NCBI GenBank assembly: GCA_949292215.1
Contig: CASEYW010000093.1
Coordinates: 124,001-188,000 of the forward strand
Reading direction: 5' to 3'
Length of the DNA: 64,000 bases
From: an uncultured bacterium
GTDB lineage: Bacteria > Verrucomicrobiota > Lentisphaeria > Victivallales > UBA1829
In this document: one piece after another, positions 1 through 64,000 of the stretch
Numbering within the stretch: position 1 is the first letter of the stretch
How the letters are laid out: each line of letters begins with the position of its first letter
Notes under the pieces: generated by a model
The model's input: only the letters and a program-made list of their open reading frames with translations
What the model was told of the DNA's origin: nothing
Database searches by the model: none
Program-made: the position numbers and the translations under genes

Positions 1-1095
1 CCGGTTCAGGAGTTCGGCGAATGCGCTGATCGTCTTGCCGGTATAGTGGGTTCCCACCCCCGGAATAATCACAACCAGCGTCTTTTTTTCGGATTTTTCC
101 CAGAAACGGTAGCGCAGTTTCGGCAGGTCTTCGGAAAAACGAATGCTGCGTGTGGAGGCCTCCGAAATAAAATCGGTATTCCAGAGCGAGGTTTTAATCC
201 ACCAGCTCCGGTGATTCTCCTGCATGGAGAACCAGGCGACACGCAGAGTATCGTTTCGTTCGTTTTCCGATTTGTAATACGGGGTAATCTTCCGGATGTC
301 GCCGTTTTCCGGAAGAGCCGCGGGCGTTCTTTCCTCCAGAGTACGGACGAAAGGCTGCTGGTCGCGAAAATCGTTCAGCTGCGTATAGCGCAGAGCCAGC
401 ATCGACATTTTGAACGTTTCATAGACATCCAGACTGCTTTCGGTCAGAGAGTTGTAGGAGTCGTAACTGCGGATTACACGGTTCAGTCCGCTGATCGACT
501 GGGCATAGGGAATGATGAATTTGATATCCAGCAGCGAATCGAACAGAGCACCGACCTGATCGCGGGGATTCGTCGCCGTGGAAACCGGCAGAACAAAGAG
601 GCACCCGGGACCGATTCCCCATGAAGCGAACGCATGTCCCATATTCTCATGACGGCGAGGAAGATCAAACCAGGCATCCGCGGGATCGAAAAGACCGGCA
701 ATGCCGATTGTTGAATTCGTCAGGAAACGCAGGAATTCCGTTCCGCCATACTTCCACTTTGCCTGAAGAAAGCAGCTCACCATGCGACCGGGAAATGCAA
801 GATTATCCGATGCCATGTCGATACGCCGGATGACCTGTTCCGGCAGAATGGAACCATACACCCAGGAAATCGGACAAACAAGATACTGCATCAGGACATC
901 GTTCACTGCAAACATGGAACGGTTGAACGGCTCAATCGGATCATCCCCGCCGAGTTCCTCCGTAACTTCCGCCATCGTCCATTCCTGTCCTGCGGGATGA
1001 GTTTCCGGTGCGGAAAAATCCGGTTTGGTTGCGCAGGCGGAGAACAGCATCATCAGGCCGGCGGCGAATAGAATTGCGAACCACTTTTGTTTCAT
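1..1095 (-). CDS. MlaA/VacJ-type lipoprotein fused to an alpha/beta-hydrolase-like region (3' end beyond window)
   Basis: Reading down from the ATG at 1095 gives a signal peptide with a lipobox (LFSAC) followed by an MlaA-like region: DPIEPFNRSMFAVND, then NSTIGIAGLFDPAD and the HENMGHAFASWGIGPG signature. MlaA is the outer-membrane lipoprotein of the Mla system that removes phospholipid from the outer leaflet. The same frame continues without a stop past the usual MlaA length and enters a stretch ending in TLVVIIPGVGTHYTGK (about residues 336-355), which resembles the first strand and oxyanion region of an alpha/beta hydrolase. The frame is still open at position 1, so the catalytic part is not visible. 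It is the last visible gene of an operon, 14 bp after coaB. The MlaA call is firm; the hydrolase call rests on a short segment. Confidence 0.8.
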   Translation of the reverse strand, partial: MKQKWFAILFAAGLMMLFSACATKPDFSAPETHPAGQEWTMAEVTEELGGDDPIEPFNRSMFAVNDVLMQYLVCPISWVYGSILPEQVIRRIDMASDNLAFPGRMVSCFLQAKWKYGGTEFLRFLTNSTIGIAGLFDPADAWFDLPRRHENMGHAFASWGIGPGCLFVLPVSTATNPRDQVGALFDSLLDIKFIIPYAQSISGLNRVIRSYDSYNSLTESSLDVYETFKMSMLALRYTQLNDFRDQQPFVRTLEERTPAALPENGDIRKITPYYKSENERNDTLRVAWFSMQENHRSWWIKTSLWNTDFISEASTRSIRFSEDLPKLRYRFWEKSEKKTLVVIIPGVGTHYTGKTISAFAELLNR

Positions 1096-1109
1096 ATCTC
1101 CTCCCACAT

Positions 1110-1742
1110 TCACAAAGGAAGGATTCTTTCCAGAATCCGTTCCGCGATTCGATCCTTGGAATCCAGAGGCAGAACGAACTTCTCCCCCTGCCGCGAAAAC
1201 AGGACCACGGCATTGGTCTCCGATTCAAATCCCTCGCCGGGAATGCCGACCCGGTTTGCCGCGATCCAGTCCAGATTTTTCCGTTTCAATTTGTCAAGAG
1301 CATACGTTTCAACCGAATCGGTTTCCGCCGCGAATCCGACAAGGATCTGATTCTCCCGTTTCATCCGTCCCAGGGAAAGAAGGACATCCTCCGTCGGTTC
1401 AAGCTCAAGGATCATCCGATCCGTCTTTTTTTTGAGTTTCCGGTCCGCAGTCATCACAGGGCGGTAGTCTGCGACTGCGGCACACATGATGATGCAGTCC
1501 GAGTTCACTGCCTCGCGCTTCATAGCATCCGCCATCTCCGCGGCAGTTTCAACTCGGATAAATCCGGTCACTCCCTCCGGCGGCATCAGAGAGACGGGGC
1601 CTGAAACAAGCACCGTCTCCAGTCCGCGCTTCACGGCGGCGGCCGCAAGCGCATATCCCATACGGCCCGTCGAACGGTTCGAAATGAAACGAACCGGATC
1701 AATCGCTTCCCGAGTCGGTCCGGCGCTGACAACAATCCTCAT
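1110..1742 (-). CDS. coaB: Stand-alone phosphopantothenate-cysteine ligase (CoaB domain)
   Basis: This 210-residue protein corresponds to the C-terminal half of CoaBC, which joins cysteine to 4'-phosphopantothenate in coenzyme A synthesis. Visible family features are the N-terminal SAGPTREAIDPVRFISN segment, STGRMGYALA, the AAVADYRP motif near residue 80 and the KLKKK segment that follows, and VGFAAET. No CoaC flavoprotein half is present, so decarboxylation must be encoded elsewhere. The ATG at 1742 is chosen because the protein family begins exactly at MRIVVSAGPTRE; the longer frame upstream encodes unrelated sequence. The start overlaps the nadK stop by an ATGA junction, which indicates translational coupling. 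Confidence 0.9.
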   Translation of the reverse strand: MRIVVSAGPTREAIDPVRFISNRSTGRMGYALAAAAVKRGLETVLVSGPVSLMPPEGVTGFIRVETAAEMADAMKREAVNSDCIIMCAAVADYRPVMTADRKLKKKTDRMILELEPTEDVLLSLGRMKRENQILVGFAAETDSVETYALDKLKRKNLDWIAANRVGIPGEGFESETNAVVLFSRQGEKFVLPLDSKDRIAERILERILPL

Positions 1743-2497
1743 TTCGGATCCTCCGGAGTGAAAATGGAACGCCGGTACCGGTGGCGAAGACGACGGCAAA
1801 CCGGACACATGAAGACATCCAGACCGAGAAACTCCGACGCATCCTCCGAAAGACGGATCACACACTCATCACCGACATTCATCGGTTCCGGCAAACGGAA
1901 GTTGTCCGCAACGATCTCCCCGGGCCCCCGGTTGATCTTCACCCGGATCACCGAACTCTCCGGCAGGATCAGATGATTCACCAGTTCCGTGCTGTTGCTG
2001 AAGGCAAGCCCGATCCCGACCCGGAACACACTGTGCGTAATACTTCGGAAATATGCAGTCGAACCGTGGACTGTCGCCACACCCACGCCGTCCCCGACGA
2101 TCTCATGAGAATAGAGTTCCCCGTCGATCCAGATCTTATAGCGGAGTGCCGAGGCGTTGTTCCTGTTATGAATGAAAATATCGTTCATCGCGTAAAGGAC
2201 GTTCTCTCCGAAGCGCCCCTCAAGACGGAAAAGACGGGAACGCTTGAGTTTTCCCGCAAAAAACTGTTCGAGCTGTCCATCGACCGCATGTTTGTGACAG
2301 AGCGGAGCTGTTTCGACATCGCGGATCGGATATTTCAGAATCCTCGGATATTCCCGCTCGGCCTCCAGCAGAGTTCCATCGCCGCCGTAGGCGAGAATCA
2401 TATCTGCGTCGGCGGGATCGTCGCAGAGAATGACCTTCCGGAGTTCCAGTTTTTTCCTGAGTTCGGCGGAATTCCGTCCGATCACAGCCAGTTTCAT
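1739..2497 (-). CDS. nadK: NAD(+)/NADH kinase
   Basis: This 252-residue protein phosphorylates NAD to NADP. It carries the GGDGTLLEA motif near residue 40 (catalytic Asp in GGDG), NDIFIHN (the usual NE/D motif) and a GDGVGVATVHGSTAY segment matching the conserved GDG...GSTAY loop. The sequence after GSTAY diverges from the usual SLSAGGP pattern, so it is a divergent member. The C-terminus has an unusual CPVC pair. The ATG at 2497 follows a weak GGAAAG site; the longer upstream frame has no family similarity and is rejected. It lies 38 bp after trmH and overlaps coaB by 4 bp. Confidence 0.87.
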   Translation of the reverse strand: MKLAVIGRNSAELRKKLELRKVILCDDPADADMILAYGGDGTLLEAEREYPRILKYPIRDVETAPLCHKHAVDGQLEQFFAGKLKRSRLFRLEGRFGENVLYAMNDIFIHNRNNASALRYKIWIDGELYSHEIVGDGVGVATVHGSTAYFRSITHSVFRVGIGLAFSNSTELVNHLILPESSVIRVKINRGPGEIVADNFRLPEPMNVGDECVIRLSEDASEFLGLDVFMCPVCRRLRHRYRRSIFTPEDPK

Positions 2498-2535
2498 TGG
2501 AGAACCACTCTTTCCGTATGGAGAATCGGCCCCAG

Positions 2536-3012
2536 TCAGCATTTTTCTCTTCCTTTCGCCACAATCATGTACAGTACCACGGCGGCACAGTTTCCGACAT
2601 TGATCGAAACCTTTGTCCCGAACATCGGCAGAGAAACGAAGCCGTCGCAGAGTGCCAGAGCCTCCTCCGACACGCCGAGCGCCTCGTTGCCGAACACCAG
2701 CGCGATCTTCTCCGGATACGCATACGACCACGCATCGACCGCCCCGGGAACGGTCTCCACAGCAAGCGCATGACAGCCTTCCCGTTTCAGTTCCGCCACG
2801 GCATCCGCGGCAGTCGGAAAGGATCGGAAAGGAACCGTTTTGTCAGCGCCCATTGCCGTTTTCACCAGCTTCGGATGCGGCGGTGCCGCAGTATATCCGC
2901 AACAAAGCACCTCGGAAGCCCCCACGGCATCCGCAAGACGGAAAATGTTACCGACATTATGCGCACTGCGGAGACGATCCAGAACAATATGAATCTCCGG
3001 AATCCGCGCCAT
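2536..3012 (-). CDS. TrmH/SpoU-family RNA 2'-O-ribose methyltransferase
   Basis: This 158-residue protein is a minimal SPOUT methyltransferase without an RNA-binding extension. It shows motif 1 (RSAHNVGNIFRLADA), motif 2 (ALVFGNEALGVS) and motif 3 (SLPMFGTKVSINVGNCAAVVLY), which build the trefoil-knot AdoMet site. Family members methylate a ribose 2'-OH in tRNA or rRNA; the exact target cannot be read from sequence. The ATG at 3012 is preferred over the longer frame because homology begins at ARIPEIHIVLD and the upstream codons overlap the helicase tail. It begins 5 bp after the helicase stop. Confidence 0.88.
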   Translation of the reverse strand: MARIPEIHIVLDRLRSAHNVGNIFRLADAVGASEVLCCGYTAAPPHPKLVKTAMGADKTVPFRSFPTAADAVAELKREGCHALAVETVPGAVDAWSYAYPEKIALVFGNEALGVSEEALALCDGFVSLPMFGTKVSINVGNCAAVVLYMIVAKGREKC

Positions 3013-3017
3013 TGTAC

Positions 3018-4574
3018 TCAACGCCTTCCCCGTCCGCCGGAACGTCCGCCGGAACGTCCGCCGTGATCCGAACGGGGCCGTGATGCACGTTTCAGCGGAT
3101 GAACCCGTTCCGGCAGAACGAAACACTCCTCTTCCGGCTGGATCGTCACCGCCTTGATCCCGGCGTACTCTTCAATCGCGGGCAGATAATACGCACCGAA
3201 TTCGCAGACGAATGTGATCGACTTGCCATGCTTTCCCGCCCGGCCGGTGCGCCCAATCCGATGAACGTAGTCCTCCGCCTGTTCAGGAACGTCATAATTT
3301 ACCACATGCGAGATGCCGTCAACATGGATTCCGCGGGCGGCGACATCCGTTGCCACAATCACCTTGCACTGTCCGCTCTTGAAGCGTTCGAGAATCCGGA
3401 TGCGCTTGTTCTGGGCAATATCGCCGGAAAGCTGCTCGCAGTCGACGCCATAAGAAACAAGCTGTTCGGCGAGTTCCGCATTTTTATGTTTCCAGTTTCC
3501 AAAGATGATCATCCGCTCGATCTCCTCGTGCTTCAGAAGCCAGAGAAGAACCGGTAGTTTCTGATCGCCCGAGACAGCATAAAAGGTCTGTTCGATCAGG
3601 TCCGTCACCACATGTTCCGGTTCGGCTTCCACGGAAACGGGTTCGACGAGCCAGCGATCAACAAGCCGCAGGATCTCAGGTTCCAGAGTCGCGCTGAACA
3701 GCATGGTCTGCCTCTTTCCGGCGGGCGGCAGTTTGGCGACGATCCGGCGGACATCCGGAATGAATCCCATATCCAGCATACGGTCCGCCTCATCAATCAC
3801 CAGCACCTCCGTTTCGGAGAGGTCGAGATAGCCGCCGGAAGCATAGTCCAGAATCCGCCCCGGAGTTCCGGCAAGGATATCAACATGATCGCGAATGGAA
3901 TCTCGCTGCTCCTTGTAATCCATGCCGCCGAATATGGCTTTGCAGTAGAGCCCGGTATATTTGCCGAGTTCGTTTGCATCCTTTTCAATCTGAAGCGCGA
4001 GTTCGCGGGTGGGCTCAAGCACCAGCACACGGCAGGAGCCGGGCTTCCGTTCCGGTTTCGGATTCCGCAGCAGACGCGTCATGGCGGCAGTCAGGAACGC
4101 TGCGGTTTTTCCGGTACCGGTCTGCGCCTTTGCCGCAAGATCCTTTCCTTCCAGCGCATAAGGAATCGCCTTTTCCTGAATCACGGAGCAGTACTTGAAA
4201 CCAAGCTGCTGGGTCCCGGCGAGTATTTCCGGAGCAAGAGGAAAATCGCAGAATCTCTTTTTCCCTTCAACCGGTTCAATCTCAATGAGTTCCGGCATCG
4301 GAAGCGCCTTCGGTGGAGAAAACGTCTTCTTCGCCTGTTTCATCTGCGGCGTCTTTTTCGGTTTGGAGGAATTAGCGTTTTTCGGAGAATTCTTCCGCCC
4401 CTGTTCTTTCCGGGCGGGAACGGAATCCAGGCGGGACCGTTCCTTCTGACGGCGGCGCGACGCTTCCTTCCCTTTGCTGGACAGTTCCTTGCGAATGGAG
4501 GAATTCACCAGACTCTTCCTTGATTTGTTCAGCCGGAGAGCGCCTTTGACAATGGAAATTAATTTTCTAAACAC
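3018..4574 (-). CDS. DEAD-box RNA helicase, RhlB/RhlE type
   Basis: This 518-residue ATP-dependent RNA helicase has all core motifs: AKAQTGTGKT (about residues 148-157), PTREL, GG, TPGR, DEAD in VIDEADRML, SAT, and the C-terminal ATDVAARGIH and HRIGRTGRAG. The stretch LSGDIAQNKRIRILERFKSG is close to the RhlB branch. An N-terminal basic Lys/Arg/Ser-rich extension of about 95 residues and a short GGRSGGRSGGRGRR tail are probably RNA-binding. The track start is GTG at 4574 with no clear Shine-Dalgarno, so the exact start is uncertain. It leads the operon that continues through trmH, nadK, coaB and mlaA. Confidence 0.9.
   Translation of the reverse strand: MFRKLISIVKGALRLNKSRKSLVNSSIRKELSSKGKEASRRRQKERSRLDSVPARKEQGRKNSPKNANSSKPKKTPQMKQAKKTFSPPKALPMPELIEIEPVEGKKRFCDFPLAPEILAGTQQLGFKYCSVIQEKAIPYALEGKDLAAKAQTGTGKTAAFLTAAMTRLLRNPKPERKPGSCRVLVLEPTRELALQIEKDANELGKYTGLYCKAIFGGMDYKEQRDSIRDHVDILAGTPGRILDYASGGYLDLSETEVLVIDEADRMLDMGFIPDVRRIVAKLPPAGKRQTMLFSATLEPEILRLVDRWLVEPVSVEAEPEHVVTDLIEQTFYAVSGDQKLPVLLWLLKHEEIERMIIFGNWKHKNAELAEQLVSYGVDCEQLSGDIAQNKRIRILERFKSGQCKVIVATDVAARGIHVDGISHVVNYDVPEQAEDYVHRIGRTGRAGKHGKSITFVCEFGAYYLPAIEEYAGIKAVTIQPEEECFVLPERVHPLKRASRPRSDHGGRSGGRSGGRGRR
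3031..3063 (-). repeat. 12-bp tandem repeat encoding the helicase GGRS tail
   Basis: The 12-mer CGTCCGCCGGAA (plus strand) occurs about 2.75 times in a row and encodes the repeated GGRS tetrapeptide at the helicase C-terminus. Such repeats can change copy number by slippage, which here would lengthen or shorten the basic RGG-like tail without breaking the frame. Confidence 0.85.
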
Positions 4575-4899
4575 TTCGACAATCGATTCGGTTTTGCTGT
4601 TTCACTTTCTGTATTTTTACAAATACAACACGGACCTGACTTTCCTTTTGATATCCATTCATAAAGTCATTGTAAAAATATACCTTCTCAACGCAAAAAC
4701 TTCAAGCAGAAAAAGAAACAACTTGAAAACGGATTGCCGGAAAATCGCCACTCTTCCCCATTCTTCCCCGCCCCCGTCTCCAGACCACAGCCCCCACCCC
4801 TGAATTTTCTCTTTTTTTCCGCTCCCCCTCTTGACAAAAATCATATTTTATATTATAATACATCAAAGATGCTAACAAATGCTAAATGAATAATACAAT
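4575..4899. promoter_or_regulatory. Divergent intergenic region with a perfect consensus sigma70 promoter and a 7-bp direct repeat
   Basis: On the plus strand TTGACA (4831-4836) is followed after 17 bp by TATAAT (4854-4859), a perfect consensus promoter for the GntR-type gene at 4900. Just downstream, around the expected transcription start, ATGCTAA occurs twice (4869-4875 and 4879-4885) in a 10-bp period, a candidate autoregulatory operator. A pyrimidine-rich tract lies at about 4751-4800. No clear promoter was picked for the minus-strand helicase operon. I see no gene here. Confidence 0.75.
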
Positions 4900-5946
4900 A
4901 TGCCACAAGCAGAATCCAGTGTTTCGGAATATATCAGAATCCGTCGCTACGTTCTGACGCTGATCCAGAAAGCGGAAGGAAAAGAGGTGCCTCTGCCGTC
5001 GATTCTGGAGCTGTCGAAGCTGTTTCAGGTGAGCCGTCCCACGGTCAGCCGGGCGATGAAGGCTCTGACGGAAGAAGGATATGTCATCGGCAGACGCGGG
5101 ATCGGTTCCTTTGCCAATCCGGCGGAACGCCCGTATTATCTGGGCTCCCAGCCGACCGTCGGACTGCTGAACGGAGACGGCAGATGCGTCCATTTTGACA
5201 AGTACCTCAGCCGCATCTACTCCCATCTGATGATGGAAGCGACAGCCCTTCCGGCGCTTGTTCACCAGGTATCTCTGACATCCGGCAATCCGGACACCAT
5301 GTTCCAGGAGATCCGGAATGAACAGCTGGATGTCCTGATCTGGCTGGGAATCAATTCCCCGAAGGAGAATGAGGTGCGCGCGCGCCTGATCGACTCCGGC
5401 CTGCCAGTGATTTCCACGGAAAACACCTGCGGTCCGGACGGGTTCGCAACGGTCCGTCTGGGACTCCGGGAACTCGGTTATGAGTGCGGGAAGCAGCTGA
5501 TTGCGGAAGGCAGGAAAAATCTGGTCTTCCTCCCCGCCTCCAGAGGATGGGCTCGTCCGCTTCCCGGAATCTGCAAAGCATACGAGGAAGCCGGGATTCC
5601 TCTGAACCGGAATCTCTTTCTGGAAAATGTTCAGACCTGTCTGGAGGATTTCCGGAAACTTCTGGCGTTCGGCGTACCGGTCGATGCGGTATTCAATGCT
5701 CTCTACATTCAGAACGAAGTGTCGGACATTCTGCGTGAATTCCACATTGACCTCCGCGAACAGTGCCGTCTGATCCAGAGCAATCTCTGCATTTCCGAAT
5801 CGGAAGAGTTCCACGGCTTTTCTTTCGATTTTGCGTTTCAGAAACATGCGCAGCAGGTGGCTCTCCTGGTAAAAAAAGCCCTTGAAGGGGCTCCTCTCCC
5901 GGAACAGGGGCTCGTCACAAAACTGAATCTGAATATTATAAAATAG
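4900..5946 (+). CDS. GntR-type DNA-binding domain with LacI-type sugar-binding domain, regulator of cassette A
   Basis: The 348-residue protein begins with a winged helix of GntR type: LPSILELSKLFQVSRPTVSRAMKALTEEGYVIGRRGIGSF, about residues 30-75. A C-terminal region resembles the periplasmic-binding-protein-like effector domain of LacI/AraR regulators (TVGLLNGDG, then DVLIWLGINSP). It is therefore a one-component, probably sugar-responsive regulator. It is transcribed from the perfect promoter at 4831-4859 with a direct repeat at the start site, suggesting autoregulation. The pseudopilin (9 bp downstream) and GH2 gene follow in the same direction and are the likely targets. The effector sugar cannot be read from sequence. 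Confidence 0.85.
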   Translation: MPQAESSVSEYIRIRRYVLTLIQKAEGKEVPLPSILELSKLFQVSRPTVSRAMKALTEEGYVIGRRGIGSFANPAERPYYLGSQPTVGLLNGDGRCVHFDKYLSRIYSHLMMEATALPALVHQVSLTSGNPDTMFQEIRNEQLDVLIWLGINSPKENEVRARLIDSGLPVISTENTCGPDGFATVRLGLRELGYECGKQLIAEGRKNLVFLPASRGWARPLPGICKAYEEAGIPLNRNLFLENVQTCLEDFRKLLAFGVPVDAVFNALYIQNEVSDILREFHIDLREQCRLIQSNLCISESEEFHGFSFDFAFQKHAQQVALLVKKALEGAPLPEQGLVTKLNLNIIK

Positions 5947-5955
5947 GAGGCAACA

Positions 5956-6645
5956 ATGACACATCCGGACGTAAACAGAAAATGGAATTTCTCCTGCTTC
6001 ACATTAATAGAGCTTCTGGTAGTAATTGCGATCATCGCGATCCTTGCGGCGATCCTGCTCCCCGCACTGAACCGCGCCCGGGAAAAGGCGCAGGAGATCA
6101 CCTGTTCCAGCAATGTCAAGCAGATCGGAATCGCCCTGCACAATTACACGGGAGACAACAACGGCAATCTCGTCATAACCAATCCTTATCCGCTTTCGCA
6201 TCCGGCGTGGTACACACTGCTGTACAACGGCAAGTACTGGCAGAGAAATATCTACTGTCCGACGGCGCTGGCCGCCATGACCGCTCCGAAAAACCTCTAC
6301 GTCTACACCAGTTACGGAGCCAACTGCAATTTTCAGATGGGATACGGAAGAAGCGATCCGGCGTACTGGTGCAACATCATCCTGATGGAAAAGGTCAAAC
6401 AGCCGTCGAAGTGCATAGCCTTTGCCGACGGATACGGCAGGGTCTCCTCCAGCGGCTCATTTTCCTGGAACAACACTCTTCTGGATGGCGGAGGCAGCTC
6501 GGAAACCCTGGGACGGTACCATTCCGGAAGAACCCCCGTCTGCTTTCTGGACGGCCATGTGGAATCCCGACAAATTCCACTTGAATTCTCCGGAACGAAC
6601 TGGTATGGTATCCAGGCTTCCACCACCTTCTGGACCGGAAAATAA
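5956..6645 (+). CDS. Pseudopilin-like secreted protein with prepilin N-terminus and H-X9-DG motif (cassette A)
   Basis: This 229-residue protein has a type IV prepilin/type II secretion N-terminus ([24 protein letters not shown], about residues 16-39). The conserved Glu lies five residues into the processed protein. It then has the helix-cap segment [20 protein letters not shown]. The rest is a globular domain ending in [12 protein letters not shown], the H-X9-DG motif of the Planctomycetes/Lentisphaerae pseudopilin families. A prepilin peptidase would cleave and methylate it. An AGGAGG site precedes the ATG. It sits between the regulator and the GH2 gene. Its role (substrate capture, surface display or secretion pseudopilus) is not established. 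Confidence 0.87.
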
Positions 6646-6672
6646 ATCATTATTTACATGAAAGGACTTTCT

Positions 6673-9600
6673 ATGAACAGACCCCTGCTTGCCCTGACCG
6701 GTATTCTGGCGGGATTCTCACTTCTGCTGCCCGCAGCCGTCCCCGCTCCGGAAACGTACAATCCGGATCTGACGAAATCGGATATCTATCTGCCGCATTT
6801 GAAGCGGACCCCGCTCTCCGGCTGGTGGAAGGTGAAAAAGGTCTCCTCCGATCGTAAAAATCATTTGGACGACGAAGGAACCCGGAAACAGTATTACGCT
6901 CCAGACTTCGATGATTCCGCATGGCAGCGCGATCTCGTCCCCAATGACATTCATGTACCCTTTCTGATCAAACTGCCGAAAGTCACGGACTGGAACGGCA
7001 TGTGGACCGCTCTGCCGCGAACCGTTCGCGAATGGGGCGGCGTCGCCTGGTTCCGCAGGACCTTCCAGGCTCCGCAGATGAAACAGGGTGAACGGGCAGT
7101 CCTGACCTTTGAAGAAGTTGCCGGAGATTTCACGCTCTACATCAACGGAAAAAAAGCAGGCACCGGTACTCCGTATTATCCGCCCGTGGACTACAAGGGA
7201 GGACACATTCCTCAGTGTTTCGACATCACACATATGCTCCGGCCAGGGAAAAACACCATTGCCCTGCGTCTGTTTCATAACGGCCATCCGGTCCGCTGGG
7301 GATGGGCGGGAAAAGCCGGAATTCTGGATCTGGTGTATCTTGACATCCGTCCGCCGGCATATACAGCGAACATCCTCGTCACAACGGAGAAAAATCTCAC
7401 GGATGTTCATTTTGACTGTCTCCTCTCCGGTTCGGAGAAAAGCGTCGACACCGATGGATGGACCGGAGAAATCTTCGAATGGAACAGCGGCAAAAAAGCC
7501 GCCGCCGTCCGCTTCGGGAAACGCCGCACGGAAAACGGCATGTCTCTTGTCTCGGGCACCGCACACATGACGAACCCGAAGTTGTGGAGCTGCGAATCGC
7601 CATTCCTTTACGGAATCCGGGTCCGCAACGCGCAGGGGGCAGTAACAGGGGTGCAGCGGTTCGGTGTCCGCAGACTGGAAGTCAGAGACGGCAATTTTGT
7701 TCTGAACGGAAAGCCCGTCATGCTCCGCGGTCTGACCCATGCAAACGATGCGTATGCGCTCTGGCGCCACGGCTGGCTTTACGCGCTCCGGACCAATCAG
7801 AACGACATCTACCGCCGCTACTGGCAGATTCTGGGCGGAGATGCCCATGTCAACCATATCCGCATCCACTCCAGCACGCTAACCCGGCTCCAGTATGACA
7901 TCCTGGATGAGTACGGCATCCTCATCGCCGATGAACTTGCCTATCCAGAAACGGCGATCAAAACGCCGGAACGCGCGGATCAGATCGCCGTCAAAGGCTT
8001 CGACGGAGCATGCGACAAAACGGGAGCGCTCCGTCCGGAATTCCTCCGGAAAACCAAAGAACGCATTTTCAACTCCTATTCGCATCCTTCGATTTGCATG
8101 TACAGTTTCGGAAACGAAATCCGGCAGTATGACGATCCCCGCGTGGAGAAACTCCTTAACAACCTCTACGATCTCTATCATAAAGTCGATCGGCAGCAGC
8201 GCCCGGTCACCAATTCCTCCGGCCGCTTCTGGAAAGACGCCACCAACGTCAAGGAGATGTTCGAGCGCGAAAAATTCGACTATGTCGACACCCACGACTA
8301 CACGGGCAGCATCAACAATTTCCCCCTTGCCTACTGCGAACCGGTCGCACGGAATTTCATCCAGGCGGTCCGCAAATACAGCGGGAAGCAAATGCTTCCG
8401 ATCGTCAACGGGGAAACCGTCTACATGGCGGATCACTATTACGGGGATGTCTTTGACGGCATCTGGAAAAACGAAAACGATCCGCAGCCGGACTGGGACA
8501 AACTCCTTTATATGCTCAACCGCTGGGGCCGGGAACGAAAAGACCAGAGCTTCCTCTCCTATTACTGGGTCCGCAACTGGGGAAGCAAGTGGTACAAGTT
8601 CCGCCGTCCCCTCGGACGCGGCATCTATACGGAACGCATTCTCGAAGCCTACCGCAAATGCTGGCCCGAATATGATGGCTATGAGACGCTCAGCGGGGCC
8701 TACTTCTCCATGAGCAACGCATGGCCCTTCGACCGGATCGAACTGAAAAAGAATGAAGCGTTCCCGTATCTCGCAAGGGTCAACGCACCGACCATCGCGA
8801 TTCCCGACTACATTGCACCGAACCGCTTCACAGGAGAACCGCTCTCGGTCAAAACGACCATTGTCAATAACCGCGAAACGGATCTGGAAGGCATCCGTTT
8901 CGAAGCGGAAATTGAACGCGACGGCAAACGCTGCACGGATTTTTCGCAGGAAATCGGCCCCCTGCCCTCCAACGGGACGAAACTCATCACACTTCAGATG
9001 ACGATGCCGAAGGAACCGGGGAGATACCGGCTGGTTTGGCGCCTCCGCTCCGGAAAAACTCTCCTCAATGAACGGGACCGCGAACTGAATCTCCGGAACC
9101 GCAAGGACGTGTTCCGTCCCATTCAGACAAAGGAAAAAGTGGCCCTCTACGATGCGACATCCGTCTTCGGCGGACTCAAACCGTACAGTACGCTCAAAAC
9201 CCTGAAGGCGTTTGGAGTCGAGCATACCGTCCTGCGCAAACTGGAAAACCTGAACCGGTTCGACGTTCTCATCCTCGGAGGAGACTCCATCGACGGACAG
9301 GTGCAGGAGAATGCAGCCGCCATCCGCGCCTTTGTTGAAAACGGCGGCCGGCTCCTGGTCTTCGAGCAGAGCTTCATCGGACGCATTCCCTTCCTTCCGG
9401 AACTGGAATATGTCCTCGCGGGACCGGGGCAGTTCTCCGAAGTTCTCAAAGCCGACCATCCCGCTCTGAAGGCGCTGAATCAGCAGGATTTCTTCTGCTG
9501 GAACCAGAATGACTGGTCGGTCTACCGCCATTACATCACGCCGATCTCCCGGGCCGCGCTGATGACCGGAGGCGACACCACCCAGTGGGGCTCCGACCAC

Positions 9601-10404
9601 TTCGGCATGACGGCGGCTCACCTGAAATTCGGCAAAGGCGACATTCTCTTCTGCCAGGCGGAAGTCACAAAGGCTCTGAAGGACGATTCCGGTGCGGCAC
9701 AATTCGCTCGCAATCTTCTGGAAACGATCCTGAACGACTCCACGCGCCAGTCCGCCTCCGCCTTCACAGGACATCCGCTCCCGAAAGCCGCGCCGCTGGC
9801 AGGAGCAAAAGCCCTTCCGCTCTCCCTGCGGAATGCGGCGAACCGGGGATTTGCGGATCCCGTCGCAAAAGACGGAAAAGGCGGATGGACCGATCAGGGA
9901 CCGACCAACGATCTGGCCCCCTTCCCGACAGGAAAACGCATTTTCAATGGAATCTCCTTCGACATCATCAACCCGGCAGCCAATGGAGGACGTTCCTGTC
10001 TTGTCATCTCCGACAATCCGGATCTGAAATTTCCTGCGGAGTCAAAGGCGATTTCCGTCGGAACGAAACTGAAGCGCATCGTGTTTCTGCACTCCGGCGC
10101 ATGGATGGATGAAGCAAAAAAGACCCATGCAGGCGACTATCTCATCACCTGGGAATCCGGCAGACAGGCTGCCGTCCCCGTCATCGCGGGGGAGAACATC
10201 GGCGACTGGTGGAACGCAGCCTCCAAACGATTTCCTGCTGCGGAATGCGCCTGGAGCGGCATGAACAAAAGCGGCGTGGTCGGAGTCTATCTCTTCGAAT
10301 GGAAGAATCCCCGCCCGGAGGATCCGATCCGCTCCATCGTTCTCAAAGGGAAAAACAATGCGGTCATCGGGCTGATCGCTCTGACCGGGGAGGTCATCCG
10401 CTGA
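6673..10404 (+). CDS. Secreted glycoside hydrolase family 2 protein with a C-terminal NGGRSC module
   Basis: This 1243-residue protein has a signal peptide (residues 1-24), then the GH2 order: sugar-binding beta-sandwich (about 60-220, FTLYINGKKAGT), immunoglobulin-like domain (to about 340) and TIM barrel starting NGKPVMLRGLTHAND. Glu482 in SFGNE is the likely acid/base; Glu581 in VNGETVYMAD is a candidate nucleophile. GH2 enzymes are exo-acting galactosidases, mannosidases or glucuronidases; the specificity is unclear. A ThuA-like or GATase-like segment (LILGGDS, FVENGGRLLVFEQ) and a terminal module of about 180 residues follow. That module recurs in the right-edge gene. ATG 6673 is chosen over 6658 because AAAGGA sits 6 bp upstream of it. 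A strong terminator follows. Confidence 0.87.
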   Translation: MNRPLLALTGILAGFSLLLPAAVPAPETYNPDLTKSDIYLPHLKRTPLSGWWKVKKVSSDRKNHLDDEGTRKQYYAPDFDDSAWQRDLVPNDIHVPFLIKLPKVTDWNGMWTALPRTVREWGGVAWFRRTFQAPQMKQGERAVLTFEEVAGDFTLYINGKKAGTGTPYYPPVDYKGGHIPQCFDITHMLRPGKNTIALRLFHNGHPVRWGWAGKAGILDLVYLDIRPPAYTANILVTTEKNLTDVHFDCLLSGSEKSVDTDGWTGEIFEWNSGKKAAAVRFGKRRTENGMSLVSGTAHMTNPKLWSCESPFLYGIRVRNAQGAVTGVQRFGVRRLEVRDGNFVLNGKPVMLRGLTHANDAYALWRHGWLYALRTNQNDIYRRYWQILGGDAHVNHIRIHSSTLTRLQYDILDEYGILIADELAYPETAIKTPERADQIAVKGFDGACDKTGALRPEFLRKTKERIFNSYSHPSICMYSFGNEIRQYDDPRVEKLLNNLYDLYHKVDRQQRPVTNSSGRFWKDATNVKEMFEREKFDYVDTHDYTGSINNFPLAYCEPVARNFIQAVRKYSGKQMLPIVNGETVYMADHYYGDVFDGIWKNENDPQPDWDKLLYMLNRWGRERKDQSFLSYYWVRNWGSKWYKFRRPLGRGIYTERILEAYRKCWPEYDGYETLSGAYFSMSNAWPFDRIELKKNEAFPYLARVNAPTIAIPDYIAPNRFTGEPLSVKTTIVNNRETDLEGIRFEAEIERDGKRCTDFSQEIGPLPSNGTKLITLQMTMPKEPGRYRLVWRLRSGKTLLNERDRELNLRNRKDVFRPIQTKEKVALYDATSVFGGLKPYSTLKTLKAFGVEHTVLRKLENLNRFDVLILGGDSIDGQVQENAAAIRAFVENGGRLLVFEQSFIGRIPFLPELEYVLAGPGQFSEVLKADHPALKALNQQDFFCWNQNDWSVYRHYITPISRAALMTGGDTTQWGSDHFGMTAAHLKFGKGDILFCQAEVTKALKDDSGAAQFARNLLETILNDSTRQSASAFTGHPLPKAAPLAGAKALPLSLRNAANRGFADPVAKDGKGGWTDQGPTNDLAPFPTGKRIFNGISFDIINPAANGGRSCLVISDNPDLKFPAESKAISVGTKLKRIVFLHSGAWMDEAKKTHAGDYLITWESGRQAAVPVIAGENIGDWWNAASKRFPAAECAWSGMNKSGVVGVYLFEWKNPRPEDPIRSIVLKGKNNAVIGLIALTGEVIR

Positions 10405-10442
10405 TCAAACATCTCCCGAACGACCGTCTTTCCAGAAACCCG

Positions 10443-10488
10443 ACGGCGCCGATCCGGAAATCTCCGGGATCGGCGCCGTTCTTTCTTT
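10443..10488 (+). terminator. Rho-independent terminator of cassette A
   Basis: A 12-bp GC-rich stem (ACGGCGCCGATC pairing with GATCGGCGCCGT) carries an inner paired CGGA/TCCG and is followed by the T-rich run TCTTTCTTT. It lies 38 bp after the GH2 stop. Confidence 0.9.
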
Positions 10489-10514
10489 CCGGGAACGGAC
10501 GACAAAGCGCAAGA

Positions 10515-10616
10515 CTGATTAATCAACTGATTAATCAACTGATTAATAAAAAGATAAAACAAAATTCATTTTTTATTAAATCACCTATTGACAACTGATT
10601 AATAATATGCTATAAT
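10515..10616 (+). promoter_or_regulatory. Perfect extended sigma70 promoter with a four-copy palindromic operator array
   Basis: CTGATTAATCAA occurs at 10515-10526 and 10527-10538, and CTGATTAATAAA at 10539-10550, a strict 12-bp period. A fourth copy, CTGATTAATAAT, lies at 10595-10606. The core TGATTAATCA is itself a perfect palindrome in the first two copies. The fourth copy sits inside the 17-bp spacer of a perfect promoter, TTGACA (10588-10593) and TATAAT (10611-10616), which also has an extended -10 TGC. Binding there would block RNA polymerase. The regulator gene begins at 10641, so autoregulation is the simplest reading. Confidence 0.85.
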
Positions 10617-10640
10617 ATATCCCAGAAACGAGGATACATC

Positions 10641-12017
10641 ATGTCAAATATCACAAAAATCATGACATTCACTTCCACGGTGGAACAGCTGATCCGAAGC
10701 AGAGCGCCCGGATTCACAGACCGGCTGCCCGGACAGCGCGAACTGGCCACCCGCTTCAATCTCTCGCAGAGTCTGGTGCATATCGGAATGACGGAACTGA
10801 AAAACCGCGGCATCATTGAGATTGAGCCGTACAGAGGAGCTTCCGTAGCTCGCCGGCAGCCGGAGAAAGAGACGGGGTCCTCTGCCGGAACAGAGCTGGC
10901 GGTTGCAGTCTGCGAAGACAATCCCCGGCAGCGCTCCTTCTGGCTCTGTGCCGTTCAGCACTTTGAACGGACTGCGCCGGATGTCCGGATCACCACCCGT
11001 TTCGTCCCCTCCAAACAGCCTCTGGAACAAGCCGCTTTCGGCCCGCGCAACACCGTCATTGTCCGCCCGGACGACTGGAGGAACATCCCCCTTCCCTGCG
11101 TTCCGCTCTCCGAAGTGTTTCCGGAGGAAAAACTTGCAGATCTTCAATCCCGTCTTCTTCCCGGACTGCACAATGCGGACTGGAGCATCACACTGCCGTT
11201 CCAGCTTCAGGTGATGGCGCAGATTTACAGTGCCGCAGGAGTCTCGGAAACACCGCCGGATGATTTTCCCGCCTATCTCGAGTGGATCTCCCGGAATTAC
11301 GGACCGCATTCCCTCCCTGTGCAGAATCTGGATCTGCTCCGGGACTGCTGCGGCATCGACCGCGCCGCAATGCTCCTTCCTGAAAACGGCTCACTTTCTT
11401 CCGAACTTTTTCTGTTTCTGAAATCCCTCGAAACCATCGGCAGGGAACAGCTCATGGAACCCGCCTGCGAGAAAGACGGCGACCAGATCCGCTTTCTGCT
11501 GGAAAAACGCATCCGCACGGCAGAGGTATTCTCCCACCGCTGGACGGAACGCGGCATCTTCCAGAATGAAGAATACCGTTTTGTGCGCCCCAGAAGTTCC
11601 GCAAGACGCAGAAGAATGCCGCACTTCCTCTCCGTCGCCATTCTGGCGGGATATGAAAAGATCTCCGAAGCGGAACGCCGATGGTTTGAATTTCTTGCAG
11701 GCCCGGAGTTCCAGATTCTCCAGATGCGGGAAGGTCTCGGACTCTCCCCTTACACAGATTTTCTGAAAAATTCCTGCGGAGAGCGTCTCCGGGACATCGC
11801 CGAATGGGTCCTCCGCACCGATTTCGACGACAACCGGGAACCTCTGCTCGAAACGGTCTGGAGCGAACTTCTCCGGAATCTGCGCCGAAAAGTCATTCTT
11901 CCCCTGATCTTCGGGCAGATGAGCGCGGAAGAAGCCGCCGGGATTATCCGGGAAAACCATCTCCTCGATTCGAACGCCATCCGGCAGCGCATCGCGGAAC
12001 AGCTTCAGATCAACTGA
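10641..12017 (+). CDS. GntR-type regulator fused to a solute-binding-protein-like domain (cassette B)
   Basis: The 458-residue protein starts with a GntR winged helix: LPGQRELATRFNLSQSLVHIGMTELKNRGIIEIEPYRGASVA, about residues 30-70. The remaining 370 residues look like a family 1 extracellular solute-binding protein without a signal peptide (WSITLPFQLQVMAQIY, PAYLEWISRNYG, a Trp/Phe-rich C-terminal lobe). That suggests a cytoplasmic oligosaccharide sensor; this part is inferred from pattern rather than a diagnostic motif. A GAGG site precedes the ATG. It lies downstream of its operator array and 59 bp before the glycosidase gene it probably controls. Confidence 0.75.
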   Translation: MSNITKIMTFTSTVEQLIRSRAPGFTDRLPGQRELATRFNLSQSLVHIGMTELKNRGIIEIEPYRGASVARRQPEKETGSSAGTELAVAVCEDNPRQRSFWLCAVQHFERTAPDVRITTRFVPSKQPLEQAAFGPRNTVIVRPDDWRNIPLPCVPLSEVFPEEKLADLQSRLLPGLHNADWSITLPFQLQVMAQIYSAAGVSETPPDDFPAYLEWISRNYGPHSLPVQNLDLLRDCCGIDRAAMLLPENGSLSSELFLFLKSLETIGREQLMEPACEKDGDQIRFLLEKRIRTAEVFSHRWTERGIFQNEEYRFVRPRSSARRRRMPHFLSVAILAGYEKISEAERRWFEFLAGPEFQILQMREGLGLSPYTDFLKNSCGERLRDIAEWVLRTDFDDNREPLLETVWSELLRNLRRKVILPLIFGQMSAEEAAGIIRENHLLDSNAIRQRIAEQLQIN

Positions 12018-12076
12018 ACCTGAAAAGACCATATACATGAAACGAATTATAAATAGTAATTCTTGAAAGGCAGATT

Positions 12077-15000
12077 ATGAAACGATTTCTACCGGTGCTT
12101 CTGTTCTGGCCGCTGGAGCTTCTGCCGCTTGGAGCAGAGGAAAGCATGGAGCTCAACGCGTTCACCACGCCCCGCGCGTATGTTCACAACGGCGACAAGG
12201 TAAATCAGACACTGCGCCATTCCGCCAGCGGCCCGGAAGGACGGCCCGCAACCCGTCTGACCTGGGATTCGTCAAAGAAGAACTATGCGGAACTCAATCT
12301 GCGGAACGCTCCGGTCTTTTCTGAACGCTCCGCGCCGGAAGTGGAACTCCACTATTATTCCGACGGCGGCGGACAGGTGAACACGTTCGGGTTCCGGATG
12401 TTCGATGCGAAAAACGAATGCTTCCAATGGATCGTTCCCGCGCACGACACCACGCCGGGCTGGAAGACCATCCGCGCGACCCTTGCCCCTGACAGATTCA
12501 CCGACAGCTGGGGAAACCGGAAAACCGGCAAAGTCGAACTGCCGCTCCGGCTGATCGGATTTGCCGTCGGCTATGCCCCCGGATCTTCCGGCCCGGTCTG
12601 GTTCGGGACCATGCGCTGCCGGATCCCGGAAAAGCGTCCGACGCTCTCCGTCCTGACCCATCGCTGGGATTTCGACGGATACGCGGAACGCTGGAACTCC
12701 TGGGGCGTCACGCGCATGAAAGAGAAACGGGTCCGCGCACAGGAACGGGGAAACATCTATCTCAACGAGCGGATGTTCTCTCTGCGCCCCATTTCCGAAC
12801 CGGATGCGATTCAACTGAACTGCACGCTGAAGTCGGGAGAAGCGGAGGTGTACCTCACGCTCTTCGACGGAAAAGGGAAACAGACGGCTCTTCCTCCGCA
12901 GCGTCTTTCCCGGAAAAGCGACGGTGTCCGCTGGAATATCAGAACTCTTCCGCCTCCCCTGAAGTTCTCGCTTCTGCGGTTCCGCACGCTCTCCGACAAG
13001 GCAGACCTCCATCTCCGGTCGCTGGAGGTTTGGGAACGGAAGGCACCCGAAGCCGCGGTAAGCGTGACTGTGGACACGGGGCATCCTCTGCATCTGATTC
13101 TTCCGGGGAAAGAGAGAAAAGCCGAGCTACGTCTGGAAAACCGCTCAAAACGGCCGCTCCATCTGGAATCCGAGTTTGAAATTGCCGATTTCTTCGGCAA
13201 AGTCGGATCATTCTCCCGGAAACTGGAATTTGCTCCGCGACAGACGAAATCCATCTCTCTGCCGGTCGACACCTATCCCCGGGACGGCATCTTCACGGTT
13301 CATTACACCTTCCGGGAAAGCGGTTCCGCCGAATCGTTCCGCGGGGAGCGCACGTTTGCACGCATGATTCCCGCCGGACCGACTCCGAAAATCGACACCG
13401 CCGACCAACGGAATTTTCTTTTCGGCATCTGCACCCATTCGGAACGCTGGAGCCGGCGCGACCGTGAACTGGAAGCGCTCTCCGCCGCCCTGAGCGGAGC
13501 CAAGATCATCCGCAACTCCGTCGGCTGGGGTGAGATTCAGCCGAAAAAAGACGTCTGGAACTATGGGATGTTCGATGAGCTTGTCTCCCTCTACGGCAAG
13601 TACGGCATCGAACTTCAGGGAGGCTTCGGCCTCTGTGCCGGATGGGGCAAGGCCCCCGACGCGAAACTCCGCAGCGGCAAGCCCGATCCCATGAACAACG
13701 GACGTTCCATGCCGGAACTCAATGCGTGGACCGAATATGTCCGCAGGACCGTTGCAAGATACCGCAAGGACATCCGTTACTGGGAGGTCTGGAACGAACC
13801 CGATCTGGCTCACTTCGCCAACTTCGGCGTGGAGGATTATCTCCGTCTTCAGGAGGCGTCGCACCGTGCCGCGCGGGAGGCTTCGCCCTCGGTTCTTGTC
13901 ATGAACGGCGGATTCGCCGGACTCGGAAACGCGGCTCAGATCCAGTATCAGAAAACCTTCCTGGAACGCGGAAAGGGAACGTTCGATCTTCATGCGTTCC
14001 ACCAGCACGGGGATTTCCGCTACTACAGAAAAATCATCGACGAGGTCTTTCTTCCCATGCGCAGACAGACCGGGACGGACCGCATCCCCTGGTACGCCAA
14101 CGAAACCGCCATGCACTCTCTCGGCGGACAGGATTACGCTCAGGCGGAAACCCTCTTCAAAAAGCTGATTCATTCCCGGGCGCGGGGCGCGGCGGGATAT
14201 ACCTGGTATGATCTCCGCAATGACGGATTCAGCGTCACCGATGCGGAACATAATTACGGCATGATGACCAATGATTTTTACCCGAAAGCCGTTTATCCCG
14301 CCTATGCCGCCCTCGTCCGGCTTTACCGGGAGATGGAATTTCTGCGGGAACTCAAACCGGCGGCCGGGGAATATCTCTATCTCTTCCGGTCACGGAACGG
14401 ACGGGAACTTGCGGCGGCGGCATGGAGGGAACCCGTCGAGGCCTCTTTCTCCGGAATGCTGTTTGCCGGTGTCACGGACGCCACATCGCTGGAGATTGCC
14501 GATCTCATGGGCAACCGCCGTCCGCTCTCTCTCCGGAACGGCCGCTTTCTCCATCAAAGCGCCAGAATCCCGGAAACGATTCTGCTTCACAACGCCACCA
14601 CGCTCTCGTTTGTCCCTGTTCTCCGCACGGAAGCATGCGGACTTGCAGCGGAGGGGCGAACCTTCCGTGTCCGCGCCGAACTGAAAAACCCGTTCGATTC
14701 CGAACTGGCAGTCAGGCTGAAACTGAACGCGCCGGAACCGTTCCGGGTTTCCGCCGGAACCGAACGTCTTCTGAAGGCGGCACCGGGGAAAACAGCCTCC
14801 GCGGAATTCGAGCTTCATACCGGCAAAATGGAGGACAACGGCTTCCGGCCTTACCGCATCGCCTTCCGGGCGGAAACCGCCGACGGATCCGCCGCCGAAC
14901 TGGGACTTCCGATCTATCCGGCAAAACGACTCTCCGGGAAAAAGAACGGGAAACAGCCGGATTTTCTTCTGAATCATCGCGGACAGGTGGTCTCTCTGTA

Positions 15001-15523
15001 TGACAAAGTTCCCGGCCGCTCCATCTGGCAGGGGCCGGAGGATCTCTCCGCCGAGGTCCGCTGCGGACTCAATGAAAAGGCATTTCTGGTCACAGCGGCC
15101 GTGCGTGATGACATCCACCTTCCGCTGGGCAGCGGCAAACAGCTCTGGCAAGGCGACTCGATCCAGCTGTTCCTGGAACTTCCGGGACGGGGAGTCTGGG
15201 TCGCGGGCGGAGCGCTGAATCACGCGGGAAAAGCGGAAAAATGGATCTGGAACACACCGTCCGGCTGTTCCGCGGAACGAGCCCTTTCCGCACTGAAGTT
15301 CCAGGCGGAACGGAAAAACGGTCTGACCATCTATACCGTCCGGATCCCGCGCCGGGAATTTGATTTAACCGATCAACTGCTGAAAGGAGGATTCCGGTTC
15401 AACCTGCTGATCAACGACGCAGATACGGAACGCGACGGTCGCGAAGGATGGATCCGCATCGCGCCGGGAGCGGGGGATGAGGTTGCCCCCCTTCATTACC
15501 CGATCGTCTTTTTCTCCCGCTGA
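12077..15523 (+). CDS. Large secreted clan-A glycosidase with C-terminal CBM9/DOMON-like domain (cassette B)
   Basis: This 1148-residue protein has a signal peptide (about residues 1-20), N-terminal beta-rich regions, and a TIM barrel from about residue 445 ([12 protein letters not shown]). The barrel carries WEVWNEPD with Glu574 as likely acid/base and WYANETAM with Glu676 as likely nucleophile. The order and spacing fit clan GH-A families such as GH39; exact family and substrate are uncertain. The C-terminal 190 residues ([28 protein letters not shown]) resemble the CBM9/DOMON carbohydrate-binding fold. GAAAGG lies ahead of the ATG. A tiny open frame at 12037-12066 and a short inverted repeat GAATTA/TAATTC (12044-12062) precede it. 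Confidence 0.83.
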
Positions 15524-15532
15524 TTCCCGGGA

Positions 15533-15604
15533 GCGGACGCGTCTCCTTCCGGGGAGTCCGCGGCAGAAAGGATTTCAAAAAGCCGGTTCTCCCGGAGAGC
15601 CGGC
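15533..15604 (+). other. Two intercistronic stem-loops between the glycosidase and pseudopilin genes
   Basis: The first hairpin (15533-15561) pairs GCGGAC with GTCCGC plus an inner TCTCC/GGGGA. The second (15582-15604) pairs GCCGGTTCTC with GAGAGCCGGC around a CCG loop. Neither has a U-tract, so they look more like mRNA processing or stability elements than terminators. They may set different levels for the two genes. Confidence 0.6.
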
Positions 15605-15665
15605 CGCAGAGAAAAACAAACGCGGAGTTCCGAAACGGCTCCGCATAAAAAAAAGGATACAAATC

Positions 15666-16394
15666 ATGAAAAAGAAACTGGGTTTCACACTCATAGAGCT
15701 CCTCGTGGTAATTGCCGTAATCGCGATTCTTGCCGGACTTCTGATGCCGGCGCTGAACAAGGCGCGCACCAAAGCGAGATCTCTGGCATGTCTCAGCAAT
15801 CTCAAACAGATCGGCATTGCGATCGTGCAGTATGAGGACGGCGAGTTCTTCCCGCCCCGGAAACAGCCGACCGTGACCAGCGGCTGCGCAACCTGGGAGG
15901 AATTTGTCGTTCAGGGCATGGGTGGAAACGGAGGCCATGAGAACCGTTTTCAACTTTCCGTGAAATACCTTGCCTGTCCTCTGGATCCGCTTCCGGCCGC
16001 AGGCGGGAAAAAGACCAAGATGAGCTATGTCTTCAACTCCGGCGATGCCAATACTTCCGGCAACATTCTGACCATGAATGACGTCCCGGTCTACCCGGAA
16101 CAGGCGTTCCGTCTTGACCGCATCCGCGGCACCTACGGACGGAACAAGGACAGAGGCGGCGACACCGTCCTCATTACGGACCGCATCTCGACCGGAGGCG
16201 GCACGGAAAACCAGTACAGCCAGGGCCCCACGGCAATCTGGTGGGATTTCAACAAAGACAACGGACACCCGAATCTGCTGGGAGAACGCAACGCTCTGAT
16301 GGCGGGAATGCACGCCAGGAACATTCCATCCGCTCCGTTCATCAGCGGCAGCGAACCGCAGATCCGGGAATACTTCTCCTGGAAGCTGAAATAA
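15666..16394 (+). CDS. Pseudopilin-like secreted protein lacking the usual C-terminal DG (cassette B)
   Basis: This 242-residue protein has the prepilin N-terminus [21 protein letters not shown] (from about residue 6) and the [22 protein letters not shown] helix. The conserved LACPLD segment (LYCP-like) follows, and the C-terminus has [16 protein letters not shown] where relatives have H-X9-DG. The His is kept but DG is replaced by SG at altered spacing. AAAAGGA precedes the ATG at 15666; the longer frame from 15477 lies inside the glycosidase gene and intercistronic hairpins and is rejected. It is the last gene of cassette B. Confidence 0.85.
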
Positions 16395-16506
16395 GAACAG
16401 AGGGCGGAATTGATTTCCGTTCCGGCAAGTCCGGAATGTACGGAAATGCAGCGGCGGTTCGGTACGCGGTTTTCTCCACGGGACCCCGGAATCCGAACCG
16501 GCGCAT

Positions 16507-16548
16507 CAGATCGGGACCGATCACCGGACTGCCATCGGTCCCGATCTG
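16507..16548. terminator. 15-bp perfect stem-loop between convergent genes
   Basis: CAGATCGGGACCGAT (16507-16521) pairs perfectly with 16534-16548 around a 12-nt loop. It lies between the plus-strand pseudopilin (ends 16394) and the minus-strand permease (ends 16604). It has no U-tract on either side, so it may act as a bidirectional RNA 3'-end or block element rather than a classic intrinsic terminator. The rest of 16395-16603 shows no gene. Confidence 0.6.
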
Positions 16549-16603
16549 CATCGATTCCCGCATCTGAGAACGCGGCATCGGATGTTTTCCTGCCCTCTCC
16601 TTT

Positions 16604-17518
16604 TCAACGGCAGGGATGCTTCCCGGCATACCATGTAAAAAACGCCAGATACGCCGTCAGGACGACGGCAATCACCAGCATCAGGAAGCGGCTCAACACA
16701 GGGAATCCATACATATTCAGGAGCGTATTCACAGGAATTGTCCCGGCGATTGCGGCAAAACTCTTATGAATATGCTGGGCGTATCCGGCATCGTACACAA
16801 TCCGGTGCATTCTCGCGCCGAGCGGAAAACCGAAAATGCCGCCGAGCGCCACCAGCATCGAAATGCCGAACACCTTCCAGTTGAAACCGGATTGATGAAG
16901 CAGATACGTCACGCCTCCGGTCAGGGTCGTAACCAGCACCAGCATCCGGACAATCCGGCTCGTATAGTATTCCGGCACCCGGAATCCGGAAGTCAGAAGA
17001 GGACGGATGAAGATTCCTCCGCCAAGTCCCAGCATGGAAGACACGATTCCCGTTGCAATCCCGGTACCGAAGGCGATTCCCGTTTTTTTCGGAGTGATCT
17101 CCGGCATCCGGTCATCGTAGCAGGCGGTACGGCTGAGCATCGTCTGGACAACGATGAAGGAAATGAAGAAGATCAGCAGCCACTGCAGCGGACGCGCGCT
17201 CCCGAAATAACCGATCATTCTTTCGTTGATCGCCTTTCCAAGCAGAGAGGTTGCCATTGCGCCGATGCCAATCGGAATCGCGAGGGATCGTCCCGGTTCT
17301 CCACGTTTCCAGCCGATCTCGGGAGCCTGTTTCACGACGGTCAGAATCGTGGACGGCACCATCTGCAGAAGTCCGATGCCGACCGCCTCCAGCGGAGCCA
17401 TCCCCATGATCAGCATGGTCGGAACCACGATCCAGCCGCATCCGACCCCCCAGTATCCCCCCGACATCATCCCGATGAAACCGATCACCGGGCCGACAAT
17501 CCAGATCAGATCACCCAT
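16604..17518 (-). CDS. TauE/SafE-family membrane permease (sulfite/organosulfur anion exporter type)
   Basis: This 304-residue polytopic protein has about eight hydrophobic segments and two related halves, each with a Gly-rich signature (GGYWGVGCGWIVVPTML and GLGGGIFIRPLL). This is the TauE/SafE (DUF81) pattern. Family members move sulfite, sulfoacetate or other small anions. It overlaps the esterase gene upstream by 8 bp, so it belongs to the esterase operon. That context hints at export of an anion released from a substituted glycan, but this is inference. Confidence 0.85.
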   Translation of the reverse strand: MGDLIWIVGPVIGFIGMMSGGYWGVGCGWIVVPTMLIMGMAPLEAVGIGLLQMVPSTILTVVKQAPEIGWKRGEPGRSLAIPIGIGAMATSLLGKAINERMIGYFGSARPLQWLLIFFISFIVVQTMLSRTACYDDRMPEITPKKTGIAFGTGIATGIVSSMLGLGGGIFIRPLLTSGFRVPEYYTSRIVRMLVLVTTLTGGVTYLLHQSGFNWKVFGISMLVALGGIFGFPLGARMHRIVYDAGYAQHIHKSFAAIAGTIPVNTLLNMYGFPVLSRFLMLVIAVVLTAYLAFFTWYAGKHPCR

Positions 17519-18293
17519 TGAGTCTCTCCTTCCGGATCTCCGCCATAAAGTTCAGAAGCAGAGTGTCGCAGGAAGCGAAGGCGCCTCCGTGATCGTGCCC
17601 CGAAAGAGCGTAATGTTTCGCACAGGTGTGTCCGAGAGAACGGAGAGTCGCCGCAAGAAAGGCGTTTTCCTCGGGACGCGCCGGCATGTCGAGCCCGGAT
17701 TCGCCCGTTATGAAAATCACCGGAGGAATCTCGCATGAAGCATGGAACAGCGGAGCATATTCGTCGATCACCGGTTCATACGCGGACTGAAGGTAATGCA
17801 GATCGTTCTTGAGTTGAAAATGAGTTGTCATCTGCCCGGAGACCAGCAGAAGAGCGGCAATTTTGTTCCGATCGCTCCCGCAGCGTCTCAACAGCTCAGG
17901 AGCCATGCCGACCATTGCCGCAAGATAGGCGCCCGCGCTCATCCCGCCGAGAAAAAAACACCGGGGATCGCCTCCATATTCCCGAATATGCTCCAGCAGA
18001 AAGGCTGTACTCTTCGCGGCATCGTCGAGGGAATCCGTGCTTTTGAATTCGGCTCCCGAGGTGCGGTAACGAACTTCCGCGGTTGCATATTCGCCGTTCC
18101 AGAATCCGGAGGGGCATTCGCGGAAATCGCCGGTCATGCCCCCGCCGTGGAACCAGGCAATCAAAGGAAAGCCGGTCTTTCCCTTCGGCAGTGTCAGATA
18201 GATCTCCTGCTGCTTCCAATCGCCGTAGCGGAGAATTTTCTGTGTATACAGTTCCGGATGTTCATTCCGGAACTCTTTCCATTCGCCTTTCAT
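17511..18293 (-). CDS. Alpha/beta hydrolase, esterase of the HGGG/GxSAG type (paralogue 1)
   Basis: This 260-residue cytoplasmic protein has the oxyanion motif FHGGGMTG, the nucleophile elbow GGMSAGAYLA and a C-terminal SGHDHGG with the likely catalytic His. The conserved segments HFQLK and DEYAPL are shared with the next two genes. The fold matches carbohydrate esterases and acyl hydrolases of the COG0657 group. ATG 18293 is chosen because AAAGGA lies 6 bp upstream. The 15-mer at 18295-18309 just before the start is identical to that before paralogue 3 (19987-20001), evidence of duplication. There is no signal peptide. Confidence 0.85.
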   Translation of the reverse strand: MKGEWKEFRNEHPELYTQKILRYGDWKQQEIYLTLPKGKTGFPLIAWFHGGGMTGDFRECPSGFWNGEYATAEVRYRTSGAEFKSTDSLDDAAKSTAFLLEHIREYGGDPRCFFLGGMSAGAYLAAMVGMAPELLRRCGSDRNKIAALLLVSGQMTTHFQLKNDLHYLQSAYEPVIDEYAPLFHASCEIPPVIFITGESGLDMPARPEENAFLAATLRSLGHTCAKHYALSGHDHGGAFASCDTLLLNFMAEIRKERLNG

Positions 18294-18342
18294 CTTCCAT
18301 CCTTTTCGACTCACGCCCGGAGAGACCGGGAGTTTGTTCTGT

Positions 18343-19125
18343 TCACGATTTCTGTTTCCGGAGCTGCCGGTCGATGAACTCCAGAAGAAGCATATCGCTG
18401 CTCAAATGCACGATACCGTGCGCGTGTCCACCGAGAATACAGTGACGCACATCGGGATGCCCGACCTCGCGCAGACAAGCCGCAAGATAGGCGTTCTCTT
18501 CAACCCGTGTCGGCATATCAAGTCCGGGTTCTCCTGTAATCAGGAGAATGGGAGGAAGATCCTTCGAAACGTAATTCAGCGGTGCATACTCGTCAATCAC
18601 AGGCGCCCAGGCTTCCTTTTTGTATTTCAAATCGATTTTGAGCTGGAAATGAGTTCCCATCTGTCCGGAAACCAGCATCAGACCGAGGAACTTGCGGTTG
18701 TCATATCCATATTGGGCAAGAAGCTCCGGGTTCATGCCGACCATTGCTGCAAGCCATGCTCCTGCGCTGGTTCCACCGAGAAAAACCCGCTCCGGATCGC
18801 CCCCGTATTCCCGGATGTGCTCCAGAACCCAGACAACGGAAAGAACGGCGTCCTCCAGGGAATCCAGTCCGGTATCATGACCGTCCGAGAGACGGTAGCG
18901 GACTCCAACGGCGGCATACTCGCCGTTCGGCACTTTCATGGGAACATCCGCCCCATCGCCGACCAGCCCGCCACCGTGGAACCAGACGATGGAGGGAAAA
19001 TCTTTTTTCCCTTTCGGAATACCGAGATACAATTCCTGTTTTGGAAGTCCCTGTCCGTAAAAAACTTTCGAAAGTTCATACTTTCCTGGCTGAAGCAGAA
19101 AAAAACTCTTCCAGTTTTCCAGCAT
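18343..19125 (-). CDS. Alpha/beta hydrolase, esterase of the HGGG/GxSAG type (paralogue 2)
   Basis: This 260-residue protein is collinear with its neighbours: WFHGGGLVGDG, LEHIREYGGDPERVFLGGTSAGAWLA (nucleophile Ser), GTHFQLKIDL, DEYAPL and GGHAHG (likely catalytic His). There is no signal peptide, so it is probably cytoplasmic. It starts 1 bp after the stop of paralogue 3 and ends 49 bp before paralogue 1. It probably removes small acyl groups from a glycan or other ester; the substrate is unknown. Confidence 0.85.
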   Translation of the reverse strand: MLENWKSFFLLQPGKYELSKVFYGQGLPKQELYLGIPKGKKDFPSIVWFHGGGLVGDGADVPMKVPNGEYAAVGVRYRLSDGHDTGLDSLEDAVLSVVWVLEHIREYGGDPERVFLGGTSAGAWLAAMVGMNPELLAQYGYDNRKFLGLMLVSGQMGTHFQLKIDLKYKKEAWAPVIDEYAPLNYVSKDLPPILLITGEPGLDMPTRVEENAYLAACLREVGHPDVRHCILGGHAHGIVHLSSDMLLLEFIDRQLRKQKS

Positions 19126-19126
19126 T

Positions 19127-19984
19127 TCAATTTCCTTTCTTTAAAGTATTTTTCCGTTTGAGCGCATCAAGGATATAGTTGTTCACGACCGCGAGTCCCG
19201 GCGTAAGCATTGTCCCGTGATTGAAGGTCGGCAGAAGAACGCATCGAACGTTTTTGTCGCCGAAATTGCGCCGGAGCCGTGCTTCCAGAAGCTGATTCTC
19301 TTCGACCCGGGCAGGCCATTCCACGTTTGAATCTCCGGCAATCAGAATCAGAGGCGGAGCGTCTTTGGAGGCATTCGCGATCGGCGCGTACTCATCCAGC
19401 AGAATATCTGGTGTGGAAGGGTCTTTTTTACGGCGCTCGTTGAGAATCTGAAAATGAGTCGTCATCTGTCCGGAAAGCGGAAGAACTGCGGCAAGCTGTT
19501 TCGGGTCTGCGCCAAAAGTTTTCAAATACTTCGGAGCCAGCGCGATCATCGCGGAAAGATATCCTCCCGCGGAATGCCCGGAAACATACACCATTTCCGG
19601 ATCACCTCCGTACTCCCGGATATGCTTCAGAACCCAGGCGACCGCCGCGGCGGCATCGTAAAGATAATCGGGGCATTCCGCACCCTTGCCGGAAAGACGG
19701 TAATTTACCGCTGCAACCGCAATCTTCTTCGAATTGACAATTCCCGGATATGTCTTGTTTCCGCCAGTAATTCCGCCGCCGTGAAACCAGACAAGTGTGG
19801 GGAAATTCCGTTCTCCGTCCGGTGTTTTCAAATCGAGCACACATCGCTTTTCCAGATACGCAAGGTTGCCCGAACGCGGAAACTCCTTGTCGTAATAGGG
19901 AACATTTTTCTTTTCCACGGCAGAGAGCGCTCCCGCCGTCAGGACAAGAGCACAGAACAGGACGATTCTTCCGGAAAGAAACAT
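19127..19984 (-). CDS. Secreted alpha/beta hydrolase, esterase of the HGGG/GxSAG type (paralogue 3)
   Basis: This 285-residue protein begins with a signal peptide (MFLSGRIVLFCALVLTAGALSAVE), so unlike its two paralogues it should act outside the cytoplasm. It carries WFHGGGITGG, HIREYGGDPEMVYVSGHSAGGYLSAM with the nucleophile Ser, TTHFQI, DEYAPIAN and FNHGTM with the likely His. ATG 19984 is chosen because AAAGGA precedes it and the signal peptide then starts correctly; the 11 extra upstream residues are rejected. It is first in the esterase operon, directly downstream of the palindromic operator. Confidence 0.87.
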   Translation of the reverse strand: MFLSGRIVLFCALVLTAGALSAVEKKNVPYYDKEFPRSGNLAYLEKRCVLDLKTPDGERNFPTLVWFHGGGITGGNKTYPGIVNSKKIAVAAVNYRLSGKGAECPDYLYDAAAAVAWVLKHIREYGGDPEMVYVSGHSAGGYLSAMIALAPKYLKTFGADPKQLAAVLPLSGQMTTHFQILNERRKKDPSTPDILLDEYAPIANASKDAPPLILIAGDSNVEWPARVEENQLLEARLRRNFGDKNVRCVLLPTFNHGTMLTPGLAVVNNYILDALKRKNTLKKGN

Positions 19985-20001
19985 TTTTCCATCCTTTTCG
20001 A

Positions 20002-20038
20002 TTGACTTTTTATTCATTTGAGCGTATTGTATACAATA
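20002..20038. promoter_or_regulatory. Divergent promoter with a 14-bp GntR/FCD-type palindromic operator
   Basis: TATTGTATACAATA (20025-20038) is a perfect palindrome with the GT-N(0-3)-AC core typical of FadR/FCD-subfamily operators. On the plus strand TTGACT (20002-20007) and TATTGT (20025-20030) form a promoter with a 17-bp spacer whose -10 lies inside the palindrome. On the minus strand a -10 would also fall in it. Binding would repress both the regulator and the esterase operon. Confidence 0.8.
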
Positions 20039-20076
20039 TACTGTATTTCATGGAAAGCAAGAGGGAGACGGAAAAA

Positions 20077-20694
20077 ATGCTGAAAAAAAGGAATCTTTCC
20101 GATCAGGCCTACGATGAGCTTGTCAAAAAAATCATCTCCGGAGCGTATCCGGGAGGAACGACGCTTCAGGAGGAAAAACTTGCCTCGGAGTTCGGGATCA
20201 GCCGAACGCCAGTCCGTGAAGCGCTGAAACGGCTTGCCGCGGAAGGGCTCATCGAATCGCTCCCGCGCAAAGGGTTCCGTGTCGCCATGCCCGACGACGA
20301 TGCTCTGACGGAACTGTTCGAATGCCGCTGCGGACTCGAATTGCTTGCATTGAAAAACGCCATAAATGCCATTCCAGTGGAAAAAATTGAATCTCTGAAG
20401 AAAAAACTGTGCCTGGCTGCACGTCGGAAAGAATCCCGGCGGATCGCTCTCGAAGCGGACGGAGAGATGCACGCACTCTTCTCGGATCACTGCGGAAATC
20501 GTTATCTTGGTGCGCTGATTCAGCAGTTCCGGACAAAAACAGCCCCCTATCGCAGCTACCGGAACCGGGAGCGTGCACCACTGGACGAACTCATCACAGA
20601 GCGAATGGAAATTCTGGACGCCGTGCTCACACGCGATGCGGATACGGCATCACGTCTGCTGAGGGAGCATATCCTGAAAGGAAAAAACCGCTGA
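20077..20694 (+). CDS. GntR-family regulator with FCD effector domain
   Basis: This 205-residue protein has an N-terminal winged helix (LQEEKLASEFGISRTPVREALKRLAAEGLIESLPRKGFRV, about residues 28-67). It is followed by an all-helical FCD-type domain ending in the typical DADTASRLLREHI. FCD regulators bind small carboxylates or sugar acids. ATG 20077 is preferred over 20050 because GGGAG lies 9 bp upstream of it. The gene is divergent from the three-esterase operon across the palindrome at 20025-20038, so that operon is its likely target. Confidence 0.87.
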   Translation: MLKKRNLSDQAYDELVKKIISGAYPGGTTLQEEKLASEFGISRTPVREALKRLAAEGLIESLPRKGFRVAMPDDDALTELFECRCGLELLALKNAINAIPVEKIESLKKKLCLAARRKESRRIALEADGEMHALFSDHCGNRYLGALIQQFRTKTAPYRSYRNRERAPLDELITERMEILDAVLTRDADTASRLLREHILKGKNR

Positions 20695-20704
20695 ATCCTG
20701 CCGC

Positions 20705-21448
20705 CTACGGTTCTTCAGCAATCTCCCAGATGTACTGCCACAAAGTTCGCATGAGAATGAAAAGTTCCCGGCTTTCAATGATAATGGAATAATTTTCCTT
20801 CAGGGCGGAACTGATGGCGATCCGATCATCGTAGATGTATAATCCGGAGATATTGTCGTCGATGGGTTTCGGAAGGTAGCGCACATGACGGAGGTTCTCA
20901 TCCCCCGGTCTCATGTAATCCAGATCGACCTCTTTGGAACGGTCGCGGATGGAGTAGGACCAGATCCCCCGCCGGAGACGCTCGCGGACATACGCCTCCT
21001 CCTGTTCCTGCGACGAGAGCTTGAACATCTCCCGAATCGAACCGAAATAATAATACCGCTTGGATTTCACGTTCAGCAGTTCATTCCGGACCACGGCGGC
21101 TCCCTCCACACTGTCGTAACAGTGGACGCGTGTCCGATGGGTTCCCCCCAGATACAGATCCTTCAGGCTCGGCAGAAGGGAGTTCAGTGTCCGCTGACGC
21201 TCCTGCAGAATCTGGGAGAACATTTCCGGGTCTTCGGCGGAAAAGACTTTGCGTCCCCCGGAAAGAGTCTCAGAAATCAGACGCTTCTCCTTCAGAAGAT
21301 CCAGCACATCGTAGACGGTGGGATGCTTGTATTTCGTGTATTTCGCGATTTCGATCGCGGTTGCCGACCCGAGCTGAAGCAGCGCCAGATAAACCCGTGC
21401 CTGCCTCCCGTTCAATCCGAGTTGATTCAACTGATCTATGATATTCAT
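20705..21448 (-). CDS. TrmB-type transcriptional regulator
   Basis: The 247-residue protein has an N-terminal TrmB winged helix (LGLNGRQARVYLALLQLGSATAIEIAKYTKYKHPTVYDVLDLLKEKRLI), a coiled segment around SQILQERQRTLNSLLPSLKDL, and a C-terminal phospholipase-D-like effector region (YYFGSIREMF, GLYIYDDRIAI, SIIIESREL). TrmB-like proteins commonly sense sugars. GGAGG sits 6 bp ahead of the ATG. It is divergent from the PHP hydrolase gene and shares an intergenic region containing repeated GCGACATCA boxes. Confidence 0.85.
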   Translation of the reverse strand: MNIIDQLNQLGLNGRQARVYLALLQLGSATAIEIAKYTKYKHPTVYDVLDLLKEKRLISETLSGGRKVFSAEDPEMFSQILQERQRTLNSLLPSLKDLYLGGTHRTRVHCYDSVEGAAVVRNELLNVKSKRYYYFGSIREMFKLSSQEQEEAYVRERLRRGIWSYSIRDRSKEVDLDYMRPGDENLRHVRYLPKPIDDNISGLYIYDDRIAISSALKENYSIIIESRELFILMRTLWQYIWEIAEEP

Positions 21449-21460
21449 GCAGCTCCTCCA

Positions 21461-21560
21461 TGTCGTAAAAAAGCGACATCATTTATTTCAAAAAACATCC
21501 TTGAAAATGAATTCCGACAAGATAAGTTATCTCCAGATCATGAAAAGAAAAGCGACATCA
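21461..21560. repeat. Repeated AAAAGCGACATCA boxes between trmB-like and PHP genes
   Basis: A 13-bp direct repeat occurs at 21469-21481 and 21548-21560, 79 bp apart. The first copy is also half of an inverted repeat TGTCG-N8-CGACA (21461-21478), placed just upstream of the regulator's Shine-Dalgarno. The arrangement suits an operator pair with looping or dual control of the divergent genes. A palindrome GATAAGTTATC lies between them. Confidence 0.6.
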
Positions 21561-21581
21561 ATCAAAAAAAAGGGAAGATCA

Positions 21582-22931
21582 ATGAAAAAGTTTCAGGATT
21601 ATTTTGAGGTTACTCCGCGGATTGTTCCTGCTGACCAGGAGTCAACCATCCGCATCACCCCCCGGTTCAGTCATGCGGAACTGCCCCCGGCGGACCGGAT
21701 CAAGGTCCGCTTCTTTCCCGTGGGCGGGCTTTTCCCGGACGGCACCTCCACACAGGCGATCAACGGGGAACGCAAAGACATCACGGTCGAACGGGAGGGC
21801 AACTCCCTTCTCATCAAAGCGCACTTCGCCGGAGAGCAGGAGCACTGTATTCTGCTGGATCTTTTCGAGCTTCCGGGATTCCGCGATTCGGACGCATGGG
21901 TTGTCAAAGACAAGAAAGAAATCCGCTTCAACGTCTACTCCCTGCGTCCGGACCTCTACCGGCTTCGTCCGTTCAAGGGAGACTTTCATGTGCATTCCAC
22001 CTGTTCTGACGGGTGCGAAGCACCGGAGTACGTTGCAGCCCGCTACCGTCAGATGGGGTTTGATTTCATGTCTGTCACGGACCACCGGCGGTATAACCCG
22101 TCGAAACGGACCATGGAATACTGGAAGAATTTGAACAACGGCTTCCGTCTTTTCCCCGGAGAGGAAGTTCATTCGCCGGACAATCCGGTGCACATCATCC
22201 ACTTCGGCGGCAAATACAGCATCAATGAAAAGGCGTTTTCCGACGAATCGCTTTACCGCAGGGAGACGGAGGAAATCCTGCGAACGATTCCTCCGGAAGA
22301 GCTCCCCGCCGGACTCGATCCCTTCCCGATCGCTGCCTGCGAATGGGTGTTCCGGGAAATCCGGAAGGCAGGCGGACTCTCCGTCTACTGCCATCCTTAC
22401 TGGCAGACAAATAAATACGAAATCTGCGAGGCTCTGAGTGATGCCGTTTTCCGTCGCGGAAAATTCGACGCCTTTGAACTGCTCGGCGGATTCTACGAAT
22501 GGCAATGGCGTTCGAACTCCTGCCAGATTGCGCGCTACGGCGATGAACGGGCCCGGGGACGCAGTTTCCCGGTCGTCGGTCTGAGCGACTCGCACGGAAC
22601 CGACAACGAAAAACTCGCGGACTGGAACAGCACCATCATCCTTGCGGAATCAGACCGGATCGAAGACTTGATTTCCGCTGTCAAAAACGGCACCTGTGCC
22701 GCTGTGGAGCGAATCCATGAACCGGTACCGCATGTCTTCGGGGAGTTCCGGATGGTGAAATACATCTCGTTTCTTGTGCAGGACTACTTCCCCGCCCATC
22801 GTGAACTCTGCGCCGTGGAGGGAGCTCTCATGCTGGAAGCTCTTGCGGGAAGCGAATCCGCGAGAAAGGCTCTTGACGAACTCGGCAACAGAGTTGCTGT
22901 TTACCGGGAAAAGGCATTCGCACACTCATGA
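21582..22931 (+). CDS. PHP-domain metal-dependent phosphohydrolase
   Basis: This 449-residue protein carries the four PHP motifs that bind a metal cluster: FHVHSTCSDG, SVTDHRRY, the Glu in FPGEEVH with CHPYW, and LSDSHGTD. About 130 residues precede the PHP part and look beta-rich. PHP proteins hydrolyse phosphoesters; the substrate is not evident. The ATG at 21582 follows AAGGGAAG; upstream in-frame codons belong to the leader. It overlaps the EamA gene by 4 bp (ATGA), so the two are translationally coupled. Confidence 0.85.
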   Translation: MKKFQDYFEVTPRIVPADQESTIRITPRFSHAELPPADRIKVRFFPVGGLFPDGTSTQAINGERKDITVEREGNSLLIKAHFAGEQEHCILLDLFELPGFRDSDAWVVKDKKEIRFNVYSLRPDLYRLRPFKGDFHVHSTCSDGCEAPEYVAARYRQMGFDFMSVTDHRRYNPSKRTMEYWKNLNNGFRLFPGEEVHSPDNPVHIIHFGGKYSINEKAFSDESLYRRETEEILRTIPPEELPAGLDPFPIAACEWVFREIRKAGGLSVYCHPYWQTNKYEICEALSDAVFRRGKFDAFELLGGFYEWQWRSNSCQIARYGDERARGRSFPVVGLSDSHGTDNEKLADWNSTIILAESDRIEDLISAVKNGTCAAVERIHEPVPHVFGEFRMVKYISFLVQDYFPAHRELCAVEGALMLEALAGSESARKALDELGNRVAVYREKAFAHS

Positions 22932-23824
22932 CGCTGACAGCCTTTCTTCTCATCTTTCTTTCCGTATTCCTGCATGCCACGTGGAACTTTCTGAGCAAGA
23001 AGGCAAACCCCTCGGGAGCTTTCTACCTGATGTCCTCCTCAACGGCTGCTCTGCTCTGGCTGGGATTTTTCCTTTACGCGGAAGTTTCCCTGGCGGCTCT
23101 GCCGGTCCGCTTCTGGATTCTGCTGGGATGCAGCATCGTCTGTGAAATGATATACGGCATCGGGCTGGCGTATGCCTACCGGATCAGCGACATCTCCCTT
23201 GCCTATCCGCTGGGACGCGCCCTTCCGGTTCTGATGGTCGCAGGGGTCACACTTCTGCTCGGAATCGGAGCCAGGCCATCGGGACTCGCGATCGCCGGAA
23301 TGGCAATCACATTCGTCGGATGTATTCTGCTTCCCCTGAAAACCATGCACGATTTCAAATGGAAAACGTATGCCAGCAGAGCGATCTTCTTCATTCTGAT
23401 GATTGCCGTCGGCACGACCGGCTACACGATTCTGGACAGTCAGGCGAGCGCCATTCTTCAGGCGCAGCCCGGAGAGACTCCGCTCATGAAATCGCTGGTC
23501 TATCTCTTCTTACTTGAACTCGGTATTGCGCTCGGACTGGGCGGATATGTCGCCTTGCGCCCGATGGAACGGAAGGAATTCAAACGTCTCTTTCTGCGTT
23601 CCCCCTATCCGGTCATTACGGGATTCTGCAGTTCTTCGGCTTACGCGCTGATTCTGCTGGCAATGCGGCATGTTTCAAACGTAAGCTACATTCAGGCGTT
23701 CCGTCAGATGAGTCTTCCAATCGGAGTTCTTGCCGGCATTATTCTGCTGAAGGAAACTCCGGCGAAACCCAAACTTGCCGGAGTCACTCTGATCGTAGTC
23801 GGACTTGTCATCACGGCGTTCTAG
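22928..23824 (+). CDS. EamA/DMT-superfamily transporter
   Basis: This 298-residue protein has about ten hydrophobic helices in two related halves, typical of drug/metabolite transporters. Signatures are FLHATWNFLSKKA at the N-terminus, the LAYPLGRALPVL segment and a C-terminal GVLAGIILLKETPAKPKLAG. It probably moves a small organic solute across the inner membrane, and the coupling to the PHP gene suggests a shared substrate. Its 3' end overlaps the convergent hydrolase gene by 14 bp. Confidence 0.87.
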   Translation: MTLTAFLLIFLSVFLHATWNFLSKKANPSGAFYLMSSSTAALLWLGFFLYAEVSLAALPVRFWILLGCSIVCEMIYGIGLAYAYRISDISLAYPLGRALPVLMVAGVTLLLGIGARPSGLAIAGMAITFVGCILLPLKTMHDFKWKTYASRAIFFILMIAVGTTGYTILDSQASAILQAQPGETPLMKSLVYLFLLELGIALGLGGYVALRPMERKEFKRLFLRSPYPVITGFCSSSAYALILLAMRHVSNVSYIQAFRQMSLPIGVLAGIILLKETPAKPKLAGVTLIVVGLVITAF

Positions 23825-24488
23825 AGCCATCTGCCGTGGCGGCTCTCCCATCGGCAAACGATCCGGAAGAAAGGAAGCGTTCCACAGCCTGCGCGGCATC
23901 GCGGCGCAAAAGAATCAGGGTATGGGAGGATGGAAGCACCAGCCGGTCCTTTTCCGTGGCAAGAAAAGTATAAGGATATCGGACGGCACCATCGTGTTCC
24001 GCCGCCAGCACGCCGATTTCGAGATCGGGAGCCGGAAGCGCATGGATTCGGGAATCCGCTTCTGAACGCATGTCCTCCAGCGGAACGATCAGTTTGCGGG
24101 TCCACGCCCGGTCATACCAGAAGGAGGCGACATCGGACCCCTTGTTCGGCGGAGCGATCATCACGACACGCCGAATCCGTTTCATCAGCCTCGGGGAATG
24201 CGCAACAGCAGAACGGAGCAGAAGCGCTCCCATGCTGTGTGTGACCACATGAAAACTCTCCGGTTTGAATGTTTCCAGAAACGCGGCAAGTTCCCGTCCG
24301 TGCATGTCCACTGAACGGATGCGGGTCGGATAATCATAGCCGAAGCAGTCGAAGCCATGCTTCCGGAGATGATGCGCGATCGGGAGCATGATATGCGAGG
24401 TCATGAAGAGACCGTGAATCAAAAAAACAGAACCGGAATCCCCTCCGCTTCTGAGCGTAAAGTTGATTCCGGCTTTTCGATATCCCAT
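23811..24488 (-). CDS. Alpha/beta hydrolase, lipase-like
   Basis: This 225-residue protein begins a hydrolase fold with SVFLIHGLFMTSHIM (oxyanion region). It has VVTHSMGALLLR as the nucleophile elbow (GxSxG variant T-H-S-M-G) and LPSSHTLILL with the probable catalytic His. HSMGALL and IAPPNKGSD resemble triacylglycerol lipase or PGAP1-type esterases. AAAGGA precedes the ATG. It is 16 bp downstream of fabH in the same direction, and its tail overlaps the convergent EamA gene by 14 bp. Confidence 0.83.
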   Translation of the reverse strand: MGYRKAGINFTLRSGGDSGSVFLIHGLFMTSHIMLPIAHHLRKHGFDCFGYDYPTRIRSVDMHGRELAAFLETFKPESFHVVTHSMGALLLRSAVAHSPRLMKRIRRVVMIAPPNKGSDVASFWYDRAWTRKLIVPLEDMRSEADSRIHALPAPDLEIGVLAAEHDGAVRYPYTFLATEKDRLVLPSSHTLILLRRDAAQAVERFLSSGSFADGRAATADGSRTP

Positions 24489-24504
24489 CCGGGGAGTCCT
24501 TTGA

Positions 24505-25491
24505 TTACCAGCGGATCAGCTGAGCACCCCAGGTGAGACCGCCGCCGAACGCGGTCAGCAGGATATAATCTCCGGGCTTCAGCATTCCGGCACGGTTCAT
24601 CTCGTCAAGACAGATGCCGATGGATGCGGATGAAGTATTTCCATAACGATCAATATTCGCATAAACCCGTTCATCCGGAATGGTGAGGCGGGCGGCCACA
24701 GCGGAGATGATCCGCCGGTTCGCCTGATGCGGAATCACCCATGCGACCTGTTCCGGAGCGATACCGGAATCGGCAAGGACCTCTTTGCAGGCGGCAGTCA
24801 TGGCAGTCACAGCCAGCTTGAAGGTCTCCTGTCCGCCCATTTTGATGAAGTGGCACTTTCCATCCACGGATTCATGGCTGGCAGGCATGGCGCTTCCGCC
24901 GGCGGGCAGATGAAGAATATCACCGTAATTGCCATCTGCGGCGAGTTTTCCGGCAACATAGAAATCGCCTTCGATCTCATCTCCGCTTTCCAGGACCAGG
25001 GCGGCCGCACCGTCTCCAAAGAGGACGCAGGTGCTGCGGTCGGTCCAATCGACGATGGAAGAGAGTTTTTCCGCGCCGATGACGAGCGCTTTTTTGTATT
25101 TTTTATTTGCCGCCATCAGAGAGTGGGCGACTTCAATGGAGTAGATCAAGCCGGAACACGCCGCTTCCAGATCGAAACACGGGCAGGTGCAGGCTCCGAG
25201 TTTGCGCTGGACCAGTGCAGCAGTATTCGGGAAAAGCTTGTCGGGAGTCACCGAAGCGACCGTGATCAGATCGAGTTCGGAGGGAGAAACCCCGGCCATC
25301 TCAAGAGCCTTCACGGCGGCGGCATAAGCGAGATCGGACGTGGCAGTCTGCTTGTCGGCAATATGACGTTCCTTGATTCCGGTACGGGTGGTGATCCATT
25401 CATCGGAGGTCTCGACCATCTTTTCCAGATCGGCGTTCGTCAATACTTTTTCCGGGACGAACATTCCCGTGCCTTTTATCCTGATTCCCAT
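24505..25491 (-). CDS. fabH: 3-oxoacyl-ACP synthase III
   Basis: This 328-residue condensing enzyme starts fatty-acid synthesis by joining acetyl-CoA to malonyl-ACP. The catalytic triad is visible: Cys112 in EAACSG, His255 in IPHQANRR and Asn285 in YGNTSSAS. GGGLTWGAQ near the end is also typical. Length is normal. GAGGAGA precedes the ATG. It lies 49 bp downstream of plsX in the standard rpmF-plsX-fabH order. Confidence 0.96.
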   Translation of the reverse strand: MGIRIKGTGMFVPEKVLTNADLEKMVETSDEWITTRTGIKERHIADKQTATSDLAYAAAVKALEMAGVSPSELDLITVASVTPDKLFPNTAALVQRKLGACTCPCFDLEAACSGLIYSIEVAHSLMAANKKYKKALVIGAEKLSSIVDWTDRSTCVLFGDGAAALVLESGDEIEGDFYVAGKLAADGNYGDILHLPAGGSAMPASHESVDGKCHFIKMGGQETFKLAVTAMTAACKEVLADSGIAPEQVAWVIPHQANRRIISAVAARLTIPDERVYANIDRYGNTSSASIGICLDEMNRAGMLKPGDYILLTAFGGGLTWGAQLIRW

Positions 25492-25540
25492 AAAGCAGAT
25501 GTCTCCTCTTAAAAATTCGAAAATTCAAATGCGGCCCGCC

Positions 25541-26566
25541 TCAGCAAACCGAATGATTCACTGCAGCGCCGCATTCCTTGATACGTTTTACAATTCTGTC
25601 CGTCAGCCCGAGCTTCAAATAGTTATCCGAGAGACGGATGGCGTTCTTCACGGCCTTCGGCGAGGAAGCCCCGTGACCGATGATGCACACGCCCCGGATT
25701 CCCAGCAGCGGCGCTCCGCCGAATTCCTCTGAATCGGAAATGGCTTTCAGTTCCTTGAAGGCATCCTTTGCCAAAAGAGCGCCTGCGTGACGAAGCGGAT
25801 TTCTTGTGAACGCCTCTTTCATCCAGTGGAAAGTTGCACGTGCCAGACCCTCGGAAGCCTTCAGGAGCGAATTTCCCGTAAAACCGTCACAAACAATCAC
25901 ATCGCAGGTTGCTTTGTTGAAGATATCGTGCCCTTCCACATTGCCGACGAAATTGATCGGCATGCCGGAGAGCATTTTAAAAACTTCCTTTGTGAGATCA
26001 TTTCCCTTGACATCCTCTCCGCCAACGGAAAGAAGGCCGATTCGCGGACGCTCCATCTGGAACGTGATTTCCGCATAGACCTCCGCCATAATTGCAAACT
26101 GAACGAGATTGATTGGTTCACAGTCGGTATTCGCGCCGACATCAATCAGAATTGTTTTGCCACCCACAGCCGGCATCAACGTTGCCAGAGCAGGACGATC
26201 CACACCGTCCAGAGTCCGCAACCGGACCTTGGTTGCCGCGACAGCTGCGCCGGTATGCCCGGCGGAAACGATCGCATCGGCCTTTCCGGCTTTCACCAGA
26301 TCGGCGCAAACGGTAATGGACGATTTTTTCTTGGCCCGGAGAGCGGCGGTCGAGGGATCGCTCATCTCCACGACCTGTTCCGCATGAACCAGTTCAATCT
26401 GCGGGGAGTTCTGCAAACCGGCCTTTTCGAGATAGAACGCCAGCTTTTCCTGATGCCCGACGAGTACAAGCTGGATACCCGGCAACTCCTGCAGAGCCTG
26501 CTGAACTCCTTCGATCACAACTCCGGGAGCAAAATCGCCCCCCATTGCATCCACCGCAATTTTCAT
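25541..26566 (-). CDS. plsX: Phosphate acyltransferase PlsX
   Basis: This 341-residue enzyme converts acyl-ACP to acyl-phosphate for phospholipid synthesis. It begins MKIAVDAMGGDFAPGVVIEG and contains ALRAKKKSSI, SAGHTGA, NVEGHDIFN and CDGFTGNSLLKASEG, all family hallmarks. GGGGAGG lies upstream of the ATG. It is 30 bp downstream of rpmF. The usual DUF177 (YceD) gene before rpmF is absent here. Confidence 0.96.
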   Translation of the reverse strand: MKIAVDAMGGDFAPGVVIEGVQQALQELPGIQLVLVGHQEKLAFYLEKAGLQNSPQIELVHAEQVVEMSDPSTAALRAKKKSSITVCADLVKAGKADAIVSAGHTGAAVAATKVRLRTLDGVDRPALATLMPAVGGKTILIDVGANTDCEPINLVQFAIMAEVYAEITFQMERPRIGLLSVGGEDVKGNDLTKEVFKMLSGMPINFVGNVEGHDIFNKATCDVIVCDGFTGNSLLKASEGLARATFHWMKEAFTRNPLRHAGALLAKDAFKELKAISDSEEFGGAPLLGIRGVCIIGHGASSPKAVKNAIRLSDNYLKLGLTDRIVKRIKECGAAVNHSVC

Positions 26567-26596
26567 AACTGTCCGCCTCCCCGGCCCGGCAGAAAA

Positions 26597-26776
26597 TTAC
26601 TGTTCCACAGTAAGGATCTGTCTGCCCTTGTAGGTTCCGCAGTGTTTGCAGACCGTGTGGGAAGCCGCGGGCTGACCGCAGTTCGAACAGAAATTCGCCT
26701 GGACTCCCTCGTAGGCATTGGCTGCCTGACGATGACGTCTTTTCATTTTTGACATTTTTCTTTTTGGAACGCCCAT
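26597..26776 (-). CDS. rpmF: 50S ribosomal protein L32
   Basis: This 59-residue protein begins MGVPKRKMSKMKRRHRQA and has two zinc-binding cysteine pairs, CSNC (Cys30, Cys33) and CKHC (Cys43, Cys46), so it is the zinc-binding C+ form of L32. It ends in TYKGRQILTVEQ. AGGAG lies 10 bp before the ATG. It leads the plsX-fabH operon, the classic link between ribosome and membrane lipid synthesis. Confidence 0.96.
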   Translation of the reverse strand: MGVPKRKMSKMKRRHRQAANAYEGVQANFCSNCGQPAASHTVCKHCGTYKGRQILTVEQ

Positions 26777-26850
26777 TTTTTATCTCCTGTATAAAGATTG
26801 AGTTCTTGCCTCTGTTCCGCACATTTCTTACGGCATTGCATAGAACAGGG

Positions 26851-26878
26851 AATATAGCACAATTTCGCTTTTTTTCAA
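26851..26878 (-). promoter_or_regulatory. Sigma70-type promoter for rpmF-plsX-fabH
   Basis: On the minus strand TTGAAA (26873-26878) is followed after 16 bp by TATATT (26851-26856). The start would lie about 70 bp upstream of rpmF. Confidence 0.7.
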
Positions 26879-26886
26879 CCTTGAAT

Positions 26887-27849
26887 TCAGAGTTTTTTCT
26901 GACTTTCAGCCACATCCAGAATAATCTGCTCCAGAGGGATTTCCGCCTTCCAGCCGATCAGTTCCCCGATGGCACGGCAGTCCGGCGCGCGATGGAGCAT
27001 ATCCTCGAAACCGCTCTCGTAGGCCTTGTCATACGACACCATTTCTATTGCCGATTTCGAATGAAGCAGGGAAATTGTCATTTTTGCAAGTTCTTCCATC
27101 GTTACGCTCCGGGTCCCTCCGATATTGAAGATCCGTCCGGCGATGTCATCACGCTCCATCAGCAGCCGGAGCGCGCGAACCGTATCGTAAACATGACAGA
27201 AACAGCGGGTCTGCTTCCCCGTCCCATAGACTTTCAAAGGAAGGTTTTTCAGCGCCGCAGCAGCAAAACGCGGAAGCACCATGCCGAACTGCCCGGTCTG
27301 ACGCGGACCAACCGTATTGAAAAAGCGGACAACCGTCCCGCGCAGTCCCTTGTTGCGATAATATGCCATCAAAAGGAATTCATCCAGCAGTTTACTGCAG
27401 GCATACGACCAGCGGGAATGAGTCGAAGGTCCGATGATCAGATCATCCTTTTCCGAAAACGGCAACTTCGTGGATTTTCCGTACACCTCACTGGTGGAAG
27501 CGAGAATAATCTTTTTCTTCCAGGCGGAGGCAAGCGCCAGAATCCGTTCCGAACCGTTGACGTTCGTCATGATTGTCCCGATCGGGTCCCGCACCACCAG
27601 CTCCACACCGACCACCGCGGCAAAATGGAAAATCACATCCGCCTCTTTCACCATCTCTTCGAGAACGGGGGAATCAATCATATTGCCTTCTGCAAAATGA
27701 AACCTCGGCTCATGCTTAACGGTTTCAATATTCGCCGGAGAACCGGTGGAAAAATCGTCAATGGAAAACACCTCGTGACCATCTTTCAGAAGACGTTCCG
27801 TAAGATGACCGCCGATGAATCCCGCCCCCCCGGTAATCAGAACCTTCAT
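26887..27849 (-). CDS. NAD-dependent sugar-nucleotide epimerase/dehydratase
   Basis: This 320-residue short-chain dehydrogenase has the Rossmann motif GGAGFIGG (residues 7-14), the catalytic SYACSK (YxxxK) segment preceded by STSEVYG, and RFFNTVGPRQTGQFGMVLPRF. These features fit UDP-glucose 4-epimerase or UDP-glucuronate decarboxylase relatives acting on nucleotide sugars. Two ATGs lie in tandem (27852 and 27849). The second is preferred because AGGAGG is 4-5 bp ahead of it but only 1 bp from the first. The pssA stop overlaps this start, so the genes are coupled. Confidence 0.85.
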   Translation of the reverse strand: MKVLITGGAGFIGGHLTERLLKDGHEVFSIDDFSTGSPANIETVKHEPRFHFAEGNMIDSPVLEEMVKEADVIFHFAAVVGVELVVRDPIGTIMTNVNGSERILALASAWKKKIILASTSEVYGKSTKLPFSEKDDLIIGPSTHSRWSYACSKLLDEFLLMAYYRNKGLRGTVVRFFNTVGPRQTGQFGMVLPRFAAAALKNLPLKVYGTGKQTRCFCHVYDTVRALRLLMERDDIAGRIFNIGGTRSVTMEELAKMTISLLHSKSAIEMVSYDKAYESGFEDMLHRAPDCRAIGELIGWKAEIPLEQIILDVAESQKKL

Positions 27850-28682
27850 CATGCCTCCTTTGCAGCCGGAACATCCGGACGCGGAACAAAACCGAGTTTC
27901 CGGAAGAGAGCGGCAAAAATTCCTATGAGAATATACGCATTCACCGCGACAAACGCCGTCAGCTCCAGATGGAAGCAGGCGCAGACCAGCACGAACAATA
28001 CAACGAACATCCGTTTTCTGTTCCGCTTGAGCGACAGCAGCCACTTGGCAAAGTGCGTGTACTGAATCCGGCTGACCATCAACAACCCCAAAATCGCACA
28101 GTAAACAGGAAGAATCACGGCAAGATATCGGATCTCGATTCCAAGAGAATTGTAATAGATGACCGTTGTACAGATCGCTGCTGCGGCGCCGGGAGACGGC
28201 AGTCCGGAAAACTTGTCGCTTCCCTTCTTTTCAATCATGGCATGCACGTTGTACGTTGCCAGGCGGAGAGCAGCACAGCCGAGGTAGATCGCCGCCAGAG
28301 CCCAGACAATCAGGAAATTACTCTCGTTGAAATTCGGCAGGCTGTGGGTCATCACGACAATCAGGGTCGCAGGTGCGACTCCGAACGTCACCATATCCGC
28401 CAGAGAATCCATTTGTATGCCGTGCATGCTTGCTGCATTCAGAATCCGGGCGGCAAATCCGTCGAAGGCGTCAAACACCATGGCAAAAAGAATCATGAAG
28501 GCGCTCACGGCGAGAATCTCCGCGGAGTCGATGGAACCATCCGACGAAGTCATCACCTCGTACACCCGGAGCGTGTTGATGATGGCGGCAAATCCGCAGA
28601 GGGAATTGCAGATTGTGAGAGAATTGGGAACCGCCTTGAGCCATCGGTTCCTCTCAAGAAAGGCCCTGACATTCTTCTTCAT
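27849..28682 (-). CDS. pssA: CDP-diacylglycerol-serine O-phosphatidyltransferase
   Basis: This 277-residue membrane protein makes phosphatidylserine. The CDP-alcohol phosphotransferase motif is complete: Asp71, Asp74-Gly75, Ala78-Arg79, Gly88, Asp92 and Asp96 with the canonical spacing. About eight hydrophobic segments follow. It is 23 bp downstream of psd, which acts on its product, so together they make phosphatidylethanolamine. Confidence 0.94.
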   Translation of the reverse strand: MKKNVRAFLERNRWLKAVPNSLTICNSLCGFAAIINTLRVYEVMTSSDGSIDSAEILAVSAFMILFAMVFDAFDGFAARILNAASMHGIQMDSLADMVTFGVAPATLIVVMTHSLPNFNESNFLIVWALAAIYLGCAALRLATYNVHAMIEKKGSDKFSGLPSPGAAAAICTTVIYYNSLGIEIRYLAVILPVYCAILGLLMVSRIQYTHFAKWLLSLKRNRKRMFVVLFVLVCACFHLELTAFVAVNAYILIGIFAALFRKLGFVPRPDVPAAKEA

Positions 28683-28705
28683 GCGCCAAACCGCCTTTGT
28701 AAAGA

Positions 28706-29419
28706 TTACGCTTTGTTTTCCCTGTTCAAACGAGCCATCACAGTCAGGCCGCCCTGCACCTTGTCACCGAGACGGACCATGATTTCAAGATCACTTTTCG
28801 CAGGAATATACAGTTCCGTTCTGGAACCGAATTTGATCATACCGTACCGTTCCCCCCGTTTGAGAGAGGTGCCCGGCTCCGCTTCACAGACGATACGGCG
28901 CGCAACCGCGCCGGAAATCTGTTTCACGGCAATCGGATATTCCTTTCCGGCAACCGTCGCAATTCCGGCAATGACAAGGGATTCATTTTCTTTGATGGCC
29001 TTGGTATCGCGGGCGTCGTAATAACAGCCGTCCTTGTGTTCGCGGAACTTCACGACCATATCGGCCGGAGCGCGATTCAAATGCACGTTGAAGACGGAAA
29101 GAAAGATTCCAACCCGCAGCATGTCGCGGCCTTCGAACACCTCAGCAAGTTGAGGATAATCGGCGGAACGGATGAGTTCAATATCCTTCACGAGACCATC
29201 CGCGGGAGCCAGCAGAAGATCATCCTGAAGCGTAATCGCCCGGCTGGGGTCCCGGAAAAATCCGACAAACGCCGTCCAGAGCGCAATCACCAGAATTGAA
29301 AGATAGATTCCAGCACTTTGGGAAAGGAAAATTCCGCAGGCGATCGTAGCCGCCAGCAGGATCACGGCAACAGCAGAGGCAATTCCCCACTCCCGTTTTC
29401 CATATCTCGTCAGCTTCAT
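28706..29419 (-). CDS. psd: Phosphatidylserine decarboxylase proenzyme
   Basis: This 237-residue protein has N-terminal membrane segments, APADG (Asp74), SVFNVHLNRAP (His113) and the self-cleavage site FGSR near the C-terminus. Gly198-Ser199 is where Ser199 would become the pyruvoyl group. The FGSR form and short length fit the archaetidylserine-type/Psd-B short subfamily. It makes phosphatidylethanolamine from the PssA product. It is about 40 bp downstream of ruvC. Confidence 0.94.
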   Translation of the reverse strand: MKLTRYGKREWGIASAVAVILLAATIACGIFLSQSAGIYLSILVIALWTAFVGFFRDPSRAITLQDDLLLAPADGLVKDIELIRSADYPQLAEVFEGRDMLRVGIFLSVFNVHLNRAPADMVVKFREHKDGCYYDARDTKAIKENESLVIAGIATVAGKEYPIAVKQISGAVARRIVCEAEPGTSLKRGERYGMIKFGSRTELYIPAKSDLEIMVRLGDKVQGGLTVMARLNRENKA

Positions 29420-29458
29420 TTCAACTTCTCTCCTCCTTAATCTGTTTCCGCAGGGCTC

Positions 29459-29986
29459 CTATACCCTGACACCTGTTAAGAACAGCAACTCTTTTCTGGT
29501 AGAGACATTCGCATGGCACAGAGCCAGAGCCAAGGCATCCGTCGCATCGTCCGGAACGCCGGAAATATCAATGCCGCAGATCGCCGCCATCATAGCTGCG
29601 ACCTGTTCCTTGGATGCGTCACCACGCCCAACCGCAGCCCGTTTTGCCGATTTCGGAGAATACTCGAAAACCGGAACGGACTGTTCGGCAAGCGAAGCTA
29701 TTACGGCGCCTCTTGCAAGGCTCAGGATCATTGCCGTTCTGATATTCTTATATACAAAAGCAACTTCTATTGAAGCGGAATCCGGCTGAAACATCCGAAC
29801 GATTTCCCGAATTCCGCCGGAGATTCGCCTCAGGCATTCACTGTGGAGCAGATCTTTTCCATTATTGATCAATCCGCAGTCCAAGACGTTGTAACGGCCC
29901 GGGGCGGTCACCTGGAGAACGGCGTATCCGGTTTTCCGGATCGCCGTATCAACTCCCAATACGGTAAAAGGAAAGTCTCCAGGCAC
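29459..29986 (-). CDS. ruvC: Holliday junction resolvase RuvC
   Basis: This 175-residue endonuclease resolves recombination intermediates. The four catalytic acids are visible: Asp13 (GVDTAIRKTGY), Glu74 (IEVAFVYKN), and Asp147 and Asp150 (PDDATDALALALCH). The usual GIDPG is GVDTA here, a mild variation. It lies 10 bp downstream of the yebC-type gene, as in many genomes, but ruvA and ruvB are not in the window. Confidence 0.94.
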   Translation of the reverse strand: MPGDFPFTVLGVDTAIRKTGYAVLQVTAPGRYNVLDCGLINNGKDLLHSECLRRISGGIREIVRMFQPDSASIEVAFVYKNIRTAMILSLARGAVIASLAEQSVPVFEYSPKSAKRAAVGRGDASKEQVAAMMAAICGIDISGVPDDATDALALALCHANVSTRKELLFLTGVRV

Positions 29987-29996
29987 TTTGGCTCAC

Positions 29997-30755
29997 TCAG
30001 TCTTCCTCGGAGATCTGATCGAGAACTTCGCTTGCGATATCGGCGTTGGAATGGACAGCCTGAACATCGTCCAGGTCCTCAAGCTTATCGATCAGGCGCA
30101 GGACCTGCTGGGCAACGGAAAGTTCATTGATGCCGACCAGGTTGTCCGGCTTTCTGGTCACACCAGCCTCCGTGGTGGCGATTCCGGCAGCCTCAAGTGC
30201 TTTGGAAATCGGTTCAAACGCCTCGGGAGCACCCCAGATTTCGGCGGTATCCTCATCGACTTCAATATCCTCGGCGCCTGCGTCAAGGACCACATCCATC
30301 AGTTTTTCCTCATCGGCATTTTCCCCTTCCACGACAAAATGGGCCTTGCGCTGGAACATCCAGGAAACGGCTCCGGAGTTCGCCATGTTTCCGCCGGAGC
30401 GGTCCAGAACAAGACGAACATCGCCGAGCGTCCGGTTGCGGTTATCGGTCAGACATTCAATGATCAGCGCGGTTCCCGCGGGACCATAGCCTTCATAGGT
30501 CACTTCTTCAAAGGTCACATCGCCGAGTTCGCCGGCGCCTTTTTTAATGGCGCGGTCAATGTTTTCACGGGGCATATTGGCGGCACGCGCTCCGGCGAGG
30601 GCGAGACGCAGCCGGGGATTGGCATCGGGGTCCTTGCCGCTGGTCTTGACAGCAACCATGATTTCCTTTGCGAATTTGGAGAAAATACGGCCTTTCTTTG
30701 CATCAGCCGCGCCTTTTTTGTGCTTGATATTAGCCCATTTGCTATGTCCGGACAT
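29997..30755 (-). CDS. YebC/PmpR-family protein
   Basis: This 252-residue protein begins MSGHSKWANIKHKKGAADAKKG and has the MPRENIDRAIKKG and YEGYGPAGTALI segments that define the family. Members act as transcription factors or as ribosome-associated factors that help translation of difficult motifs. AAAAGG precedes the ATG. It heads the transcript with ruvC and has its own promoter embedded in an inverted repeat at 30804-30845. Confidence 0.94.
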   Translation of the reverse strand: MSGHSKWANIKHKKGAADAKKGRIFSKFAKEIMVAVKTSGKDPDANPRLRLALAGARAANMPRENIDRAIKKGAGELGDVTFEEVTYEGYGPAGTALIIECLTDNRNRTLGDVRLVLDRSGGNMANSGAVSWMFQRKAHFVVEGENADEEKLMDVVLDAGAEDIEVDEDTAEIWGAPEAFEPISKALEAAGIATTEAGVTRKPDNLVGINELSVAQQVLRLIDKLEDLDDVQAVHSNADIASEVLDQISEED

Positions 30756-30803
30756 AATAAATACCTTTTGTTACAGTTTCTTTTCAGTGAAATGTTGATG
30801 TAT

Positions 30804-30845
30804 AATTTAGCATGAAAGAGCCGATTTGTCAATCTGGCTCTTTCA
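30804..30845 (-). promoter_or_regulatory. Promoter whose -35 box sits at the centre of a 10-bp inverted repeat
   Basis: On the minus strand TTGACA (30827-30832) is followed after 17 bp by TAAATT (30804-30809). The -35 box is the loop of an inverted repeat: TGAAAGAGCC (30813-30822) and its complement (30836-30845), with GATT/AATC also pairing inside. Because the DUF2059 gene ends just upstream (30869), the same hairpin could terminate that transcript while its DNA form serves as the yebC promoter. Confidence 0.7.
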
Positions 30846-30868
30846 CGAAGAATGGTCAAGTTCCGGTT

Positions 30869-31351
30869 TTATTTGTTTCCGGTCTTCTGCTGCTCCTGCA
30901 GTTTCTTTGCTTTTTCCTGGATTGCCTTCTGAAGTTCCGGCATATTTTTCATCACGATCTGCTGGCTGAGTGCGGCGACTTTGGTTGAAAGCAGGGCTGA
31001 CTTCGAAGCAAACGCCTGTCCGGAGGGAGTCTTATAGAAGCGAATAAAATCCCGAATCTGCTCCGGAGTGAAAAGTTCAAGATAAATCTTTGCAATTCCT
31101 TCTTTCAGATTGTTGAACTGAAGGCATTTCTGATAGAACGCCTCCAGCTCCGGTTTGAACTGCACCAGCATTGGATTGCCCTGAATTTGAAGAGCAAGCA
31201 TCTGCGCGGAAGTATCGGAAAGCTGTTTTTCCATCTTCATTGCATCGAACAGTTCATAGCAGAGTTTCAAGTTGGCGGGAGTCGCTTCAGCGGCGCTGGC
31301 GGAAAAGCCGCAGAAAACGAGTACGGCAGAAAGCAGCAGAATCTTCTTCAT
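30869..31351 (-). CDS. DUF2059-type secreted protein
   Basis: This 160-residue protein has a signal peptide (MKKILLLSAVLVFCGFSASAAEA) and an all-helical body with LYLELFTPEQIRDFIRFYKTPSGQAF, the signature of DUF2059, found in periplasmic proteins of unknown function. The C-terminus is Lys/Gln-rich. Three ATGs lie close together (31366, 31357, 31351). The last is chosen because AAGGAG is 6 bp ahead of it, whereas the site overlaps or follows the others. Confidence 0.82.
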   Translation of the reverse strand: MKKILLLSAVLVFCGFSASAAEATPANLKLCYELFDAMKMEKQLSDTSAQMLALQIQGNPMLVQFKPELEAFYQKCLQFNNLKEGIAKIYLELFTPEQIRDFIRFYKTPSGQAFASKSALLSTKVAALSQQIVMKNMPELQKAIQEKAKKLQEQQKTGNK

Positions 31352-31497
31352 CTTCATCTCCTTCATGTATCCATGGTTCAGAATGCTGTTCCGGGTTTGG
31401 TGTACAGTAGTTCCGGAAGTTGCTTTTTCAAGTCCCGGATTCGTCAAAATCCGTTTTCCATAAAAGAAAAAATTCCCGGATATTTTTTATATCAATC

Positions 31498-31525
31498 TTG
31501 ACAAAATTCACATGACCGCTATAAG
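31498..31525 (+). promoter_or_regulatory. Sigma70 promoter for the DUF5696-like gene
   Basis: TTGACA (31498-31503) is followed after 16 bp by TATAAG (31520-31525). The start would fall near 31532, downstream of the longest-frame ATG at 31512. This supports the internal ATG at 31602 as the real start. Confidence 0.75.
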
Positions 31526-31601
31526 TATGATCGAAGACAATTATTTCCCCGGTGGATCATACCGCACGGATTCTCTCAAAAAACAAAAAAGGACTTCCGC
31601 A

Positions 31602-33323
31602 ATGATGACGACGGTCAAATTTATCTTTTCCGATGGAAACACGGAAGAACGCATCCTCAACGAAACCGTTTCAGAACTGTTTCTCAGGCGTTCGGAAATT
31701 CCAGAAGGCGCTCAAGCCGTTGAAATTCACTCCATTCTCTTCACCGCATCCGCCGTGGAGGACGGATACTTTATCATCCCCAGCATCGAAAACAACGGTC
31801 ATGCCGCACTCACACTCTTCCGGAAACGTCCGGATGCCGAGACAGTCTTCGACCGGAGCACGATGCCGATCTATGCGGTCAAACACGGCGAAAAAGGCTG
31901 TCTGGCGGTCGTTGCCGGAATGTCGATGGAATACTCGCTTGTCGTCGGTGTCCGAGGAGGAAGCTATTACCTGTATCCGCGATTTCACCTTGAAGACGGA
32001 AAGGCGTATGAAGACATCGTCATCCGTTATTTTGAGTTGTCGGGAGCCGATGCGAACTACTCCGGCGCAGCGCGGCGCTATCGAAAATATCAGCTCGACC
32101 GGGGAGCCTGCGTTCCACTCAAAAAGCGCTCGAAACGCTATCCGGTTCTGGCGGATGCCGCACGTGGGCCGGAAGTGCGCATCCGTCTTGCCTGGAAGCC
32201 GGTGCCTCCGCCCGTGCTGGAACAGACGGAAGAAAACGAACCCCCGATTCATGCAGCCATCACATTCGAACGTGCGGAACAGATCGTGGAGGAATTTCAC
32301 AGGCAGGGAATCCGCGACGCAGAATTCTGTCTGGTCGGCTGGAATAAGTCCGGTCATGACGGACGGTTCCCCGATATCTTCCCCGTGGAACCGCTTCTCG
32401 GCGGCGAAGAAGCCCTGGTCCGTCTGATCCGGAAAGCAAAGGAGTACGGCTATCTTATCTCCGGTCATACCAACGTTCTGGATTCCTACACCATTGCCAA
32501 ACGCTGGAAGGAAGAGTATGTCATCCGCGATAAAAACGGCAATCTCCACAAAGAGGGTCAGTGGGGCGGCGGACAGTCCTACCGCCTCTGCCCGAAAGAG
32601 GCCCATGAAAAAATCGCCGTTCAGGATTTCAAGGATATGGAACATCTCGGATTCCGCGGCATCCACTATCTGGATGTCATGAGCATTGTCATACCCGACC
32701 CCTGCTATCATCCGGATCACCCCCTGACCCGCAAAGCCGCAGGCGAATGGCGCGCAAAGACTCTGGAACTCGCACGGGAATCCATCGGTGCAAGCGGTTC
32801 CGAAGGAGCATGGGATTTCTGCATCGGGTCCTATGACTACGCACTTTACACCGTCTTCAATCTGAACCCGGAAATGCCGGAGATCTGCGACAAGTTCATT
32901 CCGCTCTGGCATCTGGTCTATCACGGGATTCTTCTTTACAACTCGTTCTGCGACAGCGTCAACGAAGCGATCAAGTCCGATCCGGAAGTCCGTTTGAAAA
33001 ATCTGGAGTACGGCGGACGTCCCCTCGCCTATTTCTATGCAAAATTCATGCACGCGGGAAGAAACTGGATGGGCAACGAAGACCTCGGCTGCGCAACCGA
33101 TCAGGAACTCCGGGAAGGCGTCGCAAAACTGAAACAGGAATACGATTTCTATCAGACCATCTGCGATCTGCAATTTGAATTCATGGAAGAACACGAAGAG
33201 CTTGCGGAAGGCGTTGCATGCAGCCTCTACTCCGATGGTTCCCGGCTGCTCGTGAACTACCGTAAAAAGGAGTTCGAGTGGAATGGCAGACTCTTTCCGC
33301 CGCTCTCCTGCACAAGGCTCTGA
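31602..33323 (+). CDS. DUF5696/GH101-like putative glycosidase
   Basis: This 573-residue protein has no signal peptide. The N-terminal 180 residues are beta-rich. The following region looks like a TIM barrel: EFCLVGWNKSGHDGRFPDIFPVEPLLGG, YLISGHTNVLDSY, LGFRGIHYLDVMSIV, then GNEDLGC. This layout resembles DUF5696 proteins, which are distantly related to GH101-type barrels; the link is weak and catalytic residues cannot be assigned securely. The ATG at 31602 has AAAAGGA about 10 bp upstream. It is a single-gene transcript with its own promoter and terminator. Confidence 0.6.
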   Translation: MMTTVKFIFSDGNTEERILNETVSELFLRRSEIPEGAQAVEIHSILFTASAVEDGYFIIPSIENNGHAALTLFRKRPDAETVFDRSTMPIYAVKHGEKGCLAVVAGMSMEYSLVVGVRGGSYYLYPRFHLEDGKAYEDIVIRYFELSGADANYSGAARRYRKYQLDRGACVPLKKRSKRYPVLADAARGPEVRIRLAWKPVPPPVLEQTEENEPPIHAAITFERAEQIVEEFHRQGIRDAEFCLVGWNKSGHDGRFPDIFPVEPLLGGEEALVRLIRKAKEYGYLISGHTNVLDSYTIAKRWKEEYVIRDKNGNLHKEGQWGGGQSYRLCPKEAHEKIAVQDFKDMEHLGFRGIHYLDVMSIVIPDPCYHPDHPLTRKAAGEWRAKTLELARESIGASGSEGAWDFCIGSYDYALYTVFNLNPEMPEICDKFIPLWHLVYHGILLYNSFCDSVNEAIKSDPEVRLKNLEYGGRPLAYFYAKFMHAGRNWMGNEDLGCATDQELREGVAKLKQEYDFYQTICDLQFEFMEEHEELAEGVACSLYSDGSRLLVNYRKKEFEWNGRLFPPLSCTRL

Positions 33324-33346
33324 ACGGCCCCAGCGCCACTTGTTCC

Positions 33347-33371
33347 AGGCGGTCTTCGGACCGCCTTTTTT
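33347..33371 (+). terminator. Rho-independent terminator
   Basis: AGGCGGTC and GACCGCCT pair perfectly around a UUCG tetraloop, followed by six Ts. It lies 24 bp after the preceding stop codon. Confidence 0.95.
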
Positions 33372-33410
33372 GCATCGGGAAAACAAATGCCTCTTTTTTC
33401 TCAAACAACG

Positions 33411-33439
33411 TTGCGAAATTTCTCCGACGGATGTATAGT
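33411..33439 (+). promoter_or_regulatory. Sigma70-type promoter for the DnaQ-like gene
   Basis: TTGCGA (33411-33416) is followed after 17 bp by TATAGT (33434-33439), with TG immediately upstream of the -10 box. Confidence 0.65.
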
Positions 33440-33522
33440 ATCTGTTGAATTTATTTGAAAGATGCTTCCGGAAAAGCACAATTCCATACTGAAAAAAAAG
33501 ATTTACTGAAGGAGTCTTCCCC

Positions 33523-34335
33523 ATGCTTTCTGTTGTCAAAGACAGACCGCTTGTTTTTTTTGATCTTGAAACGACCGGAACCAATGTTCTCACGGATAGA
33601 ATCGTGGAACTCTCCGTAGTGAAACTGTTTCCCGATGGAACGCGGGAAATCAAAACGCGTCGGATCAATCCCGAAATGCACATTCCGGAAGAGGCCTCCG
33701 AAGTGCATGGAATCTATGATGAGGATGTCAAGGACGCCCCGACCTTCCGACGCATTGCACAGAGTCTTTACATCTATCTGGAGGATTGCGACCTCGGCGG
33801 ATACAACATCGTGAAATTCGATGTTCCGGTTCTGGTCCGGGAATTCCAGCGTGCGGGACTTCAGTTCGAGACCAAAAACAGACGCATCGTCGATGCCTAT
33901 TATCTTTACTGCAAAATGGAACCGCGCACCCTCAAGGCAGCCTACAAAACCTTCTGTGGAAAAAATCTTGACGAAGCCCACTCAGCGGAAGCCGACACAC
34001 TTGCAACCGTGGAAGTCTTCGAAGCGGAGCTGAAAAAGTATTCCGCATGGACCTCAGAAGAACTTCCGGAAGATGTCGAATTCACGGAGGACCTGGATGT
34101 CATCCACAACCTCTGCAATCCCAAAATTCAGGATGCAGTTGATCCAGACGGACGCTTCCGCTGGAAAGAAGGAGAAGTTGTCGTGGCATTCGGCAGGAAC
34201 TCCGGACAGAAACTGAAAACAATCGCAATTGAAAATCCCGATTTTCTCCGCTGGATTCTTAAAGCGGATTTCTCTCAGGAGGTCAAGAAAATCGCCTCTG
34301 ACGCACTCAAAGGATACTTCCCGGAAAAGCAGTGA
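33523..34335 (+). CDS. DnaQ-like 3'-5' exonuclease
   Basis: This 270-residue protein has a DEDDh exonuclease domain: VFFDLETTG (Asp14, Glu16), GYNIVKFDVPVL, and HSAEADT with the general-base His. The first 175 residues resemble the DNA polymerase III epsilon exonuclease. The C-terminal 90 residues (FRWKEGEVVVAFGRNSGQKLKTIAIENPDFLRWIL) match a small domain found attached to DnaQ-like proteins in several phyla. It may be a stand-alone nuclease rather than the replicative proofreader. AAGGAG precedes the ATG. Confidence 0.88.
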   Translation: MLSVVKDRPLVFFDLETTGTNVLTDRIVELSVVKLFPDGTREIKTRRINPEMHIPEEASEVHGIYDEDVKDAPTFRRIAQSLYIYLEDCDLGGYNIVKFDVPVLVREFQRAGLQFETKNRRIVDAYYLYCKMEPRTLKAAYKTFCGKNLDEAHSAEADTLATVEVFEAELKKYSAWTSEELPEDVEFTEDLDVIHNLCNPKIQDAVDPDGRFRWKEGEVVVAFGRNSGQKLKTIAIENPDFLRWILKADFSQEVKKIASDALKGYFPEKQ

Positions 34336-34339
34336 GCCG

Positions 34340-35137
34340 ATGAACGATAATTTTAAACATCTTCTCAAACTGCTGGACGACGACAACGAACAGGCGGCAA
34401 GCCTCGCCATGGCGGAGCTGATCCAGAATGACGATCCCCGCCTCGAACGCATTCTGCGGAGTCTTCAGGAAACATCCGACGCCAAACTGCGCCGCAGAAT
34501 CCATCAGATGCAGTCCGCCATCATCAAACGCAGAAACCGCAAGACCATGGCAGACTCCCTCCGCAAAGGAGAATATTCTCTGCTGGAGGGAATCATCCGC
34601 CTCCATCTGCTCTGGTTTGACAACGACACCCGTCCGGAAGTCCTTCAGCAATGGCAGGATTTTCTTCAGGATTCCGCCGTACTGCAGGGGTGCCGTATCG
34701 AAAAACTCTTCGCATTCCTCGGTGAAAAAATTCACTGTGTCGGATTCTCCAAAGACGACCTGAACGCGGACACCATCTGTCTCGGAACCATTCTGGAGGA
34801 CGGCGCAGCAATCGACTTCATGTGCTGCATCATCGCCAAACTTCTTGCGGAAGCGTGGCATACGCGTATGGAAGTGGTGCAGATCGGAGGAGAGTTCGCC
34901 ATTCTCTGCAGCGGCACCCTCTTTTATCCGGGCAAACAGTGGGAGAGCATTCCGAATTTCAATCCAGGAACTCACATCTGGAGTACAGCGGAATTGTTGT
35001 CGCTGGTTGCCTCAACCCTCTTCACCTGCGCAGTCGCAACGGATAGTTTCCGCTACATCTACACCATCGGCAACTGTCTTCTGGACGGAACCGAAAATAT
35101 TCTCTTTCTCCCCTACCCTTACGGTAACGAAAAGTAA
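34340..35137 (+). CDS. SirB1/transglutaminase-like conserved protein
   Basis: This 265-residue protein starts with a HEAT-like helical region (LLKLLDDDNEQAASLAMAELIQ, about residues 7-28). It continues with a segment similar in order to SirB1: NADTICLGTILEDGAAIDFMCCIIAKLLAEAW followed by MEVVQIGGEFAILCSG. SirB1 relatives carry a transglutaminase-like fold of unclear function. The ATG at 34340 is 4 bp after the dnaQ-like stop, so the genes are co-transcribed. No Shine-Dalgarno is evident, which suits coupled translation. Confidence 0.65.
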   Translation: MNDNFKHLLKLLDDDNEQAASLAMAELIQNDDPRLERILRSLQETSDAKLRRRIHQMQSAIIKRRNRKTMADSLRKGEYSLLEGIIRLHLLWFDNDTRPEVLQQWQDFLQDSAVLQGCRIEKLFAFLGEKIHCVGFSKDDLNADTICLGTILEDGAAIDFMCCIIAKLLAEAWHTRMEVVQIGGEFAILCSGTLFYPGKQWESIPNFNPGTHIWSTAELLSLVASTLFTCAVATDSFRYIYTIGNCLLDGTENILFLPYPYGNEK

Positions 35138-35148
35138 CGTCCGGACGA

Positions 35149-35934
35149 TCAAACCAGATCAAAAAACAGCTTCTCCAGGGATTCCCCGGACTTCTCGTAA
35201 ATACGGCAGTCGTCCGGGTCCGGATAAACAGCTCCTTCGATTCGGCGCTGAAGACGCTCCATCATCTCAATCCGCAGCGTAACCGGACGGTCCAGGGACA
35301 GCATTTTGAATTCCTGACAGCGACGGCAGGAATCTGCGGCAGCATCAGTGATCCGCTGATGGGCCGTCTCCAGCGGCAGAAGCTCCGTCTTTTCCAGACC
35401 GGAGGAGGTCTTCACGCAGCAGACCGAAACCTCCGGCAGCCAGGAACGCGCCTCCATACAGGCTTTGTCATCCCCGGTCACGAGGATGACTGGCACTCCG
35501 TATTCAGCGGCAATCGCGGCATCCATGGCGATTTCCCCGGCTTTGCGCCCGTTCAGCCACATATTCTGAAACGCTTTCGAGTTATAGGAATGTTCCAGAA
35601 GAGCGCCGGGAGTTCCCGCTTTGGCATGGTAGCCGAGAAGAATCAATCCATCCGAATCGCCGATTCCGGAAAAGCGGACTCCCGGAGTCGCTCCCTGAAT
35701 CAGTTCGGCTCTGGAATCAATCCGTCGGGGATCGACATTGCATCCGCCGCCATGTCCATCCCGGACAATCACCACATCGGCACCCCCTTGGAAACATCCC
35801 GCCACACAGGCATTGATATCAGCGGCCATCCGTTCTCTTCCGGTCGCATAGAGTGCCGGTTCGGATGACAGCACATGACCACGGCAGGATACCCCGGAAA
35901 TCCCCTCCATATCCGCAAAAATATAAATTTTCAT
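35149..35934 (-). CDS. M55-family D-aminopeptidase (DppA-like)
   Basis: This 261-residue protein begins MKIYIFADMEGISGV. It shows the metal ligands of the DppA family at matching positions: Asp8, Glu10, His61 (RDGHGGG), His103 (GYHAKAG) and Glu134 (GRKAGE). His115 in LLEHSYN is the likely catalytic residue. M55 enzymes release N-terminal D-amino acids and take part in peptidoglycan peptide use. ATG 35934 is chosen because AAGGAAAGAG precedes it and the family starts here. Confidence 0.9.
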   Translation of the reverse strand: MKIYIFADMEGISGVSCRGHVLSSEPALYATGRERMAADINACVAGCFQGGADVVIVRDGHGGGCNVDPRRIDSRAELIQGATPGVRFSGIGDSDGLILLGYHAKAGTPGALLEHSYNSKAFQNMWLNGRKAGEIAMDAAIAAEYGVPVILVTGDDKACMEARSWLPEVSVCCVKTSSGLEKTELLPLETAHQRITDAAADSCRRCQEFKMLSLDRPVTLRIEMMERLQRRIEGAVYPDPDDCRIYEKSGESLEKLFFDLV

Positions 35935-36069
35935 TTTTGTCTCTTTCCTTTTCCATTTCCGAAAACAATCATCTGTCAAAAAAATAACAAGGTTTCCTGG
36001 AAAATCAATCTGATCAAAAAAATTCTCTCCCCTTCCGTCCTCTTTTTAAATCTGAAAACAGAGAACTTT

Positions 36070-36089
36070 ATTGTGATTTAATTCACAAT
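36070..36089. promoter_or_regulatory. CRP/FNR-type palindrome TGTGA-N6-TCACA
   Basis: ATTGTGATTTAATTCACAAT is a perfect 20-bp palindrome containing the exact CRP half-sites. It is centred near 36079.5, about 66 bp before the predicted start of small RNA 1, close to a class I activation position. A T-rich tract (36090-36120) separates it from the -35 box. Confidence 0.6.
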
Positions 36090-36111
36090 TTATTTTTTTT
36101 TATTTTTTTTA

Positions 36112-36139
36112 TTGTATTTTATGGAACATCTGCTATATT
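36112..36139 (+). promoter_or_regulatory. Promoter of small RNA 1
   Basis: TTGTAT (36112-36117) and TATATT (36134-36139) are separated by 16 bp, with an extended -10 TGC upstream. A start near 36146 is expected. Confidence 0.6.
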
Positions 36140-36145
36140 AGATTG

Positions 36146-36245
36146 TCATAAACAGTAACAGGCGATGTTCCGACAGACATTGTCTGTTATGCTCTCTCCT
36201 TTGTTGCAGCCCCGTACCGGCCCCACACGGTACGGGGCACCTTAT
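36146..36245 (+). ncRNA. Sibling small RNA 1 (candidate, new family)
   Basis: A predicted transcript of about 100 nt has three parts. A 5' hairpin (36173-36187) pairs ACAGAC with GTCTGT. A CU-rich linker (CUCUCUCCUUUGUUGCA, 36192-36208) follows. The 3' hairpin has an 11-bp stem, GCCCCGTACCG (36209-36219) with CGGTACGGGGC (36228-36238), and a weak U-tract. The 28 nt at 36192-36219 are identical to those at 36384-36411. No credible reading frame covers the region on either strand. The linker is complementary to Shine-Dalgarno sequences such as AAAGGAGAG. Start and end are predictions. Confidence 0.65.
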
Positions 36246-36276
36246 TTTAAAACGATCTGCTCTGTATACTAAGGAA

Positions 36277-36441
36277 AGCGAAAAAAAAATAAAAAATTTT
36301 TTCCCGGAGGGAACATTCCGGAAAAGCGGGTGTCCAACAAACTGTGGCAAGCGACTCTCCTATGAAAAATATCGTTTGTCACACTCTCTCCTTTGTTGCA
36401 GCCCCGTACCGACCCCCTCTTCGGTACGGGGCGCCTTTTTT
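36277..36441 (+). ncRNA. Sibling small RNA 2 (candidate, new family)
   Basis: This copy has a 12-bp stem of unrelated sequence (36343-36354 with 36372-36383, two G-U pairs). Its 17-nt loop contains a further CTCTCCT. The identical 28-nt CU-rich linker plus stem arm (36384-36411) follows, then the CGGTACGGGGC arm (36422-36432) and a six-T tract (36436-36441), a full intrinsic terminator. The 5' end is uncertain; TATACT at 36265-36270 is a possible -10, giving about 165 nt, but processing may shorten it. Conservation of structure with changed stem sequence supports RNA function. Confidence 0.65.
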
Positions 36442-36477
36442 CTGCGGAAAAGAGCCTGCTGCTGAATTCATGTACAT

Positions 36478-36506
36478 CTATCACCATGCTAACACGGTTT
36501 TAACAA
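36478..36506 (+). promoter_or_regulatory. Triple Pho-box-like direct repeat upstream of pstS
   Basis: CTATCAC (36478-36484), CTAACAC (36489-36495) and TTAACAA (36500-36506) repeat with the 11-bp period of PhoB boxes (consensus CTGTCAY). A -10-like CATAGT lies at 36515-36520, about 8 bp after the last repeat and without a -35 box, as in PhoB-activated promoters. Phosphate-starvation control of the pst operon is the likely meaning. phoB/phoR are not in the window. Confidence 0.7.
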
Positions 36507-36575
36507 ATAGATGGCATAGTACATGCAAACGGAACAATCCGCAGCAGCGGAACAACCAAACACAGGAGAACATGT

Positions 36576-37595
36576 ATGAAAAGTCCATTCAGAAAACTGG
36601 CGATTACGGCGGCTGTCCTTTTTGGAGCCTTCGCAGGAAACGCCGAAACCATCAATGGAGCGGGAGCCAGTTTCCCAGCTCCGGTCTATGCGGCCTGGAC
36701 CTACACTTACAACAAAGCGAATCCGGGCGGGGATCGATTCAACTACCAGTCGATCGGTTCCGGCGCGGGAGTTTCCCAGCTGAAATCGGGAACGATCCAT
36801 TTTGCAGGGTCCGACGATCCCGTCAAGGAAAAAGATCTCAGGGAATTCAATCTGACGCAGTTTCCGATGCTGATCGGCGGAGTGGTTCCGGTGGTCAACC
36901 TTCCCGGTGTGCCGAAGGGACAACTCAAACTGGATGGGCCGACTCTTGCGGCAATCTTTCTCGGAGAGATCAAAAAATGGAATGACCCTGCAATTACGAA
37001 ACTGAATCCGGGCCTCCGCCTTCCCAATCTGAGAGTCACCGTAGTCCGGCGCTCCGACGGTTCGGGCACGACCTGGATTTTCACCAACTACCTGAGCAAA
37101 GTTTCTGAAAAATGGTCCAAAGGCCCGGGCAATGCGAAAGACGTCAAATGGTTCCGCGGCTCCATCGGAGCAAAAGGCAATCCCGGAATCGCCAACAATG
37201 TTGCAAAGACCCGCGGCTCCATCGGATATGTGGAATATGCCTATGCCAAAGAAGCCGGACTTGCAACGGTTCAACTGAAGAATGCGGACGGAAAATTCGT
37301 CAGCCCCGATGTTGCAACCTTTGCAGCCTCCGCCTCCGGAGCCGACTGGAAGAACGCCAGGAATTTCCGGGTGGAACTCACGAATCAGAAAGGTGCCAGC
37401 GCATGGCCGATCACAGGAGTGACATATATTGTTTTGAAAAAAGAACAGAAGGAAAAAGCTGTCGCCCGAAAGATGTTCCAGTATTTTGACTGGTGCTTCC
37501 GGGAAGGTGGAAAAACGGCCTCCGCCATGCACTACGTTCCGATGCCTGCGGAAGTTGTTGCTCTCGTAAAAGCCTCCTGGAAAGAAGTCAAGTGA
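36576..37595 (+). CDS. pstS: Phosphate ABC transporter substrate-binding protein
   Basis: This 339-residue protein has a signal peptide (to about NAE, residue 24) and the PstS phosphate-binding motifs: GAGASFPAPVYAAW, SIGSGAG, FAGSDDP and RRSDGSGTTWIFTNYL. It delivers phosphate to the PstCAB channel in the periplasm. CAGGAG lies before the ATG. It is the first gene of a pstSCAB-phoU operon preceded by Pho-box repeats and the two small RNAs. The Shine-Dalgarno could pair with the small-RNA linker (AGGAGA with UCUCCU). Confidence 0.95.
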   Translation: MKSPFRKLAITAAVLFGAFAGNAETINGAGASFPAPVYAAWTYTYNKANPGGDRFNYQSIGSGAGVSQLKSGTIHFAGSDDPVKEKDLREFNLTQFPMLIGGVVPVVNLPGVPKGQLKLDGPTLAAIFLGEIKKWNDPAITKLNPGLRLPNLRVTVVRRSDGSGTTWIFTNYLSKVSEKWSKGPGNAKDVKWFRGSIGAKGNPGIANNVAKTRGSIGYVEYAYAKEAGLATVQLKNADGKFVSPDVATFAASASGADWKNARNFRVELTNQKGASAWPITGVTYIVLKKEQKEKAVARKMFQYFDWCFREGGKTASAMHYVPMPAEVVALVKASWKEVK

Positions 37596-37605
37596 GGCGA
37601 TCCCC

Positions 37606-38580
37606 ATGAATGAACCGACCGTCTTACGAAAAAGCGGTCCCGCGAAGGGAGGTCCCGGCGGGACCTCCCTTTCCGACAAACTGTTCCGGTGGCTCGCGAT
37701 TTCTGCTGCGGCTCTGGCGGCTCTTCTCACGATCGCCTTTTTTCTTCAGCTTGCCTGGCACTCATATCCGGCGTTCCGGGAGTTCGGTCCCGGTTTTCTC
37801 TGTTCAACAGAGTGGGATACGGTTGAAATGAAATTCGGTGCGGCGTGTGCGATTCACGGTACGCTTGTCACAACGGCGATTGCGCTTCTGATCGCTGTAC
37901 CGACCTCCTTTCTGACTGCTCTTTTTCTGGTGGAAATCGCTCCTCCGTTTCTCTCCAGGATCTTCGGATGCGCACTGGACCTTCTGGCGGCGATTCCGAG
38001 CGTCATCTATGGCATGTGGGGACTCTTTGTTTTTGTACCGTTCATGCAGACCCGCGTTCAGCCGTTTCTTTCGGATACACTCGGGCTTTCCGTCCTCCCG
38101 CTGTTCGACGGCCCCATGACAGGATTCGGTTTTCTCACCGCGGGACTGGTTCTTGCACTGATGGCACTGCCGTTCATGTCGGCAATCATGCGAGACGTCT
38201 TCCGCATGGTTCCGGCGGTGGTCAAGGAATCCGCCTACGGAACAGGAGCGACAACCTGGGAAGTTGCAAGGGATGTCACCATGCGGTATGGAATGCAGGG
38301 GCTTCTCGGAGCCGTCTTTCTCGGACTCGGCCGGGCAGTGGGAGAGACCATGGCGGTCCTCTTCATCATCGGCAACAGTGAAGTCATTTCCGCATCACTC
38401 TACGATTCCGGCGCGACAATAGCATCCATCCTTGCAAACAAATTCGCGGAAGCGGAAGGTCTTGCAAAAAGTTCCCTCTTCGCACTCGGACTGATTCTGC
38501 TCTGTATTACATTTGCCATTCAAATTTTCGGACAACTCTGGCTCGGCAGAATCCGGAAAAACTCCGGAGGCGGATTATGA
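37606..38580 (+). CDS. pstC: Phosphate ABC transporter permease PstC
   Basis: This 324-residue inner-membrane protein has six main hydrophobic segments and the EAA loop in VKESAYGTGATTWEVARDVTMRYGMQGLLGA, followed by GLGRAVGETMAVLFIIGN, a PstC hallmark. A short Pro/Gly-rich N-terminus is encoded by a DNA segment that forms a strong hairpin (37645-37671). GAGG precedes the ATG 10 bp after pstS. It overlaps pstA by 4 bp. Confidence 0.94.
   Translation: MNEPTVLRKSGPAKGGPGGTSLSDKLFRWLAISAAALAALLTIAFFLQLAWHSYPAFREFGPGFLCSTEWDTVEMKFGAACAIHGTLVTTAIALLIAVPTSFLTALFLVEIAPPFLSRIFGCALDLLAAIPSVIYGMWGLFVFVPFMQTRVQPFLSDTLGLSVLPLFDGPMTGFGFLTAGLVLALMALPFMSAIMRDVFRMVPAVVKESAYGTGATTWEVARDVTMRYGMQGLLGAVFLGLGRAVGETMAVLFIIGNSEVISASLYDSGATIASILANKFAEAEGLAKSSLFALGLILLCITFAIQIFGQLWLGRIRKNSGGGL
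37645..37671 (+). other. Strong mRNA hairpin inside the start of pstC
   Basis: AAGGGAGGTCCC (37645-37656) pairs perfectly with 37660-37671 around a GGC loop, and CTTT follows. It lies 40 nt into pstC and encodes AKGGPGGTSL. It could protect the 3' end of pstS mRNA or attenuate read-through, giving more PstS than channel subunits. Confidence 0.7.
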
Positions 38581-39452
38581 CCCCCGTATCACAGGCTCAA
38601 AAAAGAACACGCGGACTCTTCCGCCGCAAACTGGCGAATTGGACAATCATCGGGATTTCCGCGATCGGAACGCTTGTCGCGGCAGTCTTTCTGGTCTGGA
38701 TTCTCTGGACCATCATCCGGAATGGTTTCCAGTCCCTTTCTCTCACCTTCCTGACGCAGCCGACAAAACCATACGGCATTCCGGATGGCGGCATGCTGAA
38801 CGCCATTCTGGGAACTGCCGTCATCACGCTGGCTGCGACGGTTCTGGCAGTTCCGGCCGGGTTGCTCGGGGGGATCTGCCTTTCGGAATTTTCACGCGAC
38901 TCGAAATTCGGCAGTGCGGTGCGCTTCTCCGCCAATGTCATGATGGGAATGCCATCCATCATCGTCGGGCTGTTCGTCTACACGCTGCTGGTCATGACAA
39001 CAGGAAAGTTCTCCGGATTTGCCGGATCGGTCGCACTGGCAATCATCATGTTTCCCGTTATTCTCCGGACAACGGAAGATATGCTCTGCATGGTTCCGAA
39101 CGCGCTCCGGGAATCCGCGCTGGCAATCGGGGCGCCACGCTGGAAAATTACATTGGCTGTCGTGTTCCGCGCCGCGAGAAGCGGACTCATTACCGGAGTT
39201 CTGCTGGCAGTGGCGCGTGTCGCCGGGGAAACCGCGCCTCTGCTCTTCACCGCTCTCACCAGCGACGCCTGGCCCACCGGATTCTTCACCCAGCCCACGG
39301 CGAACCTCACCGTCACAATGACGGAATATGCAACCAATTCGCCGTTTGAAACCATGCATGTCCGTGCATGGGGTGCGGCACTCATTATTACATTCACCGT
39401 TCTCGCGCTCAACATCATCTGCAGAACGGCGTTCAGGGAGAAAAAAGCATGA
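38577..39452 (+). CDS. pstA: Phosphate ABC transporter permease PstA
   Basis: This 291-residue inner-membrane protein has six main hydrophobic segments. It carries [30 protein letters not shown]-type sequence and the EAA loop [33 protein letters not shown], followed by [15 protein letters not shown]. It pairs with PstC to form the phosphate channel. Its start and stop overlap pstC and pstB by 4 bp each. Confidence 0.94.
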
Positions 39453-40228
39453 CGACAAATCCGTCTCTTGAAGAACAGGTCAAAATTTCCGTCCGGCATC
39501 TGAATTTTTATTACGGAAATCACCAGGCCCTGTTCGACAACAACATTGAAATCTACCGGAATCGCGTAACCGCGGTTATCGGCCCATCCGGATGCGGCAA
39601 ATCCACTCATCTGCGGATCTACAACCGGATCTACCAGCTCTACCGGGAACAGCGTGCGGAAGGAGAGATCCTGATCGACGGACAGAACATCCTTGATCCC
39701 GCCACGGATCTGCTGGAACTTCGGCGCAAGGTCGGCATGATCTTTCAGAAGCCGACGCCGTTTCCGATGTCTGTGTTCGACAACATCGCCTATGGTCTCA
39801 AACTCCACTACAAACTCAAGCGCAGCGAGATCGCCGACCGCGTGGAAGAGAGTCTCCGCGGAGCCGCTCTGTGGGATGAAGTCAAGGATAAACTCCGGAA
39901 GCCCGGTACTGCCCTTTCCGGCGGACAGCAGCAGAGACTCTGCATCGCACGGGCTATCGCGATCCGCCCCGAGGTCCTGCTCATGGACGAACCGACCTCA
40001 GCCATCGATCCCATCGGCACTTCAAAGGTTGAAGACCTGATCGGCGAACTCAAAAAAGAGTTCACGATCGTCATCGTGACCCATAACATGCAGCAGGCGG
40101 CGCGCGTCTCCGATTATACAGGATTCTTCTATAAAGGAGTCATCGTGGAATACGGCAAAACCTCTGAACTCTTCACGAAACCGAAACAGAAAAAAACGGA
40201 AGACTACATCACCGGACGCTTCGGCTGA
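39449..40228 (+). CDS. pstB: Phosphate ABC transporter ATP-binding protein
   Basis: This 259-residue ATPase has Walker [10 protein letters not shown] (residues 46-53), signature [16 protein letters not shown], Walker [14 protein letters not shown] and the switch [17 protein letters not shown] typical of PstB. Residue 54 after Walker A is His where Leu or Phe is usual. ATG 39449 overlaps the pstA stop (ATGA) and is chosen over the longer frame, which lies inside pstA. Confidence 0.95.
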
Positions 40229-40262
40229 TCCGGCAACCTCCGTCAATCAAAAGGAATCTGCA

Positions 40263-40952
40263 ATGTCTGTAATTCTCGACAATGAAATTTCAAAGCTCAA
40301 GAAGAGCATCCTGATCCTCTGCGGAATGGTGGAGGAAGCTGTCGTCGATGCTGTCGACGCCGTAATGTCCAATGACAAGAAAAAGGCGGAACGGGTCATT
40401 GAAAACGATATTGAAATCGACCATTTCGAACTCGATGTCGAAGAGGAATGCCTGAAAATCCTTGCGCTCCACCAGCCTGTTGCCGGTGATCTGCGTTATG
40501 TGATTGCCTGTCTGAAAATGAACAACGATCTGGAACGCATTGGCGATCTCGCAGTCAACATTGCCAAACGCGCCCTCTCCTACTATTCCATGTCCACGGA
40601 AGAGATCCCCGTTGACCTCCATCCTCTGACGGAATGCACAAAAACCGCCCTCGGCAAAAGCCTTGAAGCGCTCATCAAACTGGATGCCGATCTCGCAGCG
40701 GAAGGACTCGACTACGACGATGTCATTGATGAAATGAACAGAGAAAACCATGCCCGGCTTCTGGAACTGATGCATCAGCATCCGGAAAATGTCGAGCGCT
40801 ATCTCAACATTCTGAACGTCTCCAAACATCTGGAACGCATCGGCGACTGTGCAACCAACATTGATGAGGATGTCATCTACATGGTCAAAGGCGCCATCGT
40901 CCGGCATCGGACCGGAATCGACGGGGAATTCAAAAAGAAGAAAACAACCTGA
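40263..40952 (+). CDS. phoU: Phosphate transport regulator PhoU
   Basis: This 229-residue helical protein has two PhoU repeats with the acidic metal-binding motifs ENDIEIDHFELDVEEECL and the DLERIGDLAVNIAKR / HLERIGDCATNIDEDVIYM helices. PhoU links the Pst transporter to the PhoR kinase and restrains phosphate uptake. AAAGGA precedes the ATG. It is the last gene of the pst operon and is followed by a terminator. Confidence 0.94.
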   Translation: MSVILDNEISKLKKSILILCGMVEEAVVDAVDAVMSNDKKKAERVIENDIEIDHFELDVEEECLKILALHQPVAGDLRYVIACLKMNNDLERIGDLAVNIAKRALSYYSMSTEEIPVDLHPLTECTKTALGKSLEALIKLDADLAAEGLDYDDVIDEMNRENHARLLELMHQHPENVERYLNILNVSKHLERIGDCATNIDEDVIYMVKGAIVRHRTGIDGEFKKKKTT

Positions 40953-40994
40953 CCGCCCCCTCATCCGATTCTTCAAGCAATCTGAAATACATCG

Positions 40995-41041
40995 AACGCG
41001 GATCGTCCGGAAGTCTCCTCCGGTTCCGATCCGCGTTTCCT
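40995..41041 (+). terminator. Terminator of the pst operon
   Basis: AACGCGGATCG (40995-41005) pairs with CGATCCGCGTT (41027-41037), with inner TCCGGA/TCCGG pairing, and is followed by TTTCCTTTTC. It is 43 bp after phoU and also lies before the end of the convergent cysK gene. Confidence 0.85.
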
Positions 41042-41090
41042 TTTCGGATCAAGAAGAGATTCCCTCTTCCCGGACAAAGATATCCCGCTT

Positions 41091-42011
41091 TTACTGAAAG
41101 AGCCAGGTGGAAAGATAGCGTTCTCCGCTGTCGGGCAGAAGAACGACAATGCGTTTGCCCTTCCATTCCGGTTCCCGGCTGAGTTCAAGTGCAGCAAACA
41201 GCGCCGCACCCGATGAGATTCCGATCAGCAAGCCTTCCTGTTTTGCCGCTTCCCGCGCGGTACGTCCGGCATCCTCGGCGGAGATCGGGAAGATCCGGTC
41301 GATCAGCTTTGTATCCAGCACACCGGGAACAAAGCCGGCGCCGATCCCCTGCAGCTTGTGCGGACCCGCTTTTCCGCCGCTCAGAACCGCAGAGGTATCC
41401 GGTTCGACGGCAAAAAGTTTCAACGCCGGATTCTTCTGTTTCAGCACTTTGCCGATCCCGGTCAGGGTTCCGCCCGTACCGACTCCGGCGACAAACGCAT
41501 CCACATGACCATCGGTCCCGGACCAGATCTCTTCCGCAGTCGTCGCCTCGTGACAGGCGGGATTCGCGGGATTCTCGAACTGCTGCGGAATGAATGAGCC
41601 GGGATTCCGTGCATGAATCTCCTCGGCTTTCGCGATCGCGCCTTTCATTCCGGCGGCACCGTCGGTAAGGACCAGTTCCGCACCATATGCCTGAAGGAGC
41701 TTCCGCCGTTCCTCGCTCATGGTCTCCGGCATCGTCAGGACGAGACGATATCCCTTGACCGCCGCCACAAGAGCAAGCCCGATTCCAGTATTGCCGGAGG
41801 TGGGTTCGATAATCAGTCCGCCCGGCTTGAGAGCTCCGCGACGCTCGGCATCTTCAATCATCGCCAGAGCGATGCGGTCCTTGACGCTGCCTCCGGGATT
41901 GAAATACTCCACTTTGGCGAGGAGTTCCGCCCCGCCGTCGTTAAGACGGTTGATTCTGACCAGCGGAGTATTCCCGATCAGATCCGTAATGCAGTCAGCT
42001 ATTTTCGTCAT
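41091..42011 (-). CDS. cysK: Cysteine synthase A (O-acetylserine sulfhydrylase)
   Basis: This 306-residue PLP enzyme makes cysteine from O-acetylserine and sulfide. Visible features are [10 protein letters not shown], the PLP lysine Lys44 in [11 protein letters not shown], the substrate loop EPTSGNTG, the phosphate-binding GTGGT and the SSGAA near the end. Length is normal. AAAGGA precedes the ATG. A promoter lies at 42057-42084, and a small CGACTG/CAGTCG hairpin sits in the leader (42034-42048). Confidence 0.95.
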
Positions 42012-42056
42012 ATCGCAGATTCCTTTCCATACTCGACTGTTCCAGTCGCTGTTTGT

Positions 42057-42084
42057 AATATACCAGAGGAGAAGCGAATGTCAA
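42057..42084 (-). promoter_or_regulatory. Sigma70 promoter for cysK
   Basis: On the minus strand TTGACA (42079-42084) is followed after 16 bp by TATATT (42057-42062). It gives a leader of about 40 nt. Confidence 0.8.
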
Positions 42085-42152
42085 ACGAACGGAAACACAT
42101 TAAACACAACCAAAAAAGTAGACAAAAAAAACGAACCCGGCGAGATACGGAA

Positions 42153-43205
42153 TCACAACTCTTTTCGTTTGAAATAATGACGGGAATCGCCGTATTCGTC
42201 CCAAAGGATCTGTTCTCCGATGGAAAGGATTTTTTCCGTAAGAGAAGAACAGCTCTGCTCGGAATTCTCATCCAGAGCAGGCTTGTCGGCATAAAGCTGA
42301 TAGCCGCGCCGGTAGGAGGTATCGGTCACGTTCGGCATGATGACGTTTGCACCGGCGAGAAGCCCCTGTTCCCGGCCGGTGTCGCTGAGCGCCTGAAGAG
42401 CCGTTGTAGAGGCGATATTCACATCCTCCAGCAGAAGGCGGGTGCATGCGATCATTTTCAATCCGATTTCGAGCTGCTTCCGGCGATACTCCGGAGTCAG
42501 TTCGATTCCTTTGCCGAGGGGAGTATCGCAATGCGGAATATAGGGTCCCATGCCGATCATATCCAGATCGAACTCCTGAAAAAAGCGCAGATCATGAACA
42601 AGCTGTTCCGCTGTCTGGCCGGGGAGTCCGCTCATGACGCCGGAACCAACCTGGTAATCCAGCTTCCGCAGCTCGCGGAGACACTGTTTTCGCGCTTCAA
42701 AATTGTGATCCGCCGGATGCAGTTTCGCATAAAAGAGCGGATCGGAAGTCTCAATCCGAAGCAGATAGCGATGGGCCCCGGCTTTGCGCCAGCGCTCATA
42801 GACGGCCGGGGTCTGCTCTCCGCAGCAGAGCGTGATCCCGAGACGTCCTTCACTCCGGGTCCGTATTTCACGAACAATCTTCTCAATAAACGAGGAGAAC
42901 TCCTCGGAAACGACCTCCCCGGACTGCAGCACAATCGAACCGTAATGATGCTCCAGCGCCCAGAGAGCTGAATGAATGATATCCTCCGCATCAATCCTGT
43001 AACGTCTGACGGAAGTGTTGCCGCTGCGGATGCCGCAGTAATAGCAGTTCTTCCGACAGATGTTGCTGATCTCGATCAGTCCGCGCAGACTGACCTTCTT
43101 CCCGATATGGCGCAGCTTGACCTCGTACGCCTTCCGGTAAAGTTCCTGCAATTCCGCCGGATCCGTCAGCTCAAGATACCGGGCGAGTTCATGGTCTGTA
43201 AGCAT
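42153..43205 (-). CDS. hydE: [FeFe]-hydrogenase maturation radical SAM enzyme HydE
   Basis: This 350-residue radical SAM protein has the cluster motif C-x3-C-x2-C (Cys50, Cys54, Cys57 in NICRKNCYYCG), then QSGE, SGLPGQT and DMIGMGPYIPHCDTPLG, which match HydE rather than biotin synthase. HydE helps build the dithiolate ligand of the hydrogenase H-cluster, implying hydrogen metabolism. The hydrogenase, HydF and HydG are not in the window. It lies 2 bp after mnmA. Confidence 0.88.
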   Translation of the reverse strand: MLTDHELARYLELTDPAELQELYRKAYEVKLRHIGKKVSLRGLIEISNICRKNCYYCGIRSGNTSVRRYRIDAEDIIHSALWALEHHYGSIVLQSGEVVSEEFSSFIEKIVREIRTRSEGRLGITLCCGEQTPAVYERWRKAGAHRYLLRIETSDPLFYAKLHPADHNFEARKQCLRELRKLDYQVGSGVMSGLPGQTAEQLVHDLRFFQEFDLDMIGMGPYIPHCDTPLGKGIELTPEYRRKQLEIGLKMIACTRLLLEDVNIASTTALQALSDTGREQGLLAGANVIMPNVTDTSYRRGYQLYADKPALDENSEQSCSSLTEKILSIGEQILWDEYGDSRHYFKRKEL

Positions 43206-43207
43206 CC

Positions 43208-44275
43208 TCAGTCCGCCTCCCCGATCAGGCCGCCGCCGAGCAGCAGATCGCCGTCGTAAAAGACGGCGGACTGGCCCGGAGTCGGCGATTTCTGTTCCTC
43301 ATAAAACTCCACAAGTACGCTTCCATCCTCCATCGGACGGATGGACCCCGCGGTGCCAAGCCCCATCGAACGCACTTTGATCCGGACATCGCGCGGAGCA
43401 GAAAGAGCGGGAATTCCGCTCCAGTTCACATCGGTCACGCGCATTTTCGTTTTTTTCAGCATCTCTTCCGGACCGACGTAAACAATGTTCCGTTCCGGGT
43501 CCAGCCCTGTCACATACAGAGGATGCTTCGCGGCAACGCCAAGTCCGCGACGTTGTCCGATGGTATACCCCCAGAAGCCGTTGTGATGCCCAACGACAAC
43601 CCCTCTTTCATCCACAATCATCCCCTTTTCGCCTGCGCGCTGGAGAAGATCGCGGTAATCACCGGAATAGAAATCCTGACTGTCCGGACGTTCCGAAACC
43701 GGCAACCCGAATTCCGCAGCCATCGTGCGAATCTCTGATTTCCGGTAGCCGCCCAGAGGAAACAGAACGGACGAGAGCTGTTCCTGCGTCAGACGATAGA
43801 GAAAATACGACTGATCCTTTGCCGGATCAGAGGCGCGGAGAAGCTGAAAACGTCCGTTTTCCGAACGCAGACGAACATAATGCCCTGTGGCAAAACAGTC
43901 AAACTCCAGCCCCATCTTCCGCGCACCGGCAGGGAATACTCCGAACTTGATGTAGCTGTTGCAGCGGACACACGGATTCGGTGTCCGGGCTGATTGATAT
44001 TCACTGCGAAAATTCTCAATCACCACTTTCTCATATTCGCGTGAGACATCCACGATCCGGAATGGAATTCCAAGCCGTTCGGCAACATTGGCGGCACACT
44101 CGATATCCTCCTTTTTATCCGGACTGTAACACCCTTTGCCGTCACCGCCCCGGAATGGATTGTTCTCATTCCAGATGCGCATGATCGCGCCGGAGACCTC
44201 GTGTCCGGCTTTTTTCAGAAGCATGGCGGCAACCGCGGAATCGACACCTCCGCTCAACCCGACCAGAATCTTCAT
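43208..44275 (-). CDS. mnmA: tRNA-specific 2-thiouridylase MnmA (variant lacking the second catalytic Cys)
   Basis: This 355-residue enzyme thiolates uridine 34 of tRNAs. It has the PP-loop GLSGGVDSA, TPNPCVRCNSYIKFG with Cys102 and Cys105, TGHYVRL and the C-terminal YTIGQRRGLG. Where many MnmA proteins have a second catalytic Cys (GICFIG), this one has DSQDFYSGDYRDLL with no Cys near residue 202. Together with the CxxC pair, that suggests the iron-sulfur-dependent type. ATG 44275 follows GGAGG and is where the family begins; the longer frame is rejected. Confidence 0.92.
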   Translation of the reverse strand: MKILVGLSGGVDSAVAAMLLKKAGHEVSGAIMRIWNENNPFRGGDGKGCYSPDKKEDIECAANVAERLGIPFRIVDVSREYEKVVIENFRSEYQSARTPNPCVRCNSYIKFGVFPAGARKMGLEFDCFATGHYVRLRSENGRFQLLRASDPAKDQSYFLYRLTQEQLSSVLFPLGGYRKSEIRTMAAEFGLPVSERPDSQDFYSGDYRDLLQRAGEKGMIVDERGVVVGHHNGFWGYTIGQRRGLGVAAKHPLYVTGLDPERNIVYVGPEEMLKKTKMRVTDVNWSGIPALSAPRDVRIKVRSMGLGTAGSIRPMEDGSVLVEFYEEQKSPTPGQSAVFYDGDLLLGGGLIGEAD

Positions 44276-44530
44276 TTTACCACACCTCCCGTCAACTGAA
44301 AGGGAGAATATACACTCGCTCCACCGAAATGCAAACCGCAGGAACAGTATCCCCGACAAAAACAGAATCCCCACCAATCTCTTTTCCAAACATCTGCAAC
44401 ACATAAAAAAACATTTTTTCTTCCGTTTTGATTTTCAATCGTTCCTGTTCGGGCATATAGTATTCCGGAAATGGAAAACGTCCGAAAACAAAAAGAAACA
44501 CAACCCCGTAACAATGAGGAGAACTGTCTC

Positions 44531-44878
44531 ATGGACAAAAAGGAACTCGTACAGACCGTAAAAGACATGATTGCCGCCCCATCCTGCTGCAAGGAACTCA
44601 AAGCAGCGGGAGAAAAATTTCTCAAGGCAGCGGGAACTCCCGAAGAAAAAGCCGCAGGAGCAGAACTGTTGCAGGAGATTCGGGAAGACATCGCCACAAT
44701 TGATCATGTCATTGAATTTTTTGAATCCCCCAAAGCGGTTGAAATCTTCGGAGCGGAAAAGGCAAAAGCCATCGCTTCGCATGCGCACGAGGTCAAGGCC
44801 GCCGGCGGGAAGTGGTGCGACTGCCCCGCCTGTACCGCCGGACTGAAAATTCTTGAAAACGCCTCTCTTCTCGCCTGA
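44531..44878 (+). CDS. Small conserved protein with CDCPAC motif
   Basis: This 115-residue, mainly helical cytoplasmic protein has Cys-Cys near the N-terminus (APSCCKEL) and CDCPAC near the C-terminus, so it may bind a metal. It resembles a small family seen in anaerobes, some members of which are annotated, without evidence I can judge, as Hsp90-like. Function is unknown. ATG 44531 is chosen because GAGGAG lies 10 bp upstream; the longer frame from 44471 has no such site. It is divergent from mnmA and has its own terminator. Confidence 0.75.
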   Translation: MDKKELVQTVKDMIAAPSCCKELKAAGEKFLKAAGTPEEKAAGAELLQEIREDIATIDHVIEFFESPKAVEIFGAEKAKAIASHAHEVKAAGGKWCDCPACTAGLKILENASLLA

Positions 44879-44895
44879 CCGGGAACCGCTGGAAC

Positions 44896-44922
44896 GAAAC
44901 GGGGAGCTCACCGCCCCGTTTC
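44896..44922. terminator. Bidirectional terminator between convergent genes
   Basis: GAAACGGGG (44896-44904) pairs with CCCCGTTTC (44914-44922). The A and T ends of the stem allow termination in either direction, serving the small Cys protein and the glycosidase operon of cassette C. Confidence 0.75.
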
Positions 44923-44976
44923 ACCGCGTTTTCTCCCACACGCAAGGATTCCGGACGTTCTTCCGCTTCCCGCCTT

Positions 44977-47091
44977 TCACTGGCGCAAAACGACAATTTC
45001 AGAGAGTGCCGGCAACTCACTCCAGAGGACGCGATCCGTGCCGGCAGCCGCCTTGCCATTGATCCGGATACTCGACACCTTGCCGGAGGAACCACAGTTG
45101 CGGATACAAAGAGTTTTTCCCCTCCAATGGAGTCCGGACACTTCCGTCCCGGCATCTGCAAAGGAAGCAAACACGATTCCGTCCAGATCACAATGGATTC
45201 CCAGAGCGAAGAGAAACCAGTTGCCCACCCAGGGTTTCAGCGTAAAAAATTGTTTGCGTCCGGGATTGTCCGGAGTAATGCCATGATTTTCATATTCGCA
45301 TGTCAGGGCTTCCGGAAGCGTCAGGAGCTTCCAGTTGCAGATGATATCGTTTTTCCATTTTTCCAGATTCCGGACCGGGTCCATCGCATGGGACATGACC
45401 CGGTAGAAGCGTTCGGTGCTGGGCATATACATCCCAAGCTGATTGCCGTCGCGCAAAAACGCGGGATCGTCAAGCGGAAGAATCCGGGCACCCTGCCGGG
45501 TTGAAAAATGTTCGTTCATGAATTCCGCGACGGCAGAACGTTTGTTCTCCAGAAGTTCATCGGCGAATTCCGTTACGAAAAGGATGGCATACACCGGATA
45601 ATGTCTACGCATGGAAAAATCCCGGGCTGAAAGAGAATCGCAGAAGTATCCGGCCTGCGGATCATAGAATCTCTCGAATCCACGGCGGGTCCTTTCCGCC
45701 AGGGTGCGATAAAACATGCTTTTTTCCGGATTTTCAAACGCGCGCTCCAGCTCCTCCAGCGACCGGAGAGCCTGATAATAAATGCTGTTGTTGAAGACGC
45801 TGATATCATCTCCGTCCTGATCCAGATCCTCCGGATGGTCCGGATAGAGCGAGACCCCGCGAAGCAGACCGGATCCCGCAACCTCGAATTCTCCGGCTCT
45901 GGAGACAATCTCTTCGGCAAATCGAAGATAGCGACCGGCCACCTCGGTCCTGCCGGAATAGACAAGATATTGATACAGCATTACCGCGTACAGGCACTGC
46001 GGAGCAAATGCCATTGATTTATACGCCCGCAAATCCGGGTGCATTTCATGAAAAATACCGCTTTGAGGACTCGCCGTTCGACAATAAAAATCCAAAACCC
46101 CGGCCATCTGTTCCAGACGATTGAGCTGAGGAAAGGCTTCCGCCCAGACCATGCTGTCCCATCCCCAGATCCAGTATCCGGAATCGGCAGCGCGCATTCC
46201 GCCGGACACATCATCAACGGCATAGGAATCCAGAATATCCGGAGCATTCGCAAGAAACGAATCCAGTACCGGATGGTTGGACTTGAAGCGGGGACTCCCC
46301 TCTCCATCCGGGAAACGGAACTTGTGTTCCGGGGCTCTGGAGTGCATTTTCAGCCGCTCGATCAATTCGGCAGCCCCGGCGTGACCGAATCCAAGCACAA
46401 ATACCGCATTCGATCCGTTCAATTCCTGAGAAAAATAGTGTTTGCGGAACATCCACGGAGTTTCCCGAAAGCAAATGGGCGAACTGCCGCAGATGCCGAA
46501 AAAGGTCTCACTGTGTGGGGTGGGAGCCACAAAGGGGTCCCCGCGCTGTGCCAGAGTCCGATAGCCGGCATTCCGCTCGGCGGCAACTTCGGCATCCGGA
46601 TAATGATCCACAATCCGCCACAGGGGAAAATCGTTGTTCACTTTTTCCCAGGAACGGATCGCTTTATCGGTTCTAGTGCAGAGATCCGTATTGATCAGCT
46701 CAAATGCGATCTTCCGGTCTTCTCCCCCGGAAAGGCGGGTCAGACGGAACATCATCTCCTGATTTTCCAGAATCAGCTCGTGACTGAATTTCACCCCTTC
46801 AAATTCACAGGAACTGCGGAAACCGTTCGGAAAAATCACCGTATTGTGAAACTCAAGCGCATAACGATTCTCATTGTCCAAGCGAACCGCCGGACGGAAC
46901 AGCTCCACCCAGGCACTGAGGGGATCCCCATGAAAAAACTCCTGGTCACATCCGCGCTGGTTGCCGAAATAAATGATTCTGGAAAGTCCGCCATGACGAA
47001 CCATTTCCACCGCCAGCCGCCCGCCGGAAAAAGCAAGACGGTCCACACCGATTCCATGTTCAAAGAACGGACGGTTTTCCAAATACTGCAT
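44977..47091 (-). CDS. (Alpha/alpha)6-barrel six-hairpin glycosidase (cassette C)
   Basis: This 704-residue protein without a signal peptide has an N-terminal beta-sandwich (to about residue 270), then a helical barrel: SGYWIWGWDSMVWAEAFPQLNR, SGIFHEMHPDLRAYKSMAFAPQCLY, DLDQDGDDISVFNNSIYYQALRSLEEL. A small C-terminal beta domain follows. The acid pairs WGWDSM and FHEMH are candidate active-site residues of the rhamnosidase/trehalase-like superfamily; the exact family is unclear. ATG 47091 has AGGGGA upstream; the longer frame overlaps the previous gene's end. It is last in the cassette C operon. Confidence 0.75.
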   Translation of the reverse strand: MQYLENRPFFEHGIGVDRLAFSGGRLAVEMVRHGGLSRIIYFGNQRGCDQEFFHGDPLSAWVELFRPAVRLDNENRYALEFHNTVIFPNGFRSSCEFEGVKFSHELILENQEMMFRLTRLSGGEDRKIAFELINTDLCTRTDKAIRSWEKVNNDFPLWRIVDHYPDAEVAAERNAGYRTLAQRGDPFVAPTPHSETFFGICGSSPICFRETPWMFRKHYFSQELNGSNAVFVLGFGHAGAAELIERLKMHSRAPEHKFRFPDGEGSPRFKSNHPVLDSFLANAPDILDSYAVDDVSGGMRAADSGYWIWGWDSMVWAEAFPQLNRLEQMAGVLDFYCRTASPQSGIFHEMHPDLRAYKSMAFAPQCLYAVMLYQYLVYSGRTEVAGRYLRFAEEIVSRAGEFEVAGSGLLRGVSLYPDHPEDLDQDGDDISVFNNSIYYQALRSLEELERAFENPEKSMFYRTLAERTRRGFERFYDPQAGYFCDSLSARDFSMRRHYPVYAILFVTEFADELLENKRSAVAEFMNEHFSTRQGARILPLDDPAFLRDGNQLGMYMPSTERFYRVMSHAMDPVRNLEKWKNDIICNWKLLTLPEALTCEYENHGITPDNPGRKQFFTLKPWVGNWFLFALGIHCDLDGIVFASFADAGTEVSGLHWRGKTLCIRNCGSSGKVSSIRINGKAAAGTDRVLWSELPALSEIVVLRQ

Positions 47092-47231
47092 TTTTTTCCC
47101 CTTATGACAATCCAAATCCAGCTTCAAGAGTGCGGCAATCCGCGACGTCTGCATTTCTCCCCGGCATCCCGATTGCCAGCTCCGTTCCGCGGACTTTGCA
47201 ACCGATCCAACCGGCGGATATGCCGAAAAAC

Positions 47232-48656
47232 TCACCGGGCAGCGTTTTCCTCTCCGGAAGAAAACTGCGGTCTGTATCCCGGACGGGATGCTTTTCCGAA
47301 TGCACAGAAATCAATCACGCCCGGAGGATTCCCCGGAGGATATCCGGTCACGGTCAGCCTCAGTCTGGCAGCTTCCCGGACTTTGAAGGTTTCATAGCGA
47401 ATCGGGCCGGAGAAGACTTTGTCCCGGCAGTCCGTCAGGACAAAGAAGTGCTCTCCGTCGACAGATCCTTCCAGCAGGAAGCGGAAATCAGCCGGAAGGG
47501 GATTCTTCGGCGTAATGATTTCATTGAACAGGATCCGCACCGCTCCAACATGAAACTCGCCAAGCAGATCGACAGTAAGAGTCGGCGTGAGATCTCCGGG
47601 AGCCGCCTGGTAGAAGGTTCGGATATAATGATCCACCGCCAGATCCGGTTCATGACCTGGCAGAAAACTCGAAGCAGTGACCGGCTGGCCGACTGTCAGA
47701 GGGAGGCAATCAGCCGGGGTGCCATCGGCAAACACAGGAGTTTCCGTCGGTCCATCCACGTACAGTTCGCCGTTTTCGTCAAAGCGGACGATATCCATGC
47801 CGATGCGCCGTTCGATTCCCCGGAAGCGACGCATCAGGATGGTGTAAAAACACCAGAGATTTCCCCGGTCATCCTCCACCGTGCAGTTGTGACCGCACCC
47901 GTTGATCAGCCCTCCCCGGTGAATCAGAACCGGATTCCGCTTCTGAAGCCGAAACGGTCCCAGCGGATGTTCCGATACATAACACCCCACCGGATAACTT
48001 TTCCATTCCGCTCCGCCGGAACTGTATTGGAGGTAATATCTGCCGCGGAACCGGGTCATCGACGCACCTTCCAGATGCGAAAAATAGGGGTTCTGCTTGA
48101 ATTCCCCGAAACACTCCCAGGAGTGTTCGGGATTAAATTCGAAGAAATGAGTCGGAGCGGCGGCAAAATGTGTCGGTTCCCCCTCCTTCAGCGGCACCCC
48201 CCAGATCCCCCGGTTGACACCAAGAGAATAATACGCATACATGGTTCCATCCACATCGGTAAACAGACATGGATCCGCCCAGGAAAGATGATTTCCGGTG
48301 TCGTCGATGATTTCTCCGAGACATTCCCAGTGTCCCAGCGGATCATCGGCGGTCCAGATCCGGCTGCCCTCCCAGGAGGCGGTCAGATAGAGACGACCGT
48401 CTTTTTCGGTGACACTTGGAGCCCAACCGACATCATTGATGTTGATGGAGCACTTGCGCCAGTGAAGAAGGTCTTCGGACTCCCAGACCATCGCACAGGA
48501 GGGAAACAAATAATACTTCCCCTTGAACCGGATCACCGAAGGATCTCCGAACTCACGCCACCAAGGGCCATGATAATCAGGAGAATACGCACAGCGGCCG
48601 ATCGGAATTTCCGGAATCGCCAGAGGATTGCAATAGGTATTGGAAAGGTCTTTCAT
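47232..48656 (-). CDS. GH43-like beta-propeller glycosidase with C-terminal discoidin-like domain (cassette C)
   Basis: This 474-residue protein has no signal peptide. It begins a five-bladed propeller with FGDPSVIRFKGKYYLFPS (the Asp is the usual first acid), WAPSVTEKDGRLYLTAS, WADPCLFTDVDGTMYAYYS, and HLEGASMTRFRGRYYLQYSSGG (Glu a likely acid). The last 140 residues (VGQPVTASSF to VIDFCAFG) resemble an F5/8-type C sugar-binding domain. It starts at ATG 48656; a GTG at 48665 is possible. It is 9 bp after the GH71 stop. Confidence 0.8.
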   Translation of the reverse strand: MKDLSNTYCNPLAIPEIPIGRCAYSPDYHGPWWREFGDPSVIRFKGKYYLFPSCAMVWESEDLLHWRKCSININDVGWAPSVTEKDGRLYLTASWEGSRIWTADDPLGHWECLGEIIDDTGNHLSWADPCLFTDVDGTMYAYYSLGVNRGIWGVPLKEGEPTHFAAAPTHFFEFNPEHSWECFGEFKQNPYFSHLEGASMTRFRGRYYLQYSSGGAEWKSYPVGCYVSEHPLGPFRLQKRNPVLIHRGGLINGCGHNCTVEDDRGNLWCFYTILMRRFRGIERRIGMDIVRFDENGELYVDGPTETPVFADGTPADCLPLTVGQPVTASSFLPGHEPDLAVDHYIRTFYQAAPGDLTPTLTVDLLGEFHVGAVRILFNEIITPKNPLPADFRFLLEGSVDGEHFFVLTDCRDKVFSGPIRYETFKVREAARLRLTVTGYPPGNPPGVIDFCAFGKASRPGYRPQFSSGEENAAR

Positions 48657-48665
48657 TTTTTTCAC

Positions 48666-50174
48666 TTATTTTACGCTGACAAAGCCGGTTGTCGGCCAAT
48701 AGGAGTAGTACTGAATCCGGTCAACGACCTGTTCCCCTTCGGTCTGCGCCAGTTGTTTGCCGTTGCGCCAGAGCGAGAAGATCTGTCGCCCGGTCTGAAA
48801 CGGCACCACGGTCTGAGCGATTCCCGCCGGGACATCATATTCGCTGGTCCGGTTGCCGGAAGTGACACGAAGTCTCGCGGGAGCGGTCAAAGCAGTCGTC
48901 AAATAAATATCGTCGCCAATTGGACCGTTGCCGATTTTCACAGGTTCCCGGTTGTCCCCCCAGGCTTTCAGCTTCTGACTGTGGGTACGGTAACAATAGA
49001 ACAGCGAATCTTTCGTGATGGTCGGCTGAATTCCCGTCTTATACCACTGGATATAATAACGGTTGAGCTCATCGAGTCCGATCATGCGCTTGTACCAGCC
49101 AAGAGGCGCACCGGAAGCGGTGCCGTTGGGATACTTTTTATAATCATCAATCGGCTCAATATAGGATTCGTTATAGTCGTTCCAGGTCAAAATCATCACC
49201 CACTGGGGTTTCTGGATTTCCATGATTGATTTCCACTGCATTTCAAGACCTTTGCCGCCGCCGTGTTCAAAGTATTTTCCATTGGTCGGAGCGTTGGGGT
49301 TTTCTGCGCGTCCCGGCATCCAGAGCCATTCAACCGGAACACTCCGGCTGGAGCCCCACCAGTAGTGAAACGCAAGAGTGGTCATCCAGGCTTTTCCCGC
49401 GTTCCGGAGCGCTCGGGACTGTTTTTCCAGCAAATCCAGCCCGCCGCCGAAAGGAGAGGTTTGAATCATCCAGATTGACATTCCCTGCGCGGTATCCCCC
49501 CAGAGCTTCATGGATTCGTCAACGGCATCCTGAGTCCCGCCTTTTCTGGCCTGCATAAAGGTGGTTGGAACATAAAAGATGTCGAGTTTTTCTTTCCTCA
49601 GTGCTGGAAGAACCGATTCCCGCCATTTCCGAACGCTTTTTTCCGGATCGCCGTTTACGTTCAGATCCGCTCCGTAGTAGCCGACCAGCGGTTTGCCCTG
49701 ATACCGTTCATAACACTTCTTCCCGGAATATTTCTTGAGCAGGGCGACAATGTCCGCGACCTCCCCATCCCCCAGAAAATGATAATCGAATTTGAAAAAG
49801 AGTTTAAAACCGCTGTTCAGTTCCTCCACTGCGGCAAACAATTTGGCAATCGCCTGTTTGTATTCATCATTGGCGCGCATGATGTCCAGACCGAACCCGT
49901 CAATCCCCATGGATTGCGCCATGCGGATCTGTTTCTTATACTCTTCCACAGGAGTTTTTGCATCCCATCCGCCATTGTAAGGACCGCAGCAGACCATGTA
50001 CCAGGCAAAAACTTTACGGCCGTCTTTAAAGTTCGTGTCCGGTTTGAAGAAACTCTCCGCATCAAGACAGAAATTGCGGTCTGCGGCGGCGGTTTCAGCG
50101 GCAAACGCTCCTCCGCTGACCACCGCAGCAGATGCGGCAGCCACCAGCAGAGATTTCAAACATTTCAGCAGCAT
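48666..50174 (-). CDS. Secreted GH71-like alpha-1,3-glucanase (cassette C)
   Basis: This 502-residue protein has a signal peptide (to about AFA, residue 25). The GH71 pattern follows: KVFAWYMVCCGPYNGG at the barrel start, MAQSMGIDGFGLDIMRAN, KLFFKFDYHFLGDGE, YGADLN and WNDYNESYIEPI. GH71 enzymes cut alpha-1,3-glucan (mutan). The assignment rests on these motifs without a search. GAAAGGA precedes the ATG. It is preceded by an intercistronic hairpin at 50321-50344. Confidence 0.8.
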   Translation of the reverse strand: MLLKCLKSLLVAAASAAVVSGGAFAAETAAADRNFCLDAESFFKPDTNFKDGRKVFAWYMVCCGPYNGGWDAKTPVEEYKKQIRMAQSMGIDGFGLDIMRANDEYKQAIAKLFAAVEELNSGFKLFFKFDYHFLGDGEVADIVALLKKYSGKKCYERYQGKPLVGYYGADLNVNGDPEKSVRKWRESVLPALRKEKLDIFYVPTTFMQARKGGTQDAVDESMKLWGDTAQGMSIWMIQTSPFGGGLDLLEKQSRALRNAGKAWMTTLAFHYWWGSSRSVPVEWLWMPGRAENPNAPTNGKYFEHGGGKGLEMQWKSIMEIQKPQWVMILTWNDYNESYIEPIDDYKKYPNGTASGAPLGWYKRMIGLDELNRYYIQWYKTGIQPTITKDSLFYCYRTHSQKLKAWGDNREPVKIGNGPIGDDIYLTTALTAPARLRVTSGNRTSEYDVPAGIAQTVVPFQTGRQIFSLWRNGKQLAQTEGEQVVDRIQYYSYWPTTGFVSVK

Positions 50175-50320
50175 GTTTTTTTATTTCCTTTCTTCCGAAT
50201 CCATTTTCATTGTTGACGTTCAGTTTCGTGAGCAGATTTTTCCGGATCTGCAATCTCCGGCGGGAGAGAATGAGTCCGATCTCTTCGCAAACCACCTTCC
50301 CGAAGGCGTACACCTCCATA

Positions 50321-50344
50321 CGGAAACATTTCTCATTGTTTCCG
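50321..50344 (-). other. Intercistronic stem-loop after the second pseudopilin gene of cassette C
   Basis: CGGAAACA and TGTTTCCG pair around an 8-nt loop, 7 bp after the pseudopilin stop and about 150 bp before the GH71 start. There is no U-tract, so it may protect the upstream mRNA 3' end and separate expression levels. Confidence 0.55.
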
Positions 50345-50350
50345 GTTTGT

Positions 50351-51016
50351 TTATTCGGCTCCGCCGACCCAGAATCCCTGATTGCCCTGACTCAGCCATT
50401 TGGGGACCTGTCCGGTTGTAAGCCCTTTGACGCTGCCATCGGCAAAAGCCGTGTTGGCTTTGTTGTCATGCCGGAAAGCAAAGCGTTTGACATCGCCGGG
50501 ATTGTCGCGCATCGAAGCGTCCGAGAAAAGATAGCACCGGGCAGGAGATTTCATGGCAGGGAGACGATGCGGTTTCCAGTACTGATTGTTCGGCATCCCG
50601 GTGACAATCAGATTTACCGAGTAGGATACCCGGAAAAACTCCCATTTTCCAGCTGGATTCTGCGCCCAGAACCTGGCTCCGCCTTCCTGGAGTTCCGCCA
50701 TCGGACGCTGATCGGCGGGACAGGAGAAAAGTCCGGGGTTCTTTGAAGGCTTCTGATTGGAAATGTAAGCATCCATCTGTTTCCCCAGTCCCTGGGGTTC
50801 ATTCCATGCCAGACCGGGAAACAGAAGCCAGCCATCGTTCTCCTGAGAATACTGGGCCATTGCGGCGGCAAACTTTTTCAGGCCGGCCTGACAGACAGCA
50901 TTCTTTTCGGGAGCACTCATTTCAGCTGCAGCGGAAAGCACCATGCTGATGCCGACAAAAAGCACCGCGGCAACCAGAATGAGCTCAAGCAGGGAAAAGT
51001 TCTGTGTTTTTTTCAT
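50351..51016 (-). CDS. Pseudopilin-like secreted protein with H-X9-DG motif (cassette C, second copy)
   Basis: This 221-residue protein has a divergent prepilin N-terminus: NFSLLELILVAAVLFVGISMVLSAAAEM, keeping the +5 Glu but lacking the AIIAILAxxLLPAL stretch of the others. It has a conserved Cys pair (NAVCQAGLKK, LFSCPADQR) and FRHDNKANTAFADGSV, an H-X9-DG motif. It lies 19 bp after the first pseudopilin gene of the cassette and before GH71. The low similarity to its neighbour suggests the two have different roles. Confidence 0.83.
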   Translation of the reverse strand: MKKTQNFSLLELILVAAVLFVGISMVLSAAAEMSAPEKNAVCQAGLKKFAAAMAQYSQENDGWLLFPGLAWNEPQGLGKQMDAYISNQKPSKNPGLFSCPADQRPMAELQEGGARFWAQNPAGKWEFFRVSYSVNLIVTGMPNNQYWKPHRLPAMKSPARCYLFSDASMRDNPGDVKRFAFRHDNKANTAFADGSVKGLTTGQVPKWLSQGNQGFWVGGAE

Positions 51017-51035
51017 TGTTGCATCCTTTCTGTTG

Positions 51036-51743
51036 TTACATTAAAGCGTTGGGATCGCCGTAATAAAATGTTGCAGCTTCCTGTGTTCGGTTGTCGTAAA
51101 CCGGCAGCTCATAGCGGGCATGGGTTCCAACATGCCCGTCGATATACATGATGTTGCCGCGGTTGGAATGGCGAAACACCATTTTGTCCAATTTGTTGAC
51201 GCCGCGTTTTTCCGCATCAACAATTCCCATGGCTCTCGACGCCTGTTTGATACTGCTGATCTTATGCGGAGCACAGTAGATGTTACCAGATTCAAACGAG
51301 CCCATAATATGTTCATTGACGCCATAAGACAGTGCAATATAAGCCCACTTTTCAAAAGCGACCTGAGTCCAGATCTTATCCTCCATCTCCAGTCTGGACT
51401 CCATCGACTTGAGATCACCGGGACAACGGTAGAACAGAGGATTGACCGCCACATAGCCGCCCTGCGTGGAAATGCTTGCTCCGAGGAATTTGCCGAGTTT
51501 GTACTCTTCATAAAATTCAGAACCTTTGAACGGCAGCCATCCGTCGCTGCTGTCGGCATAACTGATGATCGCCGTGCCCATCTGTTTCAGGCGCGACACG
51601 CAACTGATTTCATGCGCTTTGCCCCGAACATTGTTCAACACCGGCAGAAGCATCCCGGCCAGGATTGCAATGATTGCAATTACAATCAGCAATTCAATCA
51701 GAGAGAACCGGAAGCATGACACTTTTCGTGACTCTTTTTTCAT
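51036..51743 (-). CDS. Pseudopilin-like secreted protein with H-X9-DG motif (cassette C, first copy)
   Basis: This 235-residue protein has [47 protein letters not shown]-type sequence at the N-terminus, with the +5 Glu. LFYRCPGD in the middle and FRHSNRGNIMYIDGHV (H-X9-DG) near the end are also present. It should be processed by a prepilin peptidase. It lies 17 bp after the SGNH hydrolase gene in the cassette C operon. Confidence 0.87.
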   Translation of the reverse strand: MKKESRKVSCFRFSLIELLIVIAIIAILAGMLLPVLNNVRGKAHEISCVSRLKQMGTAIISYADSSDGWLPFKGSEFYEEYKLGKFLGASISTQGGYVAVNPLFYRCPGDLKSMESRLEMEDKIWTQVAFEKWAYIALSYGVNEHIMGSFESGNIYCAPHKISSIKQASRAMGIVDAEKRGVNKLDKMVFRHSNRGNIMYIDGHVGTHARYELPVYDNRTQEAATFYYGDPNALM

Positions 51744-51760
51744 TCTGAACCATCCTTATT

Positions 51761-52510
51761 TTATTCTGTTTCGGAACATGATTTTTCCAGGCGATCCTGG
51801 TCAATAAGAATTCGTTGAAACTCAAAAAAGAAATTCGGCAGAGCGCCGAAAAGCGGAGCAATTTCGCTGTAAATGCGACGATGACCTTGTGCATTGGGAT
51901 GCAGCGGATTGCCCATCAGAGTAATCAGGTCACCCCGGCAGCTTGACTCCATGGATTTTTTCCAGCCGGCGGCGTGATCGACCAGCAAGGTCTTCTCCTC
52001 GGCGGAAATTCTGCGAATCTCGTCATCGAATTCCGCTCTGGTTTCAATGGTGATGGATTGATTGTCACAGCAGTAGAGTTCCGCTTCCAGTCCAGTGTAC
52101 ATGTCGATCACCGGAGTGGCTGTGCGCAGCACGATCACACACTTCGGGTTGCGCTCACGAATGCGCCTTACGATTCCGCGGAGTCTCCGGCCGAACTCCG
52201 CAGCCGGATATTTGAGCCAGTCATTGGCGGAAAAACCGCAGATCACCACATCCGGTTCAAAACGCAGCACATCGCGTTCAAGCCGTTCCGCGGCATCCAC
52301 CAGAGAGGAGCCGCTGCGCCCGGAATTGATCACGACACGCTGCGGCATGAGACAGCACAACCCCATATCCAGCAGCCCTACCCAGCAGCAGCCGCTTCCG
52401 CCCGACCAGTGATTCTGTTCGGTGTTGGAATCGCCAAAGGCGACAATCGTAACAAATTTTCCGGCCAGATGGGAGAAGTGCGGCGGCAATTTTCTCGGTA
52501 TGGTTTCCAT
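51761..52510 (-). CDS. SGNH/GDSL-family hydrolase (cassette C)
   Basis: This 249-residue protein has block I VAFGDSNTE (Ser28 the likely nucleophile), block II NSGRSGSS, block III GFSANDW and block V GNPLHPNAQGH with the catalytic His. The block V Asp of the usual DxxH is Asn here. There is no signal peptide. Such enzymes often remove acetyl groups from sugars, which would fit a glycan cassette. It starts 15 bp after the regulator gene. Confidence 0.85.
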   Translation of the reverse strand: METIPRKLPPHFSHLAGKFVTIVAFGDSNTEQNHWSGGSGCCWVGLLDMGLCCLMPQRVVINSGRSGSSLVDAAERLERDVLRFEPDVVICGFSANDWLKYPAAEFGRRLRGIVRRIRERNPKCVIVLRTATPVIDMYTGLEAELYCCDNQSITIETRAEFDDEIRRISAEEKTLLVDHAAGWKKSMESSCRGDLITLMGNPLHPNAQGHRRIYSEIAPLFGALPNFFFEFQRILIDQDRLEKSCSETE

Positions 52511-52525
52511 GATGCGGATGATCCT

Positions 52526-53623
52526 TTAATTGTGTATTCGGATTGTCGGAGAAATTGAGCTGGAACTCAACGCACGGGAGTGAAACGCTTCAAAGAGATT
52601 GTCAATCATTTTCGCTGCGACCTCATCTACGGAAATCCCGATCATTGTCGCCGGCAGAAACAGAGGTTCATCAATTTCCCAGTTCCGGTGAAGAAACAGT
52701 TTCAGTTCTTCGGGTACTTTGACAGAGTTCTTCATCACGGACAGCATTACAGACGTAATCAGCTGATCGGGGAATACCAGCAGCGCATCCGGCCGTCGAT
52801 CCTCCGGCAGCGCCAGAAGCTCATTGCATTTCTCAAATCCAAATGAGGTAAGCTGCTCTCCTCCATGAAAATAGAAACTTTCATCATGAATTCCCCGCAC
52901 CAGTTCAGCATGATATTCCATTCCGCGTTTCCGGACTTCGGACCGGAAAATACGGAAAAACTCATTTTCCCGCCAGTTGCCTTCGGATGTCAGATGAAAC
53001 TGTTCGGAAATCGTGACCATCGCCGGCCTGCGGCAGCCGGACTTGTGAATCGCATCAACAGCACTCCTGACAAACTGATTCATATCCAGTCCGGATGAAT
53101 CAGCCACCACCGCAACAGGAAGTTTCCTGAATTTCTTCATGATCCCGACTGCAGCCTTTCCGCCGATCGGCGAAATGACCGCCTGAATTTCCCGATTGCG
53201 AATCCAGGTCAGAATCTGCTTGAAGCCGAACATGCTTTTGTTGTCCATCACCAGACGAGTGGATATCTTGCTGTTCTCAAGCCGGACAGTGAGACGATCA
53301 ATCAGCACCCGCTGGAACTGCGGCATATCGTCAAGATTCTCCCGATAGATGTACAGCACCACACAACTCAATCGGCGTTCCGGACAAGTTACCACGGTGC
53401 CATTTCTGCGATTGCGCTTGATCAACCCGGCTTTCACCAGTGGAACCAGTCCCTGATGAACATTCGGCGAACTGGTACCGATCTTCTCGGCAATGTCGCG
53501 CGAAGATGGCAGAACATCTCCGGGCCGCAGAAGTCCGGAAGTGATCTTCTCCATGAAATACTGCGTCACGGCTTCCCGGATACTCGGGGCATCTACCTTT
53601 AAAATATCTTCCGGATTGACCAT
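52526..53623 (-). CDS. GntR-type DNA-binding domain with LacI-type sugar-binding domain, regulator of cassette C
   Basis: This 365-residue protein has a GntR winged helix (GDVLPSSRDIAEKIGTSSPNVHQGLVPLVKAGLIKRNRRNGTVV, about residues 35-78) and a LacI-type periplasmic-binding fold (AVISPIGGKAAVGIMKKFRKLPVAVV, FEKCNELLALPEDRRPDALLVFPDQ). ATG 53623 is used; a GTG at 53632 is possible and no strong Shine-Dalgarno decides between them. It heads the six-gene minus-strand cassette C and is driven by a perfect promoter with an overlapping inverted repeat. Confidence 0.85.
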   Translation of the reverse strand: MVNPEDILKVDAPSIREAVTQYFMEKITSGLLRPGDVLPSSRDIAEKIGTSSPNVHQGLVPLVKAGLIKRNRRNGTVVTCPERRLSCVVLYIYRENLDDMPQFQRVLIDRLTVRLENSKISTRLVMDNKSMFGFKQILTWIRNREIQAVISPIGGKAAVGIMKKFRKLPVAVVADSSGLDMNQFVRSAVDAIHKSGCRRPAMVTISEQFHLTSEGNWRENEFFRIFRSEVRKRGMEYHAELVRGIHDESFYFHGGEQLTSFGFEKCNELLALPEDRRPDALLVFPDQLITSVMLSVMKNSVKVPEELKLFLHRNWEIDEPLFLPATMIGISVDEVAAKMIDNLFEAFHSRALSSSSISPTIRIHN

Positions 53624-53643
53624 GTTATTCACCAGTTTTTTCG

Positions 53644-53694
53644 GTTAACACGATTAACAATAATAATTATATCACAAAACCCGCCGGATGTCAA
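53644..53694 (-). promoter_or_regulatory. Perfect consensus sigma70 promoter with operator at the start site (cassette C)
   Basis: On the minus strand TTGACA (53689-53694), 17 bp, TATAAT (53666-53671). The inverted repeat GTTAA-N5-TTAAC (53644-53658) lies at the expected transcription start, a natural site for autorepression by the GntR-type regulator. Confidence 0.85.
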
Positions 53695-53848
53695 CCCCCT
53701 TAAAAATATTTTGAAAAGGAAAAAAGACGGGATGATAAAACGTATTCTCTCTTCCGGACAAAGCCCCCTCTCCCGCACAGGAGAGTCAGGAATCATCGCG
53801 GGGAGTCCCCTCCAGTAAAACAACGCCTTCTTCTCCTCCGAAAGAGAC

Positions 53849-53891
53849 AAAAAAAAACGGTACCCTGTGCCAGAAACTCCACAGGATACCG
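53849..53891 (-). terminator. Rho-independent terminator of the serine hydrolase gene
   Basis: CGGTACCCTGTG (53858-53869) pairs with CACAGGATACCG (53880-53891) with one mismatch. On the minus strand it is followed by nine Ts (53849-53857). It is 20 bp after the stop at 53911. The rest of 53695-53848 shows no gene. Confidence 0.88.
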
Positions 53892-53910
53892 CGAATCAAT
53901 TCAAAGTAAA

Positions 53911-55146
53911 TTATTTGACCCGGCCGGTATAGGCATTCACAGCCGTATTGTCAATGACATAACGGAAGAACTTTTTCTCCGCCTCTGCGCGAGCCGTGTC
54001 CCATGGACGCGGCTGTCCGCAGAGCTGAACGGCCCAGAGCTTCAACTCTTTCCGATGCCAGTTGACCATGCAGTTTGTTCCCCAGGCGCCGCCATGTCCG
54101 AACCAGGAATTCTCGCTGTCGACTTCAGGGGCTGTCAGTCCCAGAGAATATCCGCCCATCCCTTTCGGACGGGTGGACTTGGCCAGCAACTCCTTGACGG
54201 TCTTCTCCTTGAGAATTCTCACACCGTTATCACCCATTCCGAGATTCATCAGCATCTTGTAGAACTTGAGCTGGTCGTTTGCAGTTGTCCAGAGCCCTGC
54301 GCCGGCCGATGCAAAAACATGGGACCCGTTGTAGGGGCGCTGCTGCATATTGTTCTGACGACGGTATTTTGCAGGAGCATCTTTCACGCAATCGTACATT
54401 TCAACCTGAGTTTCAAGCTGTTGATCCGTGGGCCGGAATGAGGAGGAATTCATCCCGAGAGGAATCAGGACCCGTTCCTTGAGGAACTCTTCCCAGGGCT
54501 TTCCTGTCACAACTTCCACAATCGCTGCGCCGATATCAATGCCGGTGTTGGAATACTGGACTTTCGTGCCGGGTTCAAACAGAAGCGGAGAAGCCGCGGC
54601 AATGGCTGCAGTCTGACGAAGGGGAGCTCCGCCGCTCCATCCGCCGCCCTTGATGTTTCCCTGCTTTGCGCAAATCTCAAACGGAAACCCGCCGGTATGG
54701 TTCATAACCATGCGAATCGTAAGGGTGTTTTTCGCTTTGACCAGCGTTTTCACACCATTTTTGTTGGAGGCAAGAATCCAGAGCTCCCGGAATTCCGGCA
54801 AGTACTTTGAAACGGGATCGTCCAGAGAGATCTTGCCTTCTTCAACCAGCATGGCAATGGTGACTCCGCAGAATCCTTTTGTCTGCGAACACTGCATGTA
54901 AACATCATCCATTGTAATCGGACGTTTGGCTGCGACGTCGGCATATCCGACACAAGCAGTCTCCTGAATGCCGTTTTTGTAAAAAACATTGATTGCTCCG
55001 GGAAGCTGGCCGCTCTGAACAAAAGGCATTAGCGCATCTTTTGCAAACGTGGTTTTCGATTCTCCGGAACCGGTGTTTCCCGATTGACATCCTGCAACGA
55101 CCGCTGCAACAGCGATCAACATCAAACATTTCGCCAGATGTTTCAT
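53911..55146 (-). CDS. Lipoprotein serine hydrolase of the beta-lactamase/esterase (class C) fold
   Basis: This 411-residue protein has a lipobox (VAGC, Cys20), so it is membrane-anchored outside the cytoplasm. It has the serine beta-lactamase-fold motifs: Ser87-Gln-Thr-Lys90 (SxxK), Tyr198-Ser-Asn200 (YSN) and HGG near residue 349. These are shared by EstB-type esterases and D-aminopeptidases as well as class C beta-lactamases, so resistance cannot be assumed. It is a single gene with its own terminator and an inverted repeat upstream. Confidence 0.88.
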   Translation of the reverse strand: MKHLAKCLMLIAVAAVVAGCQSGNTGSGESKTTFAKDALMPFVQSGQLPGAINVFYKNGIQETACVGYADVAAKRPITMDDVYMQCSQTKGFCGVTIAMLVEEGKISLDDPVSKYLPEFRELWILASNKNGVKTLVKAKNTLTIRMVMNHTGGFPFEICAKQGNIKGGGWSGGAPLRQTAAIAAASPLLFEPGTKVQYSNTGIDIGAAIVEVVTGKPWEEFLKERVLIPLGMNSSSFRPTDQQLETQVEMYDCVKDAPAKYRRQNNMQQRPYNGSHVFASAGAGLWTTANDQLKFYKMLMNLGMGDNGVRILKEKTVKELLAKSTRPKGMGGYSLGLTAPEVDSENSWFGHGGAWGTNCMVNWHRKELKLWAVQLCGQPRPWDTARAEAEKKFFRYVIDNTAVNAYTGRVK

Positions 55147-55533
55147 TTTTGTGTTTTCCTGTGCTGATTTACGATGTTTTTATGGTTTCTTTCTTCAGAA
55201 CAACAAATGATTTCAATAGAAAAATCATTTGAACGGCTGTTAAAATAACGTTCTTTTCGCCAATTGCAAATTGCTGCCGGAGCAAAAACAAAAATTAAAC
55301 ACCGGCAGCAAATACCGGAACAGAAGCCGATGAAGCAAGAATCTGCGGGAGAAAAAACCATTCTGTTGCAGAGCCTCCTTCGTCTTCCCGAGATAACAAA
55401 GCAAAGGACGATGAAAAAGAAAAGGCATCCGGAAACCGTCAAAAAAAACGTCTGGACTCTCAGAATTATCACTCGTGAGAAGCAAAATCATGTATTTTCT
55501 TCAAAAACCCTTTGAAAACACTGTATTCCCCTC
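55147..55533. other. Intergenic region with three inverted repeats, no gene seen
   Basis: CAAATGATTT-N8-AAATCATTTG (55204-55231) is a perfect 10-bp inverted repeat about 60 bp upstream of the serine hydrolase start, either an operator or a leader hairpin. TTGCTGCCGG (55271-55280) pairs perfectly with CCGGCAGCAA (55302-55311) over a 21-nt A-rich loop. CAATTGCAAATTG lies at 55261-55273. A short open frame on the plus strand (55264-55515) has no coding signs and is not called. Confidence 0.5.
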
Positions 55534-55585
55534 TTGACTTTTTCCGAAAATTTGCTATAATTAAAGCATGGTTTACACGAGTAAA
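55534..55585 (+). promoter_or_regulatory. Near-consensus sigma70 promoter with LacI-type operator (cassette D)
   Basis: TTGACT (55534-55539), 16 bp, TATAAT (55556-55561). Just downstream TTTAC-ACGA-GTAAA (55572-55585) is a perfect inverted repeat at the start site, placed for autorepression. The start near 55568 makes the ATG at 55568 unusable. Confidence 0.8.
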
Positions 55586-55609
55586 GCAAAAAACGGGAGA
55601 CGAAGGGAA

Positions 55610-56701
55610 ATGACTCAATTTCTGACGATGAAGCAACTGGCGGATGAACTTCAGCTGAGCCGTCGTGTTGTCTCCGCGGTTCTGAACAACCGGTCCCGCG
55701 AACTGAGAATCTCTGAAGCGACGGAAAAACGGGTTCGCGAATATCTTGAAGCCTCCGGTTATGTCCGTTCCCGCTCAGCCCTTCAACTGAAGAGCAGAGA
55801 AGACAACGGCATCATCGGAATTCTGTACTGCGGAAAGTTCATTGATCTGGAATATCTGACTGCTTCGCTTGGAATCCTGACACAGGAAATCCGGAAGCAG
55901 TGCGGCTTTTCGGAGATTACCGGAGTTGAACCGGATCATCTCTACGAGGGGGTCAGCGAATTCATCGCCAAAGGCATTCACAAACTGATCTGGATCCATG
56001 CAAATACGGAACGTGAGGAATTCACACATGCAGAAAAACTGTTTCCCCTGTTCAGCAGACTTGAAAAGGTCGTCATTTTCAAATTTGACTTTCTGAATTC
56101 CGAATGGGAGGAGACTTACCTGTCAAACGGAGTCGAACTGGTCGGGTTCGACAGTGTTAAATCATACCGGGAAGCCGCCGGAATCCTTTTCCGGGCAGGA
56201 CACCGGGCCGTTGCCCTGAATGATATTCTCCGGGATTCCGGAGAGCCCCTGCCCGGCAATGTCAAACTGCTGACAGCATTCCAGGATGCTGGACTGAACG
56301 TGTATGGACTTCATCCGGGTAACGCGGCATCTCCTGCCGATATCCCAAAACTCATTACGGAAAATCTGGCGAATCTCTATTGGAAAGAGGGGGTCAAAGC
56401 GGCGTTCATCCGCAACGATCTCCTGGCGGCCGAGGTCATGCACAGGCTCACGGATTACGGGATCAGAATTCCGGACGACCTCGCCCTGATCGGCTTCAGC
56501 GGCTCCCCTTATTCCGCCTGCCTCTCCGTACCGCTGACAACCTTCGAACACCCGATCGAAGAAATGTGCCAATGTACCATGTCCCTGCTGAAATCCGGAA
56601 CCGCCTCCGGCAACGCCCGGAGTCATATTTTTGAAAACAAACTGGTCCTGCGCAAAAGTCATGGACCGACAAAAGGATTGGAGAGAGGAGAAGAATCATG
56701 A
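55610..56701 (+). CDS. LacI-family regulator of cassette D
   Basis: This 363-residue protein starts with a LacI helix-turn-helix ([46 protein letters not shown]) and hinge, then the periplasmic-binding-like effector domain ([66 protein letters not shown]). The ATG at 55610 follows AAGGGA closely. The more upstream ATG at 55568 coincides with the expected transcription start. It overlaps the pseudopilin gene by 4 bp. Confidence 0.87.
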
Positions 56702-57432
56702 AAGAGAAATCGCGTTCCAAGCACTTCACACTCATAGAGCTTCTGGTTGTCATTGCAATCATTGCGATTCTTGCTGCCCTGCTTCTGCCGGCACTGAACC
56801 AGGCACGCAGCAAGGCACAAGCGGCAAAATGCCTTGCCAATCTGAAGCAGATCGGTCTCGGTGTTGCACAGTACGCGGCGGACTTCGACGAGTGGCTGCC
56901 GGTCGGGAAAAACGGAGGAATCCCGGGACAGTGGAAATTTGAACTGGCCGATTACTGCGGCGTCAAGAAAGAGGACACCTATGACAAAACCATGCGTTCA
57001 TCCAAATTCGGATTCGGAAGCGTCTTCGGATGCGATGGGTTTCGCGGGGTCAGCAGCGGAAGTGCCGGTCGTCTGAAAACCTATCCCGGCCAATTCGGCG
57101 GACTCGGATGGAACGACAACATCAGCTATGGAATATCCTCCTCGGAAATCAAACGGAATTCTTTCAAGGAACTGAAAAAACTGAATTCGGAAAGTGCTCT
57201 GGTCGGGGATACGGTCGACATCGCCCAGTGGGATTTCGGGACCTATCATGCCGATTACAGCTGCCTTCTTGCCCTGCGCAATGGCGATGAACTTGATAAG
57301 CGCATTTCGCGCCGTCATAATAAAGGACTCAACATTCTCTGGGTCGACGGCCACGCAAACTGGAACAAACAGACCTTCATGGCAGCGGGCAAAAACGGCT
57401 CCATCGGATGGTATTACAATATTCATAAATAA
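56698..57432 (+). CDS. Pseudopilin-like secreted protein with H-X9-DG motif (cassette D)
   Basis: This 244-residue protein has the prepilin N-terminus [47 protein letters not shown] and a C-terminal [18 protein letters not shown], an H-X9-DG motif. GAGAGGAG lies ahead of the ATG. It is coupled to the LacI gene by an ATGA overlap and is 31 bp before the GH5 gene, so it is expressed with both. Confidence 0.88.
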
Positions 57433-57463
57433 AATTCATAGAATTTAATTCAGGAGATCCCAA

Positions 57464-59236
57464 ATGAAAACAACTCTCACCGCCTGTGCCGCGGTCTTGA
57501 CCATTCTTTCTCTGAACGGCGGCTCTCTCATGCCGGCCAAAGGCAAAATCACCTTTCATGGTGCCGACGGAGCTTCTTTCCGGAAACAGGGAGAAATCAT
57601 GGTTTTAAAACGGGAAAAACCAAACATGCAACACTTCCTGAGGGGACTGATCCGCTTTCATCAACCCCTCGACGGAACTTTTGCCGGAAATGACGCCCTC
57701 GTCCTTGAACTGAAGACCGAAAAAGACATCTCCCTGCGCACCCGCTGGCGCAAAACGGACAAACGGCTCTGCCACACGCCGGACACCCCCATCAAGGCTG
57801 GAAAAGAGTTTCAGGAAATTGTCCTCTCCCTGCCGGACACGCGCGGCAAACAGTTGACCTCTCTGGAGCTGCACTTCACGCCGGACCCAGGTCTTGTGGA
57901 AATCCGGAAAATTGCAATCGAAAAACCCAAAAAAATCACCCTGAAAATGGAAGGGGATCCCCGTAAAGTTCAGAAAGAGATCGTCTTCAAAGGAACGACC
58001 GATGCGCCGGAAGCCGATGTCACCATTTGCATCCGCAACTCGCGCGGAGAAGTCAAATCGAAAACAGTCAAAAGCAAAAACGGTGCATTTGAACTCAAAT
58101 GGAAACGACCGCCCGTCAACATCGGACTCTGGAATTCGGCATACGCGCAGATCGGGGACGGCAAGACCGCGGCGGAGAACTCAATTCCCCTGCGGATCTT
58201 CGGATACCGTGCCGACGACACTCACGCCTGGCTGAAAGTCAAAGGGAAACACATCATGACATCTCCGGAAAGCAGGAACGGGGAACAAAGGTTTGTTCCC
58301 GTCGGAATCGGATACGCTCGCGATGTCATTATTCCGGCGCAGGACGACGAAGTAATGAAGTTCTGCAAAGAGCGGAATCTGAATACGATCCGTCTACCCT
58401 TCTACACTCGGTTCTTCAACAACCGGGACAGTGAACCCCTTGACATCGATGAACATATCCGGGACTTTATTCTTCCTGCGGTTCTGGCGGCAAAACGCCA
58501 TAACATGTATGTCATTCTCGACGATCACGGCTATTTCACAGCAAAAATTGACGAGGCAAAGGCGCGTCAGGCACAGAAGGTTCCCCGCTGGAGCGATGCC
58601 GGATTCGCAGAATGGATCCGCCGGTGGGTCAAAGTCGCAGAGTTCTTCAAAGACGAACCGAACGTTCTCGGTTACGAACTGCTGAACGAACCGCATGATA
58701 TCTCCCCCGATGCGACCAGGAAATGGTATACACGCTGTCTCAAGGCAATCCGCGCGGTGGACCAGAGGCATATTATCCTGGTGGGCACGGCGGACTGGTC
58801 CCATGCCCGTGCACTCGAAAAAACCTGGGGACCAACGGCTTCCACAGTTGACGCACCTTATAACAATGTTGTTTTTGCCTTTCACGATTATCCGGAGGAC
58901 AATCATCCGTGGCAGGTTGCAAAATCCATCACAGAGTTCCGCGACAAACACAACGTCCCGGTTCTCTGCACGGAATTCGGAGCAACCCATTGGAACAAAA
59001 GTGAAACGGTGTGCCGTCACTTCATCGGCGGAATGCTGACCCTGTTCGCCAAGGAGGACGTCGGCTGGATGATCTGGGCACTGAAACAACTTCAGGACAA
59101 TCCCCGTGCACCGTACAATCAGGTGGACAAAACCGGAATCAATCCTCCCCGTTACGACTCCTGCCCTTACAGCGACATGTGGATTCCCGCAGCAAAAATC
59201 ATGGCGACTCCGGTACCGGGTCCCAAAGCAAAATAG
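57464..59236 (+). CDS. Secreted GH5-family glycosidase (cassette D)
   Basis: This 590-residue protein has a signal peptide (about residues 1-21), a beta-rich N-terminal region (to about 240) and a GH5 TIM barrel: LNTIRLPFYTRFF, MYVILDDHGYF, then Glu409 in LLNEPHD (acid/base), FAFHDYPED, and Glu504 in CTEFGA (nucleophile). GH5 covers cellulases, mannanases and related endo-enzymes. The next gene being an alpha-mannosidase makes a mannan-type or glycoprotein glycan plausible but not proven. Confidence 0.9.
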   Translation: MKTTLTACAAVLTILSLNGGSLMPAKGKITFHGADGASFRKQGEIMVLKREKPNMQHFLRGLIRFHQPLDGTFAGNDALVLELKTEKDISLRTRWRKTDKRLCHTPDTPIKAGKEFQEIVLSLPDTRGKQLTSLELHFTPDPGLVEIRKIAIEKPKKITLKMEGDPRKVQKEIVFKGTTDAPEADVTICIRNSRGEVKSKTVKSKNGAFELKWKRPPVNIGLWNSAYAQIGDGKTAAENSIPLRIFGYRADDTHAWLKVKGKHIMTSPESRNGEQRFVPVGIGYARDVIIPAQDDEVMKFCKERNLNTIRLPFYTRFFNNRDSEPLDIDEHIRDFILPAVLAAKRHNMYVILDDHGYFTAKIDEAKARQAQKVPRWSDAGFAEWIRRWVKVAEFFKDEPNVLGYELLNEPHDISPDATRKWYTRCLKAIRAVDQRHIILVGTADWSHARALEKTWGPTASTVDAPYNNVVFAFHDYPEDNHPWQVAKSITEFRDKHNVPVLCTEFGATHWNKSETVCRHFIGGMLTLFAKEDVGWMIWALKQLQDNPRAPYNQVDKTGINPPRYDSCPYSDMWIPAAKIMATPVPGPKAK

Positions 59237-59248
59237 TCTCTCTTTTTT

Positions 59249-61858
59249 ATGAAAACAGATTCTCTTCACCTTCATGTGATTTCACACACCCACTGGGATC
59301 GCGAATGGTACCAGCCGTTCGAGCAGTTCCGTCTCCGTCTGACGGATCTGCTTGACCACCTGCTGGACATTTTCCACCAGTATCCGGATTATGTCTTCGA
59401 ACTGGATGCGCAGACCATCTGCCTCGAAGATTATCTGGAAATCCGTCCGGAACGCCGCGCTCTTCTGAAACACTACATTCGCAACGGCAATCTGCGGGTC
59501 GGCCCGTGGTATGTGCAGAATGACTTCTTCCTGACCAGCGGCGAGTCCACCATCCGGAATCTGCTCACAGGAACCGGACTGGCAGAGGAGTTCGGCAAAT
59601 GCGGCGATGTCGGTTACGCGCCGGATCAGTTCGGACTGATCCGCCAGCTCCCCCAGATTCTCTCCGGATTCGGAATCGACAGCTGTGTTTTCGGACGCGG
59701 ATTCGACCGCCATACAAGAAACGAATTTCTCTGGCAAAGTCCGGATGGCTCCACCGTTCTGACCTCTTTTCTGAGTCGCTGGTATAACAATCTTCAGCGT
59801 CTTTCCGCTGATCCGGAACGAGCGGCACGTTTCGCACAATACGCCGTCGACAGCCAGGATGACGAGGCCGCCACCCATCATCGTCTGCTTATGAACGGGG
59901 TCGACCATCTGGAAGCACAGGAGGATCTTCCGGAAGTTCTGAAACATCTTCCGGGCTTCCGCCAATCCACTCTCCGCGCATTCTTTGACGGAGTCAGAAG
60001 CGAAGCGGAAGATCTCCCCGTCGTCACGGATGAGATGAGAAATTGTGACTTCTCTTTTCTTCTTCCCGGAACCCTTTCGGCGTGGGTTCCGCTGAAAATT
60101 GCCAATGTCCGCGCTCAGGCGGAACTGGAATGGAGACTGGAACCGCTGAGTGTAATGCTCTCTCTCGCCGCGGAAGACTGGACGCTCTATGAAACGGCAT
60201 TCCTGCGCCATGCCTGGAAACTGCTGCTGCAGAATCATCCCCACGATTCCATCTGCGGGTGCAGCACCCCGCGGGTCCACGCGGACAACCTGAACCGTTT
60301 TGCCCGACTCGCTGATCTGACGGAAGGACTGGAACAACGCCTTTTCCGTCACTTCTTCGAACGTCTTGATCGTTCCGCTTTCCCGCAGGAAGCCTATCTT
60401 CTTGCAGTATTCAATCCAACTCCCCGCCGTTCCAGCGAGGAACTGACGGCGGAACTGGATTTCCCTCTGGATGAAGCTGTCGAACAATTTGAACTGCGTG
60501 ATCCGGCAGGAAAAACAGTCGCGTTTGAAACGGTTTCCTCAGAACTCCGGACAAAAACAAGTTATCCGGCAATCAACCTTCCGGGCAAAACCGCCTGCCG
60601 CAAATTCACAATCCGCTTTTCTGCGGAAGACCTTCCGCCGATGGGATATCGCGTGTTCACGGTTCATCCTCACCGCGGCAGAATGCATCCGGTTCCGGCA
60701 AAATGTCCTCTGCGGAACGAGTTCCTGGAATTCCGCGTGGACCGGAAGGGACGTCTCACCCTGAAGGAACTCAAAACCGGCAGAACCTTTCAGAACACAG
60801 TCTCCTTTCAGGACGAAGCGGACATCGGACACACCTACAACTTTTTTCCTGCTCCGGATGATGTCGCCATCGACATTCCTGCCCGCAGCAGGATTACGGT
60901 TGAACACAAGTCGGACTGCGTTGAGGTCCGTTACCGTTTCCGCCTTCCGCGAACCTATGATTTTGAACAGAAACGCCGTTCTGTCGAAGAGACAGAAAAC
61001 GGCCTGACGATCCGCTACTTTCTGAAACGCCATTCCAAACATCTTTCGGTGGAAGTCGAAGCGGAAAACCATTCGGAGGCGCATCGTCTCAGGATTCTCT
61101 TCCATACAGGTTCCGATACGGAGGAATCACAAGCATCTGTTCCGTTCGGTTTCGAAACACGCAGACGAGACGGCAATCCCCGCGGCAATCCGAACAGCGG
61201 AGTGATCAGGATCGCAGACTTCTCCGTATTCAACCAGGGACTTTTCGAATACGAACACAGACAAGACGGGACACTGGCGCTGACTCTTCTGCGCTGTGTC
61301 GGCAGAATCACGAACTCTGATTACCCCAATCAGTCTCCGCTGGTTGCAGAAGCCCGCGAGTGGGAAGCACCGGAAGCCAACCTGATCGGAACGCATCATT
61401 TCCGCGTGGGAATCCGTCCGGGGGCGGCATCGCCTGCGGAACTGGAAACGGAATTCCGGAAGTTCATTCTGCCTTCTGCGGTAGCTTTTGATTCTGCAAA
61501 CGAACGGAAATTCACTTCGGGACGTCCCTGCGTCCAGGAAACGGAGCTGTCGGAACTCTTCTTCCGTCCGCTGCCTCCGGGCACGAAACGTCTTCCTGCG
61601 GAAAACTCTCTTCTGGAAATCAGCGGTGAGGTCGTCTTCTCTGCCTGGAAACGGGCGGAACGGCGCGAGGAAGCCGTTCTGAGAATCTACAATCCGGATT
61701 TCTCCAATTCCGCCGCAGCAGAACTCGACGGCAGATACCGCTGGACCCGATGCACACTGGCGGAAAAAAGAGTTCCCGGGAATGCCAGGCCCCCACGGGA
61801 GCTCCGGCCGGGAGAAATCGTCACTTTGAAGCTGAAACGCCACCCGGGAGACGTTTGA
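59249..61858 (+). CDS. GH38-family alpha-mannosidase (cassette D)
   Basis: This 869-residue cytoplasmic protein begins with HTHWDREW, in which His15 and Asp17 are the zinc ligands. It has Asp126 in GYAPDQFG as the nucleophile and a later HPHDSICG segment (zinc His). A middle helical domain and large C-terminal beta domains follow, as in GH38. It hydrolyses alpha-mannosides. It starts 12 bp after GH5 and is the last gene of cassette D. Confidence 0.93.
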   Translation: MKTDSLHLHVISHTHWDREWYQPFEQFRLRLTDLLDHLLDIFHQYPDYVFELDAQTICLEDYLEIRPERRALLKHYIRNGNLRVGPWYVQNDFFLTSGESTIRNLLTGTGLAEEFGKCGDVGYAPDQFGLIRQLPQILSGFGIDSCVFGRGFDRHTRNEFLWQSPDGSTVLTSFLSRWYNNLQRLSADPERAARFAQYAVDSQDDEAATHHRLLMNGVDHLEAQEDLPEVLKHLPGFRQSTLRAFFDGVRSEAEDLPVVTDEMRNCDFSFLLPGTLSAWVPLKIANVRAQAELEWRLEPLSVMLSLAAEDWTLYETAFLRHAWKLLLQNHPHDSICGCSTPRVHADNLNRFARLADLTEGLEQRLFRHFFERLDRSAFPQEAYLLAVFNPTPRRSSEELTAELDFPLDEAVEQFELRDPAGKTVAFETVSSELRTKTSYPAINLPGKTACRKFTIRFSAEDLPPMGYRVFTVHPHRGRMHPVPAKCPLRNEFLEFRVDRKGRLTLKELKTGRTFQNTVSFQDEADIGHTYNFFPAPDDVAIDIPARSRITVEHKSDCVEVRYRFRLPRTYDFEQKRRSVEETENGLTIRYFLKRHSKHLSVEVEAENHSEAHRLRILFHTGSDTEESQASVPFGFETRRRDGNPRGNPNSGVIRIADFSVFNQGLFEYEHRQDGTLALTLLRCVGRITNSDYPNQSPLVAEAREWEAPEANLIGTHHFRVGIRPGAASPAELETEFRKFILPSAVAFDSANERKFTSGRPCVQETELSELFFRPLPPGTKRLPAENSLLEISGEVVFSAWKRAERREEAVLRIYNPDFSNSAAAELDGRYRWTRCTLAEKRVPGNARPPRELRPGEIVTLKLKRHPGDV

Positions 61859-61906
61859 AGGCAAACAGCCGTTTGAATGAACCGGGAAAAGACAACACGC
61901 TGAAGA

Positions 61907-61936
61907 TCTGCCTTGCTCTCCGGAGAGCAAGGCAGA
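61907..61936. terminator. 30-bp perfect palindrome between convergent genes
   Basis: The sequence from TCTGCC to GGCAGA is fully self-complementary, giving a stem of about 13 bp with a minimal loop. It lies between GH38 (ends 61858) and the convergent pseudopilin (ends 61945). Like 16507-16548 it has no U-tract, so it may be a bidirectional end-forming element. Confidence 0.6.
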
Positions 61937-61944
61937 GAGTTCGA

Positions 61945-62640
61945 TCAGCGCAAATAGGCGTCCCGCATGAGGGCGCAGCGGAAAAGCGAACCGCCGGCAT
62001 CCCACGCGCCCCGCGTCAGAGAGAAGACGTGACCGTCAAAACAGGCAAGATTTGCAGACTGGACATGACGCCATGCGAATGCGCCGTTTCCATAAGCGGG
62101 AATCCATCGCTCCATGCCATTGATGAAATAAACAGAACTGGTATCGTAGTTGCCGAACGCTCCGCCAATTCCATCCCCCCAGTAGGCTTTCCGTGACGGT
62201 GTTTTGATCCGGGGCAGCTTATAGGAGTCACAGGCGGTCCAGTCATCCTGAACCCAGCGGTTCACATAGCTTCGATATCCGTCCGAAGTATCCTCCCAGG
62301 TGGTGGCGCTTCCGCTGACATTGAGGTACGCATCGGAGAGAGGACAGAGAATTGCGGTACGGATGAAGCCGGAATCCTTTGTCTGTCCGATTCGGCTCCG
62401 GAAATTGCGGTTGTACTGCCAGTCCTGATACTCCTGATTGGTATTCGGAACCCAGAAGCCGTCCTGTTCATCGGCATAGGAGATCCCCGCGACAAGCAGG
62501 TTTTTCAGATTGGAAGTACAACGGATGCTTCCCGCTTTCTCCCGTCCTTTCGAAAGCACGGGAAGCAGAAGCCCAGCCAGAATGGCAATCACGGCCACGA
62601 CGGTCAGAAGTTCAATCAGGGAAAAATTCTGTTTTTTCAT
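61945..62640 (-). CDS. Pseudopilin-like secreted protein with H-X9-DG motif (cassette E)
   Basis: This 231-residue protein has [48 protein letters not shown] at the N-terminus with the +5 Glu. WRHVQSANLACFDGHVFSL (H-X9-DG) is near the end. It starts 22 bp after the GH2-related gene in the same direction, so it is co-transcribed with it, here downstream of the enzyme gene, as in cassette B. Confidence 0.87.
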   Translation of the reverse strand: MKKQNFSLIELLTVVAVIAILAGLLLPVLSKGREKAGSIRCTSNLKNLLVAGISYADEQDGFWVPNTNQEYQDWQYNRNFRSRIGQTKDSGFIRTAILCPLSDAYLNVSGSATTWEDTSDGYRSYVNRWVQDDWTACDSYKLPRIKTPSRKAYWGDGIGGAFGNYDTSSVYFINGMERWIPAYGNGAFAWRHVQSANLACFDGHVFSLTRGAWDAGGSLFRCALMRDAYLR

Positions 62641-62662
62641 CTATTGTCCAGCTCCTTGTATT

Positions 62663-64000
62663 TTATTCCAATGAGGCATCGCTTACGGTCAGGTTCCATG
62701 CGGACTGGGGTCCCGGCGAACCGGGTGAAAGGAAGAGCTCTCCGCGGAGAGTCTGCAGGGATACCGGCGGGTGCACGGTCAGTTCCTTTCCGAGAAACAG
62801 ACGGTAGGTATGGAATTTTCCATCGCCTTTCAGCGCGATAACACCGCTGTAAACGCCCCGCCATTTCTGCTCGGGCAGACGGATCAGGAGCGCACCGGCA
62901 CGGTCACTGCGAATCCGCAGGGAGAGCAAACGGCATTCCGGGTCAATCCCGGCGGCGTTGAATCGGATGGCGGCATGCGCCTCTTCCCCCTGTTTCCGTG
63001 CGGGGTAGCGGATCCCGACCATACGTTTCCCGTCCTGTCGGAAGACATTCGCACAGCCCAGAACGCCCCGGTACTGCGTTTCGATGATCCGGTGCGGAGT
63101 TTTCGCAAAGCGCTCACCCGTCAGGGCGATCAGGACCGGAACCGGCGATTCGGCGGGAAGCCAGTCCACATCGGTTCCGCGCGCCTCTTCGGCGGAAAGA
63201 AAATCGACCGAAACAATGTTCCAGTCCGGATGCGGATTCTCCCAGGCGGCGACAGAGGTTCCGATCGTATGCCCCTCCGGATTGGTGGAAACGAGTCCCG
63301 TTTTTGCCTCCGGAAGCGGAGAGACGTTCCACCAGTCGCCGATGTTGACATTGCAGACCAGACGGAACTCCTCCTGTTTTCCGTTCTCGTAGTGAATCCG
63401 GTAGCAGCCGGGAGACCGCCCTGTGAAAGCCCACGCCGCAGAATGGAGGAAGAAGAGACGGGAGAATTTTCCCTCCGCCCGGATTCCCTTCGCTGATGCA
63501 GGAAAATAAGGCCTCATGCCGCCTCGAAGGACGATGCAGCTCCGCCCGCCATTCTCTGCCGGGTCAATGATATCGAATGGAACACCTGCGGCAGACTGCC
63601 GTCCGAGCGGCATGGCACGGAAATCGTTTCTCCCCTGATCAAACCAGCCGCCTTTCCGATCTCCCTCCTTCTCATCGGCAAACGAAGTCGTCGCATAAGG
63701 CCGCAAATCCACCGGTACGCAGCGCTCCGGAAGAACGCCGTACTGTTTTGTCACTGCGGCAGCTAACGGCATTGCCTCCCGCCAGGTCGGAGATTCCACG
63801 ACATAACGGATCAGATTCTCGAGATAGCACCACGCGGCACTGTCCGTCTCCCGGGAAATGAAGGCATTCAGCTGAGAGCAGAGGATCCGTCCCGATCCGT
63901 GAAGCGCCTCCACCACGGCATTTCCGATCTCACTGCCGCCCAGCGGAGGACCTTTGACGGCAAGAGCCGTCAGCGCATACGGCTGAAACGTGTGCGAAAC
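62663..64000 (-). CDS. GH2-related protein, C-terminal part (5' end beyond window)
   Basis: The frame is open to the right edge (446 codons visible). The last part of a ThuA/GATase-like segment (VEALHGSGRILCSQL) is followed by a module shared with the GH2 protein at 6673: KGGWFDQG, FDIIDPAENGGRSCIVL, FFLHSAAW, NIGDWWN, WENPHPDWNI and VLIALTG. An extra beta-rich domain of about 150 residues follows. By this match the missing N-terminal part is probably a GH2 glycosidase. A GTG at 63916 is not the real start, since the reading frame and similarity continue upstream. Confidence 0.72.
   Translation of the reverse strand, partial: VSHTFQPYALTALAVKGPPLGGSEIGNAVVEALHGSGRILCSQLNAFISRETDSAAWCYLENLIRYVVESPTWREAMPLAAAVTKQYGVLPERCVPVDLRPYATTSFADEKEGDRKGGWFDQGRNDFRAMPLGRQSAAGVPFDIIDPAENGGRSCIVLRGGMRPYFPASAKGIRAEGKFSRLFFLHSAAWAFTGRSPGCYRIHYENGKQEEFRLVCNVNIGDWWNVSPLPEAKTGLVSTNPEGHTIGTSVAAWENPHPDWNIVSVDFLSAEEARGTDVDWLPAESPVPVLIALTGERFAKTPHRIIETQYRGVLGCANVFRQDGKRMVGIRYPARKQGEEAHAAIRFNAAGIDPECRLLSLRIRSDRAGALLIRLPEQKWRGVYSGVIALKGDGKFHTYRLFLGKELTVHPPVSLQTLRGELFLSPGSPGPQSAWNLTVSDASLE

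Follow-up and report, generated by a model that had tools for sequence, protein, structure and literature searches.

A single-gene fusion of an MlaA-type lipoprotein with an MlaY-like alpha/beta-hydrolase as a candidate one-chain route for phospholipid removal

A gene at the left edge of the window (the whole stretch of 64,000 nucleotides analysed here, G000:C93:124001-188000, from a contig of 201.7 kb in a genome of 4.93 Mb) raises the question of why an MlaA lipoprotein should run on in frame into a hydrolase, and whether a single polypeptide might both extract and degrade mislocalised phospholipid. We found that the frame, which a sequence-only reading had described as open to base 1 of the window, indeed begins with an ATG at position 1095 of the minus strand and contains no stop within the window. 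No early stop follows past the edge either: another 1,071 bases (stop included) lie to the left, down to G000:C93:122930, and the stop codon occupies C93:122930-122932. The whole gene (L002:6930-9095:-) encodes a protein of 721 residues in one open reading frame, counted from that ATG. The features in the window, in the direction of transcription, are as follows.

1110-1865, minus strand: DFP/CoaB-type protein gene, upstream neighbour (PF04127, E 2.6e-68)
1098-1105, minus strand: GGAGGAG resembling a Shine-Dalgarno sequence, ahead of the start codon at 1095, read from the sequence
1-1095, minus strand: MlaA-hydrolase fusion gene, window part (residues 1-365 of 721), open reading frame
1033-1095, minus strand: signal peptide and lipobox LFSAC, with the lipidated Cys expected at residue 21 (sequence and lipobox scan)
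397-945, minus strand: MlaA domain, residues 51-233 (PF04333, E 7.5e-43)
277-396, minus strand: residues 234-273, the C-terminal MlaA region plus the linker to the hydrolase (domain positions and alignment)
1-276, minus strand: residues 274-365, the first part of the MlaY-like alpha/beta-hydrolase, with PGVGTHY (sequence, Pfam and alignment)

The DFP/CoaB-type gene lies on the same strand as the fusion gene and ends 14 bases before its ATG, and the two genes probably form an operon. Downstream of the fusion gene, beyond the window, lies an Exonuc_VII_S (xseB) gene. Elsewhere in the window, on the plus strand at 4900-6645, a regulator-like ORF (348 aa) precedes one whose N-terminus is of the prepilin type; prepilin-like genes of that sort are abundant in Lentisphaeria.

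The Pfam scan of the protein placed a complete MlaA domain, as had been read from the window, at residues 51-233 with 146.9 bits against a family cut-off of 25. The solved MlaA structures 5nuo, 5nuq and 8i8r were also matched by sequence, and the profile A2 match had an E value of 1e-33. The lipobox LFSAC marks the window protein as a putative lipoprotein, as expected of MlaA, and the fusion is thus predicted to be an exported lipoprotein, probably of the outer membrane. By a simple rule, a lipobox was present in 42 of 50 fused loci vs none of the 10 split MlaA proteins. Structure predictions from four-sequence alignments gave a mean pLDDT of 38.1 for the full-length protein and 44.1 for the hydrolase only; in the hydrolase-only model, the strand-elbow-helix at the nucleophile and one other helix reached block means of 70-79, which proves little.

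Serine-hydrolase motifs were sought to the left of the window, and the GxSxG elbow, the Asp and the His were all found there, as Ser428 (the nucleophile), Asp648 and His675. We aligned 63 sequences, comprising 50 fused loci, 10 split ones and 3 from other phyla (L063, L079, L082 and frames below 300 residues were left out). Ser428 and both glycines of the elbow were conserved in 63/63 sequences, His675 in 62/62 and Asp648 in 61/62, where the totals of 62 reflect one sequence that ends early through a broken frame. The single exception at Asp648 was a Glu in Fusobacterium.

The closest counterpart of this arrangement is found in Pseudomonas aeruginosa, in which MlaZ, an MlaA-family protein and MlaA paralogue, hands misplaced phospholipid over to the lipase MlaY, according to passages of three papers (PMC11131202, PMC12569750, PMC10474453). 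MlaYZ corresponds to PA3238/PA3239, and the founding study is Guest et al. 2023 PNAS, as cited in passages of PMC11131202, PMC11977310, PMC12569750 and PMC10474453. Passages of PMC11977310 place MlaY among the alpha/beta-hydrolases and give its residues as Ser187, His415 and Asp388. A plasmid record of P. aeruginosa carries a hydrolase-mlaA pair, and its hydrolase (P0002) could be recognised as MlaY because Ser187, Asp388 and His415 sit at exactly the published positions. This protein matched the window protein by BLASTP with an E value of 5e-30 and 26% identity over 381 residues, and Ser428, Asp648 and His675 of the fusion aligned with Ser187, Asp388 and His415, respectively. Furthermore, hhalign between the hydrolase profile A1 (28 hydrolases of the window's order) and the MlaY-type alignment A4 (three proteins) returned a probability of 100 and an E value of 1.6e-54. 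This comparison rules out a generic lipase with no specific relative; judged by sequence, the hydrolase half is homologous to MlaY. The proposal that MlaA is joined to a lipase in one chain is upheld to this extent: the open reading frame is real, the predicted triad is complete and conserved, and the enzyme half has a specific homologue. Three P. aeruginosa plasmid records (L078, L079 and L082) show the mlaY-mlaZ region with chromosomal-looking flanking genes, and one of them, pPALO11 (L079), carries a hydrolase with no annotation and a broken frame.

We compared the domain architecture in 61 relatives. The fusion protein was matched in 58 of them, with no match in G004, G037 and G039; among the genomes with completeness of 90% or higher and contamination of 5% or lower it was matched in 30/30 and MlaC in 0/30. 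MlaA and the hydrolase shared one frame in 45/61 relatives, and in 10/61 they were two adjoining genes on the same strand in the same order, overlapping or nearly so. The fused state was scored by open-frame length and spanning matches; G007 was counted as fused despite a frame broken inside the hydrolase part, G019 and G043 were cut by contig ends and fell in neither count, and the loci looked at in detail are part of the relatives. The broken locus of this draft genome (L057, G007:C157:3761-5839) has frames of 588 and 191 residues, and the break may be real decay or a sequencing error. Another relative, a single-contig genome, carries two divergent fusion copies (L037 and L038, G036:C1). All 10 free hydrolases had their own hydrophobic, signal-peptide-like N-terminal stretch (judged by eye), suggesting that the enzyme lies outside the cytoplasm, in the periplasm.

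In the hydrolase tree (without L057, L063, L079 and L082), the 10 split rows fell together across one branch (SH-aLRT 82), with the 49 fused rows elsewhere. The fused state required two changes in the MlaA tree, which omits L041, L051 and L063, pieces at contig ends, as well as L079 and L082, both nearly identical to L078. Judging from these trees, the fusion could have arisen through one fusion and one fission or through two fusions, both of which fit. The MlaA proteins of the window's phylum did not join Pseudomonas MlaZ in the MlaA tree.

With the same E. coli control giving positive results for both families, neither MlaC (PF05494) nor PldA (PF02253) was detected in the window's genome; MlaC was present in 1/61 relatives and PldA in 0/61, and the Pfam scan of the fusion protein gave no match to the PF02253 domain. 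The one order-level genome with MlaC (G046; 78% complete, 6% contamination) has MlaA and no hydrolase. These absence calls were made in draft genomes and depend on their completeness.

The pairing was then followed across 240 genomes of the phylum. Strong hydrolase-profile matches occurred in 69 genomes, MlaC in 27 and MlaA in 94, and MlaA was found in 69/69 of the hydrolase genomes. Weak A1 matches in G063, G169 and G213 (E 2e-4 to 1e-3) were left out as generic hydrolases, and one locus split over two contigs (G193) was counted once. The mlaA gene was mostly single copy (98 genes in the 94 genomes): 71 adjoined or were fused with the hydrolase, 26 adjoined mlaC, none did both and one did neither. 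This last gene is a second mlaA, L089 (G243:C188:27825-28409), the sole case among the 98. One genome (G192) gave a weak MlaC match (5.5e-12) without MlaA. Both partners occurred together in a single genome, G207, which has two mlaA genes, one per partner, and in this respect resembles P. aeruginosa with MlaA and MlaZ. Its two loci (L083 and L084, G207:C1:1963232 and 2986607) hold a short mlaA beside mlaC and, about 1 Mb off, a separate mlaA-hydrolase fusion.

Fisher's test for hydrolase vs MlaC within the 94 genomes gave 6e-22, a value that ignores the kinship of the genomes and overstates the exclusivity because related genomes are not independent. In the MlaA tree, few changes separate the genes partnered with the hydrolase from those partnered with mlaC, so the exclusivity rests on few events, which weakens it as support for our reading; the tree is consistent with a partner choice made rarely and then faithfully kept. 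The alternation between shuttle and enzyme, 71 to 26 of 98 genes with none having both, suggests that MlaC and MlaY can stand in for each other in emptying the same pore.

Compared with MlaYZ, the fusion has the same components, an MlaA-family protein and an alpha/beta-hydrolase lipase, with homologous halves and the same aligned triad. However, MlaYZ consists of two genes with the hydrolase first, an order seen in Pseudomonas, Skermanella and Fusobacterium, whereas in the window's phylum mlaA comes first (by a locus comparison from which loci repeating the same place had been left out) and here the two form one chain. The separate genes of MlaYZ, fused and reversed here, are probably not a defining trait of that system. 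P. aeruginosa also has a canonical MlaA pathway besides MlaYZ, according to part of PMC12569750, as opposed to the fusion genomes, which have no detectable MlaC. The canonical Mla system of E. coli (MlaA-MlaC-MlaFEDB) shares with these genomes an MlaA domain above the Pfam cut-off and, in most relatives, MlaD and MlaE, but 60/61 relatives have no detected MlaC and a hydrolase follows MlaA instead. PldA (OMPLA) resembles the fusion in its proposed job of destroying outer-leaflet phospholipid, although it belongs to another protein family. A survey of 1,083 genomes with the same Pfam models concluded that MlaABC is mostly proteobacterial, and the word "fusion" is absent from its text (PMC10665443). 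We found no description of an MlaA-hydrolase fusion, nor of a phylum-wide alternation of enzyme and shuttle, in the open-licence literature searched; the founding MlaYZ paper might mention a fusion.

Because the hydrolase half is homologous to MlaY, we consider it likely that the gene is a natural single-chain MlaZ-MlaY, by which misplaced phospholipid would be extracted through an MlaA-type pore and cleaved by the tethered hydrolase, being destroyed instead of carried back by MlaC. By analogy with MlaYZ and MlaA, a phospholipid misplaced in the outer leaflet would enter the MlaA ring of the outer-membrane lipoprotein and exit on the periplasmic side to the covalently attached MlaY-type serine hydrolase, which would cleave it in place via Ser428-Asp648-His675. 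Since the linker comes immediately after the C-terminal portion of MlaA, it probably keeps the enzyme on the side where MlaC would be loaded. The hydrolase would fill the position of E. coli MlaC, and the lipid would be destroyed at the outer membrane, not carried back. The extract-and-degrade role proposed from the window alone gains support from the MlaY homology, with the phospholipase activity, the substrate, the hand-over route, the direction of lipid flow and the role in lipid asymmetry all being putative.

An alternative, which we regard as unlikely, is that the hydrolase only makes lysophospholipid, which MlaD and MlaE then carry back, so that the fusion is an adaptor to retrograde transport and not its replacement. 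MlaE and MlaD were each detected in 59/61 relatives, so in most genomes the fusion coexists with the inner-membrane complex, and retrograde transport without MlaC is possible, which also counts against our own reading. The MlaD frames are mostly longer than 300 residues, and in Veillonella parvula an elongated MlaD forms a periplasm-spanning bridge; passages of PMC10665443 describe this minimal MlaEFD bridge as working without MlaC. That organism, however, has no MlaA at all, whereas the present genomes retain MlaA, joined to an enzyme, and the same source describes the MlaD of the PVC group as having no beta-barrel. Also speaking against the adaptor are the two relatives without detected MlaE, G012 and G019, in which MlaD was not detected either: in G012 (97% complete) the fusion is whole although none of MlaC, MlaD and MlaE could be detected, and the fusion can therefore persist without the inner-membrane complex. 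The loci L053 (G012:C25) and L051 (G019:C152) belong to one genus, both without MlaC, MlaD and MlaE, which may represent the system at its most reduced. In three other relatives (G051:C16, G056:C21 and G059:C15), frames some 530 residues long match the MCE domain several times; the MlaD proteins of the other relatives are single-domain.

There is a small chance that the enzyme is a transacylase, or an esterase acting on some other lipid or protein of the envelope, with MlaA merely its anchor. The Pfam matches of the hydrolase are weak and limited to broad hydrolase families, with Hydrolase_4 at residues 336-473 (E 1e-5, 25.4 bits) just below the cut-off of 27, and the best profile matches in solved structures are mixed esterases led by a venom phospholipase A1 (E 1.6e-5). 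The generic Pfam matches, and the fact that MlaY-like enzymes could act on another ester, are points against our preferred reading as well. The specific homology to MlaY and the pairing of the hydrolase with MlaA in Fusobacterium, Skermanella and Pseudomonas speak against the transacylase or esterase.

We give similarly little credence to scavenging, in which the fusion would take in outside phospholipid from food, host or lysed neighbours and cleave it for nutrition rather than repair. The architecture would suit uptake equally, and one relative is labelled yak rectum, placing at least part of the group in animal guts. However, the gene lies between housekeeping genes (coaB-type and xseB) and not in an uptake locus, the fusion is single copy in nearly all genomes, and it alternates with mlaC, an asymmetry gene. 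Chance read-through or an assembly fusion of two unrelated neighbours has next to no probability, with no point found in its support, a conserved triad, and a recurrence in independent assemblies that rules it out.

The fusion is real, conserved and functionally coherent, and it is a new architecture of the system described in 2023. It is debated whether MlaA sends phospholipid inward to be recycled, and also how the partner of MlaA docks. With a natural fusion, the partner is fixed at the C-terminus of MlaA, and one gene suffices as a construct; mutating its single Ser should uncouple extraction from destruction. For the wider biology our judgement is evenly poised: a large bacterial branch, made up of the Victivallales, further relatives of the Lentisphaeria class and a scatter of members in other parts of the phylum, may keep its outer membrane asymmetric without MlaC-based retrograde transport, one polypeptide extracting and destroying outer-leaflet phospholipid and so doing the jobs of MlaC and PldA, and the MlaA partner in this phylum may be either a shuttle or an enzyme.

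What the first reader, a model, noticed from the sequence alone, without database searches (positions are those of the whole stretch)
36146..36441. Twin sibling small RNAs with an anti-Shine-Dalgarno-like CU-rich linker upstream of the pst operon
Two non-coding units in tandem share 28 identical nt (36192-36219 and 36384-36411) containing CUCUCUCCUUUGUUGCA, and both end in the same 11-bp GC stem. Their loops and 5' hairpins differ in sequence but keep a hairpin-linker-terminator plan. The linker is complementary to AAAGGAGAG-type ribosome binding sites, and copy 2 shows another CUCUCCU in its 5' loop. Duplicated RNAs with C-rich seeds are known as post-transcriptional regulators in other phyla, but I recognise no family matching this one.
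Basis: partly seen in the sequence, partly recalled or inferred. Interest (0 to 1): 0.85.

Follow-up and report, generated by a model that had tools for sequence, protein, structure and literature searches.

The report
Stress-sigma-driven sibling anti-ribosome-site small RNAs
Two neighbouring genes in a gut bacterium of the order Victivallales most likely make small RNAs that are switched on by an envelope-stress sigma factor and stick to ribosome-binding sites to shut down translation; the RNA family is undescribed, its type is known from other phyla, and no transcript has yet been measured.

Summary
Two tandem non-coding units share an exact 28-nt block, each with 5' hairpin, CU-rich linker and intrinsic terminator. 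They are homologous over their whole length, promoters included (94/133 columns). Rfam has no matching family; 198 genomes of the class show no further member.

The same promoter lies before the rpoE-like ECF gene in 22 of 30 relatives, against 1 of 319 ordinary upstream regions. The linker pairs best with Shine-Dalgarno regions, as a general anti-SD; no dedicated targets could be shown. The pst neighbourhood is not conserved.

Best reading: sigma-E-dependent, trans-acting sibling sRNAs that repress translation, analogous to RybB/MicA and above all FoxI/FoxJ, in a genome where no Hfq was found. New family, known kind, new phylum. Transcription, sigma dependence and targets are inferred.

The parts
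36123..36151 (+). ECF sigma-E-type promoter of unit 1: GGAACAT-N15-GTCATAA (a sigma70-like TTGTAT-N16-TATATT overlaps it)
   Evidence: GGAAC-N17-GTC spacing identical in all homologous units
36156..36189 (+). unit 1, 5' hairpin (loop with UUCCGACA)
   Evidence: fold; covariation in genus g1, 5 pairs changed on both sides
36192..36206 (+). unit 1, invariant anti-SD linker CUCUCUCCUUUGUUG (putative seed)
   Evidence: invariant in all aligned units; pairs with SD regions
36209..36248 (+). unit 1, intrinsic terminator (11-bp stem, 8-nt loop, U tract)
   Evidence: compensatory changes across genera
36310..36338 (+). ECF sigma-E-type promoter of unit 2: GGAACAT-N15-GTCCAAC
36343..36383 (+). unit 2, 5' hairpin (loop carries a second CUCUCCU)
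36384..36398 (+). unit 2, invariant anti-SD linker CUCUCUCCUUUGUUG
36401..36441 (+). unit 2, intrinsic terminator (12-bp stem, U tract)
36576..37595 (+). pstS, downstream neighbour (context only; not conserved beyond three genomes of the genus)
   Evidence: TIGR00975 E 6e-113; synteny

Best explanation
The two units are stand-alone genes for trans-acting sibling small RNAs of about 90-100 nt. Each is transcribed from its own promoter by the conserved rpoE-like ECF sigma factor of this family, which a zinc-finger-like membrane anti-sigma probably holds back until envelope stress, and each ends at its own intrinsic terminator. The RNA shows an invariant single-stranded (in g3 and g4, hairpin-loop) CUCUCUCCUUUGUUG, which pairs with Shine-Dalgarno regions (genome consensus AAAGGAG/AGGAGA) of mRNAs and blocks ribosome binding, so that the stress response gains a repressing arm. 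Shown by computation: homology, linker invariance, stem covariation, promoter identity with the rpoE autoregulatory promoter, SD complementarity. Inferred: transcription, sigma dependence, repression, envelope targets, no need for Hfq.
For: Homologous units in g1, g3 and g4 with the linker unchanged and stems varying; 16 linker matches against 1 for the reversed control in 36 genomes; model R1 scores 60-77 bits for members, next best 31 bits. Terminator: 97.5% of cells paired against 31.7-48.6% when slid, 4 pairs with double changes. 5' hairpin in g1: 5 pairs with double changes. Promoter GGAACnT-N15-GTC at 47-52 nt before the linker in all 14 units, 10 with exact GGAAC; same promoter at a near-constant position before the ECF gene in 22 of 30 orthologues, against 1 of 319 upstream regions. 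In a 464-kb sample of this genome the strict motif occurs 4 times and two are these units. The sigma factor is nearest to the RpoE model and is followed by an anti-sigma-like membrane protein. Linker pairing energy is best at -30 to -1 of 319 genes, 0 of 60 shuffled linkers as good. Synteny not conserved, which argues for trans action. Salmonella sigma-E consensus GGAACTTTT/GTCAAA before rybB and micA is the same motif (PMC1804206).
Against: No RNA-seq or Northern evidence. The -35 is degenerate (CGATCTT) in three g3 units, two of them with the same sequence. GGAAC-N17-GTC was located as the best match among all GTCs in 110 nt, so single weak cases could be chance. The rpoE orthologues carry the promoter also in genera without the RNA. 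The linker is a general anti-SD: genomes without the RNA hold as many AACAAAGGAG-ATG sites as genomes with it, so no dedicated targets are shown. The complementary RBS of the G000 sigma gene is not kept in G001 and G002.
Confidence: 0.72

Rival explanations
1. Trans-acting anti-SD small RNAs under the housekeeping sigma factor or a phosphate regulator, linked in function to phosphate uptake; the ECF-like promoter is fortuitous.
For: In g1, unit 1 has an overlapping TTGTAT-N16-TATATT kept in four genomes (sequence); pstS lies downstream in G000, G002 and G003. The linker pairs with the pstS RBS at -12.6 kcal/mol, a middling value.
Against: Unit 2 and the g3/g4 units lack that element and keep the ECF spacing; G001 and all other genera have the RNA elsewhere.
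Confidence: 0.13
2. Cis-acting leader or attenuator of pstS (tandem regulatory hairpins that end in terminators).
For: Position upstream of pstS in three genomes; tandem terminators.
Against: Each unit has its own promoter and terminator; homologues lie away from pst in G001, g3 and g4. The linker needs no alternative pairing with the terminator, as an attenuator would.
Confidence: 0.05
3. RNA decoy or sponge: the linker mimics the 3' end of 16S rRNA and titrates a protein, another small RNA or mRNAs at large rather than repressing chosen targets.
For: The linker matches SD sites in general and no dedicated targets appear.
Against: The linker is longer and more invariant (15 nt, with GUUG) than SD complementarity needs.
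Confidence: 0.08
4. Minus-strand feature: CAACAAAGGAGAGAG is the ribosome-binding site of a small gene on the other strand, or the plus strand encodes a short peptide.
For: On the minus strand the linker reads as a perfect SD; some g3 units have ATG after it; unit 1 has ATG directly before the linker.
Against: Neither ATG is kept across units (for example G025 and unit 2); promoter, U tracts and covarying stems are all on the plus strand.
Confidence: 0.02

Closest known systems
FoxI and FoxJ of Fusobacterium nucleatum (sigma-E-dependent small RNAs, PMC11005410)
   Same: ECF sigma-E control (here inferred), more than one small RNA in the response, C-rich seed in a linear stretch or hairpin loop, no Hfq in the organism
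   Different: No sequence relation tested or claimed; different phylum; here the members are duplicated siblings with one identical 15-nt linker; no targets known here
RybB and MicA of enterobacteria (PMC1804206)
   Same: GGAACTT(TT)/GTCAAA-type promoter in front of a short RNA with an intrinsic terminator
   Different: Those act with Hfq and with distinct 5'-end seeds; here the candidate seed is an internal anti-SD linker, and no Hfq gene was found (genome 90% complete)
alpha-r14/NfeR1 and the cuckoo/CcsR RNAs of Alphaproteobacteria (PMC10746234, PMC10253847)
   Same: Ultraconserved anti-SD motif (CCUCCUCCC) in unpaired regions while stems vary; stress control; CcsR under RpoHI/RpoHII
   Different: Different motif (CUCUCUCCUUUGUUG), one per RNA, different architecture and phylum
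AbcR1/AbcR2 and other tandem sibling RNAs (PMC4211561)
   Same: Tandem, similar in length and sequence, shared seed with diverged remainder
   Different: Not related in sequence as far as Rfam shows; other regulators

Membership tests
sigma-E-dependent small RNA (functional class) | ECF sigma-E-type promoter at the 5' end of the RNA gene | tested here: met
   GGAACnT-N15-GTC in 14 of 14 units at 5 of 7 or better in the -35 box, 10 with exact GGAAC; matches the promoter of the ECF gene itself
sigma-E-dependent small RNA (functional class) | Cognate ECF sigma factor with anti-sigma in the genome | tested here: met
   L122: RpoE-like ECF (best NCBIfam model TIGR02939, below its cut-off) and downstream protein with HxxxCxxC, a membrane segment and weak anti-sigma hits
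sigma-E-dependent small RNA (functional class) | Transcription lost without sigma E | not testable with these tools
   needs an experiment
sigma-E-dependent small RNA (functional class) | Represses envelope-protein mRNAs | tested here: inconclusive
   linker pairs with SD regions in general; no dedicated targets
Any Rfam small-RNA family | Covariance-model score above gathering threshold | tested here: not met
   no match in the window; only chance-level matches for the homologous loci
alpha-r14/cuckoo RNAs | CCUCCUCCC in hairpin loops, usually several per RNA or locus | tested here: not met
   motif absent; linker is CUCUCUCCUUUGUUG
Sibling small RNAs | Two highly similar RNAs from one genome | tested here: met
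   94/133 aligned columns identical including promoters; kept in three genomes
Hfq-dependent small RNAs | hfq in the genome | tested here: not met
   no PF17209 match in G000, which is 90% complete; control genomes ring

The most novel reading that the evidence does not exclude
An independent noncoding repressing arm of the sigma-E envelope-stress response exists in Lentisphaerota, built on one invariant anti-SD module that is reused in duplicated RNAs with freely diverging hairpins and works without Hfq; sigma-E control of anti-SD RNAs would then have arisen or persisted in at least three phyla.
Probability: 0.5. Interest if true: 0.78.

Novelty: new member of a known kind. Interest (0 to 1): 0.62.

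Why it matters
The searches made here found no small-RNA study in Lentisphaerota. If right, the sigma-E response of this phylum has a small-RNA arm like that of Proteobacteria and Fusobacteriota, which makes it testable whether such arms arise repeatedly around the same sigma factor. An exactly conserved 15-nt anti-SD module in an apparently Hfq-less genome also asks how such a general seed attains selectivity.

Tried and rejected
Weak model hits outside g1, g3 and g4 (31 bits and less) were read one by one: ordinary terminators, or the minus strand of ribosome-binding sites. The apparent third copy in G003 (C17) is at a contig end next to pst genes and is probably a strain variant of the same locus. 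A perfect RBS complement before a lipoprotein-like gene in G018 looked like a target, but G018 has no detected RNA and such sites are equally common in genomes without it. The 10-nt complement at the G000 sigma gene suggested feedback, but G001 and G002 do not keep it, and it lies in the promoter spacer. Target ranking in 319 genes gave no clean functional class. A wider sigma regulon in the genus: other strict promoter matches lie mostly inside coding frames and match the reversed-pattern control in number. The 16S 3' end was not found in the assembly with the pattern used. Short-ORF and minus-strand readings were rejected because neither ATG is conserved.

Full report
Observation. The window (G000:C93:124001-188000) holds two non-coding units at 36123-36248 and 36310-36441. 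They share 28 identical nucleotides at the stated coordinates and align over their whole length, promoters included, at 94 of 133 columns. Each folds into a 5' hairpin, a CU-rich linker and a GC-rich intrinsic terminator with a U tract; both are much more stable than shuffles. Downstream lie pstS, pstC, pstA, pstB and phoU; upstream, on the other strand, an M55 peptidase gene.

Homologues. A DNA search found the tandem pair in two more genomes of the genus and a single unit in a third. The linker pattern then found units in genera g3 and g4 of the same family, 16 matches against 1 for the reversed control in 36 genomes; one of the 16 (G018) is the minus strand of a ribosome-binding site and one (G003:C17) sits at a contig end. 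A covariance model of linker plus terminator, run on 198 genomes of the class, gave members at 60-77 bits and nothing else above 31.6 bits; the weaker matches that were read are not members. A scan of 84,980 species for the linker followed by CCCC found Victivallales/Lentisphaeria genomes, plus six matches in other phyla, about the number I expect by chance, 5.6. The named records are mostly uncultured Victivallales or Lentisphaeria from metagenomes.

What is conserved. CUCUCUCCUUUGUUG is identical in every aligned unit (the first pattern search demanded it, but the model search, which did not, found no variant form). The stems vary and keep pairing: the terminator has four pairs with changes on both sides and 97.5% of cells paired, against 31.7-48.6% when partners are slid. 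The 5' hairpin in genus g1 has five such pairs; in g3, with only four sequences, the count is not conclusive. In g3 and g4 ACAAC and GUUGU flank the core, so that UCUCUCCUUU sits in a ten-base hairpin loop; in g1 the linker is open. The loop of the 5' hairpin also carries UCC or CCC in nearly all units.

Promoter. Upstream of each unit is GGAACnT-N15-GTC at a fixed distance (47-52 nt from GTC to the linker): exact GGAAC in 10 of 14, AGAAC in one, and a degenerate CGATCTT in three g3 units, two of which have identical sequence. This is the sigma-E promoter type; in Salmonella the -35 is GGAACTTTT and the -10 GTCAAA, before rybB and micA (PMC1804206). The genome has a strongly conserved RpoE-like ECF factor followed by an anti-sigma-like membrane protein, found in 33 of 36 genomes of the family. 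The same GGAAC-N17-GTC stands before this gene at a nearly constant position in 22 of 30 orthologues, from five genera, while only 1 of 319 ordinary upstream regions in a 464-kb sample has it. In that sample the strict motif occurs four times, twice before these two units. ECF factors commonly drive their own promoter (PMC8103513), so the match links the RNAs to this factor. This link is an inference from sequence; many of the 22 orthologues are from one genus and are not independent.

Action. In 319 predicted genes of this genome the commonest motifs before the start codon are AAAGGA, AAGGAG and AGGAGA. The linker pairs best with positions -30 to -1 (mean -11.0 kcal/mol, about -7 to -8 in most other windows), and none of 60 shuffled linkers does as well. 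The predicted action is therefore blocking of ribosome binding. A set of dedicated targets was not found: AACAAAGGAG before ATG is as frequent in genomes without the RNA, and the best-ranked leaders form no clean class. No Hfq gene was found, although the assembly is 90% complete.

Context. The pst neighbourhood is shared by G000, G002 and G003 only. G001 has its single unit elsewhere, and g3 and g4 have theirs next to unrelated genes. A cis role for pstS is thus unlikely, and a trans-acting RNA is favoured.

Comparison. Nothing in Rfam matches. The nearest in logic are FoxI and FoxJ of Fusobacterium, sigma-E-dependent RNAs with C-rich seeds in an organism without Hfq (PMC11005410), RybB and MicA, and the anti-SD RNAs of Alphaproteobacteria whose motif is kept while stems vary (PMC10746234; PMC10253847). 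Tandem siblings with a shared seed are also known (PMC4211561). The family is new, the kind is known, and the phylum is new for it as far as these searches show.

Limits. No transcript data were available. Everything on expression, sigma dependence and repression is inferred from conserved anatomy.

Noticed in passing
window 36107-36151 and its homologues in L029, L031, L033: In genus g1, unit 1 also has a kept TTGT(A/T)T-N16-TATATT that overlaps the ECF-type promoter, so it may be read by two sigma factors; unit 2 lacks it.
   Followed up: partly
L122 1377-1412: In g1 the ECF sigma gene has its GGAACTT-N15-GTC directly over the apparent start region (GTCGAATG), so its true start or a leaderless transcript needs checking.
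   Followed up: partly
L237 1501-1600 (G011:C113): A GGAACTT-N15-GTC promoter is followed within 80 nt by a strong terminator-like hairpin and no linker: possibly another ECF-driven small RNA in genus g9.
   Followed up: partly
L080 7253-8257 (G020): A SurA/parvulin-like gene lies convergent to the unit in G020; SurA belongs to the sigma-E response in E. coli (own knowledge).
   Followed up: no
L070 (G003:C326 near 31320-31378), L227, L234: Prepilin-like (FTLIELLIVVAII) genes recur among leaders with strong SD complementarity to the linker; the family is large in these genomes, so this may be mere abundance.
   Followed up: partly
L235 1501-1600 (G007:C39): ECF-type promoter followed by a C-rich CUCUCCUCCUUUUUU end; might be a short RNA, not related in sequence.
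   Followed up: no
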